This document shows, one piece after another, positions 1 to 64,000 of a stretch of 64,000 bases of DNA. The stretch is taken from contig JAQWJE010000035.1 of the NCBI GenBank assembly GCA_029248525.1, forward strand, positions 1 to 64,000, written 5' to 3'. How positions within the stretch are numbered: the first letter of the stretch is position 1; every line of letters starts with the position of its first letter. The stretch comes from Candidatus Binatia bacterium. GTDB lineage: Bacteria > Desulfobacterota > Binatia > UBA12015. The position numbers were made by a program, and so were the translations under genes. The notes below the pieces were generated by a model, which was not told the DNA's origin, did no database searches, and was given only the letters and a program-made list of their open reading frames with translations.

Positions 1-476
1 GCGACCTTGGTCACATCACATCCCGGCGTGTTGTCGATACTGGCAAAAATATCGTCCAGCTTCTCCGGGCGCCCTTTGAAGTCGTGTGCCGACAGAATGA
101 TTTTGGCACCTAGGTGACGCAGTTCGGCCGTGGCATCCTGCAGGTCGGAGTTGGCAATCCAACGCGCGTACTCCAGATCAACATAGGCAGGGATCGCGCC
201 GCGTGCCGCCATCTGGTCGAGCAAGCCGACTCGTTCGGCCTCGGTACCTTCAAACGCCCCGCCTTCATCAGCCGACCGGCAGGTCAGAATGGAGGGCAGC
301 GGGCTTTCGCGGATCAGTGTTTCAACGGTATCGGGTCCGCGATCGTCGTCGGCGAGGCGATCGACGCGCCATTCGATCAGATCCGCGCCCGCGCCGCGGG
401 CGCGGACGCCATCTTCAAGTCCTCGATCGCATTCGGACGTCTCCGCGATCGTGATGGGTACCGCCACAATGCTCAT
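1..476 (-). CDS. aroD: Type I 3-dehydroquinate dehydratase, C-terminus cut by window edge
   Basis: Catalyses the third step of the shikimate pathway (3-dehydroquinate to 3-dehydroshikimate) through a Schiff-base lysine, in the cytoplasm. The 158 visible residues show the type I hallmarks in order: an IEWRVD strand with the substrate-binding acid and arginine (E35, R37), TCR followed by EGG near residues 65-73, the SAHDF motif with the catalytic histidine (H131) and, at the very edge, VTKVA with the Schiff-base lysine (K157). The family is usually 230-250 residues, so the last third lies outside the window. The start is the ATG at 474-476 on the reverse strand; the only upstream ATG nearby is out of frame. 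It diverges from a small zinc-ribbon gene, with a perfect hairpin between them. The assignment rests on motif order and spacing. Confidence 0.88.
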   Translation of the reverse strand, partial: MSIVAVPITIAETSECDRGLEDGVRARGAGADLIEWRVDRLADDDRGPDTVETLIRESPLPSILTCRSADEGGAFEGTEAERVGLLDQMAARGAIPAYVDLEYARWIANSDLQDATAELRHLGAKIILSAHDFKGRPEKLDDIFASIDNTPGCDVTKV

Positions 477-543
477 ATCTGCATTGTAGCGGGATCGGCA
501 GGAATTGCAGGCGCCCGCGCGACTTTGGGGCTACATTCGCCAC

Positions 544-580
544 GAAATGCCGGGCGGAAGTTCATTCCGCCCGGCATTTC
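544..580. promoter_or_regulatory. Perfect 16-bp inverted repeat between divergent genes
   Basis: Positions 544-559 and 565-580 are exact reverse complements around a 5-base loop (GTTCA). The stem is GC-rich in the middle and has AT ends. It lies between aroD (leftward from 476) and the zinc-ribbon gene (rightward from 609). No T-run follows on either strand, so it is not a classic intrinsic terminator here. It could be an operator, a 5' UTR hairpin, or a dispersed palindromic repeat. Confidence 0.6.
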
Positions 581-608
581 TGGTTCAATGGTGCCGGAGG
601 GTGTTGCG

Positions 609-776
609 ATGGAGGCTGTGGCAGAAACAAAAGAGACAAAGACCGAAGAAGGTGCCGTTCGCGAGATCGCCTGGATGGAATGCGACGCCTGCGGTGGCCC
701 CCTGAAAATCATGGGTCATTGCAAATACCTCTGCCAGCAATGTGGCTTTCTGCGGACCTGCATGGATACCGTCTAG
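609..776 (+). CDS. Small zinc-ribbon protein (55 aa)
   Basis: A 55-residue acidic-N-terminal protein with two cysteine knuckles, CDAC (about residues 24-27) and CQQC (about 44-47), plus a further Cys and His, typical of a single zinc ribbon. Biochemical role is unknown; such mini-proteins may bind nucleic acid or assist assembly of a larger complex. The ATG at 609 is preceded by a good GGAGG ribosome binding site at 596-600 with eight-base spacing, so I prefer it to the longer in-frame reading that begins at 114, whose extra N-terminus is merely antisense to aroD. It stands alone, convergent with the lipoprotein gene that ends at 820. Confidence 0.7.
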   Translation: MEAVAETKETKTEEGAVREIAWMECDACGGPLKIMGHCKYLCQQCGFLRTCMDTV

Positions 777-819
777 AACGAGGTCGCGCATCGCCATCGA
801 TGACGAGTCGCGGTGAATT

Positions 820-2091
820 TCATCGCCCGTAGCGCCTCTGCAGTTGTTGCTGACGTGTGGCCAGTTGCGCGCGGCGTCCGGCAGCATCGATCTCGGGAGT
901 GTCTGCGGGAAGGATGCTTCGTACATCGCCCAGTTTGACCAGTTGCGCGGTCGGGGCTTCTTCGTCGGTCAGAGGTGTGCGTACGCCCTGAAAGCGCAAA
1001 AAGAAGAGGCCTTCGGAAAGGCCGGTGCTGTCCAGCCAGTTCGGGACGCCGGGGTCGGTTGCCGAGATCACGTAATCATAGCGCCCATCGCTACCGAGAT
1101 GAGACTGGCCGCCGGTCAGACTGGTCTGCCGGTTGGCCCACTCGAGCGCATCAAACCAGTAGTTGCCCAATTGCAGTCCCTGATAGCGCGCGTCGGCCCT
1201 GGGCACGCTGACGACCAGAGCCTCGTCATTGGCCAGAGAGAACTTGCCTACGGCAGCGACTTGTCCGGCGAGTCCTTCGCTGCCGGTAAGCCGCGGTTTC
1301 ATGACGGCATTATCCGAGGTGAATAGCCGAACTTTGCCGATATAGGCCTGCCAGAATGCGGCCGAGTCCGGGACCGCGGCGCCGGCTTCGCGAATCTTGC
1401 GGGCCACGTCACCGACATCGGGGTTGGGTGCGGGCACACCGAGTTTGCCGACCTGATGGATCTCCACGCGTCCTGCTTTTTCGCTTGCCCAGTCCGAATA
1501 GGTCCACCGCACCAGCAGCAAGCCGGCCTCATCGTCTGTTTCGATCCAGTTTTGTGGATGAGCGGTGGGCCCGACAAAGACCTCGAAGTTTCCGTCGGCG
1601 TCCAGAGCCAGATTGTCCAGCGAAAGCGTGCCGACGTCGCGTAGCTTGCCGTTGACCCCTGGGGTGCCCGCAAATACCTGAAACGTCACATCAGCGGTCG
1701 TCCCGCGGGTGCCGCGCAGCACATAGTCGGCACCCGGTCGGATATGCGTACTTTCATAAAGATTGTCCGGATTCACCAACCCGGTGTGAGCTGACTCGGG
1801 AAATTGTGGTCGGAAGACCGGATAGTCCGGGTCACGGAAGACACCGCGTCCAACCTGCTGGATCAGGATCTCCGACAAATATCGTCCGCCATCGGCATTC
1901 TCACGGTCGCCACCAGCGGCGCGAGCCTTCTCGCCGACATCGGCGGCCGCATGCACGGAGTCTCCCAATGATCGCAGCGAGTTCCAGGGCTCACCTAGAT
2001 GTTCCGGTGAAGGTTGGCGCCTGGCGGTGCACCCGGACGTCAGAAGGATCGCGAGCGCACAGCCAAGAGGGACGAGGGGCGTTATTTTCAT
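820..2091 (-). CDS. Lipoprotein of unknown function with DUF1214-like region
   Basis: 423-residue exported protein. The N-terminus has a basic residue, a hydrophobic stretch and a lipobox ending LTSGC (Cys 21), so it is predicted to be lipidated and held at the cell envelope. Around residues 165-225 it has a pattern reminiscent of DUF1214: a 'DADGNFEVFV' strand, an N-W pair and an acidic segment leading to LLLVRWTYSDW. The function of that family is unclear. The start was moved to the ATG at 2089-2091 because a GGAAG site lies just upstream and the lipoprotein signal begins there; the longer reading adds 20 unrelated residues. It is the last gene of a leftward group, 147 bases after the SnoaL-like gene. 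Domain naming is tentative; the signal peptide is clear. Confidence 0.7.
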   Translation of the reverse strand: MKITPLVPLGCALAILLTSGCTARRQPSPEHLGEPWNSLRSLGDSVHAAADVGEKARAAGGDRENADGGRYLSEILIQQVGRGVFRDPDYPVFRPQFPESAHTGLVNPDNLYESTHIRPGADYVLRGTRGTTADVTFQVFAGTPGVNGKLRDVGTLSLDNLALDADGNFEVFVGPTAHPQNWIETDDEAGLLLVRWTYSDWASEKAGRVEIHQVGKLGVPAPNPDVGDVARKIREAGAAVPDSAAFWQAYIGKVRLFTSDNAVMKPRLTGSEGLAGQVAAVGKFSLANDEALVVSVPRADARYQGLQLGNYWFDALEWANRQTSLTGGQSHLGSDGRYDYVISATDPGVPNWLDSTGLSEGLFFLRFQGVRTPLTDEEAPTAQLVKLGDVRSILPADTPEIDAAGRRAQLATRQQQLQRRYGR

Positions 2092-2238
2092 ATCTTCCGC
2101 GGTATCGAAATTTGCGAGGACCGACAAATCGTCTCGAAATCCGGCGTTCATCGACCGGAGGCTCGCGAGGCCGGAACCGGCACGGCTTGCGATATGAATG
2201 TGGGCTGCCGTTGCGAATAGGCCGCCTGGCGGGAACTC

Positions 2239-2745
2239 TCAGCTCTTTTTCCAGAACTCCTGCCAGTTGTTCTCGGATTCCGGCAAGGTCCCCCGACCAG
2301 TTGCATTCTTCGGCCAATCGGCCGGTGCCAGACCAAGCGGGTTTTGTCCGGACTCGGCTCCATAGAAGAGCTGGTGTTTGCGGCGCACAAAGAACCACGC
2401 GTCGCCCCGCTTTTCATAGGTGTCGTCATAGCGAATCGCTTGCTGGATCCAGCGGTCGCCCTCCTGAATTTCTGCCCGACAATAGACATGTCCGGTCGCA
2501 TGCGTCTCGTCGACAAAATCGATCAGGTGATTGCCGACAAAGAGGATCGTGATGCCGACAGCGCGCAGTTGGCGATCAAAATCCGCGCGTAACGCCTCGC
2601 GGCCGCGGCGATCTCGCCCAACCTGCACCTCGGGGATAAAGCATCCAACCAGCGTGTCGAGATCACGGGTATCGGTGGCGTGTGCATAGCGGTAGGCGAG
2701 TTGCCGGATCTCGTCGCGACCCTGCGCCTTCTCGGCGCCATTCAT
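2239..2745 (-). CDS. SnoaL-like / NTF2-fold protein
   Basis: 168 residues with the organisation of SnoaL_4-type NTF2-fold proteins: an N-terminal helix (IRQLAYRYAHATDTRDLDTL), the CFIPEVQV strand and a later curved sheet with VGNHLIDF, ATGHVYCRAE and DTYEKRGDAWFFVRRKHQLFY. Members include ketosteroid-isomerase-like isomerases, dehydratases and non-catalytic binding proteins, so the exact reaction cannot be read from sequence. It sits four bases downstream of an acyl-CoA ligase gene and is almost certainly co-transcribed with it, which suggests work on the same CoA-linked or hydrophobic substrate. Confidence 0.75.
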   Translation of the reverse strand: MNGAEKAQGRDEIRQLAYRYAHATDTRDLDTLVGCFIPEVQVGRDRRGREALRADFDRQLRAVGITILFVGNHLIDFVDETHATGHVYCRAEIQEGDRWIQQAIRYDDTYEKRGDAWFFVRRKHQLFYGAESGQNPLGLAPADWPKNATGRGTLPESENNWQEFWKKS

Positions 2746-2749
2746 CGCT

Positions 2750-4345
2750 TCATCTCGTGGGTCTCTCGGAGTCCTTGTAGGTTTCGCGCAAACCCTTTTT
2801 GTCGATCTTGCCGGTGGCGTTGCGGGGAATGACGTCGAGGACTTCGAGTTGCTCGGGAATTTTCTGCAGCATCAGGCCGCGCCCTTTTAGGTACTCGACC
2901 ATCGTATCGAAGCCGATCGGGCTTTCGCCGGTTGCTGTTTGCACCACGGCGCATGCACGTTCACCTGTGGCCGGGTCGGGGATTCCGATGACCGCCACGT
3001 CTTCGATCGCGGCGTGCTCGTAGAGAAGATCCTCGATCTCTTTCGCGCTGATATTCTCGCCCTTGCGGATGATGACGTCCTTCAGTCGCCCCGTGATGGT
3101 AAGAAAGCCCTCGGCATCCAGGTGGCCCAGGTCACCGGTATGAAAGAAGCCCTTTTCGTCAAAGGCTTTTTCGTTGAGGGACTCGTCGAGATAGCCGCGA
3201 CAAAGTTGCGGCGCCTTGACGCGGATTTCACCTTCTTCGCCGATGGAAGCGTCCTTTCCCTCGAGCGTTACGAGCCGAAACGCGACCTCGGGAGGAGAAG
3301 CCTTGCCCTCGGTATGGGCGAGCGCTTCCTGCGAGTCGCCAACGGCGGCCATGGTCATGATCGGACATTCGGTCATGCCATAGCCCGAGACGATCCCGAC
3401 ACCACCCATCTCGTCGCGGATCTCGGTATGGAGTTGCGGGGGTTTGGGAGCGCCGCCCCCGGGAAAGGTGCGCACCTCCGGGAAGAGCGGACTGGTGTCG
3501 CCGGCAGCGACGCGCGCGCGTTGTGCGGCGAGATACGCCTGGTGAAAGGCGGTCCCGGCGGTCGCTTGCGTGACGCCATGACGGGCCAGCACCACCGGGG
3601 TGGTTTTCGCATCAAAGGCCGGCACCACGATAAACGCCGCGCCGGAGGCAAGAACACTGCCAAGCCAGCCGATGCCGCCTACATGTGTAAACGGGAAGAC
3701 CAGAGCGATGCGATCGCTCTCGTCCAGATGCAGGCATGAGGCCATGCCGCGCGCGGACGCGTCCAGAGTGAGATCGGTATGGCGTGCCCCTTTCGGATCC
3801 GAGGTGGTTCCCGAGCTGTAAAAGACCCAACGCACAGGGGCGTCTGCCGGCGTTGTCTCGGCCGGCGCGGGCGGTAGAGTGGCAGGGTCGCCGTCCGGCA
3901 GAATCTGATCGCAGACCATGACTTCCATCCCTGGTCGGTCGGCTGCCAGATCCGAGCCCATCTGCGGGTAGTCGAATTTCGGGTTTGCCGGAGGCAGAAT
4001 CAATAACTTCGTGCCGAATTGGGAGGCGATGAAGCCGACTTCCTTGTGGCGGTAGATCGGCAGAATCGGATTTTGCACAGCACCCAGCCGTGCCAGCGCG
4101 CCCACCAGAATCATCGACTCAAACCACGTAGGCAGCATCCACGAGACCGGGGTGCCTTCGCTTACACCGCGGGCGGCAAAGCCGGCGGCGGCCTTCAGGC
4201 ACGCGTCGCGATATTCACGGAAGGTCAATTCACGATCCTGATCATCGACGGCAAAGAGTGCGTCGGGGGTGGCCTGAGTGCGTGCCTCGATCAGCCCCCA
4301 GAGGCTGCCGGCCGAAAGAAGGTTGTCTGTTTGCAAGCGCGACAT
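2750..4345 (-). CDS. AMP-forming acyl-CoA synthetase
   Basis: 531-residue ANL-superfamily ligase predicted to activate a carboxylic acid with ATP and CoA. Visible motifs: the P-loop-like YSSGTTSDPKGARHT (about residues 176-190), the GYGMTE adenine-site motif (about 320), the HTGDLG motif, the hinge GRLKDVIIRKGENIS and the C-terminal catalytic lysine in NATGKIDKKGLRE. The substrate is not determinable; overall it resembles cyclohexanecarboxylate/long-chain ligases used in catabolic clusters. It starts five bases after the stop of the second ligase gene (FadD3-like) and ends four bases before the SnoaL-like gene, so the three form an operon. Confidence 0.85.
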   Translation of the reverse strand: MSRLQTDNLLSAGSLWGLIEARTQATPDALFAVDDQDRELTFREYRDACLKAAAGFAARGVSEGTPVSWMLPTWFESMILVGALARLGAVQNPILPIYRHKEVGFIASQFGTKLLILPPANPKFDYPQMGSDLAADRPGMEVMVCDQILPDGDPATLPPAPAETTPADAPVRWVFYSSGTTSDPKGARHTDLTLDASARGMASCLHLDESDRIALVFPFTHVGGIGWLGSVLASGAAFIVVPAFDAKTTPVVLARHGVTQATAGTAFHQAYLAAQRARVAAGDTSPLFPEVRTFPGGGAPKPPQLHTEIRDEMGGVGIVSGYGMTECPIMTMAAVGDSQEALAHTEGKASPPEVAFRLVTLEGKDASIGEEGEIRVKAPQLCRGYLDESLNEKAFDEKGFFHTGDLGHLDAEGFLTITGRLKDVIIRKGENISAKEIEDLLYEHAAIEDVAVIGIPDPATGERACAVVQTATGESPIGFDTMVEYLKGRGLMLQKIPEQLEVLDVIPRNATGKIDKKGLRETYKDSERPTR

Positions 4346-4350
4346 CGTTT

Positions 4351-5925
4351 TTACTCCTGCGTGCTGAGAATTTTTTCGGCCTGCTCGCGCAGAACGAATT
4401 TGGTGACTTTGCCCGAAGCGTTCACGGGAAGCTCGTCCACGATCTGGATGTATCGGGGCACCTTGTAGTTGGCCATATTCTCCCGGCTCCAGTCGCGGAC
4501 AATGTCGGCCGAGACCTCTTTGTCGGGCGCGGCCACAAGAAAGGCCATGCCGACCTCGCCCATCCGTTCGTCGGGAACGCCGATCACCGCGACCTGTGCG
4601 GCATAACCGCTATCGTAGAGCGCATTTTCAATCTCGGCCGGGTAACAGTTAAACCCGCCCATGATGAACATATCCTTGATCCGGTCGGTGATGCGCAGGT
4701 TGAAGTCGGCGTCAGCGACCGCGATGTCCCCGGTGTGGAGGAAGCCATCTTTGTCGATGGTTTTCTCGGTCTCTTCGGGGTTGGCGAAATACCCGCGCAT
4801 GACGTTATAGCCGCGCACGATCACTTCGCCGGGTTCGCCGGCGGGAACGTCGCGACCTTCGCTGTCGACCAGTCGGACTTCGACGCCGTCGATCGGTCGT
4901 CCCGAGGTGGTCGCAATGGTTTCGGCGGCATCTCCCTCGCGACACATGCTGACGATCCCGCAGGTTTCGGTCAGGCCGTATCCGGTAATAACCGTCTCGA
5001 AGCCGAGATCCTGGCGCATCTGGTTGATCAACTCGACCGGAATGGCAGCCGCTCCCGTGACGGCGAGTCGGAGCGAGGAGATATCGTGCCTTGCCAGATC
5101 GGGGTGGCTGAGGATGCTTTGGTAGATGGTCGGTGGTCCCGGCAACATGGTGATACGATCGGGTTCGATCCGCCGCAGGACTTCTTCAACGTCAAATGTG
5201 ATTTGTGGAAGGATCGTCGCCCCGCGAAGAATCGCTGACAGCCAGCCGGCCTTGTAGCCAAAGGCATGGAAGAAAGGATTGATGATCAGATAGCGATCGC
5301 CTTCGCGCAGGCCCACGCAGCCCGACCACGCCTCGAAGGCCCGCAGGTTCTGACCGTGAGCGCTCATCACGCCCTTGGGTTTTCCGGTCGTCCCCGAGGT
5401 GAAGAGAATATCCGAGAGGTCGTCGGGACCGATGGCCGCAATCTGTTCGTGAATGGTCTCGGCCGTAACGTCGTTGCTCGTGTCCAGAAAATCCTCCCAG
5501 GTATCAGCGCCGTCAGAGCGGCCACGGAAGGTGATCACCTTCTCGAGGGAGGGTACGTCCTGTTTGCGAATCTCGGTGGCATAGTCGACACCGAGGAAGT
5601 CACTGACCGTGCAGAGCATTTTTGCGCCACTATTTTGTAGAACGTAAGCGGCTTCGCCTGCCTTGAGTCGGGTATTCAGCGGGACGAGAACGCCTCCAGC
5701 GGATTGCAGGCCGATCGCTGCGAGGATCCATTCGGAATAATTCGGAGCCCAGATGGCCGCACGGTCGCCGGCTTGCAGGCCGGCTGCGCGGAAGGCTCGA
5801 CCAGCTCGCAAGCTGCCTTGGGCGAGTTCACGAAAGCTCAGGCGGATGTCGCCATCTTCGATCGCCGAGGCGTCGCCGAAGCGGTCGCCGGCGCTTTGTA
5901 CCAATGCGGGAATGCTGTGTTCCAT
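4351..5925 (-). CDS. FadD3-like acyl-CoA synthetase
   Basis: 524-residue AMP-forming CoA ligase. It carries ILFTSGTTGKPKGVM (P-loop), GYGLTETCG, HTGDIA, DRIKDMFIMGGFNCYPAE (hinge) and the catalytic lysine in NASGKVTKF. From memory of the family, the FIMGGFN-YPAE segment and overall layout are closest to mycobacterial FadD3, which activates the steroid C/D-ring intermediate HIP (the hexahydroindanedione propanoate). The start is the ATG at 5923-5925, preceded by CAGGAAA at good spacing; a longer reading to 6039 adds an unrelated N-terminus. Presence of an IpdC-like gene near 56.3 kb and an igr-like operon near 32-36 kb supports a steroid role, but short- or branched-chain acyl substrates remain possible. 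Confidence 0.75.
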   Translation of the reverse strand: MEHSIPALVQSAGDRFGDASAIEDGDIRLSFRELAQGSLRAGRAFRAAGLQAGDRAAIWAPNYSEWILAAIGLQSAGGVLVPLNTRLKAGEAAYVLQNSGAKMLCTVSDFLGVDYATEIRKQDVPSLEKVITFRGRSDGADTWEDFLDTSNDVTAETIHEQIAAIGPDDLSDILFTSGTTGKPKGVMSAHGQNLRAFEAWSGCVGLREGDRYLIINPFFHAFGYKAGWLSAILRGATILPQITFDVEEVLRRIEPDRITMLPGPPTIYQSILSHPDLARHDISSLRLAVTGAAAIPVELINQMRQDLGFETVITGYGLTETCGIVSMCREGDAAETIATTSGRPIDGVEVRLVDSEGRDVPAGEPGEVIVRGYNVMRGYFANPEETEKTIDKDGFLHTGDIAVADADFNLRITDRIKDMFIMGGFNCYPAEIENALYDSGYAAQVAVIGVPDERMGEVGMAFLVAAPDKEVSADIVRDWSRENMANYKVPRYIQIVDELPVNASGKVTKFVLREQAEKILSTQE

Positions 5926-6040
5926 CGATTTATTTCCTGTCGGGGAAGGTTGTGTCCGGTTTCGATAATTGAGTCCTTCAGACTTAGCGAAGGACACCGA
6001 GATGGGCGAACCATTCCTGAACATGGTTTGCCCGGCCACT

Positions 6041-6424
6041 TCATCTCATGGTCGAATTGTCCTGAGCAAGGGCCGGGATCGGCCAGGTTTCGATTTCGGG
6101 TATTGGTTGCGTAAAGAGCCTCGCCTCGGCGGCGGCCGCGAGATCGAGTCGCCGGAAGAAAACTTCGAGCTCGTCCATCCATCCCGGAATCTCGAGTCCG
6201 GCAAAGCAGGGGGGCACGTCAGCCAGTCGTTGGCGAGCTTTGTCCCATTGCCCCTGACAACCGCGAGGGTTGCCGCGACGAAGGTGCTCGAGAGACACGA
6301 CGATATGGAGCAGGCCCTGCAAATGCCTCCGCCGTTTGCCTTCGGCTTCGCGCCAGAGATCTTCGAGGGACTCGTGGGCCTCGAACCATTGCCGGCTCCG
6401 GATGAGGTCGAGAGCGTCTGCCAT
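6041..6424 (-). CDS. DUF309 family protein
   Basis: 127-residue helical protein with the DUF309 signature: WFEAHESLEDLWREAEG near the N-terminus, a QGLLHIVVSLEHLRRGNPRGC helix, then a repeat-like helical region. DUF309 proteins are small, widespread and of unknown function. The start is ATG (6422-6424) or the adjoining GTG (6425-6427); neither has a strong ribosome binding site. It is the first gene of the leftward group that continues with the FadD3-like ligase after a 115-base gap, and it diverges from the DEAD-box helicase. Confidence 0.8.
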   Translation of the reverse strand: MADALDLIRSRQWFEAHESLEDLWREAEGKRRRHLQGLLHIVVSLEHLRRGNPRGCQGQWDKARQRLADVPPCFAGLEIPGWMDELEVFFRRLDLAAAAEARLFTQPIPEIETWPIPALAQDNSTMR

Positions 6425-6698
6425 CACACCGCAGACTGTACAGGTTTTGTGACCGCCGGCAGAGCGCGATGGCAGGGTGTTTTGAGCGGGGCTGGTTTTT
6501 TCGTTGCGACCCAGCTATAGTTGAAATGCAAGTACGCACCGAGACACAATGTCTTGAAGCGTGACGGCGACAACAGCACCTCTCGATCAACGACCGAGGT
6601 CGCGCCGTTTCTCTAGAATCTTTCCCGTTCCTGTTGTGTGGGTCAGAACCAGAGGCCGTAAAGGTTCCAAGAGGGAATCTCTGCGGCGGAGATCCACA

Positions 6699-8057
6699 TT
6701 GTCAACGAAGAAAAAGGAAATTGCGAAGCCCGAGCTGGGCTTTGCCGGGTTTGAGTTGCATGCGTCCCTCAACAAGGGACTTCGCGAGGCCGGGTTTCTC
6801 GATCCGCGCCCCATTCAGGAAAAGACGATTCCGGCAGGAATGGAAGGACGAGACGTGCTGGGGCTGGCGCAAACTGGAACCGGCAAAACCGCAGCTTTTG
6901 CCTTGCCGATTCTGGACCAGAGGATTCGGAACCAGAGCAAGGGCCCAACGGCTCTGATCCTGGCACCGACCCGTGAGCTGGCCAATCAAATTGATGCCGA
7001 GATCCGCACGCTCGCCAAGTTCACCTCGATGCGCACGGTCACGGTATTCGGTGGCAAGTCCATCAAGATGCAGGCGCAAGCCTTGCGGCGACATCCCGAG
7101 ATTATCGTGGGCTGCCCGGGGCGCGTTCTTGACCTGCTCAAACAGGGGGAATTGGATCTCGGACGCATCAAGACCGTGGTGCTGGATGAAGCGGACCATA
7201 TGTTCGATATGGGCTTCCTGCCCGATGTGAAACGCATTCTTTCGGCCTGTCCCGATGAACGCCAGAACCTTCTGTTCTCGGCGACCATGCCCAAGGAGAT
7301 CCGCCATCTGGCGGATCGGATGTTGCTGAATCCACAAGTGGTCGAGTTGGCGCATTCCGCTCCGGCCGACCGGATTGAGCATGTTCTGGCGCCGGTGCCG
7401 CAGGACCAGAAGCGTGACCTTCTCGAGTCGATTCTCAAGAGCGACGATTGCCAGACCGCGATCGTCTTCACCCGGACCAAGCATCGTGCGCGCCAGATGG
7501 CCGTGAAACTCGACAAGCAGGGCCATCGCGCGGTTGCCCTGCAGGGGAATATGTCTCAGGTGCAACGCGACCGTGCGATGGATGGGTTTCGCAAGGGTAA
7601 ATTCGATATTCTGGTTGCGACCGATATCGCTGCTCGCGGCCTCGATGTGGCGGGAGTTTCCTATGTGATCAACTTCGATCCTCCCAGCACGCCGGAGACT
7701 TACACCCATCGGATCGGTCGGACGGGTCGTGCCGAGTTGAGCGGCAAAGCGGTGACTTTTGTGACCCGCGAGGACCGTGATTGGATTCGGGATACGGAGC
7801 GCTATCTGAAATCACCGATCGAGCGGCAGCAGTTTGATGGCGTCGATGCGGAGAACCTCGAAGCAGCGCCGTCGAAGCCGGCGGCGGCAGCCAGGCCGAA
7901 AAATCCGAACGCTCGAAAATCCTATGGCAAGAAGCCGGCCTTGCAAAAATCCCGTCAGCGAAAGCCTCAGCCAGGTGGTAGCGGGGGCCGTCGCGGTGGA
8001 CCCGGCCGTGCTCGCGATGGAGCCAGCGCGAAGGCCGGCAATCGCAGCCGAGGCTGA
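6699..8057 (+). CDS. DEAD-box ATP-dependent RNA helicase (RhlE/DeaD type)
   Basis: RNA helicase core of two RecA domains with all main motifs: Q motif region DPRPIQEKTIP, motif I AQTGTGKT, Ia PTRELA, II DEAD, III SAT, and VI HRIGRTGR. The C-terminal tail of about 60 residues is rich in Lys, Arg, Gly and Pro, as in RhlE-type proteins that bind structured RNA. I place the start at the TTG at 6699, where GGCGGAG sits about seven bases upstream; the open frame continues upstream to 6561, but that part has no helicase-like sequence and no ATG lies closer to the domain. A perfect hairpin directly after the stop should terminate transcription. Roles in ribosome maturation or cold adaptation are usual for the family. 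Confidence 0.9.
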   Translation: MSTKKKEIAKPELGFAGFELHASLNKGLREAGFLDPRPIQEKTIPAGMEGRDVLGLAQTGTGKTAAFALPILDQRIRNQSKGPTALILAPTRELANQIDAEIRTLAKFTSMRTVTVFGGKSIKMQAQALRRHPEIIVGCPGRVLDLLKQGELDLGRIKTVVLDEADHMFDMGFLPDVKRILSACPDERQNLLFSATMPKEIRHLADRMLLNPQVVELAHSAPADRIEHVLAPVPQDQKRDLLESILKSDDCQTAIVFTRTKHRARQMAVKLDKQGHRAVALQGNMSQVQRDRAMDGFRKGKFDILVATDIAARGLDVAGVSYVINFDPPSTPETYTHRIGRTGRAELSGKAVTFVTREDRDWIRDTERYLKSPIERQQFDGVDAENLEAAPSKPAAAARPKNPNARKSYGKKPALQKSRQRKPQPGGSGGRRGGPGRARDGASAKAGNRSRG

Positions 8058-8060
8058 AAT

Positions 8061-8088
8061 TTGCGGGTGCCCTCATGGGCACCCGCAA
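8061..8088. terminator. Bidirectional hairpin terminator between convergent genes
   Basis: Perfect 12-bp stem (8061-8072 with 8077-8088) and a 4-base TCAT loop, lying three bases after the helicase stop and three bases before the stop of the opposing methyltransferase gene. Position and symmetry suit a shared terminator, although neither flank has a long T-run. Confidence 0.75.
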
Positions 8089-8091
8089 GGC

Positions 8092-8742
8092 TCAACCCCG
8101 AAAGACCGAGATCTCGGCCGCGTCGGGCCGGTCCGTGTATTCAATCGTGGAGATATGGTGGGACGAGTCGTACTTGCCGCAAGTACGAACGTAGTTGAGG
8201 TAGCTCTCGGGGTTGAACAGAGGCCCGACGTTGTCGGCAAAGATCACCGCACCCGGGCGCAGTAATTGGTGTTTCTCTAGAGCCTTCAGATCTTCTTCGT
8301 AGAGATCCTTCCAGTGGTCGAGAAAAACCAGATCGAAGGGGCTTGGTAGGGAGGGAATCCTGTCGCCCGAGGCACCGGCAATGATCTCGACCCGATCGGC
8401 GAGGCCGGCAAAGGCGACGATATCGCGTGCCCCTTCGACGGATTCGGGGTCGATTTCCACGCAGGTTAATTGCGCTTGCGAGGGCAGGTCGCGTGCGATC
8501 AGGATCGCAGAATATCCGCAGTAGCTGCCGAACTCGAGAACGCGTGCCTCCGGCGAAAGTTTCTTCACCTCTTTGGTGAGCAGGGGGCCTTTCTCCGGCC
8601 CCACATTCATGAGGAAGAAATGGTCCTCGGCATATTGATCCAGTGTGCTCAGGACCTTCGTGGGGTTCCCCTCTTCGGCGTTGGCCAATACGAAATCGCG
8701 CACCTCAAGTGGTTTGCCGAATCCATCTTCCATCTTCGCCAT
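8092..8742 (-). CDS. SAM-dependent O-methyltransferase, catechol-OMT type
   Basis: 216 residues strongly resembling the catechol O-methyltransferase family. In order: FFLMNVGPEKGPLL, the SAM-binding LEFGSYCGYSA (motif I), VEIDPE (SAM ribose acid), FAGL.DRVEIIAGASG, and the metal/catechol motif VFLDHWKDLYEED followed by FADN, which supply the Mg2+-binding Asp, Asp and Asn. The likely reaction is methylation of a catechol-type diphenol in the cytoplasm. No close functional partner is evident: it converges with the helicase and diverges from the TauE-type permease. Confidence 0.85.
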   Translation of the reverse strand: MAKMEDGFGKPLEVRDFVLANAEEGNPTKVLSTLDQYAEDHFFLMNVGPEKGPLLTKEVKKLSPEARVLEFGSYCGYSAILIARDLPSQAQLTCVEIDPESVEGARDIVAFAGLADRVEIIAGASGDRIPSLPSPFDLVFLDHWKDLYEEDLKALEKHQLLRPGAVIFADNVGPLFNPESYLNYVRTCGKYDSSHHISTIEYTDRPDAAEISVFRG

Positions 8743-8850
8743 CTGCAGTCTCCTTGTTTGGAATGGATTTTAGCCTTCGACGGGCGGGGTTCCAAGGCAC
8801 CCCGAGGAATCGAGTTGCTTCGCCTGCCTTCGGACTGCGATATTCCGAGC

Positions 8851-9594
8851 GTGGAAGTTGGCACCGTCATCCTCGTGATCTTCGTTACTCTGGTGGCGGC
8901 GATAGTGCAGACGATAGCGGGCTTCGGATTTTCGCTTTTGGCGGTTCCGGCACTGGCCATTTTCATGGAGCCGGCGCAGGCTGTTCCTCTGTCGGCGATG
9001 CTCTCCTTTGTGAATGCCAACCGCGTGGCACAACAAACTCGCGGGGAAACGCCCTGGCGGCTGGTTCTCCTGTTGCTGGTCGGGAGTCTTTTCGGCCTCC
9101 CGCTTGGCTTGCAGGTGCTGCTCTACCTTTCACCAGATCTGCTCCGTTTTCTGGTGGGCACGGTGTCTGCATTGATGGCGTTGGCCATCGCGGTCGGTTT
9201 TCGCTGGCCCCATTCCGACAGGGCATCGTTCCTCACGGGGTTCGTCTCCGGAATTCTCTCCACCAGTACAGCGATTAACGGACCTCCGATCGTGCTCTAT
9301 CTGCAGGCCGCCGGTTTGCGGGCGGAAGTTTTTCGCGGTGCACTATCCAATCTTTTTGTGCTCAACGGGATCTTTGCCCTCGGCAGCTTTCTGATCGCCG
9401 GCCTGATTGGTTACGATTCGCTGAGATTACTCCTTCTGGGCCTCCCCTTTCTTTTTGTCGGGCATTGGTGCGGGGAGCGCTTGCTGAATCTTCTGGATGC
9501 CGAGCGGTTTCGATCGTTCGTTCTTCTCCTTTTGGGAATGGCGAGCACGGCGATTGCCATCGCGGCCCTGCTCCGTGCGGTTCCCTTCTGGTAG
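8851..9594 (+). CDS. TauE/SafE family membrane permease
   Basis: 247-residue polytopic membrane protein with seven or eight predicted helices and the two internally related halves typical of TauE/SafE. The first half opens with QTIAGFGFSLLAVP and the second contains SGILSTSTAINGPPIVLY, the conserved loop motif of the family. Members export sulfite, sulfoacetate or other small anions; the substrate here is unknown. I use the GTG at 8851 because the hydrophobic protein begins there, although no strong ribosome binding site is visible. It is followed nine bases later by a CoA-transferase gene, probably in one transcript. Confidence 0.8.
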   Translation: MEVGTVILVIFVTLVAAIVQTIAGFGFSLLAVPALAIFMEPAQAVPLSAMLSFVNANRVAQQTRGETPWRLVLLLLVGSLFGLPLGLQVLLYLSPDLLRFLVGTVSALMALAIAVGFRWPHSDRASFLTGFVSGILSTSTAINGPPIVLYLQAAGLRAEVFRGALSNLFVLNGIFALGSFLIAGLIGYDSLRLLLLGLPFLFVGHWCGERLLNLLDAERFRSFVLLLLGMASTAIAIAALLRAVPFW

Positions 9595-9603
9595 GGGGTA
9601 GGC

Positions 9604-12054
9604 GTGGGCGGTGCACTTCAGGGACTGCGGGTTCTCGAACTCGCGGACGAACAGGGCGAGTATGCGGGAAAGTTGCTCGCGGATCTCGGCGCCGAAGTTT
9701 GCAAGGTCGAGGCACCCTCGGGCGAATCGAGTCGACGTCTGCAACCACGTTCGGTCGAGGACCCGGCAACCAGTGATTGGTTTCGCTACGCAAATACCTC
9801 CAAGCAAAGCCTTCTTCTCGATCTGGAAGACCCCACGGATTGTGACGCGCTTATGGAGCTCTCGCGAAATGTGGATCTGATTCTGGAGACCCGAGGCCCA
9901 GGCTTCCTCGAGAGTCATGGACTGAGCTTTGCAAAGCTCCGAGCGGAAAACCCGGGTTTGGTGCTCACCCGGATCAGCGGATTTGGTCAAGACGGCCCTC
10001 GTGCTGGCTGGCAGTCTTCCGATCTTGTTGCGACAGCTCTCTCGGGGGCAGCCTATACGACTGGCTGGCCGGATGAACCACCAATGTCGTTGGCGGGCTT
10101 TCCCGCCTATATGATGGCCGGCACAGCGGCCGCCAGTGGATCATTGATCGCGCTTCGCGCGGCGAAGATTTCGGGCCACGGAGAATGCGTGGACGTATCT
10201 CTTCAGGAAGTGATGGCCTCCGTCTCCCACGTCGTCGGGGCCGGGCGCTACCTGGAGGACGGCGTGATTTCGTGCCGCGAAGGGTCCGGGCTGACCGCAT
10301 CGGTGCCGTCGGGTGTTTGGCCTGCCCGGGACGGTTCGATCTATCTGACCGTGAACCGTCCCGCCCACTGGAAAGCCCTGGCGCGTTGGGTTGCCGAAAC
10401 GGGCGGTAGCGAAGCGATCCGGGAGCCGGTTTTCGAGGGCCCTTCCGCCAACCGGCAGGCCTATCGAGAGGTGATCGACACATGGCTGGCCGAGCATTTT
10501 GCGCGCATGACGGTTGCGGATTGTTGCGCTTCGGGACAGGAAAGGCATATCGCGATCACGCCCTTGCAGGGTGCGGCACAGGTGGTCGCGGATCCGCATT
10601 TACGAGCGCGCGAGTTCTTCGTTCGTCCCGAGGGGAGCTCGCAATCGTTCCCCGGAGCACCCTATCGCCACGCAGCAACGCCGTGGCGGATCGCGAACCT
10701 CGCTCCGAATCCGGGTCAGGGCGGGGCGCTCCTTCAGAAGAAATGGCTTTCCATCGAGCGGCCGAGGAAATCTCCCGGGAGTCGGCGTACGGGCACGGTC
10801 GGCGCGGTTCCGCGCATAATAAATGAGGGCCGTGACGCGGGTGCTCTCGCCGGATTGCGTGTTCTGGAATTCACCGCGGGAATGGCAGGCCCATGGGCGG
10901 GGCGTCTGATGGCTTATCATGGCGCTGAAGTCGTGAAGATCGAGTCCCGGGCAGCGGCTGATGTCACCCGTTTATATATTTCCCCCAAGGCTCCTGATGC
11001 CGGTATCAGCGAAGTGCTCTCGCCCTGGTTTACGGATTGGAATGCCGGCAAGAATTTCGTTGGTCTGGATTTGAAAAAGCAGGAGGGTTGCGATTTGGCG
11101 CTGCGACTCGCGGCAGAGGCCGATCTCGTAATCGAAAATTTCGTTCCTGGAGCGATGAAACGGCTGGGTCTCGATTTCTCCGCACTGGCGGCCGTCAATC
11201 CTCAATTGATCTACCTGGCGACTTCAGGTTTTGGTCAGTCGGGGCCGGCCGCAAATTATGTTTCCTGGGGGCCGAATATCGAGGCTGTCTCGGGGCTCGC
11301 TGCGCTTTCGGGGCTCCCGGAGCGTGGCTGTACGATCACGCAGTATGCGTATTCGGATCCGGTGGCGGCCCTGCATGGGCTGGTCGCTGTCATGGCCGCG
11401 CTGGAGTATCGTGAGCGGACGGGTGCGGGGCAGTTCATTGACCTCGCACAGGTGGAGACGTGTGTGGCAACGATCGGGGACGTGATGATGGCCGCGCTGG
11501 CTGGAGATATGCCCGAGCCAGCCGGCAACCGTCGCGAGAGCGGGGCACCCTACGGAATTTATCCGTGCGCAGGCAAGGACCGTTGGGTTGCGATCACCGT
11601 GCGTTCCGATGCCGAGTGGGCAGCATTTTGTCGGGTCGCCGGTCATCCGGAATGGATGGCCGATCGCAGATTTGCGAACCACGAAAATCGTCGGCGGCAC
11701 GTCGATCGACTCGACGAGATGGTCGCCGGATGGACGTCGGCGCTGCCGGCAGAGGCGTTGATGCAACGCCTTCAGGATGGCGGTGTTGCCGCGGGCGTGG
11801 CGCAGCATGTGGAGGATCTCTTGCGGGCCGATCCCCAATTGGCGGCCAGAGACTTCTTTGAGGACATTCAGCATCGCTCGGCAGGAACCGTTCGGGCCAG
11901 TCGGCCGGGTTTTCGATTGACCGAAACCGGAGGCAGAACCTCGGATACGGGTCGTGCTATCGGGGCCGATAATATTCGAGTTCTGCAGGATTGGCTGTCG
12001 TTTACGGACGAGGACATCGCCCCTTATCTTCGTGCCGGCGTGCTCGAGAATTGA
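9604..12054 (+). CDS. Double-domain CaiB/BaiF (family III) CoA-transferase
   Basis: 816-residue protein made of two complete CaiB/BaiF domains in tandem (about residues 1-400 and 415-816), whereas typical members have a single 400-residue domain. Each half repeats the family pattern: GLRVLEL/GLRVLEF, LLADLGAEV/LMAYHGAEV, ISGFGQDGP/TSGFGQSGP and the loop bearing the catalytic aspartate (D197 in CVDVSLQE and D613 in FIDLAQVE), so both sites look intact. Such enzymes move CoA between acids or act as 2-methylacyl-CoA racemases. Start is the GTG at 9604, straight after the permease gene. A second, divergent double CoA-transferase lies at 29.3-31.7 kb. Confidence 0.88.
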   Translation: MGGALQGLRVLELADEQGEYAGKLLADLGAEVCKVEAPSGESSRRLQPRSVEDPATSDWFRYANTSKQSLLLDLEDPTDCDALMELSRNVDLILETRGPGFLESHGLSFAKLRAENPGLVLTRISGFGQDGPRAGWQSSDLVATALSGAAYTTGWPDEPPMSLAGFPAYMMAGTAAASGSLIALRAAKISGHGECVDVSLQEVMASVSHVVGAGRYLEDGVISCREGSGLTASVPSGVWPARDGSIYLTVNRPAHWKALARWVAETGGSEAIREPVFEGPSANRQAYREVIDTWLAEHFARMTVADCCASGQERHIAITPLQGAAQVVADPHLRAREFFVRPEGSSQSFPGAPYRHAATPWRIANLAPNPGQGGALLQKKWLSIERPRKSPGSRRTGTVGAVPRIINEGRDAGALAGLRVLEFTAGMAGPWAGRLMAYHGAEVVKIESRAAADVTRLYISPKAPDAGISEVLSPWFTDWNAGKNFVGLDLKKQEGCDLALRLAAEADLVIENFVPGAMKRLGLDFSALAAVNPQLIYLATSGFGQSGPAANYVSWGPNIEAVSGLAALSGLPERGCTITQYAYSDPVAALHGLVAVMAALEYRERTGAGQFIDLAQVETCVATIGDVMMAALAGDMPEPAGNRRESGAPYGIYPCAGKDRWVAITVRSDAEWAAFCRVAGHPEWMADRRFANHENRRRHVDRLDEMVAGWTSALPAEALMQRLQDGGVAAGVAQHVEDLLRADPQLAARDFFEDIQHRSAGTVRASRPGFRLTETGGRTSDTGRAIGADNIRVLQDWLSFTDEDIAPYLRAGVLEN

Positions 12055-12082
12055 GCGCTCGCCGGCATCTGACGTGAGCAGC

Positions 12083-13330
12083 CTATTTGTCGGTCTTGCC
12101 CATCGCGCCGGCGGCCCGCGCCGTCGCGACCTTGTCGGTGTCCCAACCCAGAATATCCTCGAGGACCCGATCGGAGTGCTCGCCGATGGTCGGTGCCTTG
12201 GTCGGGGTCGGGAGCTCCTCATCGATGAACTTCAACGGCGTCGGCAATTGCTCCGCGTCGAGTTGGTCGATGCTGTAGAGCGGAAAGCGATGCTGGAACT
12301 GCGGATCGTTTTTCAAGGTTTGCGGAGAGTTTACCGGTGCAATCGGCGTATTCTCGTCGTTGCCGAAGGCGATCCACTCGTCGGAGGTTTTCGTCTTGAA
12401 GATATCCCGGAGTTCGTGCTGCAGTTCGCGATTGCCTCGCGCGTGGTCGGCGTACTTCGACCCGGGCCACTTTTCGAAGAGCTCGGGGCGCCCGACGCCA
12501 TCACAGAAGTTTTTCCAGAAGGCCTGCTCGGATGCCATAAAGAGGATATGGCGTGCGTCGCTGGTTTCATAGAGTTGGTAGCGCACGCCCTCCTTCATTC
12601 CCGCAGTCCCGACCGCACGTCGCTCGTAATTGTCGGCCTTGTTGCCTGTCACAATATCTTCGGGGCGCTCGTAGGCCATATAGGACTCGCTGCGATACCA
12701 ATCCATGTAGGCGGCAGCATCACTCTGTGCGATTTCAAGATTGGAGCCCTCACCGCTCTCACGCGCTCGAATCACGCCGGCGAGAATCCCGAAGGCCCCA
12801 AAAAGGGGTCCTGCATGGATGCCCATCGAGGGGTGTGACGGCAGGTAGCAGAACTCCTCCTCGTCGTATTGGGGTTCGATCAAGCCACTCCAGACATCGT
12901 ACGCCACACCGTGACTGGGCATGTCCTTGTAGGGGCCGGTCATCCCGTAACCCGAGATATTACAGAAGACGATCTGGGGGTTTACTGCCTTCAGATCCTC
13001 GAATCCGAGTCCGCGTCGCCCCAGTGCTCCCGGCCGCATCGCCTCGATGACCACATCGGCTTCAGCGACCAGATCTTTGAAGATCTGGACGGCTTCGGCA
13101 TTTTTCAGGTCGAGGGTGATACTTCGCTTCCCTCGATTCACATGCAGATGCATCAGGGAGATGCCCTCGACGATGGGCCACGTCATCTCTCGAATATAGT
13201 CTCCTGCAGGCGGTTCGACCTTGATGACATCGGCGCCAAGGTCCACGAGATGCGAGGTAATAGCAGCGGGTCCGAGCATCGAGCACTCGATGACCCGGAC
13301 ACCGGCGAGAGGGGCAGCTGTATGGCTCAT
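12083..13330 (-). CDS. CaiB/BaiF (family III) CoA-transferase, single domain
   Basis: 415-residue CoA-transferase with GVRVIECSMLGPAAITSHLVDLGADVIKVEPPAGD at the start of the domain, RGKRSITLDLK, ISGYGMTGP and the region NLEIAQSDAAAY. At the place of the usual catalytic aspartate it has a glutamate, as in several sub-branches of the family, so transferase chemistry is probable but not certain; racemase or isomerase activity is an alternative. The ATG at 13328-13330 has an AGGAAAG site just upstream, so the longer reading to 13423 is not used. It converges with the double CoA-transferase and diverges from the Gfo/Idh/MocA gene. Confidence 0.85.
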   Translation of the reverse strand: MSHTAAPLAGVRVIECSMLGPAAITSHLVDLGADVIKVEPPAGDYIREMTWPIVEGISLMHLHVNRGKRSITLDLKNAEAVQIFKDLVAEADVVIEAMRPGALGRRGLGFEDLKAVNPQIVFCNISGYGMTGPYKDMPSHGVAYDVWSGLIEPQYDEEEFCYLPSHPSMGIHAGPLFGAFGILAGVIRARESGEGSNLEIAQSDAAAYMDWYRSESYMAYERPEDIVTGNKADNYERRAVGTAGMKEGVRYQLYETSDARHILFMASEQAFWKNFCDGVGRPELFEKWPGSKYADHARGNRELQHELRDIFKTKTSDEWIAFGNDENTPIAPVNSPQTLKNDPQFQHRFPLYSIDQLDAEQLPTPLKFIDEELPTPTKAPTIGEHSDRVLEDILGWDTDKVATARAAGAMGKTDK

Positions 13331-13562
13331 GCTGTCTTTCCTAGCGACGGGAACCGGGGAACTCAATTTCAGCACATCGCCCCGATTGCAGCATGGTTTC
13401 AAGGGCAGTACGGTGCCCGGCATGCGTGGTACAACTCAACGATTCGCTGCGTGGCTCGGAGCCCGGCCCTTTCCCCTGCCTCTGGATATCGACTATCAGG
13501 AAAATCGGTCCCGCCATGCCATTGGCGCGACATTGCTGGCGCGGAGCAGGGGGTAGGACATC

Positions 13563-14744
13563 ATGTTGCGAATCGGTCTGGTCGGGTCGGGGTTTCTCGC
13601 GGGGATTCGAGCGCGCTGTTACGCGCAGGTCGGTGGTCGGAAGGGTACTCTCGTGGCGATCGCCTCCCGGGATGCCGCGCGAGCGGCAGATTTTGCGGCG
13701 AGCGCAGAAATCGAGACCGTTTTTTCGGATTTCCCGGCAATGTTGGCCTCGCCGGAAATCGATGTGGTCGATTTATGCGTGCCGAACCATTTGCACCGAA
13801 CGATGACGGAAGCGGCGGCTGCGGCAGGAAAACATATTATCTGCACCAAGCCTCTGGCTGCGTATATCGGTCAGGAACTGGCCGAAGACGCTTCGACCGC
13901 GGGGCAGCAAAGTCGCAAGAAAATGCTGGCTGTCGCTACCGCGGATGCACAAGCAATGGTTGCCGCAGCGGAGCAGGCCGATGTCCGTCTCTGCTACGCG
14001 GAGAACTGGATTTACGCTCCAGCTTTTCAGCGCGCGGCGGCCCTGGCGAAAACCTCCGGAGGACGTTTGCTGGAGATGCGTGGCTGGGAGTCTCATTCCG
14101 GCTCGCACTCGCCCTATGCGAAGCAATGGGGACATACGGGAGGAGGCGCCTTGCTTCGGTTGGGGGCCCACCCGATCGGGGCGATGCTGAGGCTCAAATA
14201 CGATGAGGGACTCGCGCTCGACGGGACGCCGGTAGTACCGGTCTCCGTGCTGGCCGATGTTGCGGATTTGACGCGTACGCGGGGACTGACCGCCGAGCAG
14301 ACCCGGATCGCTACAGGTTGGGAAGACGTCGAGAACTGGGGATGCTGCATGATCGAATTTTCAGATGGTGCCCGGGGCGTGGCGTATGGCAGTGATAATT
14401 GTCTGGGAGGAATGCAGAGCCGCCTCGAGCTCAGCGGCTCGAATTTTCATACCGCGGTTCAGATGAGCCCGAACGACCTTCTGCGCAGCTACACGCCCGA
14501 CGCGGATGTCTATGGGGATACCTACATCATGGAAAAAGCAGATACCTCTGCAGGTTGGACGACGCCGATGCCCGACGAGATGTGGACCAGCGGGCATGCC
14601 TCGATGCTGGAAGCCTTCCTTGACGATATTACAGCAGGCCGTGATCCTCTTGCAGATGGCGCTCTCGGACTCGCGGTCACGGAGGTTGTCTATGCAGCTT
14701 ATCTTGCTGCGGAGAATGGACAGCGGGTTACCCTTCCGCGATAA
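13563..14744 (+). CDS. Gfo/Idh/MocA family oxidoreductase
   Basis: 393 residues. An N-terminal Rossmann fold (RIGLVGSGFLAGIRARCY) is followed by LCVPNHLH and CTKPL, the latter being the EKP-type motif that carries the catalytic lysine, and then the substrate domain with WGHTGGGALLRLGAHPIG. In the classical GGxxxDxxxxH motif the aspartate position is an arginine here, so catalysis may deviate from the inositol/sugar dehydrogenase model. NAD(P)-dependent oxidation or reduction of a sugar-like or cyclic alcohol is likely. TAGGA four bases before the ATG is a close ribosome binding site. The next gene, a thioesterase, follows by about 50 bases. Confidence 0.85.
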   Translation: MLRIGLVGSGFLAGIRARCYAQVGGRKGTLVAIASRDAARAADFAASAEIETVFSDFPAMLASPEIDVVDLCVPNHLHRTMTEAAAAAGKHIICTKPLAAYIGQELAEDASTAGQQSRKKMLAVATADAQAMVAAAEQADVRLCYAENWIYAPAFQRAAALAKTSGGRLLEMRGWESHSGSHSPYAKQWGHTGGGALLRLGAHPIGAMLRLKYDEGLALDGTPVVPVSVLADVADLTRTRGLTAEQTRIATGWEDVENWGCCMIEFSDGARGVAYGSDNCLGGMQSRLELSGSNFHTAVQMSPNDLLRSYTPDADVYGDTYIMEKADTSAGWTTPMPDEMWTSGHASMLEAFLDDITAGRDPLADGALGLAVTEVVYAAYLAAENGQRVTLPR

Positions 14745-14795
14745 ACTTGCAGGACCAGCGGGGTGGCGTAACCCCAGAAAATTCAGGAATGAAAA

Positions 14796-15254
14796 ATGGC
14801 ATTGACAGATAAAGAGAAGAGTTTCATCAAGCAATCGGTCGAAGGCGGGATCCCTTTTTGCGAGCGAACCGGAATCGAGCTGGTCGAATGCGACACGGGT
14901 TATGTCAAAATGAGGATGCCCTTTGAGCCGAATATCAATCACGTCGGCATCATGTACGCGGGAGCCTTGTTCACTCTGGCGGAGGTTCCGGGTGGCGCTC
15001 TTTTCATGACGGCCTTCGATGCCAAGAAGTATTACCCGATCGTCAAGGATTTGAAGATTCGCTTTCGGCGGCCGGCCAAGACCGCGATTACGGTGGAAGT
15101 GACGATGACGCCTGAAGAGGTCTCGGGGATCGAGGCTGAGGCGGAACGAGAGGGGAAGGCCGATTATTCCTGGAACTGCGAATTGAAGGACGATAGCGGG
15201 GAAATCGTGGCTCTGACCGAGAATCTCTACCAGTTGCGGCGCTTCGGAACCTGA
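14796..15254 (+). CDS. Hotdog-fold thioesterase (PaaI / DUF4442-like)
   Basis: 152-residue hotdog protein with the central helix pattern NHVGIMYAGALFTLAEVPGGAL, which in PaaI/YiiD-type thioesterases packs across the sheet and positions the active-site residues, then IVKDLKIRFRRPAKTAITVEV. It probably hydrolyses an acyl-CoA or other thioester in the cytoplasm. It is preceded by CAGGAATG-type Shine-Dalgarno sequence and ends 10 bases from the end of the opposing regulator gene. The surrounding CoA-transferase and ligase genes fit acyl-CoA turnover. Confidence 0.8.
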   Translation: MALTDKEKSFIKQSVEGGIPFCERTGIELVECDTGYVKMRMPFEPNINHVGIMYAGALFTLAEVPGGALFMTAFDAKKYYPIVKDLKIRFRRPAKTAITVEVTMTPEEVSGIEAEAEREGKADYSWNCELKDDSGEIVALTENLYQLRRFGT

Positions 15255-15264
15255 CCGCGTTCCT

Positions 15265-18057
15265 TCAGGAGTCCTCGCGCAGGCCCAGATCCTTGATCAT
15301 GCGCGTAAGGCTTGGGCGGTGGAGTCCCAATAGCTCGGCGGCGCGCCTCTGATTGCCATCGCTCTGTTGCAGGGCCGACTCGATCAGAGCTTTTTTGTAG
15401 TCGCGCAGGAGGTCCTGCAGGGAGGCTGTGCCCAGAGCGGCGCTTCCTGGCCTCGTCTCGGAGGGGATTGCGCCCGCTTGATCGGCGCCAAGGTTTTCCT
15501 GCACCCGAAGCACCGGTCCATCCTCGAGGACGATGGCTCGCTCGACGGTGTTGCGCAGCTCTCGGATATTGCCAGGCCAGTCGTATTCCTTCATGCGGGC
15601 GAGCGAATCCGCGTGCACCTCTCGAATCTCTCGACCCAGACGTGTTCCTTCCTCTGCCGCTATATGCTCGATCAGGAGCGGCAGATCCTCGAGGCGCTCG
15701 CGCAGAGGCGGCAGTCGCACCGGGACGACCGCGAGACGGTAATATAAATCTTCGCGGAAGCGACCGGCTTGGACTTCTGCGAGAAGGTTGCGGTTGGTTG
15801 CGGCAACCACACGGACATCAACCTTGCGGGTCTCGTTGCTGCCGAGCCGCTGGATCTCCCCTTCCTGAATGGCTCGCAGAATTTTCGCCTGCACGGCCAG
15901 GGACAAGGTGTCTACGTCATCGAAGAAAATGGTGCCGCCATCGGCGACTTCGAGCCGGCCCTCGCGAGTTTTTTCGGCACCGGTGAAGGCGCCTTTTTCG
16001 TGACCGAAGAGTTCCGACTCGAGAAGTTGTTCGGGGAGGGCGGCGCACGGCAATTTGACCAGCACCCGGTCGGCCCGGTCGCTCTCCGTATGGAGCAGCC
16101 GAACGGCGAGCTCCTTTCCGGTTCCGGTTTCCCCGATAATCAGCACGGAGCTGCTGGAGCGGGCGGCACGCCGCAATTGGTTCATGGCCTCCAGAAGAGA
16201 CTGGCTCTTCCCGATGATTTCGGATCCTGCGTTTTCCTCGGCGGTTTGTTCGCGAAGGTAGAGGTTTTCGCGCTCGAGGCGCTCCTGAAGCGCCTTGATT
16301 TCATCGAGGCGCTCCGCGTTCTCGAGGGCAACGCCGATCGGTGCCGCGAGGCTCTCGAGCAGAGTCCCGTCTTCCGTGGTGAGTCGTCGCCCTCCCTTGG
16401 GTCCGGTCGCGAGCAATCCGCCGACGCGAGTTTTTGAAGTCGCGAGAGGAATCAGGATGTCGATGCCTGCGGCAGCGGCTCGGTGGTAGGCGCTTTTGTC
16501 GGCGCGGTTATCTCCCTTGAGATGGGGAAGAATTCGGTGGCCTCGCGCCAAAGCCTCCCGGATCGGGTCGCCTAGCGGCAAATCGATGCGGACAGCGCCC
16601 GGAGGCGGCGCGACCTCCATCAGAGGTTCATCGCTCTTGCCGATGACCAGGCGGAGTTGGGTTTCGGGCAGTGCTTCGGCGACCGCACGGCGGCTATAAT
16701 TTGCCAGACTATTCGTATCCCTCAGGCGGCCGATTTCTCTGGAAATCCCCACGAGGGCCTCGCGCAGCTGTCGCTGCCTGGGGAAGAGGGCTTGTTCCAT
16801 GAAGTTTTCGACCCGATTGTAGAGGGGCGGGGCGAGGGGAAGAGCGCTTGCCAGAATCAATGTGATAAAGGCGCCTGCGGTCCAGGCGTCGCGGGGGGAG
16901 ATGAAGATCTCCAACACGCCGAGAAGAACGCCAAAGAGTGCGGCAGCGCAAAGGAGCAGGGCGCTTCGCCCGAGGATCGTTCGCGCAAAGCTGTCCAGTT
17001 CAAAGAGTTCGGAGCTGAGCATGCCCCAGGCAAAAATGAGGGTCGTGCTGGCAAAGGGCACCAGATAGAAAATCGGCGGGACATAGAGATTGGTGAATCC
17101 CCAAGTGGTGGCAAACAGCAAAGCGACACCGAGCACGAAGGAGAGCGCTCCCGGCAGAGAGACTCTGGCTTGACGCTGAATATGGGGGGGGTTGGATTTG
17201 CCCCAGGAGAGCCCGATGTTCAGAATCAGAAGTCCCAAGCCGAGCGCAAGAGTTATGGACTGAACGTGCTCGACCACCTGCAAGGTGCGAATGTTCGAGT
17301 CCGGAATCAGAGCAAAGGCGAGCCAGAAAATAGCTGACGTTCCGTAGATGGTCGCCAATGTTGCCAGCGGTGCTCTTCGGAGGGGAGCGAGGGGGCTCGG
17401 GAAGGTCATCCCGAAATGCCAGAGGCCGGCCATGCCCAGGTAGCCCAGAATAAAACCCCACGGTGCAATCCGGTAGCCAAGCAAATAATCCGGCAGAAGA
17501 AAAAGATAATTCCCGACAATCCCGATGGACATGACCGCCAGAGCGCGGGCCTGAGGCATTTTAGGCTGAGCGAGAACCGGTCCGATCCCCGCGAGCAAGA
17601 AGAGGATTCCGATGAGCATCGCGGGCAGGAATGTCCGCAGAGCATGATCCATCGAGAAGATCTCGAGGGGGATTGTAATTCGAGTTGTGGTGCCATCGGG
17701 TTTGGCGAGGGTATATTCGATAGGTGCGCGCGGCAGTCGGCGCTGGATCCTTTCCCTGACTTCTTTGGCATCGGCGACCGGAACTCGGTCGACCGCGATG
17801 ATGCGGCTATGAGGCGGGATGTTCCCGAGCAGGGGATAGGCGGCCCGTGAGGATGCCAGCCGGGGCCCGGTCCATCCGGAAGCAAAAGCCGGGATTCCCG
17901 AGCGCGGTTCGCCGAGCGCGAGGCCCAGAGTTACGAGACCGGCGATCAGGGAGAGGATCACTAGCCCGAGTCCGAGCCCGGTCACGGCACGAACCTGCCT
18001 TGCCAGCGCAGACTCGCTCCGTTCGCTTTTCGATTGCGGTGCCTCAGGTAACGTCAT
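15265..18057 (-). CDS. Membrane-embedded PDZ/GAF sigma-54-dependent activator
   Basis: 930-residue one-protein sensor and enhancer-binding protein. Residues about 28-48 form a first membrane helix, 50-132 a soluble PDZ-like segment containing [20 protein letters not shown], and 142-412 roughly nine more helices. A GAF-like domain follows (about 430-582), a short coiled coil (583-605), the AAA+ domain (613-850) with Walker A GETGTGKE at 642-649, the sigma-54 contact loop GAFTGA at 689-694 and sensor/arginine residues in [11 protein letters not shown], then a Fis-type helix-turn-helix (885-927). Walker B reads FFDDVD, with aspartate where glutamate is usual. Such integral-membrane bEBPs are uncommon. 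Its target is unknown; it diverges from the beta-galactosidase gene, and I found no convincing -24/-12 promoter nearby. Confidence 0.88.
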
Positions 18058-18192
18058 GTTTCCGGTAATCCGTTGATACCGAGGGCGGTTTCCGACCCTG
18101 ATACCCTGACTTGGGTAGGATTTTATGGCATATCACGGCTCGATCCCGCCAGCAGAGGAAGGCTCTTTTTGATCGCCCCGTTTTCACGCTAG

Positions 18193-21339
<3,147 letters not shown>

Positions 21340-21371
21340 CCTGTCGCGGATGACAGGATAAGGGGACGGAC

Positions 21372-23066
21372 GTGTCGGAGCGGAGTCAGGCAAAAGGCGT
21401 CGCAGATCAGCGGAACTTCGGGATCGCTGCTGCGCTGGTCGTGATCGGTGCGGCCATTCTGCGCTTATGGGGACTCGAGGGCGGTCTGCCCCATCTCATG
21501 ACCCGACCGGACGAAGAGATTATTGTTCTGCAAACGCGCTTGCCCGCCATGGGCAACTTTTATCTGGAGTGGCCCGGACAGCACCCGGGGATTCCCAGCG
21601 CCTACATCTATTTACTTTGGGCCTGGGGTGAGGTTGGGCTGCGCGTCCTGCAATTCTTCGGGCAGGCACCTGCCGGCGACTATCTGGCGGTGTTGAACCA
21701 GGCGCCCGATCGGCTTCTTCTGACCGAGAGGTTCTTTTCGGCGTGTGCTGGGACCGCGACGGTCGCGATTCTGATGTGGGTCGCGCGGCGTGAGTTTGGC
21801 AATCGTGCGGCCCTGCTGGCGGGACTGATCCTCGCAACGTCGGTTTTCCATGTTCGGGATTCTCATTCAGCCAAGCCGGATATTGCGCTCGGTTTTTTTG
21901 TAATATTGTCTCTGGGCCTGCTCGCCCCACTGGCCCGCGATCTGAGCCGGCGTGGTGTTTGCCTCGCCGGCCTGTCGGTCGGGATGGCGATGGCGATGAA
22001 GCCCCCGGGGATTCTTCTCCTGTTGCCGGCCTGGTTGGCGTGCATTCAGGGGAGCCGTCAGATCGGTTGGCGACGAATTCTTCCAGCCGAGATTTTTATC
22101 CTCACGGCCATATCCGGGATATTTTTTGTCGCGACTTCTCCGGACTTTGTTTTCAATCCCGAGACAGCAGAGAAACTTCTCGCCATTCCGGGGTTCGTTT
22201 TGCCCATGCTTTCGGGGACCGCACCTCCCGGACAAGATGCCGTGGAAGCAGCCGAAAAGGTCCTGATGTGGCCGGGGCTTTTTTATCATTACGAGTTCTC
22301 CTTGCGCTATGCGTTCGGCCTGCCCTTGGTGATTCTTTTGCCGGTCGCTCTTCTCTGGGGAATTTTTTCGCATCACCAGATCGCCCAGATCAGTTCCTGG
22401 TTTTTCCTGCTCGCGTATCTGGTCTTCGGTACCTCGCCTGTATTGCTCTCGCGTTATATGACGCCACTGCTTCCGGTGGCGGCTCTTCTTCTGGGAGGAA
22501 TGCTGGCCTTGGCCGTGGATCGTCTGGCACGCCGACAGGAGGCTATTCGAGCACTCGTTTTGCCGATGGTCATGGTTGCCGTCCTCTGGGAGCCTTTCAT
22601 GGCGTCGGTGCGTTTTGATCGATTGATGTCCGTCACCGATACGCGGGTCCAGGCGACCCGCTGGCTTGCAGACAATACCGACAAGGGTGATCGCGTGGCT
22701 CTATCGGGGGCTGTCTTCTGGACGTGGGGTGACCCCCAAATTCCGCGTGGTCGGCCTGTGGTGCGGATCAATGCAGCGGGCGATGCCGGTACACCGCCCT
22801 CGATCGATTATCTCGTCGTTCATGACTTCCCGCTCTTCTCGTCCTCGGCGGACTGGGATTTGGTACGTTCGTTTGGCGGAACGGCTCGACTCGCTTTCGA
22901 GATCGATCCGTTTCTGGAGAATGCGACCGAGGTAATCTACGAAAACGACGATGCGTTTTATCTGCCTACCCGCGGGTTTCGGGGGGTGCGAGCACCGGGG
23001 CCACTGATTCGTATATATGCGGTCGAGAATCAACCGGCACGGTCACCGACGGAACCGGTTGAATGA
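21372..23066 (+). CDS. GT39-like polytopic membrane glycosyltransferase, copy 1
   Basis: 564-residue GT-C fold protein with about ten membrane helices. The first periplasmic loop has LMTRPDEE (acidic residues 47-49), the place of the catalytic acid in the ArnT/PMT group, followed by a GNFYLEWPGQHPGIPSAY segment and a charged HVRDSHSAKPD motif. Such enzymes transfer a sugar from a polyprenyl-phosphate donor to lipid or protein on the periplasmic face. It is an obvious tandem duplicate of the next gene, whose ATG overlaps this stop by four bases. Substrate unknown. Confidence 0.8.
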   Translation: MSERSQAKGVADQRNFGIAAALVVIGAAILRLWGLEGGLPHLMTRPDEEIIVLQTRLPAMGNFYLEWPGQHPGIPSAYIYLLWAWGEVGLRVLQFFGQAPAGDYLAVLNQAPDRLLLTERFFSACAGTATVAILMWVARREFGNRAALLAGLILATSVFHVRDSHSAKPDIALGFFVILSLGLLAPLARDLSRRGVCLAGLSVGMAMAMKPPGILLLLPAWLACIQGSRQIGWRRILPAEIFILTAISGIFFVATSPDFVFNPETAEKLLAIPGFVLPMLSGTAPPGQDAVEAAEKVLMWPGLFYHYEFSLRYAFGLPLVILLPVALLWGIFSHHQIAQISSWFFLLAYLVFGTSPVLLSRYMTPLLPVAALLLGGMLALAVDRLARRQEAIRALVLPMVMVAVLWEPFMASVRFDRLMSVTDTRVQATRWLADNTDKGDRVALSGAVFWTWGDPQIPRGRPVVRINAAGDAGTPPSIDYLVVHDFPLFSSSADWDLVRSFGGTARLAFEIDPFLENATEVIYENDDAFYLPTRGFRGVRAPGPLIRIYAVENQPARSPTEPVE

Positions 23067-24781
23067 ACAGGACCAACCCCTCGGGTACGGCAGTCGGCCC
23101 ATGGCGCTATGAAATCGCGGCTCTGCTGATTCTGGTTGTTGCCGCCCTGTTGCGCTTTTGGGGACTCGACGGGGGCCTGCCGCATTTGATGACCCGACCC
23201 GACGAAGAGCTTATTGTTCTGCAGACGCGCCTGCCGGCGATGGGCAATTTTTATCTGGAGTGGCCCGGACAACATCCGGGTATACCGAGTGCTTATATCT
23301 ATTTGCTCTGGGCCTGGGGCGAGATCGGCTTGCGTCTTCTGCAGTTGGTCGGACAGGCACCTGCAGGCGATTATCTGACCGTTTTGAACGAGGCTCCCGA
23401 CCGCCTTTTGCTGACCGAGAGGTTCTTCTCGGCATGCGCGGGAACGGCAACGGTCGCGGTTCTGATGTGGGCGACACGCCGGGAATTCGGGAATCGGGCA
23501 GCGCTCCTCGCCGGTCTGATTCTGGCGACGTCCGTTTTTCATGTGCGCGATTCGCACTCTGCAAAATCTGATGTCGCGCTGGGCTTGTTTGCGATCCTCT
23601 CGCTCGGACTTCTCGCGCCGCTCGCACGTCGCCTGAACCGTCGCGGCGTTTATATGGCGGGCTTGTCCATTGGCATGGCGATGGCGATGAAGTTGCCCGG
23701 CGTGCTGCTCCTTCTGCCCGCCTGGCTTGCCTGTATTAAAGGAAGCCGGGGACAGGGCTTGCGGCGGATATTTCCTGCGGAGATCTTTTTACTCACCGCA
23801 GTAGCGCTTCTGTTTTTTGTGATCACTTCGCCGGACTTCATCTTGAATCAGGAAACTCTGAACAAGATTCTGCAGATTCCCGCTCTCGCGTTTTCGCAAA
23901 TGGTGACGCCATCGGAAGCGCCTCTGGTCGAGGCGGGTCTTCCGGAGGTCGCGCGACCCTCAGCCTGGCGGGGCTTTCTCTACCATTATGAGTTTTCCTT
24001 GCGTTACGCGTTGGGCCTACCGCTTCTGGTTCTCTTGCCTGTCGCCCTGCTCTGGGCATTTTTCTCCAGGCGGCCGCTGGCCACTCTGGGTGCGATTTTC
24101 TTTATCGTCTCCTATCTGGTGTTCGCACCCTCCCATGCGATGCTGTCCCGATATATGACGCCGGTCCTTCCGGTCGCGGCACTTTTGCTGGCCGGCGTTT
24201 CGATTGCATGTGTGGACCGCCTGCGATTCTTGCCTTCCTGGTCAAGGGTGTTGGCCCTTCTGCTGTTGTCTGTCTTTTTCATCCGCGAGCCGCTTGCGGC
24301 ATCTGTTCGTTTTGACCAATTAATGTCGGTTCCGGATACTCGCGTGTCCGCACAGAAGTGGTTGGTGACGAATACTTTTGTCGGAGACCGAGTCGCCTTG
24401 TCGGGTGCGACGGGCTGGTTTTGGGGGGATCCTCAGGTGCCACCGGGGCGAGTAATCGTTCGTCCGGCCTTCGAGAGTGGAGGCTTGTCGAGCCTTGCTG
24501 CTGATTATCTGGTGGTTCATGACCATCCGCTTTTTTCGTCCACGGCCGACTGGGAGGCGGTCGCGGCGTTAGGGGATCGCGTGCAGCTGGTCGAGGAAAT
24601 CAATCCGTTTCGCGACAATGCGGAAGAGGCCATCTACGAGCAGCAAGATGCCTTCTATTTCCCGACGCGCGGTTATCAGGCGGTTCGCGCCCCGGGCCCA
24701 CTGATCCGAATTTACACAATCGGCCCTCCCGAGGCCTCGAGCGGATCGAGCGGATCGACGAAACCGGGCCGCGCTCGATGA
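23063..24781 (+). CDS. GT39-like polytopic membrane glycosyltransferase, copy 2
   Basis: 572 residues, near-identical to copy 1 over the N-terminal 200 residues (same LMTRPDEE loop at about residues 50-57, same HVRDSHSAK motif) but clearly diverged around residues 265-300 and in the C-terminal loop after LMSVPDTRV. It begins in a four-base ATGA overlap with copy 1, so the pair is translationally coupled. The pattern of a conserved catalytic half and a divergent later half suggests duplication followed by change in acceptor or donor choice. Located on the inner membrane with the catalytic loop in the periplasm. Confidence 0.8.
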   Translation: MNRTNPSGTAVGPWRYEIAALLILVVAALLRFWGLDGGLPHLMTRPDEELIVLQTRLPAMGNFYLEWPGQHPGIPSAYIYLLWAWGEIGLRLLQLVGQAPAGDYLTVLNEAPDRLLLTERFFSACAGTATVAVLMWATRREFGNRAALLAGLILATSVFHVRDSHSAKSDVALGLFAILSLGLLAPLARRLNRRGVYMAGLSIGMAMAMKLPGVLLLLPAWLACIKGSRGQGLRRIFPAEIFLLTAVALLFFVITSPDFILNQETLNKILQIPALAFSQMVTPSEAPLVEAGLPEVARPSAWRGFLYHYEFSLRYALGLPLLVLLPVALLWAFFSRRPLATLGAIFFIVSYLVFAPSHAMLSRYMTPVLPVAALLLAGVSIACVDRLRFLPSWSRVLALLLLSVFFIREPLAASVRFDQLMSVPDTRVSAQKWLVTNTFVGDRVALSGATGWFWGDPQVPPGRVIVRPAFESGGLSSLAADYLVVHDHPLFSSTADWEAVAALGDRVQLVEEINPFRDNAEEAIYEQQDAFYFPTRGYQAVRAPGPLIRIYTIGPPEASSGSSGSTKPGRAR

Positions 24782-24797
24782 GAGGAGCGTGGTGGGC

Positions 24798-26018
24798 ATG
24801 ATGCAGGGGCGCGCGCGAATCATGGGCGCGGCCGTGGTCGCTCTGGCCGTGATTCTTGGACTGGGGATTCTCGCCGGACCCGCCTTCGTCGAGCGCGAAC
24901 TGAATGTCGTGGTCCCCCATGACCCCTGGTTTGTCAGCGCGGACGCAGCCGCGTTGCACCAGCAGATGCTGATTGCCGACCTGCATGCCGACACTTTTCT
25001 CTGGGATCGGGACCCGCGTCAGCGAGGTGATCGCGGCCATGTGGATTTGGTGCGCCTGCGCGAGGGCAATGTTGCGGTTCAAGTTTTCGCAGTAGTGACC
25101 AAATCACCTTCAGGACAAAACTACGATGCCAACACTGCGGGTAGTGACAACATCACACCCTTGGTGATGCTGCAGGGGTGGCCGGTCACTACCTGGGACA
25201 GTCTGGGCGAGCGGGCCTTGTATCAGGCAACCCGCCTGCGCGAGCTTGCTCGCTCGGATCCGGATTTAATCCGGCTTCTTCTCACCGGACCGGATGTGGA
25301 GTCGCTGCTGGGGGCGCGTGCGCAAGGCTCGGAGATCCTCGGCGGCCTCCTGGCTCTCGAGGGAGCGCATGCCCTCGATGGTGATCTGGGCATGATTGCC
25401 GTTCTGCGCGAGGCGGGCTTTCGCATGATGGGCCTGCACCATTTCTTCGACAACAAGCTCGGCGGATCGCTGCACGGGATCTCGGGGGGCGGGCTGAGTG
25501 AGTTTGGCCGCGAGGCGGTGCGCGAGATGCAGCGACAAGGAATCTTGATTGACCTGGCACATTCCTCCGAGGCAGTCGTACGCGAAGTGCTGGCCATGAC
25601 AACGCGACCTCCGGTGGTCTCGCATACGGGTGTCTACAGCCAGTGCCCGACGGCACGGAATATCGATGATGCCCTCCTGGCCCGGATTGCGGTGCGCGGC
25701 GGATTGATCGGGATCGGATTCTGGGAAGGGGCGGTTTGCGATATTACGCCCGCGGGCGTGGCTCGCTCGATTGCGCGCGCGATCGAGATTGTGGGGGAAG
25801 ATCACGTGGCTCTGGGCTCGGATTGGGATGGTTCCACCACGGTGCTTTTTGATGCCTCGGAATTGTCGGCGCTGACCCAGGCGCTGCTCGATGAGGGTCT
25901 CTCCGAGGTCGCGATCCGCAAGGTCATGGGCGAGAACCTGATCGAATTTCTGGCCACGCATTTGCCCGCCGGGGAGACGAAGCCGCCGTCTTCGGGCGAG
26001 CGATCGGAGCCATCATGA
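24798..26018 (+). CDS. Membrane-anchored M19 renal-dipeptidase-like metallopeptidase
   Basis: 406-residue M19 peptidase with an N-terminal hydrophobic anchor (about residues 8-27). Zinc-ligand motifs are present: LHAD near the start of the domain, the bridging-carboxylate region ALEGAHAL, the LHHF and LAHSS histidines, VVSHTG and GSDWDG. The family cleaves dipeptides, often with D-residues, and also some unusual dipeptides or beta-lactams. The ATG at 24798 is chosen because AGGAG lies ten bases upstream; an in-frame GTG at 24789 is too close to that site. Its stop overlaps the start of the CDP-alcohol transferase by four bases. Confidence 0.87.
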   Translation: MMQGRARIMGAAVVALAVILGLGILAGPAFVERELNVVVPHDPWFVSADAAALHQQMLIADLHADTFLWDRDPRQRGDRGHVDLVRLREGNVAVQVFAVVTKSPSGQNYDANTAGSDNITPLVMLQGWPVTTWDSLGERALYQATRLRELARSDPDLIRLLLTGPDVESLLGARAQGSEILGGLLALEGAHALDGDLGMIAVLREAGFRMMGLHHFFDNKLGGSLHGISGGGLSEFGREAVREMQRQGILIDLAHSSEAVVREVLAMTTRPPVVSHTGVYSQCPTARNIDDALLARIAVRGGLIGIGFWEGAVCDITPAGVARSIARAIEIVGEDHVALGSDWDGSTTVLFDASELSALTQALLDEGLSEVAIRKVMGENLIEFLATHLPAGETKPPSSGERSEPS

Positions 26019-26614
26019 CCAAATCATGGGATAGCCGATTGGCCCGCGCTCTCGTGCGGCCGCTGGTGCACACTGCCGTGCACCCAAACCATCTCACCAC
26101 CTTGTCGCTGCTGGTGGGACTTTCGGGTGCGGTATCGTTTGGCCTCGGCTCATCCCTATCGATCGCACTCGGCGCAGGACTCTACATGCTCTCGATGTTT
26201 CTCGATCACACCGATGGCGAACTCGCGCGGCTTTCGGGCAAGACCTCGGAATTCGGCCATCGCTACGACCGGGCTGTCGATTTGGTGGTGAAGTCCGCTG
26301 TCTTTGCCGGCATGGGTGTCGGCGTGGCACGCGCCACGGGCACATCCGAGCCGATCTGGATGGGCCTTGTTTGCGGGGCTGCCTTCGTGGCGATCTTCGT
26401 CGGCCATGATCAGATCAACGCGCGGACGCGCATGGGCATTCCCGACCAACCGGCCTCGGGCGGCTTCGAGATCGAAGACATCCTTTATCTGATCGGCCCG
26501 ATTACCTGGCTGGGGGGGTTGGCCGGTTTTTTGTGGATCGCGAGCTTCGGGGCCCCGGTCTATGCCGCTATTGTCTGGATCCGATTCTGGCGTCTGCCGA
26601 TGTCCGATCGTTGA
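26015..26614 (+). CDS. CDP-alcohol phosphatidyltransferase family protein
   Basis: 199-residue membrane enzyme with a full family signature, DG-x2-AR-x8-G-x3-D-x3-D, reading from DGELAR to YDRAVD (residues about 67-89) at the end of the second membrane helix. These enzymes transfer a phosphoalcohol group from a CDP-activated donor to an acceptor alcohol in the membrane; the acceptor is not clear, candidates being glycerol phosphate or inositol phosphate. The start overlaps the dipeptidase stop (ATGA), so translation is coupled. It is the last gene of the lacZ-led rightward group and converges with the TonB receptor. Confidence 0.85.
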   Translation: MTKSWDSRLARALVRPLVHTAVHPNHLTTLSLLVGLSGAVSFGLGSSLSIALGAGLYMLSMFLDHTDGELARLSGKTSEFGHRYDRAVDLVVKSAVFAGMGVGVARATGTSEPIWMGLVCGAAFVAIFVGHDQINARTRMGIPDQPASGGFEIEDILYLIGPITWLGGLAGFLWIASFGAPVYAAIVWIRFWRLPMSDR

Positions 26615-26615
26615 T

Positions 26616-29138
26616 CTAGAACCGGTAGGAAAGCTCGGCACCGAAGGTTCGCGGCGGCGAATACAGAATGCTGTTGAACCCGAGGGCGGCCACCGGGATC
26701 GAGCCGGTACCGTAGATCTCGTTGGTAAGATTCCTGCCCCAAAGAGCGATCTGGCCTTGGTCGTTCCAGAAATCATAGGACAGTCTGGCGTTGAACACGC
26801 CGACGCCAGGTTGCTGGCCCGAGGGAAGTTCGGGTCCGTTGAGGTGAACCGCGCTGCGGTAATACCATTCCACCCGCGGGGTCAGCCATCCGGAGAGAAG
26901 CGCCTGGTCTCCAATCTCGAGGGGGAAGGAATACTGAGCGGCGATCAACGTGTTGAACTGGGGGACATTGTTGAACGTTTCGCCCGCGCGGTTGATCGGC
27001 GAATCATCGATTTCGCTGGTCGAGATGAACTCATCGAAGCGTGCGTCGAGAAGGCCTACATTCCAGGTCAATGCGAGACCCTCCAGAGGGCGTGCGAGAA
27101 ACTCGAATTCAGCCCCGCGCGACTTGGAGTCAGCGGCGTTGGCATTGATGGGAAGGATCTGGAGACAACCGGGGTCCTCCTCGGTTGCGCAGGGGATCGA
27201 TTTGACCGTGAGGACTTGCATGTCCTTATACTTGGCGAGAAAGAATGAAAAATTGGCCGTGAGGCGGCGGTCGAACCAGATGGTCTTCAGGCCGATCTCG
27301 AAAGAGTCCACCGTTTCGGGATCAAAGGTGGGCAGGGGTTCTTCTTTCGGGAATCCGCTACCGGCGCGAGCGTTAAAGCCGCCGCCCTTGAATCCGCGGG
27401 CATACGTGAAGTAGCCCATCATATGATCCAGCATTTCCGGTTGCAGATCTTCGGGTAGCGTCATGGCGACGCTGCCCATCGGCGTCCATGCATCAAAATC
27501 CTTCGAATCGTTACTGTCCTGGGTGATGTCCTCTTCGGGAATGGGCACGCCCCGGGCCGCCTCCTTGGTCTGGTTGGGGTCAGCTAGATTCCAGTTGAAA
27601 AGAGAATACCCCTGATGGTCGAGGGTCCAGCGCAGCCCACCCGTCGCGCTTAACCAGTCGGTTATATCCCAGGTCGCCTGCCCGAAGACGGCGAGGGTGT
27701 AGTTGTCCACCTTGCGGTCGGCATTGCTCGCGGCACCCGGCAAATAGAACGGAGCGCCATAGAGGGCGTTAGTTCCGCTTAGTTCGCGCGCCTGATCGGC
27801 CAGATAATAGAATCCGCCCACCCAGGAGAGGCGTCTATCGAAACTCGAGCCGATGGCCTGAAATTCCTGGCTGATCTGTTTGGAGCGGAAAGGTGCACCA
27901 TCGATCACCAACGGCCCACCCTTGATCGCGATCTCCACTACACCACTGTCGGTCAGGTCGAAGTCACGCTGGGTGCGGTCCTGTTGCTGCCGCCAGGCCG
28001 TGATCGACTTGAGAGATAACTCGTCTGTCCATCCCAGATCCGAGAGGTCCCACTCAATGGTCGCCCATACGCCGTAGCTTTCAAGATCCGAGAGGCCGGG
28101 TAGATCCGAGTAGAATGTCAGCAGGTCTGCGTCTTCTGATTTTCGACAGTTGTCGGCAAACCCGGGCACCAAATCACCCGGGGTGCCCGGTCCCTCGCCG
28201 TCCTTGTCGATCAGAAAGCAGTGGCCGCCGCGCGGTTTGGCGTGGTTGCGCGAATAGTTGCCCGAGATATCGACGACAATATTGTCGGTGGGAAGGAAGC
28301 GCACAGCGCCCTGGAACGCCAATGTGTTCTGGTTGGACCAGTAATCATCGCGTGCGGCGTTGTATTGGTAGCCGTCGTGATAAAGGGAAGCGAAGGAGAA
28401 CCGCGTGAAGAGCTTGTCCTCAAACCAGCCGAGGTCGATCGGCACATCCAGAACCAGGCGGGTATCGATGCGACCGTAGTTCCCGGGTCGCACCTGGACC
28501 CATCCGCCAAACTCCTGTTGTGGCTTTATTGTGGTGATGTTGATCGCGCCGCCGGCGGTATTTTTCCCGAAAAGGGTTCCCTGCGGTCCGCGCAGGACCT
28601 CGAGCTGCGCCACGTCCACGACATCCAGCACGCTGCCCTGGGAACGTGCCATGTAGACCCCGTCGACGTAGATGCCCACGCCGGGTTGGTTGGTCATGAT
28701 CGTGTCGTTGATTCCGATGCCGCGAATGTAGACGCGCGCGGTGCTGGAGGTGCCGCCGTCGGAATCGAATTGCAGGTTGGGTACCAGTTCGGTGATCTGG
28801 TTCAGCCGCGTGATGTTGGATTCCCGCAGGGCGTTCTCGCCGAGTGCCGTGACCGAGATTGGCGTTTCTTCCAGAAGCTCGGCGCGCTTTCTCGCCGTGA
28901 CGACAATCTGCTCGATCTGTTGACGTTCCTGGTTGTCGAGCCCGACAACCGACTCGTCCTGCGGGACGTCGGCCTGCGCGACCGCGGCATCAGCCTCGTC
29001 GGCGGCACCGCCGGTATCGGTCTCGGTTTCGATCGACTCGATATACTCGGCCGGAGATTCCTGTTGGGCCAGCACCGTGGTGCCAGGGACGAGAAATACA
29101 AGGATAAAACCACTCACGCCGCAAAGGAAAGTTTTCAT
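26616..29138 (-). CDS. TonB-dependent outer-membrane receptor
   Basis: 840-residue TonB-dependent receptor. It has a signal peptide (hydrophobic FLCGVSGFILVFLVPG, then a site at VLAQQ), a linker rich in Asp/Glu/Ala, a plug domain with IEQIVVTARKR, VRGIG-type IRGIGINDT, VYMARSQGSVLDV and LRGPQGTLFGKNTAGGAINI, and a 22-strand barrel ending in SYRF, the C-terminal outer-membrane signature. The plug is of the type common in sphingomonad and marine receptors for large hydrophobic or sugar ligands. The ATG at 29136-29138 is preceded by AGGAGG at five bases. It diverges from a double CoA-transferase, and near a steroid cluster, so uptake of a hydrophobic growth substrate is an inference, not a demonstration. 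Confidence 0.92.
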   Translation of the reverse strand: MKTFLCGVSGFILVFLVPGTTVLAQQESPAEYIESIETETDTGGAADEADAAVAQADVPQDESVVGLDNQERQQIEQIVVTARKRAELLEETPISVTALGENALRESNITRLNQITELVPNLQFDSDGGTSSTARVYIRGIGINDTIMTNQPGVGIYVDGVYMARSQGSVLDVVDVAQLEVLRGPQGTLFGKNTAGGAINITTIKPQQEFGGWVQVRPGNYGRIDTRLVLDVPIDLGWFEDKLFTRFSFASLYHDGYQYNAARDDYWSNQNTLAFQGAVRFLPTDNIVVDISGNYSRNHAKPRGGHCFLIDKDGEGPGTPGDLVPGFADNCRKSEDADLLTFYSDLPGLSDLESYGVWATIEWDLSDLGWTDELSLKSITAWRQQQDRTQRDFDLTDSGVVEIAIKGGPLVIDGAPFRSKQISQEFQAIGSSFDRRLSWVGGFYYLADQARELSGTNALYGAPFYLPGAASNADRKVDNYTLAVFGQATWDITDWLSATGGLRWTLDHQGYSLFNWNLADPNQTKEAARGVPIPEEDITQDSNDSKDFDAWTPMGSVAMTLPEDLQPEMLDHMMGYFTYARGFKGGGFNARAGSGFPKEEPLPTFDPETVDSFEIGLKTIWFDRRLTANFSFFLAKYKDMQVLTVKSIPCATEEDPGCLQILPINANAADSKSRGAEFEFLARPLEGLALTWNVGLLDARFDEFISTSEIDDSPINRAGETFNNVPQFNTLIAAQYSFPLEIGDQALLSGWLTPRVEWYYRSAVHLNGPELPSGQQPGVGVFNARLSYDFWNDQGQIALWGRNLTNEIYGTGSIPVAALGFNSILYSPPRTFGAELSYRF

Positions 29139-29323
29139 CATTGCCTCCTGCCACCTCCCTTCGCACGGAAGGCATATGCCGTTCAAACCGGGGCCTGGTG
29201 CACAAGCCATGCCTCGCCGCTGGCACATTGCGTCATCTCGCGGCGTGAATTGCCTCGGCGCCCGGTTGGCGTTAGAGATCCGAAGCCGCAGAAGGAGCGT
29301 CCGAAACAACCGGCGGTTCTTCT

Positions 29324-31744
29324 GTGCCAATTGAATTCATGGACGCTTTGCATGACCTCCGAGTCCTCGACCTTGGTGAGGACGTATCCAACGCTTACGC
29401 GACCCGTCTGCTTGCGGATCTGGGCGCCGACGTCGTCAAGGTCGAGTTACCGGGACGAGGGGACTTACTGCGCGCCTGGGGGCCTTTCCCGAAAGGCCGG
29501 GAAGGAGATCCCGAGGCCAGCGGTCTTTTCCGCTACCTGAACACCGGGAAGCGAAGCGTAGCGCTCGACCTCTCCGACGAATCGGACCGGCGCGAGCTTC
29601 TGGCAATGGTTCGGGGGGTGGATTTGGTGATCGCTTCGGGTGCCAGGGGAGTGCTCGAAGCCATCGGTTGTGATTTTGCCGCCCTGCGTGCCGAGAATCC
29701 GCGTCTGGCCATGGTGAGGATCTCCGGCTTCGGCGAAACCGGCCCGTGGGCGGGGAGGCCCGAGACGGAGTTTGTGGCACAAGCCGCCGGTGGCTGGGTC
29801 TCGGCACATGGTCGTCCGGCAGAGGACCCCGTGCAATGCGGGGGTCGGCTGGCCGAGTATCATATGGCGGCTTACGCCGCGGCTACCGCATTGACGGCGG
29901 TCCGCGCGACTCGTGAGACGGGTGAGGCGACTCTGGTCGATGTCTGCGGCATGGAAGCCTTCATCGGCACACTTCCGTACCCGATGCTCTTCGCCCAGAA
30001 CCTGGCCGCGGTCGGCATGCCGCCACCCCAGCAGCGTTTCACGCCGGTACCCGGCGCACTCGAGGTGCAGGACGGCTGGGTTGGCCTGAACGCTCTGACG
30101 GCTCAATCGTGGTCGGATATCTGCGCCCTGCTGGAGGCGCCGGATTTCGCGGATCGGCAGAAGGATATCCAGACAAAGCCGGATGCGCAGAAAGCTTTCT
30201 TTGCGCATATTCAGAGTTGGCTGGGGGCTCATACCGTCGAGGAAGTCGTGGCCCTGGCGCAGGCCTTCCGAATTCCTTCAGGCCCGCTGGGCAATGGAGC
30301 TTCGATCCGGAACTTCGAACAGCACCGGGAGCGGCCCTTCTTCGTAAAGGATCCCTCCGGGGACTTCGATCGGCCAGGATTTCCGTATCGGATGAGCGCC
30401 TCGGGCCCGAAAATGCGGGAGGAAGCACCAAGGCTGGGCGCGGATACGACGTCCTTGCGGGATTCCCCCTGGGCCGCGCGCGCACCGGTGGCACCCACCC
30501 ATCCCAAGGACCAACCGTATCTACCCTTTGCGGGGATGAGAGTTCTGGACCTGGGGACTTTCTGGGCCGGACCCTATCTCGGCATGTATCTCGCCACACT
30601 TGGCGCGGACGTCGTGAAGATCGAGTCGGTGCAGCGCCCCGATGGTTACCGCTTTATCCAGACCTTCACCGGACTGGGAGAGAAGTGGTACGAGATGGGC
30701 GGCAGTTTTCAGGCGACCAACCTGGGCAAGCGCGAGTTGACTCTCGACCTGCGTCGGCCCGAAGGTCAGGAGATCTTCTGCGATCTGGTGCGGGAATCCG
30801 ATGTGGTTCTGGAGAACTTCTCGCCACGGGTGATGGAGAATTTCGGACTGGGTTGGAAGCAATTGCAAGCCATTCGACCGGAGCTTCTGATGGTGCGCAT
30901 GCCCGGGTTCGGACTCGAGGGCCCCTGGCGAGATTGGGTGGCCTACGCTCTGGTTCTCGAGCAGGTCGCGGGGATGAGCTGGGTGACGGGTCATGCCGGT
31001 GGCGATCCTCTGAACCCCGGTGGCTTTCTGGATTGTGTGGTTTCGATGCATGCGGCAACGGCGCTTCAGGCAGCGTTGCTGCATCGAGAACGCACGGGCG
31101 AGGGGCAGCTGATCGAGATGCCACAGCTGGAAACGGCGCTATGCCTGACGGCCGAACAAACCATCGCGTACTCGCTGCGCGAGGAAGTCCTCGCCCGTCA
31201 GGGAAATCGTCACCCGGTCTACGCCCCGCAGGGTTCCTATCAGGCCTCGGATGGCCGTTGGGTATCTCTCAGCGTACGGGATGATGACGATTGGCAGCGA
31301 CTGGTTGCAGCGATCGGTGAACCTGAGTGGGCCATGGACCCGCGGCTTGCTTCCGGCTCGGGTCGTCAGGGCAGCCACGATGCCATCGACGCTGGCCTCG
31401 CGGGCTGGATGAACCAGCGAGGGGCGGATCAAGCCGTCGAGACCCTTCTCGCGGCGGAACTCCCGGTGGTGAAAAATCTCATCCCGGGGAGCGAGAGCTA
31501 CGGCCACGAGCACCTTGAGGCCCGGGAATGGTTCGAGACATTGATTCATCCCCACTCGGGCGAAAAAAGGTACCCAAAATTTCCGGTCCGCTTCTCCTTT
31601 GGGCCGGAGCGCCAATACACCGGAAATGCACCACTTTTAGGCGAGCATAATCAGGAAATTTTGCTTCAAGAGCTCGGATTTTCTCCGGAAAAAATTGCAC
31701 AGCTCGAAAAATCGAAGATTATAGGGACCAAACCGGAGCGTTGA
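29324..31744 (+). CDS. Double-domain CaiB/BaiF (family III) CoA-transferase
   Basis: 806-residue tandem fusion of two family III CoA-transferase domains (about residues 1-395 and 405-806). The first half keeps the catalytic aspartate (D206 in TLVDVCGME); in the second half the corresponding residue is a glutamate (E598 in LIEMPQLE), as in the single-domain homologue at 12.1-13.3 kb. It therefore differs from the first double enzyme, whose two sites both carry aspartate. Possible roles are CoA transfer or 2-methylacyl-CoA epimerisation in isoprenoid-type catabolism. Start is uncertain: GTG at 29324 or ATG at 29339. The igr-like operon starts about 100 bases after its stop, in the same direction. 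Confidence 0.87.
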   Translation: MPIEFMDALHDLRVLDLGEDVSNAYATRLLADLGADVVKVELPGRGDLLRAWGPFPKGREGDPEASGLFRYLNTGKRSVALDLSDESDRRELLAMVRGVDLVIASGARGVLEAIGCDFAALRAENPRLAMVRISGFGETGPWAGRPETEFVAQAAGGWVSAHGRPAEDPVQCGGRLAEYHMAAYAAATALTAVRATRETGEATLVDVCGMEAFIGTLPYPMLFAQNLAAVGMPPPQQRFTPVPGALEVQDGWVGLNALTAQSWSDICALLEAPDFADRQKDIQTKPDAQKAFFAHIQSWLGAHTVEEVVALAQAFRIPSGPLGNGASIRNFEQHRERPFFVKDPSGDFDRPGFPYRMSASGPKMREEAPRLGADTTSLRDSPWAARAPVAPTHPKDQPYLPFAGMRVLDLGTFWAGPYLGMYLATLGADVVKIESVQRPDGYRFIQTFTGLGEKWYEMGGSFQATNLGKRELTLDLRRPEGQEIFCDLVRESDVVLENFSPRVMENFGLGWKQLQAIRPELLMVRMPGFGLEGPWRDWVAYALVLEQVAGMSWVTGHAGGDPLNPGGFLDCVVSMHAATALQAALLHRERTGEGQLIEMPQLETALCLTAEQTIAYSLREEVLARQGNRHPVYAPQGSYQASDGRWVSLSVRDDDDWQRLVAAIGEPEWAMDPRLASGSGRQGSHDAIDAGLAGWMNQRGADQAVETLLAAELPVVKNLIPGSESYGHEHLEAREWFETLIHPHSGEKRYPKFPVRFSFGPERQYTGNAPLLGEHNQEILLQELGFSPEKIAQLEKSKIIGTKPER

Positions 31745-31811
31745 AAAAGAGCCCGTGACGCAGAGCGTCTACATTTCGGGATTGAACATTGGTCTAGGTA
31801 GGTTAAAAAAG

Positions 31812-31834
31812 TTCACTGAACACGCGTCAGTGAA
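31812..31834. promoter_or_regulatory. 23-bp palindrome upstream of the igr-like operon
   Basis: TTCACTGA at 31812-31819 and TCAGTGAA at 31827-31834 are exact reverse complements around a 7-base spacer. It lies 15 bases before the first ATG, where a TetR-family or similar repressor would block transcription. A weak upstream promoter can be proposed (TTGAAC at 31782-31787 with an A/T-rich -10 near 31803-31809). It does not resemble the KstR or KstR2 operators I remember from mycobacteria. Confidence 0.55.
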
Positions 31835-31848
31835 AAGGAAGTGTCCAA

Positions 31849-33018
31849 ATGTACGTTGATTTTACTCCAAAACAAGAAAATCTCCGCGGCGAGATCCGTG
31901 ATTACTTTGAAACCTTGATGACACCCGACCGTAAAAAAAGCCTGGTCGGCGTCTATCAGGGCAAAGAGTACAAGGAGACCATTCGTCAGATCGGCAAAGA
32001 CGGATGGTTGGGGGTCGGTTGGCCCTCCGAGTACGGTGGGCATGGATTCACCGCACTCGAGCAGTTGATCTTCGTCGATGAGGCTCGCCGGACGGGAGCG
32101 CCCCTTCCCTTTGTGACTCTCAATACTGTGGGTCCAGCACTGATGGTGCACGGCACCGAAGAGCAGAAGGAAGAGTTCCTGCCTCGAATTCTGGCTGGTG
32201 ATGTCCATTTTGCCATTGGCTATTCCGAGCCGAACGCGGGAACCGACCTGGCCGCTCTCTCGACCAAAGCCGAGCGCAACGGTGACGAGTATGTGGTGAA
32301 CGGGACCAAGATGTTCACCTCGGGAGCCGGCGACGCCGACTATATCTGGCTGGCCGCGCGAACCGATCCCAACGTGAAGAAGCACAAGGGAATCACGATG
32401 CTTGTGGCCTCGACCGAGGATCCGGGCTTTAGCGCCGCACCGATTCATACGGTGGGCGGTGGCCGGACGCATATGAGCTATTACGAGGACGTTCGAGTTC
32501 CGGTCAATATGCGCGTCGGCGAAGAGAACGCCGGTTGGGGCATCGTGACCTTGCAGCTCAACCACGAGCGAATCGGCCTGGGTGCCTGGGGCTGCGTTGC
32601 GGCGCGCATCGTGGACGACGTGATTTCGTGGGCCAAAGACACCGAGACCGATGACGGCAGCAAGGTCGCTGATCAGGGCTGGGTGCAGAATGCACTCGGC
32701 GAGGCCTATGCTCGCGTCGAGGCGGCCAAGGTCATGAACTGGCGGATGGCCTGGATGGTAGAGCAGGGACGCCTGCCCCCGGCGAATGCATCCGGCGTTA
32801 AAGTCTATGGCACCGAAACCTTGATCGAGATCTATAGCCGTTTGACCGACGTCCTCGGAGCCCAGGGCATGATCAAGAGTGACTCCCCCGGGGCCCTGTT
32901 GCTCGGGGCTGTCGAGAGAGAATATCGAGCCTGCCAGATCAATACGTTCGGCGGCGGTGTCAATGAGATCCAGCGGACCATTTTGGCCACGATGGGCCTC
33001 GGCATGCCCCGGAAGTAG
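31849..33018 (+). CDS. Acyl-CoA dehydrogenase, FadE29/ChsE2-like subunit
   Basis: 389-residue flavoprotein closely matching mycobacterial FadE29 (ChsE2) from memory: GRLGVGWP-like WLGVGWPSEYGG, HFAIGYSEPNAGTDLA (FAD/substrate loop), DADYIWLAARTDPN, KHKGI and the C-terminal TFGGGVNEIQR. In Mycobacterium it forms a heterotetramer with FadE28 that dehydrogenates the three-carbon side-chain CoA ester of a steroid, and the two-subunit form is needed for one complete FAD site per pair. Here the partner gene is at 34018. The ATG at 31849 has AAGGAAG upstream. It begins the igr-like operon; the next gene follows nine bases after its stop. Confidence 0.9.
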   Translation: MYVDFTPKQENLRGEIRDYFETLMTPDRKKSLVGVYQGKEYKETIRQIGKDGWLGVGWPSEYGGHGFTALEQLIFVDEARRTGAPLPFVTLNTVGPALMVHGTEEQKEEFLPRILAGDVHFAIGYSEPNAGTDLAALSTKAERNGDEYVVNGTKMFTSGAGDADYIWLAARTDPNVKKHKGITMLVASTEDPGFSAAPIHTVGGGRTHMSYYEDVRVPVNMRVGEENAGWGIVTLQLNHERIGLGAWGCVAARIVDDVISWAKDTETDDGSKVADQGWVQNALGEAYARVEAAKVMNWRMAWMVEQGRLPPANASGVKVYGTETLIEIYSRLTDVLGAQGMIKSDSPGALLLGAVEREYRACQINTFGGGVNEIQRTILATMGLGMPRK

Positions 33019-33027
33019 AGAGTATCC

Positions 33028-33999
33028 ATGGCTGAGGAGATCACACCGGAGCAGGCTGATCGCCTTTCTCGTCTGAAAGAATTCGAGGGGCAGGTTGTGG
33101 GCGAGCCGTTTCGCGCTCACGACCCGGTCAATCAGCCAATGATTCGTCATTGGTGTGATGCCATGGAGGATGACAATCCTGTCTATACGGACCCCGACCG
33201 TGCGGCTCAGAGCGTGCACGGTGGAATCGTCGCACCGCCGGGCATGATTCAGGCATGGACGATGGCAGGATTGCGGGGGGCACACCGGGAAGAAGGTGCC
33301 GCTCCGACAGTGCAGGAAAAAATCTGGGAAATCCTTGATGATGGCGGATTTACTTCCGTTGTCGCGGTTAGCGCTGATCAGGAATACGAGAGGTACGTCC
33401 GCCCGGGCGACCATCTGGCCTGTACGATCACAATCGAGAATATTTCTCCGGAAAAAAAGACCGGCCTTGGCGTCGGCCATTTCATTACCCAGCTATATTC
33501 CTGGTCGACCGAAGAAGGTGAGCTCGTCGCAACCATGCGATGGCGCTTGCTGAAATTTCAGCCGCGACCGAAGAAGGCTGTGGCCAAGGCTGCCCCCAAA
33601 CGCTCGCGACCCCGGCCGGGGATCACTCTCGACAATCAGTTTTTCTGGGAGGGTCTCAAGGACGAGAAACTGCTGATCCAGAAATGTACGAGTTGTGGCT
33701 ATATGCAGGCGCCGCCCGACCCGATGTGTCCCAAATGTCAGGGGTTGGAGTGGGATTATGTCGAGGCCTCCGGCAGAGGTTCCCTTTACAGTTTTGTGGT
33801 AATGCACTACCCGCCAGTTCCTCCTTTTGATTATCCTAACCCGATTGGGCTGGTGGAATTGGAAGAGGGCGTTCGCATGGTGACCAACCTGATCGACGTC
33901 GAAAAAGACGATATCCGAATCGGAATGCCCCTGGAGGTAACGTTCAAGAAGATCGATGACGATCTCACGTTGCATCAGTGGCGACCGGCCCAAAGCTGA
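33028..33999 (+). CDS. MaoC-like hydratase subunit fused to DUF35, ChsH2-like
   Basis: 323-residue fusion. Residues 1-180 form a MaoC-like hotdog domain (HDPVNQPMIRHWCDAMEDDNPVY, VHGGIVAPPGMIQAW); a Lys/Pro-rich linker (183-198) leads to a DUF35 domain with a zinc ribbon (Cys 220, 223, 234, 237) and an OB fold. This is the architecture of mycobacterial ChsH2, which pairs with ChsH1 to hydrate the 17-side-chain enoyl-CoA and whose DUF35 part is needed by the aldolase Ltp2. All these partners are encoded in the same operon. The gene lies between the two acyl-CoA dehydrogenase genes, so its order differs from the mycobacterial operon. Confidence 0.92.
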   Translation: MAEEITPEQADRLSRLKEFEGQVVGEPFRAHDPVNQPMIRHWCDAMEDDNPVYTDPDRAAQSVHGGIVAPPGMIQAWTMAGLRGAHREEGAAPTVQEKIWEILDDGGFTSVVAVSADQEYERYVRPGDHLACTITIENISPEKKTGLGVGHFITQLYSWSTEEGELVATMRWRLLKFQPRPKKAVAKAAPKRSRPRPGITLDNQFFWEGLKDEKLLIQKCTSCGYMQAPPDPMCPKCQGLEWDYVEASGRGSLYSFVVMHYPPVPPFDYPNPIGLVELEEGVRMVTNLIDVEKDDIRIGMPLEVTFKKIDDDLTLHQWRPAQS

Positions 34000-34017
34000 G
34001 AGGCAGGATCGCTAACT

Positions 34018-35145
34018 ATGGACTTTGAATATTCGGAAGATCAGGTCGCGATTCGCGATCTAGCCAAACAGATTCTCGAGGATTGCGTCCCGACGGACAA
34101 GATCCTCGCATTGGTTCAGGCTGATGGATGGTACGACCAGAGCACTTGGAAGGCACTTGCGGATGCGAGCCTTCTTGGACTCGGAATTTCCGAAGATGTG
34201 GGTGGCTCCGGCATGGGGATGGAGGAGCTTGTGCTCGTTCTCGAGCAAGCTGGGCGCCGTGCAGCGCCGCTGCCGCTGCTGTCGACCCTCGTGCTCGGAG
34301 CACTCCCGATTGCCGAGTTCGGAACCGACGAACAGAAAAAACAGAACCTTCCGGAGGTCGCTGCCGGGAACAGGTTCCTGACCGCAGCTCTCGTAGAAGA
34401 AGGCCGGCGTTCGGCAGCAAGCTGTCGGACCGCGGCGACTCGCGTGGACGGCGGCTATACGCTGACGGGTGAGAAGCAATGCGTTCCGGGAGCTTCGATT
34501 GCCTCCCGGATTCTGGTGCCGGCGCAGACAGAGAACGGCAAGGTAGCCGTCTTCCTGCTGGATCCGGCCAGCGAGGGTGTCACCCTTTTGGATCAGGAAG
34601 TCTCCAGCGGCGAGCCCCATTCACAGCTTCTGATGGTCGATGCTCGGGTGGAAGATTCGGATATCCTCGGCTCGCTCGAGAATGGCGAGGATATTCTGGA
34701 TTGGATTGAGGCTCGTGGCATGATCGCCGGCTGCGCCATTCAATTGGGCATTGCAGATTCGGCTTTGGCGCAAACCGTCGAATACCAAACGACTCGTCGG
34801 CAATTCGGTGTGCCGATCGGCTCCTTCCAGGGACCACAGCTGCGAGCTGCAGACGCCTGGATTGATATCGAGGCGATGCGCTCGACCCTCGAGCAGGCTG
34901 TATGGCGTCTCGCAACCGGCCGAGAGGCGCGACGCGCGATTCTCGTTGCCAAATGGTGGGCCTGTCGCGGTGGACATCGCGTGGCTCATACTTGTCAGCA
35001 CCTGCACGGTGGCATGGGCGCGGATGTGGAATACCCGATTCATCGTTGGTTCCTCGCGGCCAAACAGAATGAGGTCTTCCTCGGTGGCGCGAGCGTTCAT
35101 CAGGCCAAGCTCGGTTGGATGCTGGTGGAGGGAGTGGCTGCGTGA
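34018..35145 (+). CDS. Acyl-CoA dehydrogenase, FadE28/ChsE1-like subunit
   Basis: 375-residue member of the shorter, divergent subunit class of two-component acyl-CoA dehydrogenases. It matches FadE28 (ChsE1) in overall pattern: MDFEYSEDQVAIRDLAKQIL at the start, EQAGRRAAPLPLLSTLVLGALPI, QTTRRQFGVPIGSFQ and CQHLHGGMGADVEYPIHRWF near the end. It probably forms a heterotetramer with the FadE29-like product. It follows the chsH2-like gene by 18 bases and its stop overlaps the next start by four bases (GTGA), so it is coupled to chsH1. Confidence 0.88.
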   Translation: MDFEYSEDQVAIRDLAKQILEDCVPTDKILALVQADGWYDQSTWKALADASLLGLGISEDVGGSGMGMEELVLVLEQAGRRAAPLPLLSTLVLGALPIAEFGTDEQKKQNLPEVAAGNRFLTAALVEEGRRSAASCRTAATRVDGGYTLTGEKQCVPGASIASRILVPAQTENGKVAVFLLDPASEGVTLLDQEVSSGEPHSQLLMVDARVEDSDILGSLENGEDILDWIEARGMIAGCAIQLGIADSALAQTVEYQTTRRQFGVPIGSFQGPQLRAADAWIDIEAMRSTLEQAVWRLATGREARRAILVAKWWACRGGHRVAHTCQHLHGGMGADVEYPIHRWFLAAKQNEVFLGGASVHQAKLGWMLVEGVAA

Positions 35146-35579
35146 GCAGATTCGAAAAGACTCTGGGCTTCGACGAGGTGAGTGTCGGGGACACTCTGCC
35201 TGAATTGTCGATCCCTCTGTCGGCAACGCGGATTATCGCCACGGCGATCGCTTCCAGAGACTATCAGGATGTGCACCACGACCTCGAGCAGGCCAAGGAG
35301 CGAGGAACCAAGAGCATCTTCATGAATATCCTGACCACCAATGGGTTCGTCGACCGCTATATTACGGATTGGGCGGGACCGGATGCGTTGCTCAAGCGAG
35401 TGAATATCCGTCTGGGCGCCCCGAATTACGCGGGCGATACGATGGTTCTCACCGGCACGATCACCGAGAAAAATGTCGTGAACGATCAATCCGTCATCGA
35501 TATCGATGTGGTGGGCAAAAACAGTATCGGCAACCATGTGACCGGGACCGTCCGAGTCGCACTTCCGCAGGGAAATTGA
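35142..35579 (+). CDS. MaoC-like hydratase catalytic subunit, ChsH1-like
   Basis: 145-residue single hotdog protein matching mycobacterial ChsH1. The segment ASRDYQDVHHD carries the hydratase dyad (D40 and H45, the same five-residue spacing as in ChsH1), followed by FMNILTTNGFVDRYITDWAG and VVGKNSIGNHVTG. With the ChsH2-like protein it would add water to the 17(20)-unsaturated steroid side-chain CoA ester. The start is the GTG at 35142, inside the stop region of the preceding gene, with GGAGGGAG about seven bases upstream; a longer in-frame reading from 35115 would begin inside the preceding gene and is not used. Confidence 0.92.
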   Translation: MSRFEKTLGFDEVSVGDTLPELSIPLSATRIIATAIASRDYQDVHHDLEQAKERGTKSIFMNILTTNGFVDRYITDWAGPDALLKRVNIRLGAPNYAGDTMVLTGTITEKNVVNDQSVIDIDVVGKNSIGNHVTGTVRVALPQGN

Positions 35580-35583
35580 TCGG

Positions 35584-36759
35584 ATGGGTAACCAACTCAA
35601 GGACAAGGCAGCGATTGTCGGGATTGGTGCGACCGAGTTCTCCAAGGAGTCCGGGCGCAGCACACATCGCTTGGCCGCGGAGTGCGTCAAGACAGCACTT
35701 GATGACGCCGGGCTGAAAGCCTCGGACGTCGATGGCGTTGCTCTCTTTTCGGCAGAGCACAACCCCGAGATCGATGTGATGCGAACTCTGGGCGGCGGTG
35801 ACCTGCGCTTTTTCAGTCGCGTGCATTACGGGGGTGGCGCAGCATGTGCGGTCGTCCATCAGGCAGCGATGGCGGTAGCAACGGGTGTCGCGGATGTTGT
35901 CGTATGCTGGCGCGCTTTCAATGAGCGTTCCGGCCACCGCTTTGGCACGGGCGTGCAGAACAAGGACGCCGCGGCGACGACCGAGATGGCGCATTACTCA
36001 AGCTACACGCCATTTGGATTGCTCACGCCCGCATCTTGGGTCGCGATGTTTGGTCAGCGGTATTTGCACGTGACGGGGGCGACCACCGACGATTTCGGTC
36101 GCGTTTCGGTTGCGGGCCGAGACTTTGCGGCAACAAACCCGAACGCATTCTTTTATGAGAAACCGATAACACTGGAGGACCATCGCAATTCGCGATGGAT
36201 TGTCGAGCCATTGCGGCTGCTCGATTGCTGTCAGGAATCCGACGGTGGACAGGCCTTGATCATTACCAGTCCCGAGCGTGCGCGTGATCTGAGGCAGAAG
36301 CCCGCCATGATCCGGGCAGCGGCGCAAGGCTCAGGTGCCGGCCAGCATCAGATGACGAGCTATTATCGCGATGATATGACCCGCCTGCCGGAGATGGGTG
36401 TGGTTGCACGCGAGCTCTACGAGACCAGCGGGCTCGGTCCTGACGACTTCCAGACGGCCATCCTCTACGACCACTTTACTCCCTTTGTCCTCTCGCAACT
36501 CGAAGAGTTCGGGTTTTGTGACTTTGGCGAAGCGAAGGAATTTGTCCGCGAGGGACACCACGCGCGCGGGGGACGCTTGCCGATCAATACTCACGGTGGG
36601 CAGCTCGGTGAGGCCTATATTCACGGAACCAATGGCATTGCCGAGGGTGTGCGTCAGATCCGGGGAACCGCAGTGAATCAGGTCGACGGCGTCGAGCATG
36701 TTTTGGTAACCGCAGGCACGGGCGTCCCGACCAGTGGTTTGATTCTCGGCGTGGACTGA
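35584..36759 (+). CDS. ltp2: Thiolase-fold retro-aldolase, Ltp2-like
   Basis: 391-residue thiolase-superfamily protein that matches mycobacterial Ltp2 almost segment by segment: IVGIGATEFSKESGRS, FFSRVHYGGGAACA, ADVVVCWRAFNERSG, WIVEPLRLLDCCQESDGG, LYDHFTPF and INTHGGQLGEAYIHGTNGIAEG. Tyr295 (LYDHF) and Tyr345 (EAYIHG) fall at the places of the two catalytic tyrosines reported for the Ltp2 aldolase, and the normal thiolase nucleophile context is absent. It should cleave the side-chain beta-hydroxy acyl-CoA to a 17-ketosteroid and propanoyl-CoA, with the ChsH2 DUF35 domain as partner. It follows chsH1 by four bases and closes the operon. Confidence 0.95.
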   Translation: MGNQLKDKAAIVGIGATEFSKESGRSTHRLAAECVKTALDDAGLKASDVDGVALFSAEHNPEIDVMRTLGGGDLRFFSRVHYGGGAACAVVHQAAMAVATGVADVVVCWRAFNERSGHRFGTGVQNKDAAATTEMAHYSSYTPFGLLTPASWVAMFGQRYLHVTGATTDDFGRVSVAGRDFAATNPNAFFYEKPITLEDHRNSRWIVEPLRLLDCCQESDGGQALIITSPERARDLRQKPAMIRAAAQGSGAGQHQMTSYYRDDMTRLPEMGVVARELYETSGLGPDDFQTAILYDHFTPFVLSQLEEFGFCDFGEAKEFVREGHHARGGRLPINTHGGQLGEAYIHGTNGIAEGVRQIRGTAVNQVDGVEHVLVTAGTGVPTSGLILGVD

Positions 36760-36779
36760 GGCTTGGGTGAGGACGACGG

Positions 36780-36799
36780 GTCGGGTGTGACAACCCGAC
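36780..36799. terminator. Weak hairpin at the end of the igr-like operon
   Basis: A 7-bp stem (36780-36786 with 36793-36799) with a 6-base loop lies 20 bases after the ltp2 stop and just before the end of the opposing outer-membrane gene. No T-run follows; it may act as a shared terminator for the convergent genes. Confidence 0.4.
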
Positions 36800-36815
36800 T
36801 GACAGGCCTCGAAGC

Positions 36816-37817
36816 TCAGAACCGGTAGGAAAGAAAGGCTCCCACGTAGGGGATCGAATCTGTCCCGACCGATCGGATGATATCGCCCGAAGCATCGGCA
36901 AGTCTCAGCCGATTGGCCACCGATGCTCCGCCAAGAACATCGGCCCGTAAATGATCGCCAAGCCGCCACGTGACGCGCACCCAGAGGGGAACCCCTTCGT
37001 CTTCGCCGACACCGCCGCTTCGGATCTCAGGGCCCGAATTGTTGAGCCGAAAGCGTCGATATTCCCACCTTCCTCCGACCGCGACCGCCCATGTGGGATT
37101 CGGTCGCCAGGCGATCTCCAGCCCGGGGCCGCGCGGGTAGGCGTCGGGAGCAATCGAGTTGGACAGGACCAGGTCGTCGATGATTTCCCAGTACACAAAG
37201 GGAATCGGGATAATCAGGGGATCTTCTTCCATGCGTGCGTTGACCAGCACGCCGCCTCCGAGCTTCAGCCGAGGCGAGAAGGTATATTGAGCCGCAAGGA
37301 TCCCGCCTGGATTGAAACTCTCACCCAGAGAGGCGCCGTCTTCGTATGAAAAGCGCGTCGTGAACGCTCCGTTGACCCACCAGTCCCCAAAGCGACGGCC
37401 GAGGCTGACTGAGGCCGCGAAGCTCTGGATGGTTCCCCAGGGCCGATTCTGGTCGGGGAGAGTGACACCATTTTGGCCGAAGAAGGAATACCAATCCCCC
37501 TGCCACGCGAGTTGGCCCCCGAGAATATAGCCTTCTCCTACCGGGTACCCGATCTGTCCCGCAGCAAAGCCGGTCGAGGTTGCGAAGGATCCACCCCCAT
37601 CAATGCCCGTGCGAAACCCGTGTTGGTATCCGCCTGCGGTTAGCGGGCCTTTTCCTGGAGGTGGCCCGGAGGACGGTTCTTGCGGTTCCGCCAGCGCCCC
37701 TGCATTCGCCGTCGCCAGCGGCTCGGCAAGCGGTTCGGCAAGCGAGTCCGCCCGCGTGAGGGGGACATCGAGTCCCGAAAACATCAGAATGAGGAGCGCG
37801 GCCCGCAGAAATCGCAT
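36816..37817 (-). CDS. Outer-membrane beta-barrel protein
   Basis: 333-residue exported protein. A signal peptide (RAALLILMFSGLDVPLTRA) is followed by a low-complexity Ala/Glu/Pro segment (LAEPLAEPLATANAGALAEP, a short degenerate repeat) and then alternating strands rich in Gly and aromatic residues, ending in SYRF as outer-membrane barrels do. It resembles DUF6268-type barrels, whose ligand is unknown. It ends next to the steroid-type operon and starts at ATG 37815-37817. Uptake of a hydrophobic substrate is possible but not supported by a specific motif. Confidence 0.75.
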   Translation of the reverse strand: MRFLRAALLILMFSGLDVPLTRADSLAEPLAEPLATANAGALAEPQEPSSGPPPGKGPLTAGGYQHGFRTGIDGGGSFATSTGFAAGQIGYPVGEGYILGGQLAWQGDWYSFFGQNGVTLPDQNRPWGTIQSFAASVSLGRRFGDWWVNGAFTTRFSYEDGASLGESFNPGGILAAQYTFSPRLKLGGGVLVNARMEEDPLIIPIPFVYWEIIDDLVLSNSIAPDAYPRGPGLEIAWRPNPTWAVAVGGRWEYRRFRLNNSGPEIRSGGVGEDEGVPLWVRVTWRLGDHLRADVLGGASVANRLRLADASGDIIRSVGTDSIPYVGAFLSYRF

Positions 37818-37959
37818 GGAAGGATGATACCGATCGCGGCATCAAACTGCTTGCGGCCGATTTGGACTTTTCCGGCAAACTTGGCGGGGCGTCGCAAAAT
37901 GGCAAAGGATTGTGGCATTACCCCGGGTCAGGTCGTCGATCTATGCTGGTTCCGGATCC

Positions 37960-38724
37960 TCAGTAGGAGTCCGGCCGCAGCATCGCATCATGGCCTCCGT
38001 CGGCGTAGAGAACGGACCCGCACACGAAACTCGCCTCGGGACTCAGAAGCCAGGCAACCGGGTGAGCGATATCGGCAGGGATACCAGGTCGCCCGACCGG
38101 GATTGTTTCCACGAATGCGGCGATCGCCGGTCCGAATACCGGATCTTCACCCCCGGCGTCGGTGAGGGCCGTTGTGACATAACCCGGAGCAACGGCGTTG
38201 ATGCGCACACCATCGGCAATGAACCGCGAGGCGTTGCGGCGCATCCAGACGGTGATCGCGAACTTCCCATGCCCATAGGCGGTTTGCCCATCCTTGTCTT
38301 CGATATATGCCGCGGCGCCGGCCTCGTCCCCGTCCAGAAGTTTCTCGACAAAGACGGGATCGGCTTCGCCCATCCGCGAAGAGTTTGAAGAGATCATCAC
38401 CACGCTACCCTTGCGTTTGGCGAGGTCCGGGCAGAGCGCGTCCGTCAGGGCGACCGCGCCGAAAAAATTCACGCGGGGAATCAGCGAGATCGGTTGGACA
38501 TGGGGACCAATCCCCGCGCAGGGAACAAAACCATCGAGCCCCCCGGGTGCCTTTGCCCGAATGGCCTCGATGGCTGCGTCGCGGCCTTTGGGTGTCGATA
38601 GATCGGCTTCGATATCTGCGTTTCGGAGATCGACAGTAAACACTTCATGCTGATCGGACCGGAGTCGGTCGACAATGCCGGCTCCGATGCCCGATGCTCC
38701 ACCGGTGATACAATAGGTTCCCAT
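37960..38724 (-). CDS. SDR resembling 3-alpha-hydroxysteroid dehydrogenase (HsdA type)
   Basis: 254-residue short-chain dehydrogenase with TGGASGIG (7-14), CAGIG, the catalytic Ser in ISSNSS and Tyr150/Lys154 in YGHGK. The nucleotide-binding strand VDLRNADIEADLSTPKG, GLDGFVPCAGIGP, VNFFGA, and the closing YADGGHDAMLRPDSY follow Comamonas 3-alpha-HSD/carbonyl reductase closely, from memory. It probably interconverts a hydroxyl and a ketone on a steroid or related ring system using NAD(P)H. It lies nine bases downstream of the monooxygenase gene and is probably co-transcribed with it. Confidence 0.87.
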   Translation of the reverse strand: MGTYCITGGASGIGAGIVDRLRSDQHEVFTVDLRNADIEADLSTPKGRDAAIEAIRAKAPGGLDGFVPCAGIGPHVQPISLIPRVNFFGAVALTDALCPDLAKRKGSVVMISSNSSRMGEADPVFVEKLLDGDEAGAAAYIEDKDGQTAYGHGKFAITVWMRRNASRFIADGVRINAVAPGYVTTALTDAGGEDPVFGPAIAAFVETIPVGRPGIPADIAHPVAWLLSPEASFVCGSVLYADGGHDAMLRPDSY

Positions 38725-38733
38725 GAATTCCCC

Positions 38734-40233
38734 TCAGTTTGTGCGTGTCCGGGTGGCATAGTCGGCCAAATTTACCCGTCGTGTCTGCAGCCAATATCGA
38801 ATGGTCGTGGTGGACCAATTGTTGGTGATCTTCCCTGCGGCCGTCTTGTACCAACTTCGCTCGGCCTGCGCGAAGACGGTCTTCTCGAGTTCTTGCTGGA
38901 TTTTCTGATTGAATCGCTTCATCACGTCAGATTTCAGATCGAGAGCGGCGAGGTTCCTCTCATCCATCTGTCGAAGACAGTCCATGATATAGGCTGTCTG
39001 ACATTCGATCATGAAGATGATCGAGTTGTGGCCGAGATTCGTGTTGGGGCCATACATCATGAAAAAATTCGGAAACCCCGGGACCGTCAGTCCGAGATAG
39101 GCTTCGGCACCATCGCGCCAGGAGTTCTCGAGAGACTTGCCGTCGCGGCCGATGATTTCCATGGGCGCGAGAAACTCGGTCGAGCGGAAGCCGGTGGCGA
39201 GAACCAGAATATCGGCAAGGATTTTTTTGCCGTCTGCCGTCACGATGCCATCTGCGTCGATATGGTCGATGTTTTCGGTAATGAGGTCCACGTTTTCGCG
39301 AGTGAGCGCGGGGAGGAAATGATCGCTGGCAAGCAATCGTCGACTGCCGAGGGGATAATCCGGAGTCAGGGCGCGGCGCAGGTCGGGGTTCCGAACGATC
39401 TCCTCGAGATTCCGCTCGGCAAACTGCTGTGCCATTTTCTGCATCGTGCGGTTGCCTTTGAACAGAGGCCATCGCGCTTCGAAGCTGAGGTAAATCCACC
39501 ACCGATGCAGGCGTGCGAGCCACGGATGCTTCTTCCAGCGATCAATTTCGCTTTCGGTATGGGTGCGGTTCCCCATGGGTAGAATCCAATTCGGAGTCCT
39601 TTGGAAAACACTTACCCGGGCGGCGTCGCGAGCAATTTCGGGCACCAGTTGGACGGCGCTGGCGGCGCTGCCGATCACCGCGATCCGTTTCCCCTCGAGG
39701 TCGACTCCATGGTCCCATCGGGAGGAGTGAAACTGGGGACCTGCAAATTGTTCTCGACCGGGTATTTCCGGGAGGGAAGGACGACTGAGCTGTCCGGTCC
39801 CAGTGATCAGGATATCGGCTTCGTGGACGTCGCCCTTGTCCGTGGTCAGGACCCAAACGGATCGCTCTGCATCAAACTCGGCATGCGCAATCTCGGTGCC
39901 GAATCGGATCTGTCGATATACATCATATTTTCGTGCACAGGATTCGAGATAAGCAAGAATTTCGGGTTGCGGCGACCATTTCCTGGACCAGTCGAGCTTC
40001 ATCGCAAAGGAGTAGGAATAGGAGACAGAGGGCACGTCGCAAACGGCCCCGGGATATGAATTGTCCCGCCATGTGCCACCGATGGACGGCGCCTTCTCGA
40101 AGACCGCAAAATCGTAGAGGGCGCTCTTGCGGAGATGAATCGCTGTGCAGATTCCGGAAAAACCGGCACCGATAATCGCGACCCGACGGCGGGTCTGTGG
40201 GGTGCTCTTTCGTTCGGACATCAGAACTTGCAT
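38734..40233 (-). CDS. Flavin-dependent monooxygenase, Baeyer-Villiger type
   Basis: 499-residue class B flavoprotein. Two Rossmann motifs bind FAD (GAGFSG at 22-27) and NADPH (GSAASA at 188-193), separated by the Baeyer-Villiger fingerprint [14 protein letters not shown] (163-176), which fits FxGxxxHxxxWD. [12 protein letters not shown], the usual FAD-side motif, is present as well. It should insert one oxygen atom next to a ketone to give an ester or lactone. Start is taken at the ATG at 40231-40233 (weak AGAG upstream), against a longer reading to 40338. It pairs with the SDR downstream, so an alcohol-to-ketone-to-ester sequence is plausible. It diverges from serC. Confidence 0.88.
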
Positions 40234-40320
40234 AGCGGAACTCTTTGCCGAGAAAAAATGCCGATAATGAGCCGAGTGGAGGCCACGAACTTTCCGATCC
40301 TGTGTGGTAGGAATCTCACC

Positions 40321-41463
40321 ATGAACCAGCCGAGGCAAAAGCCCGAACGTCCGCTTTTTTCGTCAGGTCCCTGCGCCAAGCGTCCCGGCTGGACACCCGA
40401 TGCGCTCGCGAATGCTCTTGTTGGACGTTCCCACCGATCGAGCGAGGGGAAGAGTCGGCTGGCAGAGGTGATCGACCGAACGCGATCGATCTTGGGGATC
40501 CCCGAAGATTATCGCATCGGTATCGTGCCGGCTTCCGATACCGGCGCCGTCGAGATGGCCTTATGGTCGCTGTTGGGGGCTCGTCCGGTAGACGTTCTTG
40601 CGTGGGAAAGTTTTTCCAAGGGTTGGGCCTCGGATGTTACCGGGCAATTGGGTCTCGACGCGCGAGTCCTGGAATCGGCTTATGGGACGCTTCCGGACCT
40701 GTCGCAGGTCGAATTTTCCAAGGATGTTGTTTTCGCGTGGAACGGGACGACATCGGGCGTGCGCGTCCCGAACGCCGATTGGATCCCGGACGACCGCGAA
40801 GGCCTGGCGATTTGTGACGCAACGTCGGCCGTCTTCGCCATGGATGTCGATTTTGGCAAACTCGATGTTGTGACATGGTCATGGCAAAAAGTTTTAGGCG
40901 GGGAAGCGGCTCACGGAATGCTCGTTCTCTCGCCGAGGGCTGTTGAGCGATTGGAATCCTACACGCCCCCGTGGCCGCTGCCGAAGATTTTTCGGATGAC
41001 CAAGGGCGGTAAGCTGATTGAAGGAATTTTCCGCGGAGCAACGATCAACACGCCCTCCATGCTTTGCGTTGAAGATGCTCTGGACGCCTTGCGATGGGCC
41101 GAATCTCTCGGCGGACTTCCTGCGTTGATACAGCGCTCTTCGGCGAACCTGCAGGCCGTCGATCGCTGGGTTGCGGGCTCGAAGGATTTTGATTTTCTCG
41201 CAGAAAATCCGCAGCAGCGTTCGTCAACATCGATCTGTCTGAAGTTTTCGGACGGGTTTGCCTCGCGCCACGGCGAAGACGACCTGGCAGGTGCGGCCAA
41301 GCAGATTGTGAAGCAACTCGAGGCAGAGCAGGTAGGCTATGATCTCGGTGCTTATCGCGATGCCCCGCCGGGGCTTCGCCTATGGGGTGGCGCCACTGTC
41401 TCTGCCGAAGATACAGCAGCGCTTCTTCCGTGGATAGATTGGGCGGTTGCCGAGGCTTCCTGA
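40321..41463 (+). CDS. serC: Phosphoserine aminotransferase
   Basis: 380-residue class V aminotransferase of the shorter phosphoserine transaminase branch seen in alphaproteobacteria and archaea. [12 protein letters not shown] opens the protein, [11 protein letters not shown] is the substrate-binding part and [14 protein letters not shown] holds the PLP-binding lysine. It makes 3-phosphoserine from 3-phosphohydroxypyruvate and glutamate in serine biosynthesis. The ATG at 40321 has AGGA eight bases upstream; upstream ATGs at 40258 and 40267 are in frame but lack such a site. No serA is adjacent. Confidence 0.9.
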
Positions 41464-41558
41464 AAAAAAACCAAGGATTCCGGCGGCTTCTACTGCCATT
41501 GCCTTTTCTGTCGGATGGCTTAAAACAACCTCATACCCTCAATCAAGGAGAACCCCCG

Positions 41559-42521
41559 ATGCTGACCCTTCCTCTTCGTTATACTTTTCTGGCTTTTTCT
41601 CTGCTCCTTCTTCCCGCACTGCCGGCAACGGCGCTTGAGCAATGGGAAACGGATCTCGAGGGCTACGAGTTCCCGATCGTCAAGTTCCATGGACAAGCGG
41701 GAAGGGTAGGTACGTCCGAGGGGAAGTCCGATGTGCGGATCCGTCAGGCGCACGAAGCCAGCAGCTTGCGGGAACTGGACCTGGATAATCCCGGGGCGAA
41801 TGTCACGATCCAGTCGATCATGGTGGATGAGGACGGCCGGGAATTAGTGACCATCGGCGGTGAAGATCCGTCCGTGATTCCACTCTTGCTGGGGCGTGGA
41901 GGAAAGCCGTGGAAGGGCAGCTTCACGCGGGAAGGGCGAGATCGTCAGAATCTCCGCGTGGAGGTCGAACAGCGCCACAGTCAGATCCGCACGGTGATCC
42001 GCTTTGCCCGAGCCCTGGTCGATGTTCCTCTGGCTTGTTTGCGGGGCGATGAGCGCGCCTTTCTGACCACCGAGTTGACCGTCGATGACGGAACCGATGC
42101 TTATCCGGTCCGGTTTGTGGCTACACAGCCCTGGCGCTGCAAGCCGCGTCGAGGTGGAGACTGGGAGTTGCGCGGTCAGAATGCGCAGGACCACGCGGGA
42201 CATCATGGCCATAATGAAGGCCCGGAGAATCGACGCCCGCAGGTGAAGTTCGCCATCGAGAACGAGACCCGTGAAAATGGCGTCCCGAATCTGATCGAGG
42301 TCGATGCCAGCCGTTCGGAAGACCATGATGGTACCATTGTCACCTATTCCTTCCGCGTATTGGAGCGAGACACGGAAGCGATGGTCTACCAGGCGGGTCC
42401 GCAGGCTTCGCCCAAGACCACTTTCTGGCTGGCTCCCGGTGAGTATCTGGTGTGGGTGACCGTTGTGGATAATGATGGGTCGTCGCACTCGGAGACGCGA
42501 CGGGCGAACGTCAGGGACTGA
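41559..42521 (+). CDS. Secreted protein with C-terminal PKD-like domain
   Basis: 320 residues. A signal peptide (FLAFSLLLLPALPATA) is followed by a region with no family I recognise (residues about 25-215), including the DDGTDAYPVRFVATQPWRC strand, then a His/Gly/Asn-rich linker (HAGHHGHNEGPENRR) and a C-terminal PKD-type domain with DASRSEDHDGTIVTYSFRV and VTVVDNDGSS. Similar modules bind polymers or cations outside the cell. The ATG has AAGGAG eight bases upstream. Function unknown. Confidence 0.7.
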   Translation: MLTLPLRYTFLAFSLLLLPALPATALEQWETDLEGYEFPIVKFHGQAGRVGTSEGKSDVRIRQAHEASSLRELDLDNPGANVTIQSIMVDEDGRELVTIGGEDPSVIPLLLGRGGKPWKGSFTREGRDRQNLRVEVEQRHSQIRTVIRFARALVDVPLACLRGDERAFLTTELTVDDGTDAYPVRFVATQPWRCKPRRGGDWELRGQNAQDHAGHHGHNEGPENRRPQVKFAIENETRENGVPNLIEVDASRSEDHDGTIVTYSFRVLERDTEAMVYQAGPQASPKTTFWLAPGEYLVWVTVVDNDGSSHSETRRANVRD

Positions 42522-42552
42522 TTTTCGCGGTTCGCTTTTCTGGCCTGGCGGG

Positions 42553-43374
42553 TTACTCTTTCGGCGTCACAGGGCGGGCTCGTTCGCCGTACATGGACAG
42601 GACGGATGCCTCCATGGCATCGATTTGCTGCTCGCGAGGCAGGGTGCCGAGAGCGGCAAGACCATCGCGGTAAGCCTGCCCGGCGACCCACGAGGAATAT
42701 TTTCCAAGTTGCTCCAAGGCCTCCTCGGCAACTTGCGGGCTTGGCAATGGTGGTCCCAGCATCCGGTCGACATCGGGATCATCGCGCCAAAAATTGGGAG
42801 TATCGATTGCCGGGCCAATCAAGGACAGGACGTCGACTCCGGCGGGGCGGAGCTCGCGCGCGAGACCCTCGCCGAGAATGAGTTCGAAGGATTTCCCTGC
42901 CGCATAAAGTGCATTGCCGGGGCCTCCTGCCAGAGCGGCGCCGGAACTCATCAGGATGATCCCCCCTTTTCCGCGAGCTTTCATCTGTCGCGAAAAATGG
43001 TGCGCCACGCGTACCGGTCCGCCGCAGTTGATCTCAACCATTTCCATCGCGTGGCCCAGATCCTGATCAACAAAGCTTCCGATATGGCCGGCCGCTGCGT
43101 TATAGACGACGAGCCCGACCTCGAGATCCCGAATGGCGTCCTTGAGGGATTCGAGAAAATCAGGTTGGCTCAGGTCGGCTGGAATGGCCCGAGTTTCGAC
43201 ACCGTGCTTCCCCGCGACCCTGTCGGCGGCCTCATGGAGCAGCCCTGCTCGTCTTGCAGCCATCGCGACATGCAGGCCACGTTGGGCGGCAGCGTGAGCG
43301 AAGGCTTCTCCCAGCCCCTCGGAAGCGCCCAGGACTAACGCCCAAGGACCATATTTCTCTCGGAAAACATTCAT
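42553..43374 (-). CDS. Short-chain dehydrogenase/reductase
   Basis: 273-residue SDR with GASEGLG (cofactor loop), YNAAA, SSG and the YAAGK active-site tyrosine and lysine. The N-terminal MNVFREKYGPWALVLGASEG pattern and length fit a subfamily often seen beside acyl-CoA and steroid catabolic genes. Substrate unknown. It diverges from the carotenoid-oxygenase homologue with a 223-base gap. Confidence 0.82.
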   Translation of the reverse strand: MNVFREKYGPWALVLGASEGLGEAFAHAAAQRGLHVAMAARRAGLLHEAADRVAGKHGVETRAIPADLSQPDFLESLKDAIRDLEVGLVVYNAAAGHIGSFVDQDLGHAMEMVEINCGGPVRVAHHFSRQMKARGKGGIILMSSGAALAGGPGNALYAAGKSFELILGEGLARELRPAGVDVLSLIGPAIDTPNFWRDDPDVDRMLGPPLPSPQVAEEALEQLGKYSSWVAGQAYRDGLAALGTLPREQQIDAMEASVLSMYGERARPVTPKE

Positions 43375-43543
43375 AGCCTATTTCTCTTCCGGAACGGTCG
43401 ACAGCCCCGCTCAATTGTCTCAGAACCCGTTTCATCATCATTTTCGGGGGCTGATTGCCGCAGCGCATCATGCAGCTTGCCGCTGCAGGTGATCAAGAAC
43501 TGACGGGAAATTGTTGACGCCTCGGCAGGGAAACCATACTTCC

Positions 43544-43561
43544 TAGAGGGTCCCTCCTCTA
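43544..43561. promoter_or_regulatory. Inverted repeat in the promoter region of the carotenoid-oxygenase gene
   Basis: TAGAGG (43544-43549) and CCTCTA (43556-43561) are complementary around GTCCCT, 36 bases before the ATG. A possible promoter precedes it: TTGACG at 43514-43519 and a weak -10 near 43535-43542. Position would suit a repressor operator. Arms are short, so this is tentative. Confidence 0.35.
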
Positions 43562-43597
43562 TCGAAGCGACCAACCAAATTTTCAGGAGTCCAAATA

Positions 43598-45124
43598 ATG
43601 CAACCCGCTGATTTGTCCAAACTGCCCCCGATGCAGAGACGCTCCTTCTTGAAGGCTGCCCTGATGGGTGCTGGCGCGATGAGCCTGCCCGCCGGCCTGT
43701 TGAGCGCCTGCGGCGGATCGAGCAATGGAGATCTACCTTACGTCGAGCCCCCGTTGGTCGTCGATCCCGATATCGGTTGGTGGCTGCAGAATAACTTCGC
43801 GCCTACGTACGAGGAGGTCACCAAATGTGACCTCCGAGTCAGGGGCCGTATTCCTCCAGAACTCAACGGCTCCTATGTTCGCAACGGCTCGAACCCGCAG
43901 AATACGAATTCCCCGCATTGGTTCCTCGGCGATGGAATGGTCCATGGAGTGCGCTTCGAGAATGGTCGGGTCCTCTCGTACAAAAATCGCTATGTCCAGA
44001 CAGATCTCTACAAGGGCGGCATCGCTTTCAATGAGACCATCGACAATGGCCTTGCACCAGGAGGCGCGGCAGGCACGAGTAACGTCAGCGCGTTTTTCCA
44101 CGGCGGCAAGCTTCTGAGCCTCGGAGAGATCGGCGCGGCTTTCGAGTTGGATCCCGACACACTTGAAACCCTCAGCCTCGAGACCTTCGGCGGGGCGATC
44201 CCGAATTCGATGACCGCCCATCCAAAGATCGACCCTGAGACGGGCAACCTGCATTGCTTCGGCTACTGGTTTGTCGCGCCCCATATTACTTACTGGGAGA
44301 TTTCGCCCGAGGGTGTCGTTCTGAACGAAGCTGTGATCGAGACCGAAAAGCCGACGATGGTGCATTCGTTTGCGATCACCAACGGGGAGGTCATTTTCTG
44401 GGAATGTCCCGTCGTGTTCGATATTACGAATGCGATCGAGAATCCGATCGATGCCTTCAAGTGGACCCCGGAGTATGGTTCGCGACTCGGAGTTCTGCCT
44501 TTTGGTGAGTCTGGTGACAAGATCCGCTGGGTGGAGTTGCCGGATCCCTGTTTTGTCTTCCACGAGACCAATGCCTTCCGCGACGGAGACGAAATCCATA
44601 TCGATGTGCATTGGCTCCAAGAGGTTTTTGGACAATCCGATCTGGCCACGGGTGAAGATAGTTACCGTCGCTGGTCCATCAATACGGCCGGCGAGGAACT
44701 TACGTTCCGCGATCAGATCATTCACAAGGAAAACTGGGATCTACCGAAGATCGACCCTCGCTACACGGGTCTCCCCTACACGCATAGCTGGCACGCCGAG
44801 TTTCGGGACCAACCGGGCACGGTCGATCTCGGTGGTATTGCCTACATGAATAATCGGACGGGTGAGGGCAAGTTATGGACGCCCGAGTCCAATATTCATG
44901 CCGCAGAAGCGATCTTTGTGCCGGCGGGCCCGGCAGAGGGTGATGGCTACCTTCTCTCCTATCTTTATAATAGCCGGACGAACAGCAGCACTCTTGCGGT
45001 CTTCGAGGCGATGAACCACACGCGGGGGCCAATCGCCGAGATCGAATTGGATTTGAGAGTGCCCTACGGCTTCCACGGCACATGGGTTCCTGGCGAATTT
45101 CTTAGCGACAACGCTGATTGCTAG
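43598..45124 (+). CDS. Tat-exported carotenoid-oxygenase family dioxygenase
   Basis: 508-residue member of the carotenoid/stilbene cleavage oxygenase family. All four iron-binding histidines are present: H208 (SMTAHPK), H256 (MVHSFAIT), H322 (FHETNAF) and H493 (GFHGTW). The N-terminus reads MQRRSFLKAALMGAGAMSL, a twin-arginine signal, and ends in LLSACGG, a lipobox, so the protein is predicted to be exported folded and lipidated. Most relatives are cytoplasmic; export implies a bulky or extracytoplasmic substrate such as a polyene, stilbenoid or polyisoprenoid. CAGGAG stands nine bases before the ATG. Confidence 0.88.
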   Translation: MQPADLSKLPPMQRRSFLKAALMGAGAMSLPAGLLSACGGSSNGDLPYVEPPLVVDPDIGWWLQNNFAPTYEEVTKCDLRVRGRIPPELNGSYVRNGSNPQNTNSPHWFLGDGMVHGVRFENGRVLSYKNRYVQTDLYKGGIAFNETIDNGLAPGGAAGTSNVSAFFHGGKLLSLGEIGAAFELDPDTLETLSLETFGGAIPNSMTAHPKIDPETGNLHCFGYWFVAPHITYWEISPEGVVLNEAVIETEKPTMVHSFAITNGEVIFWECPVVFDITNAIENPIDAFKWTPEYGSRLGVLPFGESGDKIRWVELPDPCFVFHETNAFRDGDEIHIDVHWLQEVFGQSDLATGEDSYRRWSINTAGEELTFRDQIIHKENWDLPKIDPRYTGLPYTHSWHAEFRDQPGTVDLGGIAYMNNRTGEGKLWTPESNIHAAEAIFVPAGPAEGDGYLLSYLYNSRTNSSTLAVFEAMNHTRGPIAEIELDLRVPYGFHGTWVPGEFLSDNADC

Positions 45125-45185
45125 GGCAAGCTGGCGAACCGGGCCTCGGCCGATATCTGGCCAGACCGGATTGGGGCGGGGTGCG

Positions 45186-46076
45186 TCAGCTCTCGCCGGG
45201 CTCGTAGGGAGGATCCTGCCAGTCCGAGAAGATATCGGGTAAATCAGCGGAGACTTTCCCCGGGAATTCCGGAGCACGTTTTTGCAAAAAGCTTTCCACG
45301 CCTTCTTTGGCGTCCGGGGAGCCGCCCGTGGCGAACATCCCCTGCGAATCCAACCGGTGGGCTTCCATGGGGTGACTGGCGCCCAACATCCGCCACATCA
45401 TCTGGCGTGAGAGTGCCACCGAGATCGAGCTTGTATTCTCGGCGATCTCTCGCGCCAACTCGCGAGCGCGGGGGAGCAGGTCTTCCGGTGCCAGAACCTC
45501 GCTCACCAGGCCTCGCTGGTGGGCCTCATTGGCGTCAAAGACGCGGCCGGTAGCCACCCACTCCATGGCGGTATTGATGCCGACGACGCGCGGCAGAAAG
45601 TAGCTGCTGCAGGCTTCCGGAACGACACCGCGGCGCGCAAAGACAAATCCCATGCGCGCCTTTTCGCTCGCGAGTCGAATATCCATCGGAAGCGTCATGG
45701 TGGCGCCGACCCCGACGGCGGGTCCGTTGATCGCCGCGATCACCGGCTTCAGAGATCGAAAGATCCGCAAGGTGTTTCGTCCGCCGGTATCTCGAGGGGC
45801 CATATTCTCGGCTTCGCGGCGCGCGGTGCTGCCATCAAAGGTTTTGGCACCGCCCCCGAGATCGGCACCGGCACAGAAGCCGCGCCCGGCGCCGGTGATG
45901 ATAATGGCACGCACGTCATCATCGGCGTCGGAGCGGTCGAAGCAAGCCATGAAGTCGAGAAACATTTGGTGGTTATAGGCATTGAGTCGATCCGGTCGGT
46001 TCAGAGTAATGGTGAGCACGCCGTCGTTGAGTTCTGTCAGCAAAGTTTCAAAATCCATAGACAATATATTCTTCAT
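45186..46076 (-). CDS. Enoyl-CoA hydratase/isomerase (crotonase) family protein
   Basis: 296-residue crotonase. Oxyanion-hole segments CAGADLGGG and GPAVGVGATM are visible, together with the acidic position in RRGVVPEACSS that corresponds to a catalytic glutamate of true hydratases. C-terminal FLQKRAPEFPGKVS is common to a subgroup in fatty acid and terpenoid pathways. Starts at the ATG at 46074-46076 or at 46056-46058; neither has a strong ribosome binding site. It diverges from the VOC gene. Confidence 0.87.
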   Translation of the reverse strand: MKNILSMDFETLLTELNDGVLTITLNRPDRLNAYNHQMFLDFMACFDRSDADDDVRAIIITGAGRGFCAGADLGGGAKTFDGSTARREAENMAPRDTGGRNTLRIFRSLKPVIAAINGPAVGVGATMTLPMDIRLASEKARMGFVFARRGVVPEACSSYFLPRVVGINTAMEWVATGRVFDANEAHQRGLVSEVLAPEDLLPRARELAREIAENTSSISVALSRQMMWRMLGASHPMEAHRLDSQGMFATGGSPDAKEGVESFLQKRAPEFPGKVSADLPDIFSDWQDPPYEPGES

Positions 46077-46138
46077 GTCTCGCCGGGTTGCAAAACCCCA
46101 CTCGCCGCTTTCGGCAAAAGGCAGTATGATTTCTCACT

Positions 46139-46570
46139 ATGGATCGGAATACGGAACTACCGGGCCCCGAGGTTGTCGGGATTGACCATATCGTGCTGCG
46201 GACGAAACGCTTGCCGGAGCTCCTCGAATTTTACTGCGATAAATTGGGCCTCAAAGTCGAGCGGCACCTCAAGAAATTCGGCCTTTATCAGTTGCGGGCA
46301 GGTTTTGCGCTTCTCGATATTCTGGATCGAACAGTGGCCGATGCTGAGGAGGAGGCCATCGATTCCACGAAGCGCGATCCGCAGTACGACCACTTCTGTC
46401 TGGCTATCGCGGAATTGAATGCGCAGGAACTGGTCGAATGGCTCGATGCGGAAGAGATTCCGCATGGGAAGGTGGAGCGCCGTTATGGCGCGACTGGCGA
46501 GGGCACTTCGATTTATGCCGCGGACCCGGATGGTCGCCGCGTTGAACTGAAATTGGTGGATGAGGATTGA
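46139..46570 (+). CDS. VOC superfamily protein (glyoxalase/dioxygenase fold)
   Basis: 143 residues of two beta-alpha-beta-beta-beta repeats: IDHIVLRTKRLPELLEFYCDKLGL opens the first, YDHFCLAI the second, and ADPDGRRVELKLV closes the fold with the metal-binding glutamate. The histidines and glutamate give a complete metal site. Reaction unknown; extradiol dioxygenase, glyoxalase and epimerase activities all occur in this fold. It ends ten bases before the end of the convergent S4 gene. Confidence 0.83.
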   Translation: MDRNTELPGPEVVGIDHIVLRTKRLPELLEFYCDKLGLKVERHLKKFGLYQLRAGFALLDILDRTVADAEEEAIDSTKRDPQYDHFCLAIAELNAQELVEWLDAEEIPHGKVERRYGATGEGTSIYAADPDGRRVELKLVDED

Positions 46571-46580
46571 CGGGAACGCA

Positions 46581-46949
46581 CTAACGCCCTCGCAATCTGC
46601 GCAAGGCGCGCCGATCTTCCTTTGTGGGCCTCCCGGCGCCGCGTTCTCTGTCCATCGTGGGTGCGCTCGCCGCGGATGTTGAGGTTGGTGGCGGCGGGGA
46701 GTGATCGTCATAAAGTTCGGCCGCAAGCGGCGAGGAAAGCCGTTTTTCCGCGAGCGCCTTGACCACGACGATGATGGGCCCCCGCGGAGCCCTGGCATGA
46801 ATTTCGTCGCCGATTCGCAACGGGTGGGCCGGTTTGGCGTTGCGGCCACCGACTTCGACGTGTCCTCCGGCGCAGGCCTTTTGCGCCAGAGCGCGGGTCT
46901 TGAAAAACCTGGCCGCCCAGAGCCATTTATCAATTCGTACCGAATCCAT
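46581..46949 (-). CDS. S4-domain RNA-binding protein, Hsp15-like
   Basis: 122 residues with an N-terminal S4 fold (VRIDKWLWAARFFKTRALAQKAC, GGHVEVGGRNAKPAHPLRIGDEI) and a basic C-terminal tail ending RRALRRLRGR. This is the layout of Hsp15 (HslR), which binds free 50S subunits carrying a nascent chain and helps recycle them. The ATG at 46947-46949 is used; the longer reading adds an unrelated 21-residue segment. Pairs across the divergent gap with an EF-Tu-domain-like gene, so both may concern ribosome function. Confidence 0.83.
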   Translation of the reverse strand: MDSVRIDKWLWAARFFKTRALAQKACAGGHVEVGGRNAKPAHPLRIGDEIHARAPRGPIIVVVKALAEKRLSSPLAAELYDDHSPPPPTSTSAASAPTMDRERGAGRPTKEDRRALRRLRGR

Positions 46950-47141
46950 GGTTACAGCCTTTGGTTCCTGCCGGCCTCTTCTTAATGGACGTCTATCGGC
47001 CAGCGCAAGCACCCTCGGGTTTTGCTCGTGGCCGCGGGCGGAGGGGTGGTCTCGGTGGAAGCCCGCGGAGTTGGCCGTTTGCCCAAAAATCGGATATCCG
47101 GGCTTTGGAAGGGAGCGAGGCGCTCCCGTGTGGAGGTGTGG

Positions 47142-47444
47142 ATGGGATTTTGGGCGAAATTATTCGGACGCGTATCAGCAGAGGACCGCAAGACGCAGGA
47201 AGTCGGGCGCGTAGATACGTATTTTCGCAAAGCCGGAGTTGTGGCCTTGAAGTTGAATCGCAAGCTTGAGGTTGGCGAGGAGATTCTGGTGCGCGGCGCC
47301 ACGACGGATTTCGCGCAGCGCGTAAAATCCATGCAGATCGAGCATGAGGCCGTCGAAGCCGCTCGCCGGGGGGCAGAAGTAGGGATCAAGGTCCGCTACC
47401 GATGTCGCCCGGGTGACCGTGTGTTTCGTATTTTACCTGCTTGA
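47142..47444 (+). CDS. Small EF-Tu domain 2-like (translation-factor barrel) protein
   Basis: 100 residues forming just the beta-barrel seen as domain 2 of translational GTPases: GRVDTYFRKAGVVALKL, LEVGEEILVRGATTDFAQRVKSMQIEHEAVEAA, and GIKVRYRCRPGDRVFRI. No GTPase domain is present. Such stand-alone proteins occur in archaea and scattered bacteria and their role is not settled. GGAGG precedes the ATG at 47142 by five bases, so the longer in-frame reading upstream is rejected. A hairpin follows the stop. Confidence 0.8.
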   Translation: MGFWAKLFGRVSAEDRKTQEVGRVDTYFRKAGVVALKLNRKLEVGEEILVRGATTDFAQRVKSMQIEHEAVEAARRGAEVGIKVRYRCRPGDRVFRILPA

Positions 47445-47454
47445 GGCGCGCGAG

Positions 47455-47477
47455 CCTCCTCGCTTCAGGCGAGGAGG
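47455..47477. terminator. Hairpin shared by convergent genes
   Basis: A 9-bp perfect stem (47455-47463 with 47469-47477) with a 5-base loop, 10 bases after the EF-Tu-like stop; its right arm abuts and its loop includes the stop codon of the leftward acyl-CoA dehydrogenase gene. Probably a terminator for both. Confidence 0.6.
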
Positions 47478-48424
47478 TCTGAATGCTCGTCGATGGTCCC
47501 GAAGGCATTCTCGAGTACCCAGGCCCGCTTCAGAAAGAAGTGTGCGGGTACTTCCCAGGTGAAGCCCATACCGCCGTGTACCTGAATGCAGGTCCGCGCA
47601 TTTTGCATGGCTGCTTCGCCGGCATTGATCTTGGCACCAGAGGAGGCCCGGTTCTCTTCGCCCACCTCAGGATGTTCCAGAGTTGCGGCGGCGCCATAGA
47701 CCGCACCTCTTGCGAGTTCTTGTCGCACGAAACTGTCCGCGCATAGATGCTTGACCGCCTGAAATTTTCCGATCGGTCGGTCAAATTGTTCGCGGGTGCC
47801 GGCGTAGGCAACGGACATTTCCGTCGTAGCTTCGGCGACGCCCAGTTGCATGGCTGCTGTCAGCACGGTGCCTTCGCGCGCGAGACGGGCCGATTCGGAT
47901 GAATCACCGATTCGATCACCGCTAGGCATGCTGGTGATCAGGTACGTTGGCGTCAAAGGATCCAGAGATTCGCGGACCGGTTCGCCGGACATCTCGGACT
48001 GTGGAATTTTCCAGACACCATCCTCTCGCAGAACAATCACTGTATCGAGACTTTCGAAGTGCTCGAGCAGTAGAGGTTCATCTTGCCCTTTGGTCAGATC
48101 GATGCCGCCGACGATATTCTCCCCGTTAGCGGCTCCCTCGATGTATTTGGCGGCGATATGAGTCCAGACAATCGGACCCGGCATAAGGGCGCGGCCAAAT
48201 TCGACAAAGACCAAAGCGGCGTCGGTCATTCCCAGTCCGAGGCCACCGTCTTCCTCGGGCAGTTGCAAGGAAAAGACGCCCATATCCTTGAGGTCGTTCC
48301 AGAGTGCCCGATCAAAGGACCAGACATCGATCTCACCCAGCTGGTCGCGGGGGAATCTGCTGGCGCAAAAATCCTGAATCCCCTGCTGAAGGGCTTTTTG
48401 GTCTTCGCGAAGTGTAAAGCTCAT
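47465..48424 (-). CDS. Acyl-CoA dehydrogenase, small-subunit type
   Basis: 319 residues, at the short end of the family, with typical N-terminal helices (SFTLREDQKALQQGIQDFC), the PEEDGGLGLG loop, REQFDRPIGKFQAVKHLCAD and CIQVHGGMGFTWEVPAHFFLKRAW. The region that normally binds FAD in the middle domain is reduced, as in FadE28-type subunits, so it likely needs the next gene's product as partner. GAGGAGAATCTC precedes the ATG at 48422-48424. Ten bases separate it from the upstream acyl-CoA dehydrogenase gene. Confidence 0.87.
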   Translation of the reverse strand: MSFTLREDQKALQQGIQDFCASRFPRDQLGEIDVWSFDRALWNDLKDMGVFSLQLPEEDGGLGLGMTDAALVFVEFGRALMPGPIVWTHIAAKYIEGAANGENIVGGIDLTKGQDEPLLLEHFESLDTVIVLREDGVWKIPQSEMSGEPVRESLDPLTPTYLITSMPSGDRIGDSSESARLAREGTVLTAAMQLGVAEATTEMSVAYAGTREQFDRPIGKFQAVKHLCADSFVRQELARGAVYGAAATLEHPEVGEENRASSGAKINAGEAAMQNARTCIQVHGGMGFTWEVPAHFFLKRAWVLENAFGTIDEHSDLLA

Positions 48425-48434
48425 GAGATTCTCC

Positions 48435-49604
48435 TCAGCGGTCCTTCGGAAGACCGAGAATACGTTCGCCGACAATATTGCGCTGGATCTGCGAGGATCC
48501 AGCGGCAATCGTCATGGAAAGCGATTGAAAAGTTTCAAAGGTGAACTCATCGGCAGGTAATCCGCCGACGTCCTGGCGCGAAAGGGCGGCGCGACCGATT
48601 GCCTGCATCGATAGATCACCCATACTTTGTTTCAGCTCCGACATGAATAATTTGATCGCGGAGGCACCCACGCCGGGCACGCCGGTCTCGCCGGCTTGTG
48701 CAATCGTATAGCGCAACAAATAGCCGAGACCGTCGACCTCGGCGCGCATTCGCCCGATTTTTCGCCGCATCGGGCCGTCGAGAGTTCCGGCTGCTTCGGC
48801 GGCCTTGGCAATCTCTTCGATCCATATCTTCAGTTCGTAGATCTCGCCCGAGAAAGCCGTGCCACGCTCAAAGCGCAGGGTCACGTTGGTGACGCGCCAA
48901 CCGTCGTTTTCGCCCCCGACCCGATTGTCGATCGGGATCCGCACGTTGTCGAGGAACATCTCGCTGAACTCGCTTTCGCCAAGCAGGGTGGGAAGTGGAC
49001 GAATATCGATACCGGGCAGGTCCATGGGCATGATCAGCCAGCTGATCCCTTTGTGCTTGGGAGCTTCGGTATCCGTGCGAACGAGCAGTTCACAATAGTC
49101 GGCTACCTGCGCGAAGCTCGTCCAGATCTTGGATCCGTTGACAACGTAGTGGTCCCCGTCGCGTTCGGCACGACAGGACAAACTTGCGAGATCGGATCCG
49201 GAATTGGGCTCGGAGAAACCCTGACACCAAACTTGTTCGCCGCGCAGGATTGGCCCGAGATGGCGTTCTTTCTGTTCTGGTGTGCCCTCGACCATGACGG
49301 TCGGTCCGCCATGCAGAAGACCGACGAAGTTGGTGCCCACGTAGGGGGCCTTCGCCCGGGTCGTCTCTTCGTAGTAAATCAATTGCTGATTCAGCGAGAG
49401 GCCGCGGCCGCCAAACTCGGCTGGCCAGGTGATCCCTGCGTAGCCGGCCTCGAAAAGCTTTCGTTGCCAGCCCGTGTCGTAATCCCGTCGGGCCTGATAG
49501 TCCTTCCGATCCGGTGATTTTCCATAGGCATTGACCGCAGATGCCAGCCATTCTCGTAGCTCGCCCTGAAAGGTCTCGTCTTCTGCAGAGATTTTAAGGT
49601 CCAT
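48435..49604 (-). CDS. Acyl-CoA dehydrogenase, large-subunit type
   Basis: 389-residue dehydrogenase with the full middle domain: CQGFSEPNSGSDLASL (FAD/substrate loop), WTSFAQVADYCELLVRTD, KHKGISWLIMPM, and C-terminal AAGSSQIQRNIVGERILGLP. It precedes the small-subunit gene and is co-transcribed with it, giving a second two-component dehydrogenase of the kind used on bulky CoA thioesters such as steroid or isoprenoid side chains. The start at 49602-49604 has GGAGGAAA upstream; the extended reading to 49703 is not used. Confidence 0.9.
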   Translation of the reverse strand: MDLKISAEDETFQGELREWLASAVNAYGKSPDRKDYQARRDYDTGWQRKLFEAGYAGITWPAEFGGRGLSLNQQLIYYEETTRAKAPYVGTNFVGLLHGGPTVMVEGTPEQKERHLGPILRGEQVWCQGFSEPNSGSDLASLSCRAERDGDHYVVNGSKIWTSFAQVADYCELLVRTDTEAPKHKGISWLIMPMDLPGIDIRPLPTLLGESEFSEMFLDNVRIPIDNRVGGENDGWRVTNVTLRFERGTAFSGEIYELKIWIEEIAKAAEAAGTLDGPMRRKIGRMRAEVDGLGYLLRYTIAQAGETGVPGVGASAIKLFMSELKQSMGDLSMQAIGRAALSRQDVGGLPADEFTFETFQSLSMTIAAGSSQIQRNIVGERILGLPKDR

Positions 49605-49868
49605 AACGTGTTTCCTCCCCGGCCAGATTCTTGCTGTGGATAATTGCCACTCGATGCACGCAGCCGGTACAAGAGAAACTAACGCATGGTACGTGTCGCT
49701 CAAGCGTGCAGGCGCGAGTTTTCTATACTTCCGATTTTACATGGAAATCGTGAACTTTATTGTGGAGCGACAAGAATTCTTCCGAAATGGAGAACCCGCG
49801 ACCTGCGCGGGCAGAAATCGTGCCCGAGCGGCTACCAGCCAATCTCCCGGCATGGGAAGGTAAAAATC

Positions 49869-50912
49869 ATGGCATTCAAGGTATATGCGACGACCAGCCA
49901 GCGTCTTGAACCGGGGCAAATTGCTGCTCATGCGCTTCGTGCCGAATCGCTCGGCTACGATGGTCTGAACATACCGGAGGCGGTGCATGATGGCTTCATC
50001 GGCGCGACCTTGGCGCTTGCGTCGACGACCCGAATCCGAGTCGCCACCAGCGTCGCGTTAGCTTTTCCGCGTAGCCCGATGACAACAGCGATCGCGGCTT
50101 GGGATCTCGCGACATTGTCGGGTAGCCGTTTCGAGTTGGGCCTCGGTTCCCAGATCAAGGCGAATATCGAAGGCCGATATGCTACGCCATGGACGGCCCC
50201 TGTGCCGCGGATGCGCGAATATGTCGCGGCATTGCGTGCCATCTTTCGCGCGTTTCAATCGGGGGAGCCACTGAAGTTTTCTGGCGAGCATTATCGTTTC
50301 AAGAGACTGCAGCCTTTCTTTCGACCGGAACCCCTCGCGGATTTTGCGTTGCCGATTCATTTAGGGGGCGTTGCTACCCGGATGACCGAACTGGCCGGCG
50401 AAGTCGCCGATGGGCTTGTGACTCATCCGACAAATACCGCCCCTCGATATTTGCGGGAGGTGATGCGGCCGCGTCTCGAGTCAGGCGCGAGTCGCGTGGG
50501 TCGCGATTTGAAATCCTTTCGCTTGATCGTCGGCTGCCGGGTGGCCACGGGGCGCACCGAAGCTGACGTCGCTCAAGAGCGAGAAAATGCTCGGCAGAGT
50601 TTGGCATTCCTGTATTCGACCCCGGCCTATTGGTCGAGTTTGGAGATTTTTGGATGGGAATCGCGAGGTCCGGCCCTGAGAGAGCTTACGCGGGAGCAGC
50701 AATGGAGTCGGATGAGCGAGTTGGTTGACGATGATATGCTCGATGCTTTTGTCCCGAGCGCCACTTACGATAATATCGTCGATGTATTGAACGACTGGTA
50801 CGGTGGACTGACGGAGACGATTACTTTTCCGATGCCCGAGAATGATCGGGAAGACGATGAGTTTCGTCAGGTGGTGGCGGCTCTCCAATCTGGAAGCCAG
50901 CACAACGCATGA
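49869..50912 (+). CDS. LLM-class oxidoreductase, probably F420-dependent
   Basis: 347-residue TIM-barrel flavin/deazaflavin enzyme of the luciferase-like monooxygenase superfamily. Segments EPGQIAAHALRAESLGYDGL, ATSVALAFPRSPMTTAIAAWDLATLSGSRFELGLGSQ and HLGGVATRMTELAGEVADGLVTHP are typical of the F420-using TIGR03617-like group, based on overall layout; the cofactor cannot be proved from sequence. GGGAAGG precedes the ATG. The 3' end overlaps a convergent small gene by 92 bases. Confidence 0.83.
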   Translation: MAFKVYATTSQRLEPGQIAAHALRAESLGYDGLNIPEAVHDGFIGATLALASTTRIRVATSVALAFPRSPMTTAIAAWDLATLSGSRFELGLGSQIKANIEGRYATPWTAPVPRMREYVAALRAIFRAFQSGEPLKFSGEHYRFKRLQPFFRPEPLADFALPIHLGGVATRMTELAGEVADGLVTHPTNTAPRYLREVMRPRLESGASRVGRDLKSFRLIVGCRVATGRTEADVAQERENARQSLAFLYSTPAYWSSLEIFGWESRGPALRELTREQQWSRMSELVDDDMLDAFVPSATYDNIVDVLNDWYGGLTETITFPMPENDREDDEFRQVVAALQSGSQHNA

Positions 50913-51036
50913 CCGGTAGCGGCGGGTATTTTGCGTAACGAGGATTCGTATCCGAGAGCCCGCAGCGCAAGAATCGGCTGCCTTTTCCGGTAAGAACTTC
51001 CCGCACGTGCTGACATTTATCGCAGAGTCCCTCCAT
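50821..51036 (-). CDS. Small Cys4 (putative zinc-binding) protein, 71 aa
   Basis: 71-residue protein beginning MEGLCDKCQHVREV, then GSRFLRCGLS and KYPPLPVMRCAGF. Two N-terminal cysteines (C5, C8) and two later ones (C25, C44) would form one zinc site, and the KYPP.PV.RC pattern is one I recall from small conserved hypothetical proteins in several deep-branching proteobacterial groups. Function unknown. Its last 30 codons overlap the 3' end of the LLM oxidoreductase gene on the opposite strand, and the most conserved-looking part falls outside that overlap. Start is ATG 51034-51036 without a strong ribosome binding site. Confidence 0.68.
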   Translation of the reverse strand: MEGLCDKCQHVREVLTGKGSRFLRCGLSDTNPRYAKYPPLPVMRCAGFQIGEPPPPDETHRLPDHSRASEK

Positions 51037-51117
51037 TCATGGTCAGGATGACAGAAGAGGGGCCACCGTGGTAGTGAGAGGTGTGTCTGCTCGTGGTTCG
51101 GGCCGACCCACAATCTG

Positions 51118-52674
51118 ATGCCTCCCGCGAATCCACAAAAAGTCGCCAGTCGAATCTCGCCAAAGTCGGCGGCACCGTCCCGGGTTCTGACGCGCTTGCG
51201 TTCGCGAGTGGTCGACCCGGTCAACCGGGTGGTGCGAGATCTGCTGCGTCAGCCAGGCCCACGCGCAGCTGTGCATATCCTGATCGACGAGGAACGGGAG
51301 TCGATCAGGCGCGGCGAGGTTTGGGAGCGTTCCCTGAACTCCTGCGGGGTGACGACGAAAGTTGCTCCTTTGGGCAAGGAGAGTTTTTCATCACTTCTGG
51401 CCCGCGAGGCCGCTTTTGTCGTGGCGGGAACCCCTCGTCAGCCTCGACTCGAAAACTTTCTGCAATTTGCTCGTGAGCAGAAGCGCATTGTGGTCCTCGA
51501 CTCTTCTCGGGACGCTGTTCGGCCAGAAGTCATGCTGGACCTGCTGTCTTCCGGGGGGCCTGAACTTCCCCGGCAGCGATCCCTGGCGATCAATTGGGTG
51601 GTTCGAGCGCCGATTGCCGAGCGCAGTGGTCGCGCTCAGGTGGTGTTTCGGATTGCGAATGAACTCGGTCGGCGCGGACATCGCGTGCGGGTCTATATCG
51701 ACCCGGTCGAACATCTGTCGCGCCTCTCGCCGGGCGAGATTGTCGATTATATGGAACGGTATTTCGGGCCGCTCTTTCTCGAACCAATTATAGGATTGCG
51801 CAGGCTGAGTGACGCGGATGTCGCGATCGCTACCTGCTGGAAATCGTCGGAATTTGTCGCTCGCGACCGGAATTCATTATTTAGATTCAGGTTCCTGCAG
51901 GAGTTGGAAGAAAACCTCTACCCCGAGAGTCATCGCTATTTTCGTCGGGCAAAACAGGCCTACCATTTACCGCTGCGCGCTTTCGCTTTCGGTCGCACCC
52001 TAGCGCCCAGAGTCGAGGAACGTTCTTTGCGGCCCATAGAAGCGATTGATTTGGCGGTGGACCAATCCCGCTTCTTTGCGGAGCATCCGCCCAAGCGTCA
52101 CCAAACCCCGAGGCGTATCCTGTTTTATGCACGGCCAGATCGTGCAGAGCGAGGCTTCTCTCTGGGGATGAAAGCGTTGCGCCTTCTGGCGCAGCGCGAT
52201 CCGAACCTTGAAATTACCCTCTTCGGTTCGCAGGAAGAAGATGTCGGGTTTCTCGACTTTCCTGTCCGTTATCTGGGGATTCCCTCACGAAGCGAGCTCG
52301 CGGCCGAAATGAACCGTGCCCAGATTGTGCTCTCGCTGTCATTATCGGGAACGGTATCCACGGTGGCTCTCGAGGCCATGGCGTGCGGCGCAGTTGTCGT
52401 TGAATCCGAAATGTCCGGGCTTGCCGATATTCTCTCCCCGGGGGAAGGCTATCGCCTTGCACCCGCAGAACCTGCTGCCCTGGCCGCGACGATCCATGAA
52501 CTTCTGGAGAATGCTGAACTTCGGAGCGAGTTGGCTTCTGGAGGGATTGCCGCGATGGAAAAGAGGGATTGGGCTTCATCGCTCAATCAATTCGAAACAG
52601 CTCTTCTCCAGCATTGCTTTGCCACGACAGATTTTCTTCCGCGGCCGGCTCATTTGGCGGCAGCTTCGGCCTGA
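51118..52674 (+). CDS. Glycosyltransferase, GT4 / WsaF-like
   Basis: 518-residue GT-B protein. After a basic N-terminus and a variable region, residues 150-190 show SLAINWVVRAPIAERSGRAQVVFRIANELGRRGHRVRVYI, like the start of WsaF-type rhamnosyltransferases, and the C-terminal Rossmann domain has RRILFYARPDRAERGFSLG, YLGIPSRSELA and SLSGTVSTVALEAMACGAVVVES, the nucleotide-sugar binding site with the E-x7-E-like acidic residue. Likely transfers a sugar, possibly rhamnose, to a surface glycan. Start (ATG 51118) lacks a clear ribosome binding site. It converges with the giant multidomain gene. Confidence 0.8.
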   Translation: MPPANPQKVASRISPKSAAPSRVLTRLRSRVVDPVNRVVRDLLRQPGPRAAVHILIDEERESIRRGEVWERSLNSCGVTTKVAPLGKESFSSLLAREAAFVVAGTPRQPRLENFLQFAREQKRIVVLDSSRDAVRPEVMLDLLSSGGPELPRQRSLAINWVVRAPIAERSGRAQVVFRIANELGRRGHRVRVYIDPVEHLSRLSPGEIVDYMERYFGPLFLEPIIGLRRLSDADVAIATCWKSSEFVARDRNSLFRFRFLQELEENLYPESHRYFRRAKQAYHLPLRAFAFGRTLAPRVEERSLRPIEAIDLAVDQSRFFAEHPPKRHQTPRRILFYARPDRAERGFSLGMKALRLLAQRDPNLEITLFGSQEEDVGFLDFPVRYLGIPSRSELAAEMNRAQIVLSLSLSGTVSTVALEAMACGAVVVESEMSGLADILSPGEGYRLAPAEPAALAATIHELLENAELRSELASGGIAAMEKRDWASSLNQFETALLQHCFATTDFLPRPAHLAAASA

Positions 52675-52705
52675 GTCCGCCGGTTTGGCCGGAAGCCTCC
52701 CTGCT

Positions 52706-55700
52706 TCAATCCTTGTCCGCGAAGTTTACCGATAATAATGCCAATAGTGCGCCATTGGCTTCCTCTGTCGGGTCGAGTGGTTGGAAGACAAAAAAGAGAT
52801 CATGGACACCGTCGATCTTGTCGAGACTGACAGAGAAATTTTCCTTGCTCGGGAGCAGCCGACTCTCGACGTCGACCGAGCCGATGAGGGGCCCATCGAT
52901 ACGATCTTTCCGCACGTCGATCCGTCCACCCTCCATAAAAGCGGACAGGGCGGTGGCTATCATATCGACGCGTACGATTTCGGTGAGGTCGACACCAGTA
53001 AAGCTGACGAACCCTCCGGGCGTGGTGGCGATGACCAGAGGAACGCCTGCCAGATCCTCCGGAACGATACTCGATTCCGGAGGCACGACCGTCATTGTTC
53101 CTGCGGTGTCATTGAACAAGGCCGCGCGAACATTGGGGTGTGAGAAGATCAGTTCTGCCTCTGAGGGCAGTGGCCCGATGATGTCTCCGCCACGGTCCTC
53201 ATATGTAATTCGCAATCTGTACTGCGCGGGCGTGCTCGCATCCATCCATTGGTTCGGCTGCATACTTTCGGCATGCTTTCGGAACGATAGCTCACCCTGA
53301 AGCGGCAGTCCGGGAGTCTGTGGGCGGTCCGGGGATAAATTCAGGATCTGGTCGACGAGTTCGCGCGCGCGGTCGACGGTCAGGTGCTCATGGGCGGGCA
53401 TGGCTCGATCGCCCCAATGGCCGCTACCGCCGCTCCGAACTCTGGCCGCCAGTATTTCCAATGCATCGGGGTCTGATGCGTAGCGGTCGGCAATATCGCG
53501 CAGAGCGGGACCGGCAGAGGAGATCTCTTCGGCATGACAGGAGCCGCAGCCCTCCACTTCGTGGTTGATGGCGAGCGTATTTCCATGGGTATTCGACGCC
53601 ATGCCCGAGGCGAAACCATCTGTGGAGAAGTCAAATTCGACGAAAACGTCTTCCGCTCTGATGGATCCATTGTCAGTACTGCCGTCTTCCAGGTCTTCGA
53701 CGCGAACACTGTAGGCGAGGGGCTCCTTGCTGAAAAAGGATTGGTTGCCCTCGAGCTGCACGATGATTTTTGGTGGAGCGTTACCGACTTGAACCTTATG
53801 GCTGCTGGTCGAGGTACTTCCGCCTTCATCGGTCACCAGAAGGTCGATGGTATATACGCCCGGCTCGAGAAGTTGATGCGTTGCGATTTCCTCGTTGGAG
53901 AACACCTCTCGCTGGCCGTCCGAATTTGTGACCGACCATTCCCATTGCATCGAGTCGTCGGGGTTACGGTCCCACGACCGTGAGCCATCCAGCGCAAGAG
54001 TGCTCGGCGCGGCACTGTTGATCGGCGACACATCCGCCAGCGCGACGGGAGGCGGGTTGTTGCTCGAAAAATAGGAGATACGCGTCACGCGAGAATCTTC
54101 GTTGTCGGAGAACCAGTTTGAGCCATATTCCAGAACCCAGATGCTGCCGTCGGGCCCAACGGTGAGATCAATCGGGGAGTTCAAATCGAGTTCCGAGAGA
54201 GGTTCGATCTTGGCAATTTCTCCTTGGTCGTCGATTTCCGCGAGGAGAATCCAATCGCGCATGAAATCGTAGAGAATCAGCTTGCCGTCGTAGTAGTCCG
54301 GGAATGCAGTCTCGGCAGGATATCGATCCGTGTAATAGACGGGTCCTGACATCGCGCTCCGCCCGGCACGGCGGCTCACACCCATGGCATCACCGCCGCC
54401 CAATTCAAAAAATTTATCGTCGAGAGCATACGGGTAGGCGATCCAGGAGGGTTGCGGAGGGGGCAGTTCGCGAAGTCCGTCATTCGCCGGCGAATCGTTA
54501 CGTGGATTTTGGGGATCAAAGAAAGGTCCCGTCGCCGCGCCTTTGGTCATATCCCAAGGACGATAGGGAAGGTTGTTCTCGATAAAGAGTGGCCACCCGA
54601 AGAAGCCAGGCTCTTTGGTCCGGTTGAACTCATCATACCCCCGCGGTCCTCGCTCAGGGTGGTCCTCGTTGGCGTCCGGTCCGATCTCGCCCCAGTAGAG
54701 CGTCTCGGTGCGATCGTCAAAAGTGAATCGGAAGGGATTGCGCAATCCCATGACGTAAATCTCGGGACGCCCTTCGTCCGGATCGCTGAACAGGTTTCCT
54801 TCGGGAATCGTATAGCTTCCATCGGCAGTTGGGTGAATGCGCAGAATCTTTCCCCGGAGGTCCTGTGAGTTGGCCGAGGTTCCCAGAGCATTCTGGGTCG
54901 GGTTCGACTCATTCATGGGGGCGTATCCATCGATTGCTTGCGGGTAGGAGTCGTCGCCGGTCGAGATCCAGAGATTGCCCTGCGCATCGAATTGCAGATC
55001 GCCACCTTCATGCCCGGTCTCACCGGGGTCGATTTCGACCTCGAGCAGTAAGGTCTCTGTCTCCGGGAGAATAGCTTTGTCCCGGAATTCGAAACGAGAA
55101 AGGCGATATCGATATCGGCCTTCCGCATCTGTCGCATAGTAGAGGTAGCCATGCGCGGTTTGCTCAAAATCAGGAGCAAAGGTGATTCCCATCAGACCGT
55201 TTTCTGCTTCGGCATAGACTTCCAACTGACCTGCATCCGAGACTTCCCCCGTCGCGGGGTCGAGATGACGAATCCGACCCCTGCGTTCGATGATGTATAA
55301 TTCGCCGTCCGGATTGAACTCGAAAGCGATGGGCTCCCCGATACTCCGAGCAATTGTTTCCGACATGACCCGCCAGGGCAGGGGGGCGCTTTGCTCATAT
55401 TGCAGAGCGGGCGGACCTTGGCCGTCGCCCATCGACCACCGGATGCCGCCGAAGAGGTGGTCGAGATAGAGTTCCTCGGAGAAGCTGTCTTCGGTGTGGC
55501 CCAGTCCGGTGTAGAAACTCCGCCCTCCATCGAAGATGCGCTTCCATGCGATGGGATGGAACTCTCCGGTGGCTCCGCCCTGATAAGTTTCTTCATCGAC
55601 GCGGAGAAGCACATCGACGCCCTCGCTGAACCTTTGGTAATCATACCACTCATCTTCATGTTCCCAGGCGTCCGGCAAGGTTGCCGTGGACGGATGATTG

Positions 55701-56173
55701 GGGCTCACGAGGCGAACGGTCGCCGTCTGCACGTTCGACGGTTCATTTGGATGGCTGAGGAATGCGGCACCGACCAATCGCGTGTACCAGGGCCATGCGT
55801 TGTTTTTCCACTCGGTGTCGGCCGCAGCATGGATTCCGACGAAGCCGCCTCCGGCTTGGATATACCGCTCGAAAGCGACCTGCTGGTTGCGGTCAAGCAC
55901 GTCGCCGGTGGTGTTGAAGAAAACTACCGCACGGTAGGGCGCGAGGGCCTCTTTGGTGAACACGGTCGGGTCGTCGGTCGTATCGACCGCGATGCCTCGC
56001 CGTTTTCCCTCAAGCTCCATGGCCGCAAGGCCCGCCTCAATATTTTCGTGACGATATTCCGTGGTTCGCGTGAATACGAGAATTTCAGGGGCATCGGCGG
56101 GGAGGTCAGGGATCGGGGCGCTGCAAGAGATCCATGAGAGGCCAGCGAGCATAAACCAGACGATTGTTCGCAT
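52706..56173 (-). CDS. Giant exported ThuA / sugar dehydrogenase / PKD / cytochrome c protein
   Basis: 1155-residue periplasmic or surface protein. A short signal with a possible lipobox (SWISC, Cys 17) leads to a ThuA domain (about 30-250: VFTRTTEYRHENIEAG, GGGFVGIHAAAD, FHPIAW), a six-bladed glucose/sorbosone-type dehydrogenase propeller (about 270-690: GLMGITFAPDF, GGDLQFDAQGNLWISTGDD, GLRNPFRFTFD, GEIGPDANED), a PKD domain (about 705-800), a cytochrome c domain with CGSCH (Cys876, Cys879, His880) and a Met-Pro ligand region, and a C-terminal carbohydrate-binding-like sheet (about 1000-1150). It would oxidise a sugar outside the cell and pass electrons to the attached haem. ATG at 56171-56173. 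Confidence 0.87.
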   Translation of the reverse strand: MRTIVWFMLAGLSWISCSAPIPDLPADAPEILVFTRTTEYRHENIEAGLAAMELEGKRRGIAVDTTDDPTVFTKEALAPYRAVVFFNTTGDVLDRNQQVAFERYIQAGGGFVGIHAAADTEWKNNAWPWYTRLVGAAFLSHPNEPSNVQTATVRLVSPNHPSTATLPDAWEHEDEWYDYQRFSEGVDVLLRVDEETYQGGATGEFHPIAWKRIFDGGRSFYTGLGHTEDSFSEELYLDHLFGGIRWSMGDGQGPPALQYEQSAPLPWRVMSETIARSIGEPIAFEFNPDGELYIIERRGRIRHLDPATGEVSDAGQLEVYAEAENGLMGITFAPDFEQTAHGYLYYATDAEGRYRYRLSRFEFRDKAILPETETLLLEVEIDPGETGHEGGDLQFDAQGNLWISTGDDSYPQAIDGYAPMNESNPTQNALGTSANSQDLRGKILRIHPTADGSYTIPEGNLFSDPDEGRPEIYVMGLRNPFRFTFDDRTETLYWGEIGPDANEDHPERGPRGYDEFNRTKEPGFFGWPLFIENNLPYRPWDMTKGAATGPFFDPQNPRNDSPANDGLRELPPPQPSWIAYPYALDDKFFELGGGDAMGVSRRAGRSAMSGPVYYTDRYPAETAFPDYYDGKLILYDFMRDWILLAEIDDQGEIAKIEPLSELDLNSPIDLTVGPDGSIWVLEYGSNWFSDNEDSRVTRISYFSSNNPPPVALADVSPINSAAPSTLALDGSRSWDRNPDDSMQWEWSVTNSDGQREVFSNEEIATHQLLEPGVYTIDLLVTDEGGSTSTSSHKVQVGNAPPKIIVQLEGNQSFFSKEPLAYSVRVEDLEDGSTDNGSIRAEDVFVEFDFSTDGFASGMASNTHGNTLAINHEVEGCGSCHAEEISSAGPALRDIADRYASDPDALEILAARVRSGGSGHWGDRAMPAHEHLTVDRARELVDQILNLSPDRPQTPGLPLQGELSFRKHAESMQPNQWMDASTPAQYRLRITYEDRGGDIIGPLPSEAELIFSHPNVRAALFNDTAGTMTVVPPESSIVPEDLAGVPLVIATTPGGFVSFTGVDLTEIVRVDMIATALSAFMEGGRIDVRKDRIDGPLIGSVDVESRLLPSKENFSVSLDKIDGVHDLFFVFQPLDPTEEANGALLALLSVNFADKD

Positions 56174-56291
56174 AACTCCAGTGTTGCGAACTCCGAGGGT
56201 GAAAGAAAGCAGGGATTACGGCTGCCGCCCCGAATCAGGGCTTCCGCAGGGTAATCATGGACCTTTTGTGTGCTTCCGTTAGAAAAGAGAT

Positions 56292-57359
56292 ATGACGTCA
56301 AAAACTGCGAATCCCCTCCATACGCGTGTTTGTGATCTTCTGGAAATTGATATTCCGGTGGTGCAGACCGGGATGGGGTGGGTAGCGACACCGTCTCTCG
56401 TGGCCGGTGCTTGCAACGCGGGGGTTTTCGGATTCCTTGCAGCGGCAGGACTTCCTCTCGAGGAAGTGGAAGCTTCGATTCGGGAGACCAAAGAATTGAC
56501 CGATCGCCCGTTCGGGGTGAACTTCTTGATGGATGCTCCGGGCGCTGCGGAGATTGTCGAAATGATTCTCCGTTACGAGGTTCGAGCCGCAGGCTATAAT
56601 CGCGCGCCAAGTGCGGATTTGATCCAGCGACTCAAAAAAGAAGGTGTTCTCTGTATCCCGACCTGTGGTGCACCGAGGCATGTGCAAAAGGCCGAGAAGC
56701 TGGGCGCCGATATGGTGATTGTGCAGGGAGGCGAGGGTGGTGGCCACACTGGATCCATTCCCACCTCCCTGCAAATTTCAGCCTGCGCCGATGCTGTCGA
56801 GATTCCGGTTCTTGCGGCCGGTGGTTTCAAGGACGGGCGAGGTCTCGTAGCGGCGCTTGCCTATGGAGCTGCCGGGATTGCCATGGGTACTCGTTTTCTG
56901 CTGACTCAGGAAAGTCCGGTGCCGGCGCAGACGATGAATCGTTATATTGAGGCGGGGCTGGGAGATGTGATTGTGACATCCGAGATCGACGGTATGCCCC
57001 AGCGAGTGGTGGTGAACGAATTGGTGCGTGAACTCGAGGGCAGCAGCGGGCTGTCCCGGTTGATGTTCGCCTTTCGCAACGCAATGGAATTTCGTCGCGT
57101 TTCGGGTGCGTCGATTCTGGACCTGCTGAAGTCGGGCCTGGCCATGCGGAAAAACGAGGGTCTGACGCGGAGTCAGCTACTTCTTGCCGCGAATGCTCCG
57201 ATGCTCGCTCGACGCGCGATGACTGAAGGCGATCCTATAAGCGGCTATTTGCCGAGCGGCTCGGTTGCTGGATTGATCGAAGATGAACCCACATGCCAGG
57301 AACTGGTGGAGCGCATTCGTACGGAGGCAATGGATGCTCTCGACCGACTGCAGTGCTGA
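56292..57359 (+). CDS. Nitronate monooxygenase-fold flavoprotein, IpdC-like
   Basis: 355-residue TIM-barrel flavoenzyme of the nitronate monooxygenase/NPD family. It aligns in memory with mycobacterial IpdC through VVQTGMGWVA, PFGVNFLMDA, MVIVQGGEGGGHTG, AAGGFKDGRG, AAGIAMGTRFL and DGMPQRV, and through the C-terminal GYLPSGSVAGLIEDEPTCQELVE. IpdC uses FMN to dehydrogenate the 5-hydroxy intermediate of HIP-CoA during steroid C/D-ring breakdown. A FadD3-like ligase is encoded at the other end of the window, but other ipd genes (ipdA, ipdB, echA20) are not seen here. Generic nitronate oxidation is the alternative. Confidence 0.85.
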   Translation: MTSKTANPLHTRVCDLLEIDIPVVQTGMGWVATPSLVAGACNAGVFGFLAAAGLPLEEVEASIRETKELTDRPFGVNFLMDAPGAAEIVEMILRYEVRAAGYNRAPSADLIQRLKKEGVLCIPTCGAPRHVQKAEKLGADMVIVQGGEGGGHTGSIPTSLQISACADAVEIPVLAAGGFKDGRGLVAALAYGAAGIAMGTRFLLTQESPVPAQTMNRYIEAGLGDVIVTSEIDGMPQRVVVNELVRELEGSSGLSRLMFAFRNAMEFRRVSGASILDLLKSGLAMRKNEGLTRSQLLLAANAPMLARRAMTEGDPISGYLPSGSVAGLIEDEPTCQELVERIRTEAMDALDRLQC

Positions 57360-57365
57360 GCGAGC

Positions 57366-58247
57366 TCAGGAGACGAGCGACCAATCATCTCCGGTGCGGA
57401 TGACCCTGTTCTCGCGCAACAACTTGCCCAGATGGGACCGAACGGAGGTTCCAGCCGCCGGCCATAGAAACTCGGGCACATCCGCATAGATAATTCGGAC
57501 CATATCCGGGACAGCCGAAACGCCCTGGCCGAGAACCTCGAGGATTTGCTCCTCGCGTAAATTCCGATGGGCGATGTACTGGCGAATCTTTTCGCCGGCA
57601 TTCCGAATGACCGGGCCGTGGGCGGGGTAGAGAACTTCGGGCTCCAACTCGAGGAGCCTCTGCAGAGACTCCATATAGTCGAAAAGGTCCCCACCATGTT
57701 CCGGAATCACGGTCGTGCCTGCACCGAGGACGACATCGCCGGTGAAGATCGCCCGCTCTTCCTCCAGCCAGTAGCAGAGATGGTCACATGCATGTCCGGG
57801 CGTGAAAATTGCCCGCAGAGTTGCACCTTCGGTTTCGATAACTGCCTCGCCATCGATCGCCACAACAGGTCCGTCAATCGGCCCATCCATACCTTTCCAG
57901 GGGCGCTTGGATGTGACCAGATCGCCAAAATGTTCGCGGACGTTCGCGATACCGCCGATATGGTCCGGATGAGCATGGGTGGCGACAATTCCTTGCAGCT
58001 CCCGGCTGTCGCGATGCTCGTCGAGTGCCTGAATCAGGAGAGGCATATAGGCGGGCGTGCCATCTCCGGTGTCGAGAAGAAGCGGGCGTGCGGAGGTTCC
58101 GACCAGGTAGGTATTGGTACCCGGCCCGGTAAAGGGTCCCGGGTTTTGCCCCAGAACTGTCACCACGCGGTCGCTCCAGACGTCAATATCGGACATCGTA
58201 AGCCCGATCATATTGCCTTGAACCACGCGGCCTGGGGAGTCGCTCAT
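57366..58247 (-). CDS. MBL-fold metallohydrolase (LACTB2/glyoxalase II-like)
   Basis: 293-residue metallo-beta-lactamase fold with ATHAHPDHIGG (HxHxDH, the two-metal motif), TPGHACDHL, FTGDVV and PAHGPVI, then a helical C-terminal domain with a winged-helix-like end as in LACTB2. It probably hydrolyses a thioester or an RNA/ester bond. Start at ATG 58245-58247, 19 residues inside a longer reading. Its end is 6 bases from the IpdC-like gene's end, and it lies 10 bases downstream of the FAD oxidoreductase gene, so the two leftward genes form an operon. Confidence 0.84.
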   Translation of the reverse strand: MSDSPGRVVQGNMIGLTMSDIDVWSDRVVTVLGQNPGPFTGPGTNTYLVGTSARPLLLDTGDGTPAYMPLLIQALDEHRDSRELQGIVATHAHPDHIGGIANVREHFGDLVTSKRPWKGMDGPIDGPVVAIDGEAVIETEGATLRAIFTPGHACDHLCYWLEEERAIFTGDVVLGAGTTVIPEHGGDLFDYMESLQRLLELEPEVLYPAHGPVIRNAGEKIRQYIAHRNLREEQILEVLGQGVSAVPDMVRIIYADVPEFLWPAAGTSVRSHLGKLLRENRVIRTGDDWSLVS

Positions 58248-58257
58248 CGGTGCGCGA

Positions 58258-59508
58258 TCAGTCTTTCGGCGTGTGCGCGTCGACCCATGCGCGGTATCCG
58301 CCATAGCCGATGGCTTCGTGGCGTTGAGCTGCCTTTTGTGAAATCTTTTCGGTGTTCGAAGAGTCTACCGCAGCAACCTTTTCGGCAAGGTAGCTCGCCA
58401 CCGAAGCGCTGTGTTTTCGAGAGGCTACAAGGTTGCCTTTCCCGGTAACGACATTGCCGCAACCAAAAACATTCTCGAAGGTAACAACCTTGCCCTTGTC
58501 CGCGTCTTCAAGGCGGAGAAGTTCTCCATCCATCGGCAGACCTTCGATGGGTTCGGGGATCGAACCGATCGAAGAAATCACCAAGGATGCGTCTGCATTG
58601 CGAACGTCGCCGGGGACGATGGCGGCTTTACCATTTTCATCCAGACGCGTGCGCGCAAATCGGAGGCCGGCCAGCTTGTCACCCTCGGTCAACAAGCCGA
58701 TCGGCGACCAGAGTGGCTCGACTTTGAAGAGCAGCTTGCTGCGAGCCTTCTCCAGCATTCTCACTCGAACGGATTCAATTTTGGCGATCTTCTCTGCCGT
58801 AGCGTTGGGCGGAGGATCGGCAAGGGGCATATCTTCGATCCGGCGGCGATAATAAATCGTACAACCTTCCAAGCCGAGATCTTCCCAGGTCAGATCATGT
58901 TTCGTGAGGGTGGCCGGGATGCCCTTCGTTTCCAGTTCGACGACATCTTCTTCAATCCCGCGCTCGCGCAAGGCCTTGAGCGTGGTCTCGATCTGCAGGA
59001 CCTTGGCGACGTCAATGGAAGCCAGCCCACCCCCGACGACGATCGCCCCATCCTGGACCTCGTAGGTTGGACCGTCATAGCCGGCTTCGCGGTAATGGTT
59101 GAACCAGTAAATAAATGGGTTTTGGTAGACCAGACCACGGTTGATGTAGGTATCGGCTCCCGAAACAGGCAGAGCGCGATCTCGCCACGCACCATTCGCC
59201 AGCAGGATGAGATCAAATCCCCAATCTTCGAGAAGCTCATGGAAGGTGATATCGCGACCGATCCCGGTGGAAGGGAGAAAGGAGATTCCGGGTTGATCGA
59301 GTTTCTCGTCGATTGTCCGGTATTCCTTATTGCGCAGAGCGTGGTGCCACATGGGCAATCCATCTTCGACTTTTCCGTAAGGACGATCGTTTTGCTCGAA
59401 TACGACGCAGAATGCGCCGGCTTCGCGGAGTCGAGAGGCCGCTTCGGCGCCGGCTGTGGCACCTCCGATAATGGCAATATTTGCAGAGAATTGAAGATTT
59501 TCAGACAT
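58258..59508 (-). CDS. FAD-dependent pyridine-nucleotide oxidoreductase (FprA/GltD-like)
   Basis: 416 residues with an N-terminal FAD-binding fold (IAIIGGATAGAEAASRLREAG, a GGATAG variant of the usual loop), an NAD(P)-binding fold (IVVGGGLASIDVAK) and the ATG-like GCGNVVTGKGNL near the C-terminus. The layout follows ferredoxin-NADP reductase/adrenodoxin reductase and the glutamate synthase small subunit. It may supply electrons to a ferredoxin or oxygenase partner, none of which is adjacent. TAGGAACC lies at the ATG (59506-59508). A TetR gene is upstream in the same direction and an inverted repeat lies between them. Confidence 0.83.
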   Translation of the reverse strand: MSENLQFSANIAIIGGATAGAEAASRLREAGAFCVVFEQNDRPYGKVEDGLPMWHHALRNKEYRTIDEKLDQPGISFLPSTGIGRDITFHELLEDWGFDLILLANGAWRDRALPVSGADTYINRGLVYQNPFIYWFNHYREAGYDGPTYEVQDGAIVVGGGLASIDVAKVLQIETTLKALRERGIEEDVVELETKGIPATLTKHDLTWEDLGLEGCTIYYRRRIEDMPLADPPPNATAEKIAKIESVRVRMLEKARSKLLFKVEPLWSPIGLLTEGDKLAGLRFARTRLDENGKAAIVPGDVRNADASLVISSIGSIPEPIEGLPMDGELLRLEDADKGKVVTFENVFGCGNVVTGKGNLVASRKHSASVASYLAEKVAAVDSSNTEKISQKAAQRHEAIGYGGYRAWVDAHTPKD

Positions 59509-59573
59509 GGTTCCTACCACCCGATGGTGCCGTCGTGATGAACATTTGATGCTCTCCATCGGGTAGCCTGATG

Positions 59574-59600
59574 GGAATTGGCGCGCAAGATGGCAATTCC
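59574..59600. promoter_or_regulatory. Inverted repeat between TetR gene and FAD oxidoreductase gene
   Basis: GGAATTG (59574-59580) and CAATTCC (59594-59600) are exact reverse complements, 13 bases apart, in the gap upstream of the oxidoreductase start. A second pair, CCCGATGG (59520-59527) and CCATCGGG (59556-59563), lies between this repeat and the start codon. Both suit operator sites for the adjacent TetR protein; neither has a T-run to suggest termination. Confidence 0.45.
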
Positions 59601-59621
59601 GTCAGCTGAATCAGAGGTTTT

Positions 59622-60212
59622 TCAGGGGCGCAGGCCAGCCACAAAGATTTCGCGGAATTGATCGATTGCGCTGCGGCGGCCCCGACGGGGGGCGGCCGGG
59701 CCGATCAGGAAACCGAAAACGCCGGCGATGAACAGAGCCCCGATCACGTTGGGAGGCAGGTCTTGCCGAATGCTGCCCTGCTTCTGGAAGGTTTCGATCC
59801 ATCGTGAGATCGGCTCGATTTGCGGGCTTTCTTTCCAGTCATGGGTGGCGGGGCTTCGAAAGGCGAGCCCGACGAGGTCCCGCACGGTTTCGGGCTCTTC
59901 GCGTGTCTCGAGAAGGGCTTGCGTGACCCGCAAAAGAAGCTCGTCGATGGATTTGGGTGCCTCGATCGCTTCGAGGCGCTTCTTCAGGCCTTCCTCCACG
60001 TTGTCGCGGAACGCCTGAAGGACTTCTTCTTTACCCTGGTAGTGGAGATAAAAGGTGCCTCGGGCGACTCCCGCGACTTTGACGATCTCGTCAACCTGCA
60101 CCTGATCGAAACCTTTTTTCTGGAATAATCCCAGAGAGGCATCGTAGAGGCGCTGGCGAGTTTCGATCTTCTGCCGCTCTCGTGCACTCAGGTGCGGATT
60201 TCTCGGGGCCAT
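59622..60212 (-). CDS. TetR/AcrR family transcriptional regulator
   Basis: 196-residue regulator with an N-terminal helix-turn-helix (QVQVDEIVKVAGVARGTFYLHYQGKEEVLQAF, about residues 39-70) and a helical ligand-binding domain of unknown ligand. It probably represses the neighbouring oxidoreductase/hydrolase genes when no ligand is present. A perfect palindrome spans its own start codon (60201-60221), consistent with self-repression or translational control. Confidence 0.87.
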   Translation of the reverse strand: MAPRNPHLSARERQKIETRQRLYDASLGLFQKKGFDQVQVDEIVKVAGVARGTFYLHYQGKEEVLQAFRDNVEEGLKKRLEAIEAPKSIDELLLRVTQALLETREEPETVRDLVGLAFRSPATHDWKESPQIEPISRWIETFQKQGSIRQDLPPNVIGALFIAGVFGFLIGPAAPRRGRRSAIDQFREIFVAGLRP

Positions 60213-60221
60213 TCCCCGAGA
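60201..60221. promoter_or_regulatory. Palindrome across the TetR gene start codon
   Basis: TCTCGGGG (60201-60208) and CCCCGAGA (60214-60221) are exact complements around a 5-base loop that contains the start ATG. In the RNA the ribosome-binding GGGG would sit in one arm, so the hairpin could hide the start site; as DNA it could be the regulator's own operator. Confidence 0.6.
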
Positions 60222-60285
60222 CTGTCAGACCGAAGGCCCACCTTCAATCAGGGCGGTGGCGGTGGGAGAAAAGAACCTCGCGGCT

Positions 60286-60585
60286 TCAGGATGCGGGGCG
60301 GAGCTTCCCGGGTACGGGTGTTTTTTCGGCGACCTCCGGCCGAATCTCCTGCAACCGGCGGATCTCGTCGGGTGGCAGAAGAAGCGCCTCCCCGAGGTCA
60401 GCGGCCACGATTTGTGGTGCTTCTCCGTCGCAGGACACGCGGTGCTTTGCGAGCGCCCGGATCAGGTGGAGGGGAATGGTGCTGCGTCCCTCTGCGAAGC
60501 CTGCTCGGTAGGCCAAACGCCAGACCAGAGCGAGCCCGACGAGGAAGGCTGAAAAACTGAGGAAAATTGTCAACATCGTAACCAT
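60286..60585 (-). CDS. Small single-pass membrane protein (99 aa)
   Basis: 99 residues: an N-terminal membrane helix (about residues 4-26, FLSFSAFLVGLALVWRLAYRAGF) followed by a soluble tail with GEALLLPPDEIRRLQEIRPEV. No known domain. It starts at 60585 or at the second ATG (60576); neither has a clear ribosome binding site. Lying upstream and divergent from the ECF sigma gene, it may be part of the same envelope theme, but this is inference from place alone. Confidence 0.5.
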   Translation of the reverse strand: MVTMLTIFLSFSAFLVGLALVWRLAYRAGFAEGRSTIPLHLIRALAKHRVSCDGEAPQIVAADLGEALLLPPDEIRRLQEIRPEVAEKTPVPGKLRPAS

Positions 60586-60808
60586 GGACGGAGGGGATCG
60601 GAGAATCTTTCATCCAACCGTCCCGTCGCACCCGTTCCACATGGTAGACTGCCGCCACGCCCGTTTCCATGCTGAAGGGAGGCCTCACGGCGGTTTTCTC
60701 GAGGAATTAACAATTCGCAGCCGTTTTAGGCCAGAAGCTGGCTCGGGTAGCGTGTGCTCGGGAATGGCGCGCGAAATCCGAAAGATAACCTCGTCTGAGG
60801 CGAGGGTC

Positions 60809-61405
60809 ATGACGGTCGCGGATGTGGATCTGCTCTCGAGGTGTCTGGATGGGGATTCGGAGGCTCGGGAAGAATTCGTGATGTCGACGGATGGGCTGAT
60901 TCGGTGGACTCTGGTTGGGACTTTCCGTCGTTACGGCCGTCGATTGGAGGAGGAAGATCTGGAGGATCTGCGGCAGGAGGTCCTGCTGGCTTTATTCCGC
61001 GAGAATTCGCGGAAGCTGCGTCAATATGAGGGACGCAATGGTGCCAGCCTGGCTACCTGGTTGCGGGTGGTGGTCACCCGCCTGGCAATCGACCGAATCC
61101 GCAGTCTTGCAGCTGGAGAGAATGTGGAAAGTCTCGAGACGAGATCGCCGGCTGGAATTCCGGATGTCGCTGTCGAAGACAGCGGACCCGAGAGCGCTGC
61201 TGTTGCCTCCGAGCAGCGCCAGCATGTTTTGGGATTGATCGCAGAACTCTCACCGGGGGACCAACTATTTGTCCGCTTGTTCTACTATCAGGATGCGACG
61301 ATGGAAGAAGTGTCCAAGGTGATGGGGATCAGTCGGAATGCCGCTTATGTTCGCAAGATGCGGCTGCATCGCCGTCTACGGAGTCTTTTGGAGCACGCTT
61401 CATGA
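60809..61405 (+). CDS. ECF-type sigma-70 factor
   Basis: 198-residue sigma factor of two domains. Region 2 covers about residues 25-95, including EEEDLEDLRQEVLLALFRENSRKLRQYEGRNGASLATWLRVVVTRLAIDRIR, the core -10 recognition and core-binding part; region 4 (about 135-190) has LSPGDQLFVRLFYYQDATMEEVSKVMGISRNAAYVRKMRLHRRL, with a helix-turn-helix. No extra domain. The start at ATG 60809 follows GAGG/GAGGG in good register; an in-frame ATG at 60764 is a less likely alternative. Its stop overlaps the start of the fusion gene by four bases (ATGA), the arrangement of a sigma with its anti-sigma. Confidence 0.9.
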   Translation: MTVADVDLLSRCLDGDSEAREEFVMSTDGLIRWTLVGTFRRYGRRLEEEDLEDLRQEVLLALFRENSRKLRQYEGRNGASLATWLRVVVTRLAIDRIRSLAAGENVESLETRSPAGIPDVAVEDSGPESAAVASEQRQHVLGLIAELSPGDQLFVRLFYYQDATMEEVSKVMGISRNAAYVRKMRLHRRLRSLLEHAS

Positions 61406-63789
61406 AAGAACACGCTGGCAAGGAAGATCAGGTAATTCGTGGGATGATTCAGGATGCTCTGGGGCATGGCACGCCGGATGATCTGAACCATCCGTCGGAC
61501 ACCACGTTAGCGGCATTTGCGGACGGCGTTCTGGTCGAACCTGATCGATCCCGTGTGGAGAAACATCTCGCGGCGTGCGCATCCTGCTCGGAAGTCCTTC
61601 TGATGGCCTCGCGTGCGGCTTCGGAGCCTGCCTCTCCCCGGAAGGGTCGACACCTATGGCGGATGGCCGCGTCCTTTCTGCTGGTTGCGGGCAGCGTGGC
61701 TGCGGCGCTCTCGCTTGGACGCATCACCGGTGCGCAGATCGAGTTATTGGCAATGGGCCGGCTGGATCAGATGATGGGCGGAGGTGTTTCGGCAGCGGAT
61801 GTGCAATTGACCTTCGAGGACGGACCGACGCTCAGGATTTCGGAACTAAGCCTCGCGCTTCATAAAGGAACAGCCCCGACGGTCACCGCCCGTGAGGCGA
61901 CTCTGAGGCCCATCCTCTCAAGTTTGTTGGCGGGTGAGTTTCGGGCGTCGATCGCGTTGGACGAGGCCACGATTACGATCGTCGAGACGGCGCCGGGTCG
62001 CTATTCGGTGGATCCCCTCTTGCCGGGTGCGAGGCCGCCCAAGGCAATTCGCGATGCAGCATGGCAGCACGGAGTTGCCGCGGTCTATCTCAAGGGTGCA
62101 ACCATCCGGTATCTGGGCGCTGGAAAGACCGGGAACTTCGTGCTGAGTGGCGTCGGTGCGCAGATCGATTCGATCAAGGGGCCGGGACCGGTTCAGGTCA
62201 GCATCTCGGGGTCTTCCTCTCTGACAAAGGCGCCCTTTCGGCTTCAAGGAGAGGTTTCCTTTGGGGACGGGGGAGTACCGTCCTATGTTTTCCCACGTGC
62301 AGCCTTTGGCGGCGTTCCACTTCGTCTGTTGGGGCCTGCGGCCGATGTGATCCGAGGACGTTTGCATTTCGAGGGGCAAATTTCCGCAACTGGCCGGGAT
62401 TTTGATTCGCTCATGAATAGCCTCGGTGGTGCCGGCCGAGCGGAAGTGGGCCCGGGGGCACTGCCGGGGTTTTCGCTGGTGAAGAATCTGATGGCATCGC
62501 TGGCACCTGAACCGAGAAAAGAACTTCGAAATTCCGAGGTTCGTGCGGCAAAAAACTATAATACCCGTTTCCGAACACTGACAGCCGATCTGCGCCTGAA
62601 AGACGGGATGCTGGATGGCCGGAACATTCGAATTCAGGCGGAAGGATTTGAACTGTCGGGTGAAGGCCAAGTCGGACCCAATCGAGAGCTGCGGGTAGCG
62701 GGCGAGGTCCTTCTCGACCCAGCGGACAGTAAATATTTTTCGACCATCGTTCCCGGCACCAAGCCCTGGTTGCGGGCATCAGGCGAGATGGAGGTTCCTT
62801 TTCTTGCTACGGGGACTCTCCCGGGAATCGAAATCAAGGTGAATCGAAAGACCTCGACCGCTGTTCGGGTTCCGGGACAAGCTCCCCCTGCCTTTCTCCC
62901 GTCCGGAGACGGCCTCGGGCAAGCCGTTCGTGCGGCATCTCGAGGTTTCGCAAATGAGCAAGACGTACCTCCGCCCCTGAAGGCGTTGTCGAGCTATCTA
63001 TCGGCCGGGGGGAGTGTGGAACCGGAAGCGGTTCAAAAAGGGCTTGGTAATTTGCGCAGGACCGAGGTTCTTCTCACCGGTTATTATGAACCGATCCTCG
63101 AAGGACGCCGAAATCGATCGAAGCGGTTTCGCTACCCTGTGTATGGCCCACCTGCCGATCCCGTAAAACGAGCGAAAAGTCGTCGCGAGATTGAGGAGGG
63201 CGCGTTGGGCGGTCAGGGTCTCGAGCTCTTCTGGACCGATAATCAGGTCGAACTCTTCTTTTTGCAGATTCAGGGCTCTGGCCGCCTGCGGCTTGCCGAT
63301 GGCACAAGAATTCGCCTCGGCTACGCGGCCCATAACGAGCACGACTACCAATCCATCGGAAGGGTGCTGGTCGAGCGTGGTGATTTGACGCTCGCTGCGG
63401 CGACGGCACCCGGGATCCGAAAATGGCTTGCCGAAAATCCGGAAAAAGTCGCGGCGACCCTATTGCTGAATCCGCGCTATATCTACTTCCGGGAGCTCGG
63501 TCTCGACCCCTCGATCGGTCCCCTCGGGAGTTTGGGAGTGCCTCTGGTCCCATGGCATTCGGTTGCAGTGGATCCGACCGTTCATCCTCCGGGTAGCGTC
63601 GGCCGGCTCCGAGGCCTGCTGCCGGATGGCCGATCTCTGGATACCATCGTGATTGCCATGGATGCAGGTGCTGCGATCAAGGGGCCGACGCGAATGGATT
63701 TGTTTCTGGGCGCAGGGCCCGAAATCGGAGAGCTTGCAGGCCGGATGCGATCGTCTGCCCGAGTGGAATGGTTAGGTCGTCCGAGGTGA
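61402..63789 (+). CDS. Anti-sigma zinc finger / TM / AsmA-like / MltA lytic transglycosylase fusion
   Basis: 795 residues. Residues 25-68 carry an anti-sigma zinc-finger motif, HLAACASC, with H55-x3-C59-x2-C62 and a further His30, after TLAAFADGVL. One membrane helix follows (about 87-107). Residues about 115-490 look like an AsmA-type periplasmic region (VTAREATLRPILSSLLAGEFRAS, LRLKDGMLDGRNIRIQAEGF). The C-terminal part (about 530-795) is MltA plus 3D: LTGYYEPILEGR, FFLQIQGSGRLRLADGTRI, GYAAHNEHDYQSIG, LGVPLVPWHSVAVDPTVHPPGSV, AMDAGAAIKGPTRMDLFLGAG. D754 and D766 match the conserved pair of MltA, where the second is catalytic. Topology is consistent: finger in the cytoplasm, enzyme in the periplasm. 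The MltA family is normally a lipoprotein with no such N-terminus. Confidence 0.88.
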   Translation: MKEHAGKEDQVIRGMIQDALGHGTPDDLNHPSDTTLAAFADGVLVEPDRSRVEKHLAACASCSEVLLMASRAASEPASPRKGRHLWRMAASFLLVAGSVAAALSLGRITGAQIELLAMGRLDQMMGGGVSAADVQLTFEDGPTLRISELSLALHKGTAPTVTAREATLRPILSSLLAGEFRASIALDEATITIVETAPGRYSVDPLLPGARPPKAIRDAAWQHGVAAVYLKGATIRYLGAGKTGNFVLSGVGAQIDSIKGPGPVQVSISGSSSLTKAPFRLQGEVSFGDGGVPSYVFPRAAFGGVPLRLLGPAADVIRGRLHFEGQISATGRDFDSLMNSLGGAGRAEVGPGALPGFSLVKNLMASLAPEPRKELRNSEVRAAKNYNTRFRTLTADLRLKDGMLDGRNIRIQAEGFELSGEGQVGPNRELRVAGEVLLDPADSKYFSTIVPGTKPWLRASGEMEVPFLATGTLPGIEIKVNRKTSTAVRVPGQAPPAFLPSGDGLGQAVRAASRGFANEQDVPPPLKALSSYLSAGGSVEPEAVQKGLGNLRRTEVLLTGYYEPILEGRRNRSKRFRYPVYGPPADPVKRAKSRREIEEGALGGQGLELFWTDNQVELFFLQIQGSGRLRLADGTRIRLGYAAHNEHDYQSIGRVLVERGDLTLAAATAPGIRKWLAENPEKVAATLLLNPRYIYFRELGLDPSIGPLGSLGVPLVPWHSVAVDPTVHPPGSVGRLRGLLPDGRSLDTIVIAMDAGAAIKGPTRMDLFLGAGPEIGELAGRMRSSARVEWLGRPR

Positions 63790-63797
63790 GTCCTAGT

Positions 63798-63814
63798 AAA
63801 CCTCGAAGAGGTTT
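63798..63814. terminator. Short hairpin after the MltA-fusion gene
   Basis: AAACCTC (63798-63804) and GAGGTTT (63808-63814) pair around a GAA loop, between the fusion gene's stop and the start of the next gene. Seven base pairs and no long T-run; it could be a weak terminator or a leader hairpin. Confidence 0.35.
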
Positions 63815-63829
63815 GTCATCAAATTGTAC

Positions 63830-64000
63830 ATGAAATGTATTCCGATGGTGCATCGATGGTCGGGCCTTGTCCTGACATGCGGCTTTTCCCTACTTCTGAT
63901 GGTTGGTTGCACAGCAGGGGTTCAGGACCAGCTGGTGGACCGTGCGATCGCAAGCCGCATGGCAGGCCAGACCGATCCACTTTCCGGCCCGGGCCTTCAG
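63830..64000 (+). CDS. Lipoprotein, C-terminus beyond window
   Basis: The first 57 residues of an exported lipoprotein: basic start (MKCIPMVHRW), hydrophobic core (LVLTCGFSLLLM) and a lipobox VGC. The remainder, QDQLVDRAIASRMAG and so on, does not identify a family. It starts 40 bases after the MltA-fusion stop, in the same direction, so it may be in the same transcript. Confidence 0.55.
   Translation, partial: MKCIPMVHRWSGLVLTCGFSLLLMVGCTAGVQDQLVDRAIASRMAGQTDPLSGPGLQ

Follow-up and report, generated by a model that had tools for sequence, protein, structure and literature searches.

A probable ECF-type anti-sigma protein joined in frame to an MltA lytic transglycosylase domain in a Candidatus Binatia bacterium

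In one Candidatus Binatia genome, the gene that follows an ECF sigma factor gene encodes a predicted membrane-bound anti-sigma factor and a complete MltA/3D lytic transglycosylase in a single open reading frame. This is very probably a genuine fusion of two ancestral neighbors, present in one lineage and seen in one assembly. The host draft genome comprises 4.27 Mb in 59 contigs (98.92% complete), and the window, meaning the whole stretch of 64,000 nucleotides analyzed, lies within a 160,977-base contig. The features of the locus are:

60286..60585, minus strand: small membrane-protein gene, divergent from the sigma gene; a synteny marker outside the proposed mechanism
60809..61405, plus strand: ECF sigma factor gene (198 aa, P0002)
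61402..63789, plus strand: fusion protein P0001 (795 aa), with zinc finger, membrane helix, AsmA-like region, MltA, and 3D domains
61402..61656, plus strand: predicted cytoplasmic anti-sigma-type region, residues 1–85; zf-HC2 over cut-off
61654..61716, plus strand: single membrane helix, approximately residues 85–105, from hydropathy
61720..62880, plus strand: predicted AsmA-like extracytoplasmic region, approximately residues 107–493; residues 1–493 are 25–29% identical to relatives that match DUF748, YhdP, and AsmA
62881..62991, plus strand: junction or linker, approximately residues 494–530, compared with the starts of separate mltA genes of relatives
63070..63492, plus strand: MltA specific insert domain, residues 557–697 (PF03562, E = 2.1e-47)
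63559..63771, plus strand: 3D domain, residues 720–790, carrying D754 and D766 (PF06725, E = 4.2e-15; alignment to 2ae0)

The upstream protein is an ECF sigma factor. P0002 scores 69.8 bits (E = 2e-19) on TIGR02937, for which the cut-off is 42.9, and in Pfam both Sigma70_r2 and Sigma70_r4 exceed their cut-offs. Two solved chains match P0002 by sequence, the better being SigK 4nqw (E = 1.1e-6). The start at 60809 is one option, as an in-frame ATG is also present at 60584. The sigma stop codon (61403–61405) and the ATG of the fusion gene (61402–61404) give the four-base overlap reported in the preliminary description, which also had the coordinates and frame right. Conserved blocks 5' of the sigma gene align in two groups of relatives, and none is transferable to the window.

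The N-terminal part of P0001 bears the zinc finger and single membrane helix that had been read from its letters. zf-HC2 matches residues 36–62 of the 795-aa protein over the Pfam cut-off (E = 1.8e-6), the motif comprises H30 and then H55-x3-C59-x2-C62, and Kyte–Doolittle means above 1.6 are confined to 19-residue windows starting at residues 85, 87, 88, and 90, giving one helix. A single-sequence AlphaFold prediction of P0001 (mean pLDDT of 35.1) was too poor for use. In an alignment of finger/AsmA-like proteins, H55, C59, and C62 (Hx3Cx2C) are invariant across all 11 rows. A profile of these rows compared with solved chains at E <= 10 has two matches, both falling on the finger: 3hug_B (0.0076), annotated as a probable conserved membrane protein and presumably RslA, and the antisigma factor DdvA, 8rlz (0.031). 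Together with the ECF model and the gene neighborhood in relatives, the zf-HC2 match upholds the earlier reading of a sigma/anti-sigma-type pair; the topology and sigma binding of the region are ascribed from what is known of such families.

The accessible text of PMC7406223 describes class I anti-sigma domains as a three-helix bundle, a linker, and a helix 4 that touches sigma region 2, with sigma bound by helix 1 and, mostly, helix 4. P0001 is like class I zinc-binding factors such as DdvA in its Hx3Cx2C finger and in adjoining an ECF sigma gene but unlike them in its short pre-helix region and its added AsmA-like and MltA parts. Only about 23 residues separate C62 from the membrane helix, leaving little room for a sigma-binding helix 4 of class I type. 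The stretch before H30 is conserved in the finger/AsmA-like alignment and may replace helix 4 in contacting the sigma factor.

The AsmA-like character of the extracytoplasmic region is predicted by way of relatives. For the window protein alone, the AsmA match has an E of 0.32 with the whole sequence, below the cut-off, and 0.08 with a cut piece; the assignment is made because aligned relatives match AsmA-like models. When the 11 aligned rows, including that of the window, were scanned against Pfam at E <= 1, zf-HC2 was found in all 11, DUF748 in 10 (best 6e-17), YhdP in six (best 6e-9), and AsmA in six (best 1.5e-4), with the window row showing zf-HC2, a weak AsmA match, and no other. The region is thus related by profile, via relatives, to the periplasmic parts of AsmA-like proteins (DUF748, YhdP, AsmA) but differs from these in lying behind a finger and one helix and in having approximately 390 residues, against 607 positions in the AsmA model. 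In G017, of another family in the same class, a 433-aa protein adjoins a sigma gene, its finger was matched by tblastn, and it aligns with residues 31–180 of the window protein at 31% identity (E = 5.3e-5); its strong later profile match arises by construction, the protein having been a row of the alignment. Long open frames in other members of the class also match the AsmA part. Within the family, the finger/AsmA-like genes point to a shared type of anti-sigma factor whose periplasmic domain is AsmA-like, a type of which no description was found in the titles and abstract beginnings surveyed.

The C-terminal part is a full MltA enzyme by sequence, in agreement with the preliminary description, which had named D754 and D766 as its two conserved aspartates. 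Model coverage extends over positions 1–163 of 163 for MltA and 2–70 of 72 for 3D, both over cut-off, and in an alignment to the E. coli MltA chain 2ae0, D754 falls at position 297 and D766 at position 308. Asp308 of E. coli MltA is given as the single general acid/base catalyst in the accessible text of PMC8562663, a figure legend of which gives the critical residue as 328; we take the latter number to follow precursor numbering. The MltA domain of the fusion is 47–53% identical to those of 11 relatives, which are 45–79% identical among themselves. It is about as close to its relatives as relatives are across genera and is, therefore, still constrained. The enzyme is probably active, as its two aspartates are preserved, its conservation is ordinary, and no other MltA match was found in its genome. 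It is like E. coli MltA in its complete MltA and 3D domains and catalytic aspartate. Known MltA is anchored in the outer membrane through an N-terminal lipid-modified cysteine, as stated in the accessible text of PMC8562663. In contrast, the window enzyme would hang from an inner-membrane helix without a signal peptide of its own.

Relatives encode the two parts of P0001 in separate genes that are commonly neighbors. All 14 family genomes searched, including that of the window, have a match. In 10 of the 13 others, a finger/AsmA-like gene directly follows the sigma gene and ends without MltA; this order holds in all 10 relatives that have the finger/AsmA-like gene and counts in favor of the pair. 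The sigma and finger/AsmA-like genes overlap by one base in seven of 10 and have a 1-base gap in two, with a value of about three in G009, in which the start is uncertain. Nine of the 10 have a separate mltA, adjoining in four, one or two genes away in four, and on another contig in one. It is directly 3' of the finger/AsmA-like gene, on the same strand and contig, in G005, G009, G011, and G012, with gaps of 24 (G011), 26 (G012), and 43 bases (G005) given the chosen starts and an uncertain start in G009. One gene intervenes in G003 and two in G001, G002, and G010, again on the same strand and contig; these encode a class V aminotransferase (tested in G003) and an M20 peptidase (tested in G002), with others grouped by BLAST. 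In G007, the two genes are on two contigs, each near the contig end, and in G006 no MltA was found, the contig stopping shortly after the aminotransferase gene. Genomes G004 (88% complete) and G008 (70% complete) have MltA and no finger/AsmA-like match. Genes in relatives were called with a codon-score script trained on the window, with the L035 and L038 sigma genes located by tblastn and six-frame reading, and gene starts are chosen ones, some of which (as in G009) fall off any start codon. The shared neighborhood of sigma, finger/AsmA-like, and MltA genes is independent evidence that these parts belong together.

Conserved columns that P0001 shares with finger/AsmA-like relatives extend to approximately residue 486, and BLAST matches to the separate MltA proteins of the family begin anywhere from residue 464 to residue 555. 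Absent from the fusion are two features of the relatives (both judged by eye): the hydrophobic tail of the anti-sigma proteins and a signal-peptide-like start on MltA. The preliminary description had allowed for a frameshift or assembly artefact joining two genes; the frame is open across the junction, with no stop and no frameshift seen, in the one assembly that has it. Within residues 478–583, GC at codon position 1 exceeds that at position 2, a weak sign of coding, and the linker has no signal peptide or lipobox (by eye and hydropathy) and no second hydrophobic stretch. The only contig from the same species, in G058, matches residues 1–164 at 100% identity and then ends.

The fusion appears to occupy the ancestral locus, since a homolog of the divergent upstream gene and flanking gene families are held in common. 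The small membrane-protein gene has a homolog at the sigma loci of all 10 relatives (E <= 6e-15 in seven; weak, 0.006–0.67, in three), and most of the gene families flanking the fusion in the window also surround the separate mltA of G008. A chance join is unlikely because relatives have the unfused parts as neighbors. It is fairly clear from the compared loci that the fusion is an in-frame join of old neighbors, a sigma-adjacent anti-sigma gene and mltA.

Searches of other genomes, in which the same domain order might have been expected to recur, gave no second fusion among the candidates scored, an outcome that the preliminary description had named as counting against its reading. There was no other single match covering both parts among 57 other genomes in one search, among 147 other genomes of the class (with matches at E <= 1e-15 in 92 of 148, counting its own; at most six candidates scored per genome), or among 394 other genomes of the phylum (with matches at E <= 1e-40 in 25 of 395, counting its own; at most two candidates scored per genome). 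Limited to at most six and two candidates per genome, the class and phylum searches may let a weak or divergent fusion escape. The MltA frames of L014, L016, L017, and L026 were considered as fusions and rejected, as a lipoprotein-like or hydrophobic start precedes the MltA part; the stretch before that start is rich in Arg, Gly, and Ala and, by eye, unlike folded protein. Open frames at these hits outside the family can be large (702 codons in L026 and 762 in L016). For L013, L015, and L020, no match extends into the anti-sigma part (class search, at most six candidates scored per genome). Other long frames were seen in the class search (e.g., 812 in G113 and 896 in G040).

The regulator pair, rather than the enzyme, is what stands out as diverged in the window lineage. 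The window sigma factor is 42–49% identical to those of 10 relatives, which are 69–97% identical among themselves, and the finger/AsmA-like part is 25–29% identical to its relatives compared with 41–95% among them. On the sequence comparisons, this divergence could stem from a change of function once the parts were fused or from the pair having another ancestry. Several family members have a second sigma plus finger/AsmA-like pair (L049, L050, L051, L053, and L054), and both sigma trees join the window sigma factor to this second paralog group with support of 89/89 and 92/89 and on long branches. A tree constrained to place it in the main group passes the AU test (p-AU of 0.293). That the window pair is an ortholog of the second pair is disfavored by upstream synteny and by the greater identity of its sigma factor to those of the main group, and we favor its assignment to the main locus.

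Two known systems bear on how such a protein could function. RsgI6, an anti-sigma-I factor of Clostridium thermocellum, has a GH10 domain of very low activity that binds polysaccharide, and most rsgI genes overlap their sigI partner genes, according to the accessible text of PMC4711584. As there described, RsgI6 is like P0001 in being a membrane anti-sigma factor with an extracytoplasmic C-terminus from a glycan-cutting enzyme family. It differs in having a SigI-type sigma partner, RsgI-N instead of a zinc finger, plant polysaccharide as ligand, and no AsmA-like part described. No RsgI model is among the matches of the window protein at E <= 1, which has zf-HC2 and an ECF sigma partner instead. 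RsgI6 is a partial precedent, as it shows that the sensing domain of an anti-sigma factor can come from an enzyme family. With this precedent, the novelty implied by the earlier statement that no described anti-sigma factor is itself a peptidoglycan-cleaving enzyme has to be narrowed; in titles and abstract beginnings, with few subscription papers covered, no anti-sigma factor fused to MltA, a lytic transglycosylase, or a peptidoglycan hydrolase was found. RsiV, the anti-sigma-V factor of Bacillus subtilis, is a direct lysozyme sensor cut by signal peptidase and then by RasP, a site-2 protease (PMC4183432, accessible text). Like the window protein, it is an ECF anti-sigma factor linked to a peptidoglycan-cutting enzyme; unlike RsiV, which binds lysozyme in trans, the window protein has its enzyme within the same chain.

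We suggest as the best explanation, with a probability of about 0.5, that an ECF sigma/anti-sigma pair has been fused to MltA such that wall engagement alters cleavage of the chain and frees the sigma factor. The pair would consist of an ECF sigma factor and its anti-sigma factor, a membrane-bound zinc-finger protein with an AsmA-like domain in the periplasm, and most genomes of the family have this arrangement. In the window lineage, the neighboring mltA would have become continuous, in frame, with the 3' end of the anti-sigma gene and have lost its own signal peptide. The sigma factor is predicted to be held by the finger region at the cytoplasmic face of the inner membrane, placing the only MltA found for this cell in the periplasm on an inner-membrane tether, where its domain would bind and probably cut peptidoglycan. 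Speculatively, whether or not MltA is engaged with the wall would change the protease susceptibility of the extracytoplasmic part, and site-1 followed by M50 (RseP-like) cleavage would free the sigma factor. M50 proteases score over cut-off in the same genome, which would allow release by the usual two steps. A stricter form, in which the state of the wall at the active site of the sole MltA directly sets ECF sigma availability, making one chain the whole link from wall to transcription, is conceivable but doubtful. Weighing against the best explanation are its occurrence in one assembly, the lack of a fusion elsewhere in the genomes searched, the scant room for helix 4, and the placement of a diverged sigma factor with the second paralog group. 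Unfused relatives and the two genomes with MltA and no finger/AsmA-like match suggest that the fusion is dispensable for the basic circuit.

The shared chain might instead reflect former adjacency and nothing more, with MltA an ordinary enzyme that is anchored or processed free and sends no signal to the sigma factor. An enzyme encoded apart in nine relatives, its presence in G004 and G008 without a finger/AsmA-like match, and conservation of the MltA domain at an ordinary rate fit such a mere tether. But no MltA other than the fused copy was found, so the enzyme has to reside in the regulator, and the recurring neighborhood suggests a functional tie that predates the fusion; on balance, we consider simple tethering rather unlikely. 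Signaling could also proceed without catalysis if the MltA domain served mainly as a peptidoglycan-binding sensor, much as has been suggested for the GH10 domain of RsgI6 and plant polysaccharide. Besides that low-activity precedent (PMC4711584, accessible text), RsiV signals via lysozyme binding with muramidase activity being dispensable (PMC4183432, accessible text). Such a receptor role is nonetheless improbable given that both aspartates are intact, the full MltA model and solved MltA chains match, and conservation of the domain shows no sign of relaxation; further, C. thermocellum has additional xylanases (PMC4711584, accessible text), whereas here no second MltA was found.

A different concern is that a false deletion in assembly or sequencing merged two adjacent genes. 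The fusion is in one assembly, the same-species contig stops before the junction, and, with the genes adjacent in four relatives, we estimate that a false loss of at most a few hundred bases would be enough. However, the junction is in frame and inside a 160,977-base contig with a linker of coding-like composition (a weak signal), and what is missing is a hydrophobic tail and a signal peptide, with homology resuming ahead of the MltA domain. An artefact is, on this evidence, very improbable.

To our knowledge, how Gram-negative bacteria sense the wall and respond in transcription is still poorly understood. The natural fusion pairs a finger/AsmA-like anti-sigma factor with MltA, partners not otherwise linked. 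With regulator and wall-cutting enzyme on one chain, wall turnover and gene control may, therefore, be physically linked in this lineage. For the unfused relatives, the fusion predicts that MltA touches, or signals via, the anti-sigma factor.

In the window, the sigma and finger/AsmA-like parts (60809-62880) are far more diverged from their counterparts in relatives than is the MltA part. In one compared genome (G011), the finger/AsmA-like gene and mltA share a reading frame, with a single TGA stop (locus L035:5078-5080) between them.

Several family members have a second pair, composed of a sigma gene and a finger/AsmA-like gene, at a separate locus (L049, L050, L051, L053, and L054), and no homologue of the small divergent membrane-protein gene that marks the main sigma locus was found within the stretches examined there. 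In genome G008, a match to the finger/AsmA-like gene was not found, and a TonB-dependent receptor gene (L044:5805-8213), located between the small membrane-protein gene and the MltA gene, occupies the expected place of the sigma pair. Outside the family but within Binatia, genome G017 has, at L055:3861-5827, a sigma gene followed by a gene for a finger protein of AsmA-like appearance. Upstream, the small membrane-protein gene has a weakly matching homologue (E = 1.4e-4), and the MltA gene of this genome lies on a different contig from the pair.

Downstream of the separate MltA gene, genome G002 encodes a large protein with DUF6600 and FecR domains (L033:11936-14533). Genes that follow MltA in other relatives are similar and were grouped with this gene of G002 by BLAST. 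The DUF6600 and FecR-domain protein is possibly an additional component of envelope signalling.
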